From NCBI GenBank assembly GCA_900546255.1, contig URCB01000041.1, positions 1-14,978 of the forward strand: a stretch of 14,978 nt of DNA. The letters are read 5' to 3'. This document shows, piece by piece, positions 1-14,978 of this stretch. How positions within the stretch are numbered: the stretch's first letter is position 1; the number at the start of each line of letters is the position of its first letter. The stretch comes from an uncultured Eubacteriales bacterium (GTDB taxonomy: Bacteria; Bacillota; Clostridia; Oscillospirales; Oscillospiraceae). The position numbers and the translations under genes were made by a program. The notes beneath the pieces are model-generated. The model was not told the origin of the DNA and made no database searches. It saw nothing but the letters and a program-made list of their open reading frames with translations.

Positions 1-150
1 CCCGGGGCGCTGCGCCCCGAGGCACCGGAAAAGCCCCGACCACCCGAAGGGTACGTAGTACCCTACCGCACCCCCGCCCGGGACCGGGCGGGAAAACCAC
101 CTCGCAGGGCTGGACCTGCGATGGTCCAAGACCGGACCACCTGCCGCTCC
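1..150 (-). repeat. Structured dispersed repeat, copy A (runs off the left edge)
   Basis: Read on the minus strand, this starts just after the stop codon of the ferritin-like gene and forms five successive hairpins. Stem 1 is TGGTCC/GGACCA (122-127 with 134-139). Stem 2 is CGCAGG/CCTGCG (103-108 with 115-120). Stem 3 is CCCGCCCGG/CCGGGCGGG (73-81 with 84-92). Stem 4 is GGGTAC/GTACCC (49-54 with 58-63). Stem 5 is CGGGGCGC/GCGCCCCG (3-10 with 12-19). The same hairpins in the same order occur at 14664-14830 (copy B), and the first three recur at 14860-14953 (copy C). In my hand alignment 57 of 63 bases of the stem 4 to stem 5 half match copy B, and the differences cluster between the stems. I do not recognise the family. 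It could be an RNA element, a REP-like repeat or a small mobile element. Confidence 0.75.
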
Positions 151-163
151 CGCCGCAGCTGTT

Positions 164-841
164 TCAGCACAGTTGTTCTACCAGCGCCCGCACCCGGCAG
201 GCCTGGTCCCAGTTCTCCTGGGCGTGGTCCCAGAAGAGCTGCCGCAGGCAGGGGTCCTCGGTGGCCTCCGCCCCGGCCAGGTAGGCCGCCATGGCCGCCT
301 GCTCCTGGCCGAACCGCCGGCGGAGGGCCCCTAAGTACGAGGGCATGGGGGGGCAGGGGGCGGCCTCCGGCCAGTAGCGCACCCCGGCGATGAGGAAGTA
401 GGCCGCCGAGACCTTCCTGGCCCGGCGCTTCTTTTCCCCGGCCAGGGCCGCCAGCACCCGGGCCGGGGCGCCGCTGGCCCGGCGGGCCAAGGTCTGATAC
501 TCCCGGCCGTCTGCCAGCTCCCGGCGGATGAGGGACTGGAGCAGCGGGGCGCACTCCAGGCACCCGGGGCCCAGCACCCCCGCCGTCTCCGCCTGGGGGA
601 AATCCCCCCGGGGCTGGGGGGCGGGGCAGGCCACCGGCAGGGCGGGCTGCCCTGCCCCCTCCCCGGGATCGGCGGGCGCAGGGGCCGGGTCAGCGGCCGT
701 CTCTGCCTGAGGGACAGGGTCGGTCCAGGTCAGGGGGCAGGCCGCCTCCTGGCCGGCCATCACCCGTTTCCAGACCCGGGCGAAAATGGCCTGCTTCTCC
801 TGTTCCGAGGGGTTGGGGGCAGTTTGGGTGGTGTGTTCCAT
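164..841 (-). CDS. Ferritin-like domain protein, 225 aa, with low-complexity N-terminal linker
   Basis: The first ~30 residues (MEHTTQTAPNPSEQEKQAIF and following) are followed by a Pro/Ala-rich linker to about residue 90. A helical C-terminal region then runs from a CLEC motif and LLQSLIRRELADGREYQTL through SAAYFLIAGVRYWPE to the end. The helix pattern and the SAAYFLI..RYWP stretch resemble the rubrerythrin/ferritin-like proteins common in Oscillospiraceae, so an iron or redox role is possible. The classic ExxH ligand pairs are not visible: where EKxH would be expected the sequence reads EKKRRARK. Metal binding is therefore doubtful. The start at 841 is chosen because AAGGAGGT lies just upstream of it; an ATG at 868 would place that site inside the gene. 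It is divergent from rny. Its 3' end abuts repeat copy A, with no ordinary U-rich terminator. Family assignment is moderate, function unknown. Confidence 0.6.
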   Translation of the reverse strand: MEHTTQTAPNPSEQEKQAIFARVWKRVMAGQEAACPLTWTDPVPQAETAADPAPAPADPGEGAGQPALPVACPAPQPRGDFPQAETAGVLGPGCLECAPLLQSLIRRELADGREYQTLARRASGAPARVLAALAGEKKRRARKVSAAYFLIAGVRYWPEAAPCPPMPSYLGALRRRFGQEQAAMAAYLAGAEATEDPCLRQLFWDHAQENWDQACRVRALVEQLC

Positions 842-946
842 GGGATGACCTCCTTTTCGTTTCCCCATCCTATGCCAAAGGCCGCCCTTGTGTCCGCCAG
901 GGGAGCATTTCCTAGAAGTTTTTCCCTGCCGGGGGGCCGAAGGATC

Positions 947-975
947 TTGACAGACGGGCCGTTGCCCATTAAAAT
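947..975 (+). promoter_or_regulatory. Sigma-A promoter of rny
   Basis: TTGACA at 947-952 and TAAAAT at 970-975 are separated by exactly 17 bp, which is near the housekeeping consensus. The start of transcription should lie near 982, giving a leader of about 150 nt before rny. That leader folds into at least one clear hairpin: CTTCCC/GGGAAG (1008-1013 with 1019-1024) inside GAGGC/GCCTC (1002-1006 with 1032-1036). A second GC-rich stem (near 1050-1054 with 1081-1085) is weaker. Confidence 0.85.
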
Positions 976-1135
976 AAAATCAGTATAAATGTGCAGACAA
1001 TGAGGCGCTTCCCCCCAAGGGAAGTTCCGGGGCCTCTTGCCCGCTTTCCGCGGCGCCGTAACCCTCGCCAACGGGACCCGGCCGCCGCGAATTTTATGCG
1101 AAATTTCAATAGAAAGGGAGGTGTGTCCCGACAAT

Positions 1136-2683
1136 ATGCTGCCCGATATCCTGATCGGCGTGATCGCCTTCGTCGTCGCGCTTGTGATAGGGATCCCCGT
1201 GGGCGTCCTCTACCGCAAGAAAGTGGCGGAAAAGGAGATCATCAGCGCCGAGGAAGAGGCCAAACGCATCATCAACGAGGCCATCAAGAGCGCCGAGAGC
1301 AAAAAACGGGAAGCCCTGGTGGAAGCCAAGGAGAAAATCCTGGCAGAAAAAACCAACTACGAGAGAGAAGCCAAGGAACGCCGCTCCGAACTGCAGGAGC
1401 AGGAACGCCGTCTCCAGCAGAAGGAAGAGACCCTGGAGCGGAAGCTGGAAAACGTGGAGCGGAAGGAGGAATCCTACGCCGCCCGCCTGGCCAACCTGGA
1501 GGAGGCCCGCACCCAAGTGGCCAAACTCCAGGCCGAGCAGATGGAAACCCTGGAACGGATCTCCGGCTACACCGCCGAGGAGGCCAAGGAATACCTCATC
1601 GCCAAACTGGAGACCGAGGTCACCCACGAGGCCGCCATGAAGATCAAAGAGATCGAGGCCCGCTTCAAGGAGGAGGCCGACGCCAAGGCCAAGGAGATCG
1701 TGGGCCTGGCCATCCAGCGGTGCGCCGCCGACCATGTGGCCGAGGTCACCGTCTCGGTGGTCCCCCTGCCCAACGACGAGATGAAAGGGCGGATCATCGG
1801 CCGGGAAGGCCGGAACATCCGCACCCTGGAAACCCTCACCGGCGTGGACCTCATCATCGACGACACCCCGGAGGCCATCACCGTGTCCTGCTTTGACCCC
1901 GTCCGCCGGGAGATCGCCCGGCTGGCCCTGGAAAAGCTCATCCTGGACGGCCGCATCCACCCCGCCCGCATCGAGGAGATGGTGGAGTCCGCCAAACGGG
2001 AAGTGGACGCCACCATCAAAGCCGAGGGCGAGCGGGCCGTGCTGGAGACCAACGTCATGGGCCTGCACCCCGAGCTCATCAAGCTCATCGGCCGCATGAA
2101 GTACCGCACCAGCTACGGCCAGAACGTGTACAACCACTCCATCGAGGTGGCCCAGCTGGCCGGCCTCATGGCCGCCGAGATCGGCGAGGACGTGGCCACC
2201 GCCAAGCGGGCCGGCCTGCTCCACGACCTGGGCAAGGCCGTGGACCACGAGGTGGAGGGCTCCCACGTCACCATCGGCGTGGAGCTGGCCCGGAAGTACA
2301 AGGAGAGTAAGGAAGTCATTCACGCCATCCACGCCCACCACAACGACGTGGAGCCCCAGACCGTCATCGCCTGCCTGGTGCAGGCGGCCGACGCCATTTC
2401 CGCCGCCCGACCCGGCGCACGGCGGGAAAACCTGGAAAACTACATCAAACGCCTGGAAAAACTGGAAGAGGTCACCTCCTCCTTCCGGGGGGTGGAGAAG
2501 TCCTACGCCATCCAGGCCGGCCGCGAGGTCCGCATCATCGTCAAGCCCGAGGTGGTCAGCGAGGACGAAATGGTCCTACTGGCCCGGGAGATCACCAAGC
2601 GGATCGAGAACGAACTGGAGTACCCCGGCCAGATCAAAGTCCACCTCCTCCGGGAGGTCAAGGTCGTGGAATACGCCAAGTAA
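1136..2683 (+). CDS. rny: Ribonuclease Y, 515 aa
   Basis: RNase Y is the membrane-anchored endoribonuclease that starts mRNA decay in Firmicutes. All parts are present in order. An N-terminal membrane helix ([20 protein letters not shown]) comes first. A long charged coiled coil spans roughly residues 25-190. A KH RNA-binding domain carries [12 protein letters not shown] near residue 220. The HD metal-dependent nuclease domain has [10 protein letters not shown] and then LLHDLGKA, with H363-D364 as the catalytic pair. Length matches the Bacillus protein (about 520 aa). The ATG at 1136 gives the usual short N-terminus; GGGAGGTG lies at a slightly long spacing (about 14 nt), and an in-frame GTG at 1121 is too close to that site. 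It is monocistronic here, with its own promoter and terminator. In many relatives ymdB follows directly; here an inverted MFS gene intervenes. Confidence 0.97.
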
Positions 2684-2710
2684 CCCCGGCCGCCCCTTCT
2701 TCCCAGCACA

Positions 2711-2748
2711 ACGCCCCCGCATCCCCATGGGATGCGGGGGCGTTTTTT
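2711..2748 (+). terminator. Intrinsic terminator of rny
   Basis: A perfect 15-bp stem (2711-2725 with 2729-2743, CAT loop) is followed by TTTTTT, 27 bp after the rny stop codon. On the minus strand no T-run follows the stem, so it is only a weak candidate for ending the converging MFS transcript. Confidence 0.93.
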
Positions 2749-2778
2749 CTCCGGGCGCCCGGTTTGGGGCGCGGGGGA

Positions 2779-4014
2779 TCACGGCTGCCCCTCCTCCTCC
2801 GGGGCCGGGGCGGGGCGGCGGAGGGCCAGGATGGCGGCGGTCCCCGCCAGCATGGCCAGGCCGGACAGCAGGAACCAGAAGGCCACCCCCACCTGCTCGG
2901 CCAGGGGGCTGCTCACCAGCAGGCCCACCGGCATGGCCGCCGAGGAGATCAGGGTGAGCACCGAGAAGGCCCGCCCCATCTGCTCCGCCGGCACCGTCTC
3001 CTGGAGGTAGGCCTGCAGGGGGATGAGGTGCACGTTGTCCGCCGCCCCCAGCACCAGGCACAGCCCCGCAAAGACCACCCAGCCCCCTAGGGTGGGGGGC
3101 AGCAGCCCGCACAGGGCCGCCCCGCCCCCCATGGCGAACAGGCCCAGGCTGGACAGCCGGAGCTTCCCCCCCACCTGCCCCACCTTGGAGAAGACGAGGG
3201 CGGAGACCACCATCCCCACGGCGAAGGCCAGCTCCACCGCGCTGCCGTACCAGGCCGAGCGCTGGAAGTAGTCGCTGGTCATCAAGGGGTAAAAGGCGGA
3301 CAGGGGGGCATAGAAGAACATGCACAGGGCCTGGGCGGCCACCAGCCGGCCCAGGGCCCGGTCCCGGCGGAACACCGCCAGGCCCGCCTGGAACTCCGCC
3401 CAGAAGCCGCCGGTTGGGTCCTCCTGGCGGGCCAGGGGCGGGATCTTCACCCCCGCCAGGGCCAGGCTGGCCAGGGCCGCCCCCACCACGTCGCTGAGGA
3501 GGACCACCGGCAGGGGGAAGGCCGCGTACAGGGCCGCCCCGATCACCGGCCCCAGGAGGAAGGCCCCGCCGTTGAGCAGCTGCATCCAGCCGTTGGCCCG
3601 GACCAACTGGTCCGCCGGCACCAGCTGGGGAAGGATGGACTGGATGGCCGGCTGCTGGAAGGTGCTGCCCACCCCCCGCAGGCCCAGCAGGATCAGCACG
3701 GTCCAGGGGGGCAGGGCAAACTGGCCCAGCAGGACGGCATACCCCAGGGCCGCCCCGCCCATGGCAAGGTCCGCGGTGATGCACAGGACCTTCCGGTTCC
3801 ACCGGTCCGCCGCCACCCCCGCCAGGGGGCTGAGCAGGGTCATGGGCAGGTAGGCCACCAGCCCCGCCGCCCCCAGCACCCCGGGGGAGGCAGTCTCCTC
3901 CGCCAGCCACCAGATGAGGGCAAACTGCACCCCGTGGCTGCCCAGTTGTGACACCGCCTGCCCCAGGGCCACCCGGAGGAAGGCGGATTTCCATGGTATC
4001 GTTTTCATCTTCAT
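2779..4014 (-). CDS. MFS exporter, DHA3 (MefA/EntS-like) family, 411 aa
   Basis: This is a hydrophobic protein with about 12 predicted membrane helices, an inner-membrane transporter of the major facilitator superfamily. The loop after helix 2 carries GVAADRWNRK (residues 66-75), the family's motif A variant. FQQPAIQSILPQLVPADQLVRANG (about 119-142, quoted as seen) is characteristic of the DHA3 group, which includes macrolide and siderophore exporters. The substrate cannot be read from sequence; drug or metabolite export by proton antiport is the family expectation. The start at 4014 has AAAGGA about 11 nt upstream; an in-frame ATG at 4008 is the alternative. Its own promoter is near 4317-4345, and the transcript must pass an intrinsic terminator about 50 nt before the start codon, so expression is probably conditional. 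It converges on rny and interrupts the rny-ymdB neighbourhood. Confidence 0.9.
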   Translation of the reverse strand: MKMKTIPWKSAFLRVALGQAVSQLGSHGVQFALIWWLAEETASPGVLGAAGLVAYLPMTLLSPLAGVAADRWNRKVLCITADLAMGGAALGYAVLLGQFALPPWTVLILLGLRGVGSTFQQPAIQSILPQLVPADQLVRANGWMQLLNGGAFLLGPVIGAALYAAFPLPVVLLSDVVGAALASLALAGVKIPPLARQEDPTGGFWAEFQAGLAVFRRDRALGRLVAAQALCMFFYAPLSAFYPLMTSDYFQRSAWYGSAVELAFAVGMVVSALVFSKVGQVGGKLRLSSLGLFAMGGGAALCGLLPPTLGGWVVFAGLCLVLGAADNVHLIPLQAYLQETVPAEQMGRAFSVLTLISSAAMPVGLLVSSPLAEQVGVAFWFLLSGLAMLAGTAAILALRRPAPAPEEEGQP

Positions 4015-4060
4015 TGGGAAGGGATTCCTTTCTGTTTTGTCGTCGGCTCCCCCAGGGGGC

Positions 4061-4097
4061 AAAAAAACGCGGACCCCCCAGCCCTGGGTGGTCCGCG
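4061..4097 (-). terminator. Intrinsic terminator inside the MFS leader (attenuator)
   Basis: On the minus strand the arms CGCGGACC and GGTCCGCG (4090-4097 and 4068-4075) form an 8-bp stem. Additional C/G pairs are possible in the loop. Seven T residues (4061-4067 as A on the plus strand) follow directly. It lies between the promoter and the MFS start codon, about 50 nt upstream of the start, and no other minus-strand gene precedes it. Confidence 0.85.
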
Positions 4098-4310
4098 ACG
4101 GTTTTGGCCAGCACGATGCCTGCCCGTCAAACCGCGGGCAGAGGGCGGCCCGCCAGGCGCACTGCGCCGGGGCCTTGGGGGGAAGGAGTGCCATCGTCTC
4201 TGGAAAAAAGCGTACACAAACCCACCCATCCTGGGGATGGGAGCCTGGGTTCTGTTCCGTTTCTCTCAGCCGATGGACGACATCCAGCCACCGCCCTTCC
4301 TGACATAGTT
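4061..4310 (-). promoter_or_regulatory. Structured 5' leader of the MFS gene, candidate attenuator or riboswitch
   Basis: In transcript order the leader contains four hairpins. Hairpin I is CCCATCC/GGATGGG (4225-4231 with 4235-4241), extended by AACCC/GGGTT. Hairpin II is GGCGCA/TGCGCC (4156-4161 with 4163-4168) inside GGCCC/GGGCC. Hairpin III is TGCCCG/CGGGCA (4121-4126 with 4135-4140) with an 8-nt loop. The fourth is a terminator. The loop of hairpin III contains CGGTTT, complementary to AAACCG (plus-strand 4099-4104) immediately before the terminator. This permits a pseudoknot. A longer pairing with a 3-nt bulge would instead capture part of the 5' terminator arm, as an antiterminator would. 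No known riboswitch class or convincing leader peptide was recognised. The ligand is unknown. Confidence 0.55.
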
Positions 4311-4316
4311 GGGGAC

Positions 4317-4345
4317 ATTGTACCGCAGCTGTGACAGAAAGTCAA
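4317..4345 (-). promoter_or_regulatory. Sigma-A promoter of the MFS gene
   Basis: On the minus strand TTGACT (4340-4345) and TACAAT (4317-4322) are separated by 17 bp. The predicted start near 4310 gives a leader of about 300 nt before the MFS start codon, with the terminator at 4061-4097 inside it. Confidence 0.8.
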
Positions 4346-4428
4346 CCCCCATCCCCCCGGTCCCCCGGCCTTGGGCTGCCTGTTGGAGGGGGTGGAGGAT
4401 TTTTTCGGCAATTTCTGCGTTTTCTCTC

Positions 4429-4457
4429 TTTTGGTTTCGGGGAAAATCGCATATAAT
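4429..4457 (+). promoter_or_regulatory. Probable sigma-A promoter of the ymdB operon
   Basis: A perfect TATAAT lies at 4452-4457. The -35 box is weak: TTTTGG at 4429-4434 gives a 17-bp spacer, and TTGGTT at 4431-4436 gives 15 bp. Transcription would begin about 38 nt before the ymdB start. Confidence 0.6.
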
Positions 4458-4501
4458 AAGGGTAACTGTATGCAAACCCCACCCAGAAAGGAGGCTGCGG
4501 G

Positions 4502-5296
4502 ATGGACTTTCACCTGCTGGCCGTGGGGGATGTGGTGGCCGACGGAGGGCTGGACTGCCTCCGCCGCCACCTGCGCCCCCTGCAGAAAACCTACGACGTC
4601 CACTTCACCGTGGTCAACGGGGAAAACGCCGCCGGCCTGGGCCTGCTCCCCCACCACGCGGAGGAGATCTTCGCCGCCGGGGCCGACGTGATCACCCTGG
4701 GCAACCACACCTGGGGCAAGCGCCAGATCCTGGACACTCTGGAGGACAACCCCTACCTCCTCCGGCCGGCCAACTTCGCCCCCAACCTCCCCGGCCGGGG
4801 GTTTGGGGTCTACGAGGGGCCCCGGGGGCTGCGGATCGGCATCCTGAACCTCATGGGCCGGTTTGAGCTGGACAGCAACTTAGACTCCCCCTTCCAGGTG
4901 GCCGACCGGATCCTGGCCGGGGAGGGGGCGGAGGCCGACCTCCTCTTCGTGGACTTCCACGCCGAGGCCACCAGCGAGAAGGGGGCCATGGGCTGGTACC
5001 TGGACGGCCGGGTCCAGGGGGTGTGGGGCACCCACACCCACGTGCCCACGGCGGACCCCCAGGTCCTTCCCCAGGGCACGGGGTTTGTCACCGACCTGGG
5101 GATGACCGGCCCCGCCCAGTCCATCCTGGGGGTGAAGCCGGAGAACTCCGTGGCCCGGTTCCTGGGCCAGCTCCCCCGGCGGTATGAGGCCGCCGGCGGC
5201 CCCAACAAGCTGGGGGCCGTCCTCTTCACCATCGACACCGACACGGGGCGGTGCCGCTCGGTCACCCGGGTGGACCGGGAGGACCCCCGCCCCTAA
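4502..5296 (+). CDS. ymdB: YmdB-type metallophosphoesterase, 264 aa
   Basis: YmdB is a cytosolic dinuclear-metal phosphodiesterase that acts on 2',3'-cyclic nucleotides in Bacillus, where it affects biofilm and motility decisions. The active-site motifs are all present: GD (D10), NGENAAG (E41, N42), GNHTW (N68, H69), DFHAEATSEK (H153) and GTHTHVPTAD (H178, H180). Length equals that of the Bacillus protein. The start has AAAGGAGG at the right distance. It begins a plus-strand operon; the next gene starts 51 nt after the stop with no terminator between. In many Firmicutes ymdB follows rny. Here rny ends about 1.8 kb upstream and a minus-strand exporter lies between, so ymdB uses its own promoter. 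Confidence 0.93.
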   Translation: MDFHLLAVGDVVADGGLDCLRRHLRPLQKTYDVHFTVVNGENAAGLGLLPHHAEEIFAAGADVITLGNHTWGKRQILDTLEDNPYLLRPANFAPNLPGRGFGVYEGPRGLRIGILNLMGRFELDSNLDSPFQVADRILAGEGAEADLLFVDFHAEATSEKGAMGWYLDGRVQGVWGTHTHVPTADPQVLPQGTGFVTDLGMTGPAQSILGVKPENSVARFLGQLPRRYEAAGGPNKLGAVLFTIDTDTGRCRSVTRVDREDPRP

Positions 5297-5347
5297 GCCC
5301 CAATCCCTGCCGCCACTGCCGGCTCTGAAAGCGAGGTGATCCCTGCT

Positions 5348-6445
5348 ATGCTGACCTTCCTCCACGCCGCGGACCTCCATCTGGACGCCCCCTTCCACGC
5401 CCTGCCCCCGGACCGGGCGGCCGAGCGCCGGCGGGAGCAGCGCCAGCTGCTGACCCGCCTGGCCCAGGTGGCCCAGCAGGCCCAGGTGGACCTGGTCTTT
5501 CTCTGCGGGGACCTCTTCGACAGCCAGCGGGTGCGGCCGGAGACCCTCCAGGCCCTCCACCAGGTCCTGGAGGAGATGGAGGCCCCGGTCTTCCTGGCCC
5601 CGGGCAACCACGACCCCTATACCGACGCCTCCCCCTACGGGAAGTTCCCCTGGCCCAGCCACGTCCACCTCTTCACCACCCCCACCCCGGAGCGGGTGGC
5701 CCTGCCCCAGCTGGGGGCGGTGGTCTACGGCAGCGCCTTCACCGCCCCCCACCGGATGGAGGGGCCCCTCACCGGCTTCCACGCCCAGGAGGAGGGGGCG
5801 GCGGCCTTCGGCTGCTTCCACGGGGACCTCTCCTCCCCCCACAGCCGGTACGGGCCCATCACCCCCGGGGAGATTGCCGCCTCGGGGCTGAACTACCTGG
5901 CCCTGGGCCACATCCACGCCGCCAGCGGCCCCCAGCGGGCGGGGAAAACCTACTACGCCTGGCCCGGCTGCCCCGAGGGCCGGGGCTTTGACGAGACGGG
6001 GGACAAGGGGGTGTACTTAGGCCAGCTGGAGGGGGGGCACGTCTCCCTGGAGTTTGTCCCCCTGGCCCGGCGGCGGTACCTCACCCCCGAGGTGGACATC
6101 ACCGGCCAGGACCCCGCCCAGGCCCTGACGGCCTTCCTCCAGACCGCCCGGTCGGAGGACATCGTCCGCCTGGCCCTGGTGGGGGAGCGGGACCCGGACC
6201 GGGAGCCCGACCTCACCGCCCTCACCGCCCTGGCCTCCGGCTACTTTTACAGCGCCAGCCTCACCGACCGCACCACCCTCCCCCAGGCCCTGTGGGCCCG
6301 CCAGGGGGAGGACACCCTCACCGGCCTCTTCCTGCGGACCATGGCCCAACGGATCCAGGAGGCCCCCGCCGACCAGCGCCCCCTGCTGGAGCGGGCGGTG
6401 CGCTTCGGCCTGGCCGCCCTGGAAGGAAGGGAGGAACCCCAATGA
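5348..6445 (+). CDS. yhaO: SbcD/Mre11-family exonuclease subunit, YhaO-like, 365 aa
   Basis: This is a calcineurin-like phosphoesterase of the SbcD/Mre11 group, expected to act on DNA ends as partner of the SbcC/Rad50-like ATPase encoded next. The five metal-binding motifs are visible: ADLHLD (D9, H11), CGDLFD (D55), GNHDP (N87, H88), CFHGD (H158) and LGHIH (H188, H190). The remaining ~150 residues form the capping and ATPase-contact region. ATG at 5348 is preferred, with GAGGTGAT just upstream; a GTG at 5336 overlaps that site. The gene overlaps the next one by 4 nt (ATGA), so translation is coupled. Resemblance is to Bacillus YhaO rather than full SbcD; the companion yhaM is not in the window. 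Confidence 0.88.
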   Translation: MLTFLHAADLHLDAPFHALPPDRAAERRREQRQLLTRLAQVAQQAQVDLVFLCGDLFDSQRVRPETLQALHQVLEEMEAPVFLAPGNHDPYTDASPYGKFPWPSHVHLFTTPTPERVALPQLGAVVYGSAFTAPHRMEGPLTGFHAQEEGAAAFGCFHGDLSSPHSRYGPITPGEIAASGLNYLALGHIHAASGPQRAGKTYYAWPGCPEGRGFDETGDKGVYLGQLEGGHVSLEFVPLARRRYLTPEVDITGQDPAQALTAFLQTARSEDIVRLALVGERDPDREPDLTALTALASGYFYSASLTDRTTLPQALWARQGEDTLTGLFLRTMAQRIQEAPADQRPLLERAVRFGLAALEGREEPQ

Positions 6446-8316
6446 AGCTGCGGAAACTCACCGCCACCTTCGGCTGCCTGGACGGGGCCACCCTCACCTT
6501 CGGCCCGGGGCTCACCCTCATCGGGGCCCCCAACGGCAGCGGCAAGTCCACCTGGTGCGCCTTCCTCCGGGTGATGCTCTACGGGCTGGACACCCGCCAG
6601 CGGGACCGCAAAGGGGCCCCCGCCGACAAGAACCGCTACCGCCCCTGGAACGGCAAGCCCATGGAGGGCCTGCTGGAGTGCGAGCACCAGGGGGCGGTGA
6701 TCCTGCTGCGCCGGACCTCCGCCGGGGGGGTGCCCATGGGGGACTTCTCCGCGGTGTACCAGGCCACCGGCCTGCCGGTGCCGGGCCTCACGGCGGACAA
6801 CGCCGGGGAGGTCCTCACCGGGCTGAGCCGGGAGGTCTTTGACCGGTCGGTCTTTCTCCGACAAACCGCCCTGGCGGTGACCCAGAGCCAGGACCTGGAG
6901 AAGCGGATCACCGACCTGGTCTCCTCCGGGGAGGAGGATGTGTCCTGGTCTGAGGCCAACGACCGGCTGAAGGCCTGGCTCCACCGCCGCCGCTTCCACA
7001 AGAGCGGCCGCATCCCCCTGCTGGAGGCCGAGGCCGCCCAGCTCCGCCAGACCGTCGCCCAGACCGCCGCCCTGCGCCAGGACCTGGCCCAGCAGCAGGC
7101 CCGGGCGGCCACCCTGCGCCGCCAGGCCGACCACTGGGACAAGCGGCTGTCGGCGGAGACCGACAAGTTCCAAACCGTCAGCCAGCAGCGCTATGCCCAA
7201 GCCGCCGCCGAGCTGGACGCCGCCCAGCTCCACCTGCAGACCCTCCAGGCCCAGCAGCAGGCCCAGGTCCAGCAGATGGACGGGGAGGCCCAGGAGATCG
7301 CCGAGGAGATCCAGGACACCCGCCGGGCCCTGTCCAGCCGCCGGTGGCTGATGACGGCCTTCGTCACCCTGGTGGTTCTGCTCACCGTGGCGGGGGCGGC
7401 CCTGTATCTCCTCCCCCGGCTGCCGGGGTTTCCCCTGGAGTTTCCGGAAATCCCCCTGCTCTTCCTGGCCCTGGGGGCGGGGGTCCTGTGGCTGCTGGTG
7501 CTGCTCTTCACCCTGGTGAAGGCCGCCTGTGACCGGCGGGACCGGCGGGAGGTGGCCGACCTCCAGGCCCTGCTGGACACCCAGCAACAGGCGGACACCT
7601 CCCTGGCCCAGGCCCTGCGGGAGGCCCAGATCCGCCGGGACCACGCCCAGAAGTACTTCGAGGCCGTCAGCCAGCAGAGCGGCGGCCCCTACCTGCCCCC
7701 GGAGGCGGAGGCCTGCCGGGCCTCCCTCCACCAGGTGGAGCAGGAGATCGCCCAGCTCCAGGGCCAGCTCACCGCCCTGGGGGACCCCGTGGCGGTGGAC
7801 GCCCAGCTGGACGAAGTGGAGGAGGAGACCGCCCGCCTCCAGGCCGACTACGACGCCCTGGAGATCGCCATCGAGGCCCTGCAAACCGCCGACCGGCAGC
7901 TCCACGCCCGGTTCTCCCCCCGGCTGAGCCAGCAGGCGGAGTCCTACTTCGCCCAGCTGACCCAGGGGGCCTTTTCCCAGATCACCTTGGACCGGGACTT
8001 CTCCGTCACCGTGGGCCAGGCGGGCTCCCTCACCCCCCGGCCCCTGGCCCTGCTGAGCCAGGGCACCCGGGACCAGCTCTACCTGGCCCTGCGGCTGGGG
8101 GTGGCCGACCTGGTCCTCCCCACCCCGGACGCCTGCCCCCTGATCCTGGACGACGCCCTGCTGGCCTTTGACGACGACCGGCTGGCCGAGGCCCTCCACC
8201 TGCTCACGGAATTGGCAGCGAAGCGGCAGGTCATCCTCTTCACCTGCCAGCACCGGGAGTTCTTCATGCTGGAGGACCAGGGGGACCTGACCCGGGTCAC
8301 CCTCCCCGGCTTCTGA
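6442..8316 (+). CDS. yhaN: SbcC/Rad50-like ATPase with central membrane hairpin, YhaN-like, 624 aa
   Basis: This is an ABC-type ATPase split by coiled coils, the partner of the upstream nuclease. Walker A is GAPNGSGKST (residues 28-37) near the N-terminus. The C-terminus carries the signature LSQGTRDQ (538-545), Walker B LILDDALLAFDD (about 567-578) and an H-loop histidine at 604. Between them lie Gln/Ala-rich coiled coils. In their middle are two hydrophobic helices (about 301-323 and 335-358), predicted to cross the membrane. There is no CxxC zinc hook, which classical Rad50 and SbcC use to join coils. The protein is shorter than Bacillus YhaN (about 960 aa). The ATG at 6442 overlaps the previous stop codon. 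No GC change or frameshift was seen. A membrane-tethered DNA-end processing complex is the inference. Confidence 0.87.
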   Translation: MKLRKLTATFGCLDGATLTFGPGLTLIGAPNGSGKSTWCAFLRVMLYGLDTRQRDRKGAPADKNRYRPWNGKPMEGLLECEHQGAVILLRRTSAGGVPMGDFSAVYQATGLPVPGLTADNAGEVLTGLSREVFDRSVFLRQTALAVTQSQDLEKRITDLVSSGEEDVSWSEANDRLKAWLHRRRFHKSGRIPLLEAEAAQLRQTVAQTAALRQDLAQQQARAATLRRQADHWDKRLSAETDKFQTVSQQRYAQAAAELDAAQLHLQTLQAQQQAQVQQMDGEAQEIAEEIQDTRRALSSRRWLMTAFVTLVVLLTVAGAALYLLPRLPGFPLEFPEIPLLFLALGAGVLWLLVLLFTLVKAACDRRDRREVADLQALLDTQQQADTSLAQALREAQIRRDHAQKYFEAVSQQSGGPYLPPEAEACRASLHQVEQEIAQLQGQLTALGDPVAVDAQLDEVEEETARLQADYDALEIAIEALQTADRQLHARFSPRLSQQAESYFAQLTQGAFSQITLDRDFSVTVGQAGSLTPRPLALLSQGTRDQLYLALRLGVADLVLPTPDACPLILDDALLAFDDDRLAEALHLLTELAAKRQVILFTCQHREFFMLEDQGDLTRVTLPGF

Positions 8317-8323
8317 TTTTCGG

Positions 8324-8352
8324 TTGCCATCCCGGGGAAAGAGGGGTATAAT
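8324..8352 (+). promoter_or_regulatory. Sigma-A promoter of lepB-rqcP
   Basis: TTGCCA at 8324-8329 and TATAAT at 8347-8352 are separated by exactly 17 bp, directly after the yhaN-like stop codon. The transcript would start near 8359, about 57 nt before lepB, so lepB and rqcP can be expressed apart from the upstream operon. Confidence 0.8.
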
Positions 8353-8415
8353 GGGGAGGTTCCCAGCCCACTTTGCCGCGGGGCAAGCCGCGCTTTCGAT
8401 AGGAGGTTATTCGCC

Positions 8416-9057
8416 ATGTCCGACACCCACCGCACCCCGGACCCCGCCCAGCCGGAGGAAGCCCGCACCCCCCAGGGGGAGGCCAGCCCCCCGCCGGCGG
8501 AGGCCAAGGAGAAAAAGCCCGGCGCCTTCGGGGCCGATGTGTACACCTGGCTCCAGGCCCTGGTGGTGGCCCTCACCGTGCTGCTGCTCTTCTTCACCTT
8601 CTTTGGCCGGGTCATCGGGGTGGACGGCCACTCCATGGACCCCACCTTGAACGACGGCGACCTCCTCTTCCTCCAGTGCGTCGGCTACGAGCCGCAGCAG
8701 GGGGATGTGGTGGTCCTGCACAAGGACTTTGGGGACATCACCACCCCCATCGTCAAGCGGGTCATCGCCGTGGGGGGCCAGACGGTGGAGATTGACTACA
8801 CCACCAGCACCGTCTACGTAGATGGGGTCCCCTTAGAGGAGGACTACATCCTGGAACCCATGGAGCAGCCCGACAGCCCCTATGCCCAGGGGACCTATTG
8901 GGAGGTGCCCGAGGGCTCGGTCTTTGTCATGGGGGACAACCGGAACAACTCCGCCGACAGCCGGGACAACCGCCTGGGCCCGGTGGACGAACGGTACATC
9001 CTGGGCAAGGCCATCTGCACCATCCTCCCCTTCCAGCACGTGGGCCTGGTCCACTAA
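8416..9057 (+). CDS. lepB: Signal peptidase I, 213 aa
   Basis: This membrane serine protease removes signal peptides from exported proteins. A charged, Pro-rich cytosolic tail of about 40 residues precedes one membrane helix (about 45-65). The catalytic serine lies in GHSMDPTL (S73) and the general-base lysine in VKRVIAVGG (K114). The conserved box MGDNRNNSADSRDNRLGPV is at 172-190. It has the single-anchor form typical of Gram-positive bacteria. The start follows AGGAGG at good spacing. The rqcP gene begins 12 nt after the stop, so the two are likely co-transcribed. The N-terminal tail is longer than in Bacillus SipS. Confidence 0.95.
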   Translation: MSDTHRTPDPAQPEEARTPQGEASPPPAEAKEKKPGAFGADVYTWLQALVVALTVLLLFFTFFGRVIGVDGHSMDPTLNDGDLLFLQCVGYEPQQGDVVVLHKDFGDITTPIVKRVIAVGGQTVEIDYTTSTVYVDGVPLEEDYILEPMEQPDSPYAQGTYWEVPEGSVFVMGDNRNNSADSRDNRLGPVDERYILGKAICTILPFQHVGLVH

Positions 9058-9069
9058 GGGGGTGAGACC

Positions 9070-9309
9070 GTGCGACTGGACAAATGGCTGAAAGTCTCCC
9101 GCCTCATCAAGCGCCGCACCGTGGCCAACGAGGCCTGCGACAACGAGCGCATCTCCGCCAACGGCCGGGTGGTGAAGGCCTCCTACGACGTAAAGGTCGG
9201 CGACCAGCTGGAGATCCGCTTCGGCGCCCGAACCGTAACCCTGGAGGTCCTCTCCGTCACCGAGATGAAAGGCAAGGAAAACGCCGCCCTCATGTATAAG
9301 GAACTATAA
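9070..9309 (+). CDS. rqcP: S4-domain RNA-binding protein RqcP (YabO), 79 aa
   Basis: RqcP works with RqcH in bacterial ribosome-associated quality control, holding the tRNA in place while alanine tails are added on stalled 50S subunits. The sequence is nearly all one S4 domain: MRLDKWLKVSRLIKRRT, a mid NGRVVKASYDVKVGD, then FGARTVTLEVL. It aligns well by eye with Bacillus YabO (about 86 aa). The start is GTG at 9070, with GGGGGTGA directly upstream. In Bacillus and many Clostridia it lies after mazG or hup on the same strand; here it converges on hup from the opposite strand and follows lepB. Neither yabP nor yabQ is visible nearby. Confidence 0.92.
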   Translation: MRLDKWLKVSRLIKRRTVANEACDNERISANGRVVKASYDVKVGDQLEIRFGARTVTLEVLSVTEMKGKENAALMYKEL

Positions 9310-9321
9310 AACAGCAAAACA

Positions 9322-9357
9322 ACACCCCGGAGCAAACGCTCCGGGGTGTCCTGTTTT
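9322..9357 (+). terminator. Terminator after rqcP
   Basis: ACACCCCGGAGC (9322-9333) pairs with GCTCCGGGGTGT (9338-9349) over an AAAC loop, then CCTGTTTT follows. Flanking GCAAAACA and TGTTTTGC can extend the stem. It starts 12 nt after the rqcP stop codon. Confidence 0.8.
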
Positions 9358-9380
9358 GCCAAAAACCGCGTCGCAGACTT

Positions 9381-9400
9381 CCGCCGGCCGCAGCCGGCGG
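9381..9400. other. Hairpin in the rqcP-hup intergenic cluster
   Basis: CCGCCGGC and GCCGGCGG form a perfect 8-bp stem with a 4-nt loop (extended by TT/AA). No T-run follows on either strand, so it is not a normal terminator. It is the second of five hairpins between the two converging genes. Confidence 0.6.
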
Positions 9401-9416
9401 AACAAACTAAAATCAT

Positions 9417-9443
9417 AAAACCCCTGGCTCCGCCAGGGGTTTT
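9417..9443. terminator. Bidirectional terminator between converging rqcP and hup
   Basis: AAAACCCCTGGC (9417-9428) pairs with GCCAGGGGTTTT (9432-9443) over a 3-nt loop. T-rich tracts follow on both strands (TTTTATTCTTCT on plus, TTTTATGATTTT on minus), so it can stop both transcripts. Confidence 0.85.
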
Positions 9444-9451
9444 ATTCTTCT

Positions 9452-9491
9452 CGGCATGAGAGTGCCGGCTTCGCCGGCGCGGGTCATGCCG
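9452..9491. other. Long two-part hairpin in the intergenic cluster
   Basis: CGGCATGA (9452-9459) pairs with TCATGCCG (9484-9491). Inside, GCCGGC (9464-9469) pairs with GCCGGC (9473-9478) over TTC. No T-run follows on either side. Confidence 0.6.
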
Positions 9492-9500
9492 CAATCCCCC

Positions 9501-9535
9501 AAATTCGGGACCCCAGCGAAGCGGGTCCCGAATTT
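9501..9535 (-). terminator. First hairpin after hup
   Basis: AAATTCGGGACCC (9501-9513) pairs perfectly with GGGTCCCGAATTT (9523-9535) over a 9-nt loop, 6 nt after the hup stop codon. The T-run on the minus strand is only three, so it may be a stability hairpin with the stronger terminator at 9417-9443 behind it. Confidence 0.6.
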
Positions 9536-9541
9536 CCTGTT

Positions 9542-9817
9542 TTACTGGTCTACCGCGTCCTTCAGCGCCTTCCCCGCCTTGAAGGCCGGGATCTTGGTGG
9601 CGGGGATGGGAATGTTCTCCCCGGTCTTGGGGTTGCGGCCCATGCGCTCGGCCCGGACCTTGGTCTCGAAGGCGCCGAAGCCCACGATCTGGATCTTCTC
9701 CCCCTCCACCAGGGCTTTGGTGATCTGGTGGATGGCGGCGTTCAGGCCGATCTCCACATCCTTGCGGGAAAAGCCGGTCTCTTCGGCGATGCTCAGGATC
9801 AGTTCGGTTTTGTTCAT
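9542..9817 (-). CDS. hup: HU family DNA-binding protein, 91 aa
   Basis: HU is a small histone-like protein that binds and bends DNA as a dimer and packs the nucleoid. The family pattern is complete: MNKTELI at the start, IQIVGFGAFETKVRAERMGRNPKTGE (about 43-68, with the conserved GFGAF and GRNP), then IPATKIPAFKAGKALKDAV at the end. Length is standard. Its ATG overlaps the mazG stop codon (ATGA, 4 nt), with GAGAGGGG upstream inside mazG. The mazG-hup adjacency is common in Clostridia. It is the last gene of the minus-strand operon and is followed by several hairpins. Confidence 0.96.
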   Translation of the reverse strand: MNKTELILSIAEETGFSRKDVEIGLNAAIHQITKALVEGEKIQIVGFGAFETKVRAERMGRNPKTGENIPIPATKIPAFKAGKALKDAVDQ

Positions 9818-10629
9818 TGGTGTTTCCCCTCTCTTGTTTTCTTCTCTCGTTGTTCCGGGTGCTTCTCCCGGTTCCACAGGGCCATCAGCTGGGCCACGTC
9901 CAGGTCGTGCATGGTCCTGCCTTGGGCTGTGACCGCCGCCTCCACCCCGGAGAACCGGCGGATGAACTTCTCGCAGGTTCCCGCCAGGGCTTCCTCGGCG
10001 TCTATGTGAAAGAACCGGGCCACTTTGACCGCCGCAAAGAGCAGGTCCCCCAGTTCTTCCTCGATGTTGCTGTCCTCCGCCACGGCCTGCTGGAGCTCGG
10101 CCAGCTCCTCGGCCAGCTTGTCCAGGGCGGCCTGGGCGTTGGGCCACTCAAAGCCCGCCCGGGCGGCTTTGGTCTGGATCTTCTCCGCCCGCCACAGGCC
10201 GGGCAGGCTTTTGGCCACGGCCTGGAGGGTTTCCGTCTCGGTGGTCTGGCCCTTCTCCTGGCGCTTGAGGGCCTCCCAGCTGTCGGGGGTGCCCTCCCCC
10301 CCCTGGCCGAAGACGTGGGGGTGGCGGAAGATGAGCTTTTTGCAGATGCCGTCGGCCACCTCGTCCAGGTTGAAGCGGCCGGCGTCCTCCTCGATGGAGG
10401 CGTGGAAGAGGACCTGGAGGAGCACGTCCCCCAGTTCCTCCTTCAAATGGGCGGGGCTGGCCTCGTCGATGGCCTCGGCCACCTCGTAGGCCTCCTCGAT
10501 GAAGTTGCGGCGGAGGCTCTCGTGGGTCTGGGCCCCGTCCCAGGGGCAGCCCCCGGGGGCCCGGAGGAGGGCCACGATCTGCCGCAGATCCTCCACGTTG
10601 TAGGTGGGTTTGGGTTCAAAATTTACCAT
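9814..10629 (-). CDS. mazG: Nucleoside triphosphate pyrophosphohydrolase MazG, 271 aa
   Basis: MazG hydrolyses nucleoside triphosphates to monophosphate and pyrophosphate, cleaning damaged or excess nucleotides. Two MazG repeats are visible. The first has LRAPGGCPWD and then EEAYEVAEAI...KEELGDVLLQVLFH (metal-binding E45, E46, E49, E65, D68). The second, more C-terminal, has EELAELQQAV...EEELGDLLFAAVKVARF. KQEKG and GFEWP linkers are typical of the full-length bacterial form. It lacks the N-terminal methylase-like domain that Bacillus YabN carries. The Shine-Dalgarno site is weak. The flippase gene ends 73 nt upstream, and the stop overlaps the hup start. Confidence 0.95.
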   Translation of the reverse strand: MVNFEPKPTYNVEDLRQIVALLRAPGGCPWDGAQTHESLRRNFIEEAYEVAEAIDEASPAHLKEELGDVLLQVLFHASIEEDAGRFNLDEVADGICKKLIFRHPHVFGQGGEGTPDSWEALKRQEKGQTTETETLQAVAKSLPGLWRAEKIQTKAARAGFEWPNAQAALDKLAEELAELQQAVAEDSNIEEELGDLLFAAVKVARFFHIDAEEALAGTCEKFIRRFSGVEAAVTAQGRTMHDLDVAQLMALWNREKHPEQREKKTREGKHQ

Positions 10630-10675
10630 ACTGTATCACATCATTCCCGGGATCTCAAGTGTTTTCCGGATTTTT

Positions 10676-10695
10676 CCCCGGGGGGCCGGGGTTTT
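10676..10695 (+). other. GC hairpin between flippase gene and mazG
   Basis: CCCCGG (10676-10681) pairs with CCGGGG (10686-10691). TTTT follows only on the plus strand, antisense to the operon. On the minus strand there is no U-run, so it should not end the operon transcript. Its role is unclear. Confidence 0.35.
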
Positions 10696-10702
10696 CTCGG
10701 TT

Positions 10703-12301
10703 TTAACGAATGCGGAGGAGCTTGGCGATCTTCTCCCCCTTGGGCATGAGGGAGAGGTCGTCCTTGGAGACCACCCGCAGCACCACCACCAGGATCACAT
10801 AGACCACGCAGCCCACCAGGATGGCCCCGGCCACCGACAGGGTGTTGCCGAAGTGGCCGGACAGCAGGCCGTAGCTGGCCCAGGCCGCCGCCCCCATGAG
10901 CACCGCCGCCACAGCGGCCTTGCCAAACACCCGCAGGTACTTGGGGGGATGGGGGGTGACCCGCTTGATGGCGGCCAGCTCCAGCACCGAGACGATGCCA
11001 AAGCACACCAGGGTGCCCACCGGGGCCCCCTTGATGCCCACGGAGGGCATCTGCACCAGGACAAAGTTCACCCCCAGCTTGATGGCGCTGCCGATGGCGA
11101 TGAACCAGATGGGCAGGGCCGTCCGGCCGTTGGCCTGGAGGATGGCGTTGCACAGCAGCATGATGCACACGAAGATGGAGGCGATGCCCAGCACCATGAG
11201 GCACTGGGTGCCCACTTCCTGGTTGGTCTCCGGGTAGAGCAGCTGGATGATGGGGCCGGCCAGCACGGTCAGGCCGATGCCCGCCGGCAGGGCCAGCATG
11301 GCCCCCACCCGGAGGGCGGACTCGGCGATCTTCCCGGCGCCCACTTTGTCCTTCTTGGTGAGGGCGGCGGAGACGGCGGGGACGATGCAGGCCGTCAGGG
11401 AGACCATGAAGGCCGAGGGCAGGTTGTAGATGGTGACGGCCTTCTGGTAGCAGCCGTACAGGCTCACCGCCAGTTCCTCGGCGTAGCCCAGGGCGCTCTG
11501 GAGGAGGTTCTGGACCTGGATGGTGTCCAAATAGGTGGTGATGGGCACCACGGAGGAGCTGAGGGTGATGGGGATGGCAATGACCACCAGGGTCTTCAGG
11601 ATCTTGCCGGAGCGCTCCGGCTTGTCGGTGGCCGGGGGCAGGCTGCGGGGGCTGTTCCGCCGGTGGTGGCGGACCATCAGGTAGAGCAGGGCCACCAGGC
11701 CGCTGGCGGTGACGCCGCCGATGGCCCCGGCGGCGGAAATCTCGCTGCCGAAGCCCAGGTACAGCAGGTACCAGGCCAAAAACAGGCCCACGATGAGCTT
11801 GGTGAGGGCCTCCAGCACCTGGGACACCGCCGTGGGCACCATGTCCGAGTGGCCCTGGGCATAGCCCCGGTAGGCCGACATGACGCACACAAAGAAGCAG
11901 GACAGGGCCATCACCCGCACCGCGGGGGCGGCCAGACTGTCCCCCTGGAGGTTGGCCAGGGGCTGGGCAAAGAGGAACATGATGAGGCTGCTGGCGATGC
12001 CCAGCACCAGGAAGGCGGTGAGGGCCACCCGGAACACCCGGCTGACCTGGTTCCGCCGGCCCAGGGCGTTGGCCTCGGAGATGGTCTTGGACATGGCCAC
12101 CGGCAGGCCGGCCTGGGAGATCATCAGCAGCAGGTTATAGATGGCGTAGGCGTTGTTGAAGTGGCCGAAGCCCACGTCCCCCAGGATGCGGCCCAGGGGG
12201 ATCTTGTACAGGGCGCCAATGACTTTGACCACCGCAATGCTGGCGGCCAGGATGGCCGCGCCGCCAAAGAAGGTATTTGTGGTGAGTGCTCGTTTCTTCA
12301 A
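10703..12301 (-). CDS. MOP-superfamily lipid flippase, SpoVB/YabM-like, 532 aa
   Basis: This is an integral membrane protein with about 14 hydrophobic helices, of the MOP (MATE/Wzx/MurJ) group. The N-terminus (FFGGAAILAASIAVVKVIGA and then YKIPLGRILGDVGFGHFNNAYAIY) is the polysaccharide-biosynthesis/SpoVB signature. RGYAQGHSDMVPTAVSQVLE near residue 145-165 is also typical. Such proteins flip undecaprenyl-linked sugars, for example lipid II or spore-cortex precursors. Position directly before mazG matches yabM in Bacillus and spoVB-like genes in Clostridia. The start is TTG at 12301, with GGAGGGAAGG in good position; no ATG is better placed. It begins 19 nt after the amidohydrolase gene. Which lipid it moves, and whether it serves sporulation, cannot be told. 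Confidence 0.87.
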   Translation of the reverse strand: MKKRALTTNTFFGGAAILAASIAVVKVIGALYKIPLGRILGDVGFGHFNNAYAIYNLLLMISQAGLPVAMSKTISEANALGRRNQVSRVFRVALTAFLVLGIASSLIMFLFAQPLANLQGDSLAAPAVRVMALSCFFVCVMSAYRGYAQGHSDMVPTAVSQVLEALTKLIVGLFLAWYLLYLGFGSEISAAGAIGGVTASGLVALLYLMVRHHRRNSPRSLPPATDKPERSGKILKTLVVIAIPITLSSSVVPITTYLDTIQVQNLLQSALGYAEELAVSLYGCYQKAVTIYNLPSAFMVSLTACIVPAVSAALTKKDKVGAGKIAESALRVGAMLALPAGIGLTVLAGPIIQLLYPETNQEVGTQCLMVLGIASIFVCIMLLCNAILQANGRTALPIWFIAIGSAIKLGVNFVLVQMPSVGIKGAPVGTLVCFGIVSVLELAAIKRVTPHPPKYLRVFGKAAVAAVLMGAAAWASYGLLSGHFGNTLSVAGAILVGCVVYVILVVVLRVVSKDDLSLMPKGEKIAKLLRIR

Positions 12302-12320
12302 AACAGTCCTTCCCTCCGGA

Positions 12321-13640
12321 TTACCAGGTTTTGCCGTCTCCGAAGAGGCGGGGCAGGGCGTAGGACTTCACCTCGGCCTGGATCTTCTCCAGGTCCAGGG
12401 TGAGGAAGGTCCCGTCCTTGTATATGATCTTGCCCCGGGCCATATTCATCACCACGTCGCTGCCGTGGGCGGCGTAGACCAGGTTGTCCATCACGCTGTG
12501 GCAGGGGGTGAGGTGGGGCCGGGTGAAGTCCACCAGGATGAGGTCGGCGACGTATCCCGGGGCGATGCGGCCGGTCTTGCGGCCCAGGGCCTTGGCCCCC
12601 TCCCGGGTGGCCATGGCCAGCACGTCCTGGGGCAGCAGGGCCAGGGGGTCCCGGGTGACGCCGTTGTGGAGGACGGCGGCAAACTTCATCTCCTCGAACA
12701 TGTCCTGGTTGTTGTTGGAGGACACCCCGTCGGTGCCCAGGGCGATGGGCACCCCGGCGGCCTTCATGGCGGGGATCCAGGCCACCCCGGAGCCCAGCTT
12801 CAGGTTGGACACGGGGTTGTGGACGCAGGCCACCCCCTTCTCCGCCATGCCGGCCCAGTCGTCCTCGGTGGTCCAGACGCAGTGGGCGGCGATGGCCCGG
12901 GTGTCCCACACCCCGTAGCGGTCCAGGATGCGGAAGGGGGTCAGGCCCCAGCGGGTGAGGCTCCCCTCGTGCTCGGACTGGGTCTCGGAGACGTGGACGT
13001 GCATCCCCAGGCCCTTGCGCTGGGCATAGTCGGCCATCCACTGCCACAGGGGGACGTTGGAGGTGTACTCCCCATGGATGGAGGCGTCCACCAAAATCTG
13101 GCCGTTCCCCGCCTCGTGGAACTCCTCGGTGAGCTGGCGCTGGTGGTCACAGTCCGGGCAGGTGGCGGGGCTGAAGTCCCCGGGGGCGCCGAAGTAGACC
13201 CCGCCGCAGGAGAGGTTGGCGGAGATCCCCGCCGCCAGCACCGCCTGGGCGATGGCGGGGGTGTGCATGTACATGTCGGCAATGGTGGTGACCCCCCCGG
13301 CGATGAGCTCGGCCAGGGCCAGGTCCGCCCCGGCCCGGACGGCCCGGTCGTCCAGCTTGGCCTCGGCGGGGAAGATCCAGTCGTTGAGCCAGGTGTGCAG
13401 GTCGCAGCCCCCGGCATAGCCCCGCATCAGGGTCATGGGGATGTGGGTGTGGGCGTTGACCAGGCCGGGCATCAGGACGTTGCCCCCGCAGTCGATCTCC
13501 TGGGCAAAGGGGCCCTGGGGGCGGGTGGAGGAGACAGCAGCGATGCGCTCCCCCTCCACCACCACGTAGGCGGGGTCCAGGAGGGTGTTCTCCTCGTCCA
13601 TCAGCAGGGCCCGGCAGTGGTAGAGCAGGATGGATTCCAT
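12321..13640 (-). CDS. mtaD: Amidohydrolase, MtaD-type adenosyl deaminase, 439 aa
   Basis: This is a metal-dependent deaminase of the 5'-methylthioadenosine / S-adenosylhomocysteine deaminase family. Members also accept adenosine and 5'-deoxyadenosine. Metal ligands are in place: HTH in NAHTHIPMTLMRG (H64, H66), MHVHVSET (H216, with E219), AAHC (H253) and GTDG (D304). The C-terminal beta region (TGRIAPGYVADLILVDF) is the usual amidohydrolase sandwich. The Shine-Dalgarno site GAGGAGGG lies inside the end of pnp, which stops 3 nt before. The pairing suggests that the deaminated nucleoside feeds phosphorolysis. Substrate preference is inferred; the related chlorohydrolase/cytosine deaminase branch is less likely given NAHTHIPMTLMRG. 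Confidence 0.88.
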   Translation of the reverse strand: MESILLYHCRALLMDEENTLLDPAYVVVEGERIAAVSSTRPQGPFAQEIDCGGNVLMPGLVNAHTHIPMTLMRGYAGGCDLHTWLNDWIFPAEAKLDDRAVRAGADLALAELIAGGVTTIADMYMHTPAIAQAVLAAGISANLSCGGVYFGAPGDFSPATCPDCDHQRQLTEEFHEAGNGQILVDASIHGEYTSNVPLWQWMADYAQRKGLGMHVHVSETQSEHEGSLTRWGLTPFRILDRYGVWDTRAIAAHCVWTTEDDWAGMAEKGVACVHNPVSNLKLGSGVAWIPAMKAAGVPIALGTDGVSSNNNQDMFEEMKFAAVLHNGVTRDPLALLPQDVLAMATREGAKALGRKTGRIAPGYVADLILVDFTRPHLTPCHSVMDNLVYAAHGSDVVMNMARGKIIYKDGTFLTLDLEKIQAEVKSYALPRLFGDGKTW

Positions 13641-13643
13641 GGC

Positions 13644-14489
13644 TCAGCCCTCCTCGCCGGCGTCGTCCAGGTGCTCCAGGCAGGCCATCACCAGGGCGGA
13701 GAACCGGTCACGGGCGGCCTCCCCGGCGGCGATGACCTCCTCCTCGCTGAGCTTCTTGGGCAGCACCCCGGCGGCCATGTTGGAGATCAGGGTGAAGCCC
13801 AGCACGTCCATGCCGCAGTGGCCGGCGGTGATGACCTCCGGGGCGGTGGACATGCCCACGGCGTCCGCCCCTAAAATCCGGGCCATGCGGACCTCGGCAG
13901 GGGTCTCGTACTGGGGGCCGGGGAAGTACATATAGACCCCCTCCCGCAAGTTCAGGTCCAGGCGGCGGGCCTGCTGCCGGGCCAGGTCCTGGAGCTTGGG
14001 GGTGTAGAGGTAGCTGGCGTCGGGGAACCGGGGGCCAAACTCCGGCAAATTCTCCCCCCGGAGGGGGGATTCCATGAAGATCTTGATCTGGTCGGTGATG
14101 AGCATCAGGTCCCCGGCCTTGAAGTTCCAGTTCACCCCGCCGGCGGCGTTGGTGACCAGGAGGGTCTGGCAGCCCAGCAGGCGGAGGACCCGGACGGCGT
14201 AGCTGACCTCCTCATAGGAGTAGCCCTCGTAGTGGTGGACCCGGCCCTGCATCACTGCCACCGGCTGGCCGGCCAGGGTGCCAAAGACCAGCTGCCCCTT
14301 GTGTCCCGGGGCGGTGGAGGTCTTAAAGTGGGGGATGGCGGTGTAGGGGACGGCGATGGGGTTCTCCACCAGGTCCCCCAGGTAGCCCAGGCCGGAGCCC
14401 AGGACCAGGGCCACTTTGGGCCGGAAGTCCCCCAGCTTGGCCAGGAGGGCGTCGGCGCTCTGGCGGTATTGGTCAAAGGTATAGTTCAT
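13644..14489 (-). CDS. punA: Purine nucleoside phosphorylase, trimeric type, 281 aa
   Basis: It splits inosine, guanosine and their deoxy forms with phosphate into base and ribose-1-phosphate, in purine salvage. Family motifs are visible: LVLGSGLG (phosphate-binding S32), MQGRVHHYEGY (R83, H85), VTNAAGG, GPQYETPAEVR (E195), GMSTAPEVI (M213) and TLISNMAAG. N237 in the last motif fits 6-oxopurine specificity. Length is that of the mammalian-like (PNP-I) group, not the hexameric DeoD group. The start follows GGGAGG. It is the first gene of the minus-strand operon, behind a promoter at 14583-14611 and a leader of about 87 nt. Confidence 0.93.
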   Translation of the reverse strand: MNYTFDQYRQSADALLAKLGDFRPKVALVLGSGLGYLGDLVENPIAVPYTAIPHFKTSTAPGHKGQLVFGTLAGQPVAVMQGRVHHYEGYSYEEVSYAVRVLRLLGCQTLLVTNAAGGVNWNFKAGDLMLITDQIKIFMESPLRGENLPEFGPRFPDASYLYTPKLQDLARQQARRLDLNLREGVYMYFPGPQYETPAEVRMARILGADAVGMSTAPEVITAGHCGMDVLGFTLISNMAAGVLPKKLSEEEVIAAGEAARDRFSALVMACLEHLDDAGEEG

Positions 14490-14514
14490 AGTCGTAGCCT
14501 CCCAACGGGGGACG

Positions 14515-14562
14515 GCGCCCCCGGTGCTCCCGGCCGGAGCCGGGGCGCTGTTCTCTTTTTTT
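14515..14562 (+). terminator. GC hairpin in the pnp leader, terminator-like on the plus strand
   Basis: GCGCCCCCGG (14515-14524) pairs with CCGGGGCGC (14540-14548) with one bulge. Inside, GCTCC pairs with GGAGC. On the plus strand TGTTCTCTTTTTTT follows, so it would stop transcription antisense to pnp. On the minus strand it is simply a strong leader hairpin about 25 nt before the start codon. No plus-strand gene explains it. Confidence 0.5.
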
Positions 14563-14582
14563 GCACGATTGCATACTGGGTT

Positions 14583-14611
14583 ATCTTACACCACGGGGAG
14601 AGAAAAAGCAA
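14583..14611 (-). promoter_or_regulatory. Sigma-A promoter of the pnp operon
   Basis: On the minus strand TTGCTT (14606-14611) and TAAGAT (14583-14588) are separated by 17 bp. The predicted start near 14576 gives a leader of about 87 nt. No purine riboswitch was recognised in it. Confidence 0.65.
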
Positions 14612-14618
14612 ATGGAAT

Positions 14619-14640
14619 CCTTGATATTTCAAGGTTTTTT
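14619..14640 (+). terminator. Plus-strand terminator-like hairpin upstream of the pnp promoter
   Basis: CCTTGA (14619-14624) pairs with TCAAGG (14629-14634) over TATT, and six T residues follow at once. The stem is short but the form is classic. It lies behind the pnp promoter, on the opposite strand, just before repeat copy B. Confidence 0.5.
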
Positions 14641-14663
14641 CACATTTGGACGGCTCTGAGACA

Positions 14664-14830
14664 GGGGCGGGGGCCCTCTGTCATCGGTAGGCGGTCCCGT
14701 TGGGACCGGCGCAGGGTGGGCCCTGCGGCGTGGGTTCCCGCCCGGGGCCGGGCGGGGGGGCGGTGGGGTACTGCGTACCCTTCGGGTGGTCGGGGCTGTT
14801 TCGACACCTCGGGGCGCAGCGCCCCGGGGG
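14664..14830 (+). repeat. Structured dispersed repeat, copy B (most complete)
   Basis: The hairpins are CGGTCCC/GGGACCG (14692-14698 with 14702-14708), GCAGGG/CCCTGC (14711-14716 with 14721-14726), CCCGCCCGG/CCGGGCGGG (14737-14745 with 14748-14756), GGGTAC/GTACCC (14766-14771 with 14775-14780) and CGGGGCGC/GCGCCCCG (14810-14817 with 14819-14826). Order and loop sizes follow copy A. The 5' lead (GGGGCGGGGGCC then CTCTG...CGGTAGG) is shared with copy C. No ORF with coding character overlaps it. Confidence 0.75.
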
Positions 14831-14859
14831 GGCCGCCTGCCCGGCGGGGTCTCCCAGGT

Positions 14860-14953
14860 GGGGCCGGGGGCCTCTGCTGTCGGTAGGTGGTCCCTTCTGG
14901 ACTGCCGCAGGTTAGCACCTGCAAGGTGGGTTCCCGCCCGGTCCCGGGCGGGG
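14860..14953 (+). repeat. Structured dispersed repeat, copy C (lacks the 3' half)
   Basis: It shares the 5' lead with copy B, then GGTCC/GGACT (14889-14893 with 14899-14903, with a G-T pair at the base), GCAGGT/ACCTGC (14907-14912 with 14917-14922) and CCCGCCCGG/CCGGGCGGG (14933-14941 with 14944-14952). After stem 3 the similarity stops; stems 4 and 5 are missing and a palindrome follows. B and C are in direct orientation, 29 bp apart. Confidence 0.7.
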
Positions 14954-14958
14954 ATCCA

Positions 14959-14978
14959 GGCTTTCTCTAGAGAAAGCC
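14959..14978. other. Perfect 20-bp palindrome at the right edge
   Basis: GGCTTTCTCT is followed at once by its exact reverse complement AGAGAAAGCC. As RNA it would form a stem with a small loop. It may be the stem of a terminator whose T-run lies beyond the window, or a protein-binding site. The window ends here, so this cannot be decided. Confidence 0.7.

What the first reader, a model, noticed from the sequence alone, without database searches (positions are those of the whole stretch)
14664..14953. Undescribed(?) dispersed repeat with five ordered hairpins and covarying stems
Copies A (1-150, inverted), B (14664-14830) and C (14860-14953) keep the same stems in the same order while bases change. 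The outer pair of stem 1 is T-A in A, C-G in B and T-G in C. The inner pair of stem 2 is G-C in B and T-A in C. Stem 3 is invariant. Between A and B the differences sit mainly in the linker between stems 4 and 5. Paired changes point to selection on RNA (or cruciform) structure rather than on sequence. I recognise no Rfam class or REP family. It might be a small RNA, an mRNA 3' stabiliser (copy A abuts a stop codon) or a non-autonomous mobile element.
Basis: partly seen in the sequence, partly recalled or inferred. Interest (0 to 1): 0.72.

Follow-up and report, generated by a model that had tools for sequence, protein, structure and literature searches.

The report
Hairpin-ended mobile DNA in gut bacteria
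The repeated hairpins at the two ends of this stretch are the outer ends of a larger self-folding, protein-free DNA element, found in dozens of copies in this group of gut bacteria, that appears to have jumped into the gaps behind genes and may carry its own stop signals for transcription.

Summary
The repeats are real but are pieces of something larger. The window belongs to a sister species of Candidatus Evtepia faecavium. There the A/B/C sequence is a ~70-bp end unit, sometimes tandem, of a ~0.5-0.8-kb foldback element without a shared ORF. E. gabavorous has at least 30 copies of an element with the same plan. A model of the conserved arm (two hairpins joined by GGAAAGAA) matches 11 of 16 Evtepia genomes and 21 of 120 family genomes. 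At six of eight sites compared, relatives have 0-146 bp where E. gabavorous has 606-997 bp, so copies look like lineage-specific insertions, mostly near stop codons. The covariation claimed for the window stems is weak over 60 units. In the arm's first hairpin it is strong (14 distinct stems, 66 of 70 pairs; shuffles 35.1±5.8). The second hairpin plus T-rich linker is an outward terminator-like signal at both ends of 4 of 4 elements scanned. No Rfam match or target-site duplication was found, and no Y1/RAYT gene in the two copy-rich genomes. Best reading: a new family of MITE-like foldback elements with outward terminators. The mobilising enzyme is unknown; mobility and terminator function are inferred.

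The parts
1..157 (-). Copy A: outer end of an element that continues beyond the contig start; one end unit plus outer hairpins; 7 nt from the stop codon of the gene at 164-868 (-)
   Evidence: nhmmer end-unit hit 97-147, 94-nt inverted match to B, gap to gene
   Evidence: sequence; same motif in 15 of 15 left ends aligned
   Evidence: sequence
   Evidence: sequence; inside a 23-nt perfect inverted match, 72-94 to 14931-14953
14664..14850 (+). Copy B: left-type outer end (end unit plus outer hairpins), without the arm that follows in the aligned G001 copies
   Evidence: end-unit hit 14681-14733; alignment of 15 G001 copies
14681..14733 (+). end unit U of copy B: hairpin II form (GGTCC..GGACC) plus GCAGG..CCTGC hairpin
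   Evidence: nhmmer, pair counts
14737..14756 (+). hairpin CCCGCCCGGGGCCGGGCGGG (stem 3 of copy B)
   Evidence: sequence
14766..14780 (+). hairpin GGGTACTGCGTACCC (stem 4 of copy B)
   Evidence: sequence
14811..14825 (+). outer hairpin GGGGCGCAGCGCCCC (stem 5 of copy B)
   Evidence: sequence; in 15 of 15 left ends
14851..14978 (+). Copy C: end unit (14878-14929), outer hairpin 14933-14952 and start of the right-type arm; runs off the contig end
   Evidence: nhmmer; 14952-14978 is found exactly in 22 of 308 loci, some of which overlap
14959..14978 (+). hairpin 1 of the double-hairpin arm (GGCTTTCTCTAGAGAAAGCC), cut at the contig end
   Evidence: identical to arm hairpin 1 of several sister-genome copies, e.g. 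L143, L145, L172

Best explanation
The repeats are the outer ends of non-coding, MITE-like mobile foldback elements. Each element is a large imperfect palindrome. From outside to inside each end has: (i) a ~65-70-bp hairpin end unit, in one or more tandem copies; (ii) GC-rich outer hairpins; (iii) a conserved arm: hairpin 1 (TTTCT..AGAAA core), linker GGAAAGAANNC, hairpin 2 (CCAGGGG..CCCCTGG type); (iv) a lineage-specific interior that pairs with the other half. Shown: copy number, architecture, arm conservation with compensatory changes, and long lineage-specific sequence at sites that are short in relatives. Inferred: copies spread by transposition with an enzyme supplied in trans that recognises the hairpin ends and leaves no detectable target duplication. 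They are tolerated behind stop codons because hairpin 2 and the T-rich linker, read outward, act as a transcription terminator at each end.
For: 15 G001 copies align; 25 G001 copies measure 502-799 bp; the fold of one (L146) has z -13.8 against 20 shuffles. E. gabavorous (G003) has 30 copies of at least 290 bp plus 2 further pieces at contig ends; 27 were aligned. Eight G003 copies were compared with G002, G004, G006 and G009. At six, at least one relative has a 0-146-bp gap against 606-997 bp in G003; for the other two the shortest gaps with both flanks matched were 272 bp (against 681) and 230 bp (against 1268). In three aligned junctions the G003-specific sequence starts at or within about 10 nt of a stop codon. 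Gene ends within 150 nt of 27 G003 copies: 30 stops, 10 starts; 0 divergent sites. Within 100 nt of 25 G001 copies: 18 stops, 7 starts. Arm hairpin 1: 451 of 475 cells paired in 95 of 96 arms; 14 distinct stems keep 66 of 70 pairs, shuffles 35.1±5.8, max 59 of 10000. Arm model R1: 11 of 16 genus genomes, 21 of 120 family genomes with G001 among them. Terminator-like scan of L254: 48 sites against 12.2±3.1 in shuffles; all 8 arms of its 4 elements are hit, pointing outward.
Against: No mobilising enzyme was found. No target-site duplication was detectable over 23 copies, and end conservation fades gradually outward. No transposition event was seen; the comparison is between species, so deletion in relatives is not formally excluded, and at one of the six sites (first copy in L255) G003 also has about 0.4 kb of other sequence that G006 lacks. 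Some relatives have 1.4-2.1 kb of other material at these places. Copies cluster on some E. gabavorous contigs (24 of 32 on 230 kb, 3.0 expected), which local duplication or conversion could also give. The T-tract is interrupted (TTCTTTCC): at least 5 T of 8 in only 20 of 46 G001 arms, 25 of 25 G003 arms and 23 of 25 others, with some hairpins misparsed. Weaker inward-pointing terminator-like sites are flagged at outer hairpins too. The stem parse picks the anchor with most pairs and shuffles were not re-anchored; compensatory changes in palindromes can also arise by templated correction without selection.
Confidence: 0.7

Rival explanations
1. A functional structured RNA (small RNA or 3'-UTR stabiliser) selected at each locus, with copies spread by duplication.
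For: Arm hairpin 1 keeps pairing through compensatory changes; copies sit 3' of genes, between stop codon and native terminator in one case; very stable fold.
Against: Interiors and end units differ between species; sites are short in relatives; no Rfam family. A common host gene or promoter was not searched for.
Confidence: 0.12
2. A REP/REPIN-type system: inverted hairpin units moved as a pair by a RAYT (Y1) tyrosine transposase.
For: Inverted hairpin end units, one solo unit seen and tandem units, mosaic order, no target duplication.
Against: No Y1_Tnp match in G001 or G003, the genomes with most arms (136 and 96); the four genus genomes with Y1_Tnp have 24 (G002), 16 (G004), 17 (G006) and 0 (G007) arms; units are 65-70 bp and the whole is 500-800 bp, against 20-40 bp for REPs (PMC3733652, abstract start and passages). 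Assemblies are incomplete.
Confidence: 0.06
3. Ordinary MITEs: internally deleted copies of a conventional DDE insertion sequence still present in the genus.
For: Long terminal inverted repeats, no shared coding capacity seen, intergenic, high copy number.
Against: No target duplication; ends are variable arrays rather than a fixed terminus; no IS with these ends was met, but no search for DDE transposases was made.
Confidence: 0.2

Closest known systems
BOX, RUP and SPRITE elements of Streptococcus pneumoniae (small repeats; SPRITE is terminator-like)
   Same: Small intergenic repeats; SPRITE carries a rho-independent-terminator-like sequence; clustering and nesting reported (PMC10969869, passages). 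That BOX has a variable number of inner modules is recalled, not from a call.
   Different: Other host lineage; here the repeated modules are at the outer ends, arms are inverted at both ends with outward terminator-like signals, and the whole is larger. Their sequences were not compared directly.
MITEs of prokaryotes (for example those of Coxiella, Porphyromonas)
   Same: Non-autonomous, inverted ends, intergenic, many copies (PMC10969869 passages; PMC5896051 and PMC4596501 listing and abstract start only).
   Different: No parent transposase and no target duplication found; termini are hairpin units of varying number.
REP / BIME / REPIN with RAYT
   Same: Palindromic units in inverted pairs and mosaics, near gene ends (PMC3733652 passages; PMC3116915 listing and abstract start only).
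   Different: Unit 65-70 bp, element 500-800 bp, no Y1_Tnp match in the copy-rich genomes.

Membership tests
MITE | no protein-coding capacity, less than about 1 kb | tested here: met
   no shared ORF in the three elements examined (L109, L110, L095); 502-799 bp, about 518-550 bp in G003. One arm-flanked 1.45-kb element, L298, does carry ORFs
MITE | terminal inverted repeats | tested here: met
   inverted arms; 217-bp TIR in L298
MITE | target-site duplication | tested here: not met
   no direct repeat at any offset over 23 G003 copies (46 ends); the only high value comes from the hairpin itself
MITE | shares ends with an autonomous IS | tested here: inconclusive
   of transposase families only Y1_Tnp was searched; assemblies incomplete
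MITE | insertion into pre-existing sites (empty sites in relatives) | tested here: met
   6 of 8 copies compared; between species, one site with extra sequence
REP/REPIN-RAYT | RAYT (Y1_Tnp) in the genome | tested here: not met
   0 matches in G001 and G003, 4 of 16 genus genomes positive; the control rings in 5 of 14 genomes
REP/REPIN-RAYT | 20-40-bp palindrome with GTAG or CGTC tag | tested here: not met
   unit about 70 bp; CGTC stands before the hairpin in some of the 60 rows only (seen, not counted)
Rfam RNA family | score above a family's gathering cut-off | tested here: not met
   gathering search of the window, 0 matches; E-value searches, listed matches all below gathering
intrinsic terminator | GC-rich hairpin followed by T-rich tract | tested here: met
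   8 of 8 arms of the 4 elements in L254 flagged, outward; at least 5 T of 8 in 68 of 96 arms
intrinsic terminator | stops transcription | not testable with these tools
   needs RNA data or a reporter

The most novel reading that the evidence does not exclude
An Oscillospiraceae-wide class of 'mobile terminators': selfish foldback elements that make their insertion harmless by bringing an outward transcription terminator at each end, moved by a hairpin-recognising enzyme that is neither Y1/RAYT nor a conventional duplication-leaving transposase. Cargo-bearing relatives (L298) encode ribbon-helix-helix proteins that might bind the arms.
Probability: 0.3. Interest if true: 0.75.

Novelty: new variant of a known kind. 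Interest (0 to 1): 0.55.

Why it matters
The elements occur in dozens of copies in gut bacteria known mainly from metagenome assemblies. They probably break short-read assemblies (both ends of this contig lie in copies), reshape the space between genes, and may set where transcripts stop. A conserved arm that a covariance model can trace across the family makes the mobilising enzyme and the terminator idea directly testable.

Tried and rejected
Exact-pattern scans with a 20-base core of copies A/B: 0 in viral contigs and 0 in genome contigs, although the sister genome carries diverged copies. No genome is held for the window. blastn against phages and plasmids: no match at 1e-5; at E up to 10 only short weak matches in 45 plasmid records. 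An exact pattern for the arm found only 1 of 300 family genomes; it was too strict and was replaced by the covariance model R1 (E-values rough by the tool's own note), which finds 21 of 120.

RAYT/Y1_Tnp: rejected as mobiliser for the copy-rich genomes. Target-site duplication: none. RNAalifold and mutual information on the end unit: no clear base-pair covariation; most top signals are not base pairs and follow mosaic subtypes. Hairpin 2 of the arm was parsed less cleanly (100 of 115 cells over 23 outer stems, some misparsed) and is not used as evidence of covariation. A link between the arms and DUF6809 genes: one clean case, L298, where the DUF6809 score is below Pfam's cut-off. The two further DUF6809 places in the same genome have arms nearby but no clean bracket, so it stays a lead. 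The inward control for T-tracts had too few bases to be useful. In one search the copy number on one contig was mistyped (7 for 6); one search repeats it correctly.

Paper searches for a published description found none in the titles and abstract starts listed: (PubMed Central open papers only). Passages were read in PMC3733652 and PMC10969869.

Full report
WHERE THE WINDOW COMES FROM. The window is a 14,978-bp contig with no genome held. Its purine nucleoside phosphorylase (PF01048) is 97% identical to that of the MAG Candidatus Evtepia faecavium (L001, which lies in genome G001). The DNA of the two contigs is 89% identical over 5.3 kb and 84% over 4.2 kb, so I take it as a sister species (inference). 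Homology to L001, L002 and L003 upstream of this gene stops at window 14649-14651, just before copy B.

THE OBSERVATION. The three copies are present. Taken alone they do not fold clearly better than shuffled sequence. In G001 copy B has 44 matches (40 of 130 candidates scored), and 0 in the seven other genomes given. Pairs of matches in inverted orientation led to the real unit: a foldback with no shared ORF in the three elements examined. With a 741-bp query G001 has 93 matches, and 6 of the 15 other genus genomes have only short weak ones. Fifteen copies were aligned; 25 copies measure 502-799 bp. The fold of one has z -13.8 against 20 shuffles. Copies A, B and C are outer ends of such elements. 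The window stops inside them at both sides, as expected if repeats broke the assembly (inference). Copy C ends in hairpin 1 of an arm; its last 27 bases occur exactly in 22 of 308 loci, some of them overlapping.

THE END UNIT. 67 nhmmer hits of the ~70-bp unit were found in the fetched loci and the window. After leaving out duplicate loci and hits under 30 bits, 60 were aligned. RNAalifold keeps one 5-bp stem with 0 of 5 pairs changed on both sides. Pair counts for stems 1-2 are mixed. Cells paired, cells with two-sided change and covariation score exceed most shuffles (1, 12 and 6 of 500 reach them), but the number of pairs with two-sided change does not (478 of 500 reach it). For the alternative hairpin alone it is 7, 206, 93 and 470 of 500. 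The tool notes that related sequences can exceed such shuffles without structure.

THE ARM. Inside the end units each element has an arm of two hairpins joined by a GGAAAGAANNC linker. 97 distinct full-length arms from 8 genomes were collected from 166 hits; one was dropped before alignment as over-long, leaving 96. Hairpin 1 could be parsed in 95: 451 of 475 cells pair. Fourteen distinct stems keep 66 of 70 pairs against 35.1±5.8 in 10,000 shuffles, max 59. Its second and third pairs each occur as C-G, G-C, T-A and A-T. The parse chose the 3' anchor with most pairs, which favours pairing somewhat, and templated correction between palindrome halves could produce such changes without selection (inference).

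DISTRIBUTION. Model R1 of the arm matches 11 of 16 genomes of the genus at E up to 0.001: 136 matches in G001, 96 in G003, 24 in G002, 23 in G008, 22 in G009, 17 in G006, 16 in G004, and 6, 4, 4 and 1 in G005, G011, G013 and G010, the last two weak (150 candidates scored per genome, so lower bounds). In 120 family genomes 21 match at 1e-5, G001 among them (42 candidates scored each). In 299 phylum genomes 3 match at 1e-6, of which G001 and G081 belong to the family sample (16 candidates scored each), so sensitivity falls with sample size. Of 20 fetched family places, two arms face each other in 9 (L287-L292, L298, L301, L305); in 2 (L293, L296) the second arm is weak; in 2 (L300, L302) the two arms face away from each other; 7 show one arm in the short stretch fetched.

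MOBILITY. E. gabavorous (L003, in G003) has 30 copies of at least 290 bp plus two further pieces at contig ends. I compared eight copies on two stretches with four relatives (the list was capped). At six of them at least one relative has a short gap: 84 (G004) and 80 (G006); 55 (G009); 72 (G004) and 126 (G006); 0 (G006); 56 (G009) and 44 (G006); 146 (G004). G003 has 606-997 bp at these sites; at the site with gap 0 this includes about 0.4 kb of other sequence that G006 lacks. For the other two the shortest gaps with both flanks matched were 272 bp (G002, against 681 bp) and 230 bp (G004, against 1268 bp); G004 also has 83 bp at the first of these, but a neighbouring stretch is missing there. 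Some relatives have 1.4-2.1 kb of other material, or part of an element of their own, at these places. In three aligned junctions the G003-specific sequence starts at or within about 10 nt of a stop codon, once before the native terminator. No target-site duplication appears and end conservation fades outward. G003 copies are clustered: 24 of 32 on five contigs of 230 kb, 3.0 expected.

CONTEXT AND A POSSIBLE MECHANISM. With a simple ORF caller, 27 G003 copies give 6 convergent, 13 tandem, 0 divergent and 8 undetermined sites; gene ends within 150 nt are 30 stops and 10 starts. For 25 G001 copies of at least 500 bp it is 18 stops and 7 starts within 100 nt. A terminator-like scan of 13 kb of G003 finds 48 sites against 12.2±3.1 in shuffles, and all eight arms of its four elements are among the strongest, pointing outward; weaker inward sites are flagged at outer hairpins too. 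The conserved linker, read outward, is the T-rich tract (NNTTCTTTCC). At least 5 T of 8 follow hairpin 2 in 68 of 96 arms (20 of 46 in G001, 25 of 25 in G003, 23 of 25 others). So a transcript entering from either side would meet a terminator-like signal at the far end. That these stop RNA polymerase is inferred.

THE MOBILISER. Y1_Tnp has no match in G001 and G003 and matches in 4 of 16 genus genomes. One 1.45-kb element in G071 (L298) has 217-bp inverted repeats, 81% identical, containing the arms, around ORFs with RHH_1 and NikA-like matches above cut-off and a DUF6809 match below it. It is a lead for a cargo-bearing or autonomous relative, not proof.

COMPARISON. Nothing in the window reaches an Rfam gathering score, and the matches listed in E-value searches of window and relatives lie below theirs. 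The elements work like MITEs and, in their terminator-like ends, like the pneumococcal SPRITE; in their repeated hairpin units they recall BIMEs/REPINs. They are not filed as REP/REPIN (no Y1_Tnp match, other size). MITE membership stays open: target duplication was tested and not met, and no parent IS is known.

Noticed in passing
window 1 and 14978: Both contig ends lie inside copies of the element, and the sister contig L001 also begins at the same place upstream of the phosphorylase gene; short-read assemblies probably break at the repeats.
   Followed up: partly
L121 and L214 (E. gabavorous): One element copy lies within about 0.2 kb upstream of an ORF that looks like dnaA (name recalled from its first residues).
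   Followed up: no
G003 contigs C19, C3, C30, C14, C66: Copies are strongly clustered on a few contigs (24 of 32 on 230 kb) while a 344-kb contig has one.
   Followed up: partly
L003:4150-4290 and L002:6720-6830: A TATAAT-preceded, GC-rich hairpin region similar in two Evtepia species upstream of the phosphorylase gene looks like a separate structured RNA; no Rfam match in L003.
   Followed up: partly
L298:530-1394: RHH_1/NikA-like and DUF6809-like ORFs bracketed by 217-bp inverted repeats carrying the arms.
   Followed up: partly
L255:8990-9060: A solo end unit (about 65 bp) without core, between two genes in E. gabavorous, so end units also occur alone.
   Followed up: no
window 14827-14880: Copy B passes into copy C without the arm found in the aligned G001 copies: a mosaic junction, or an assembly chimera.
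   Followed up: no
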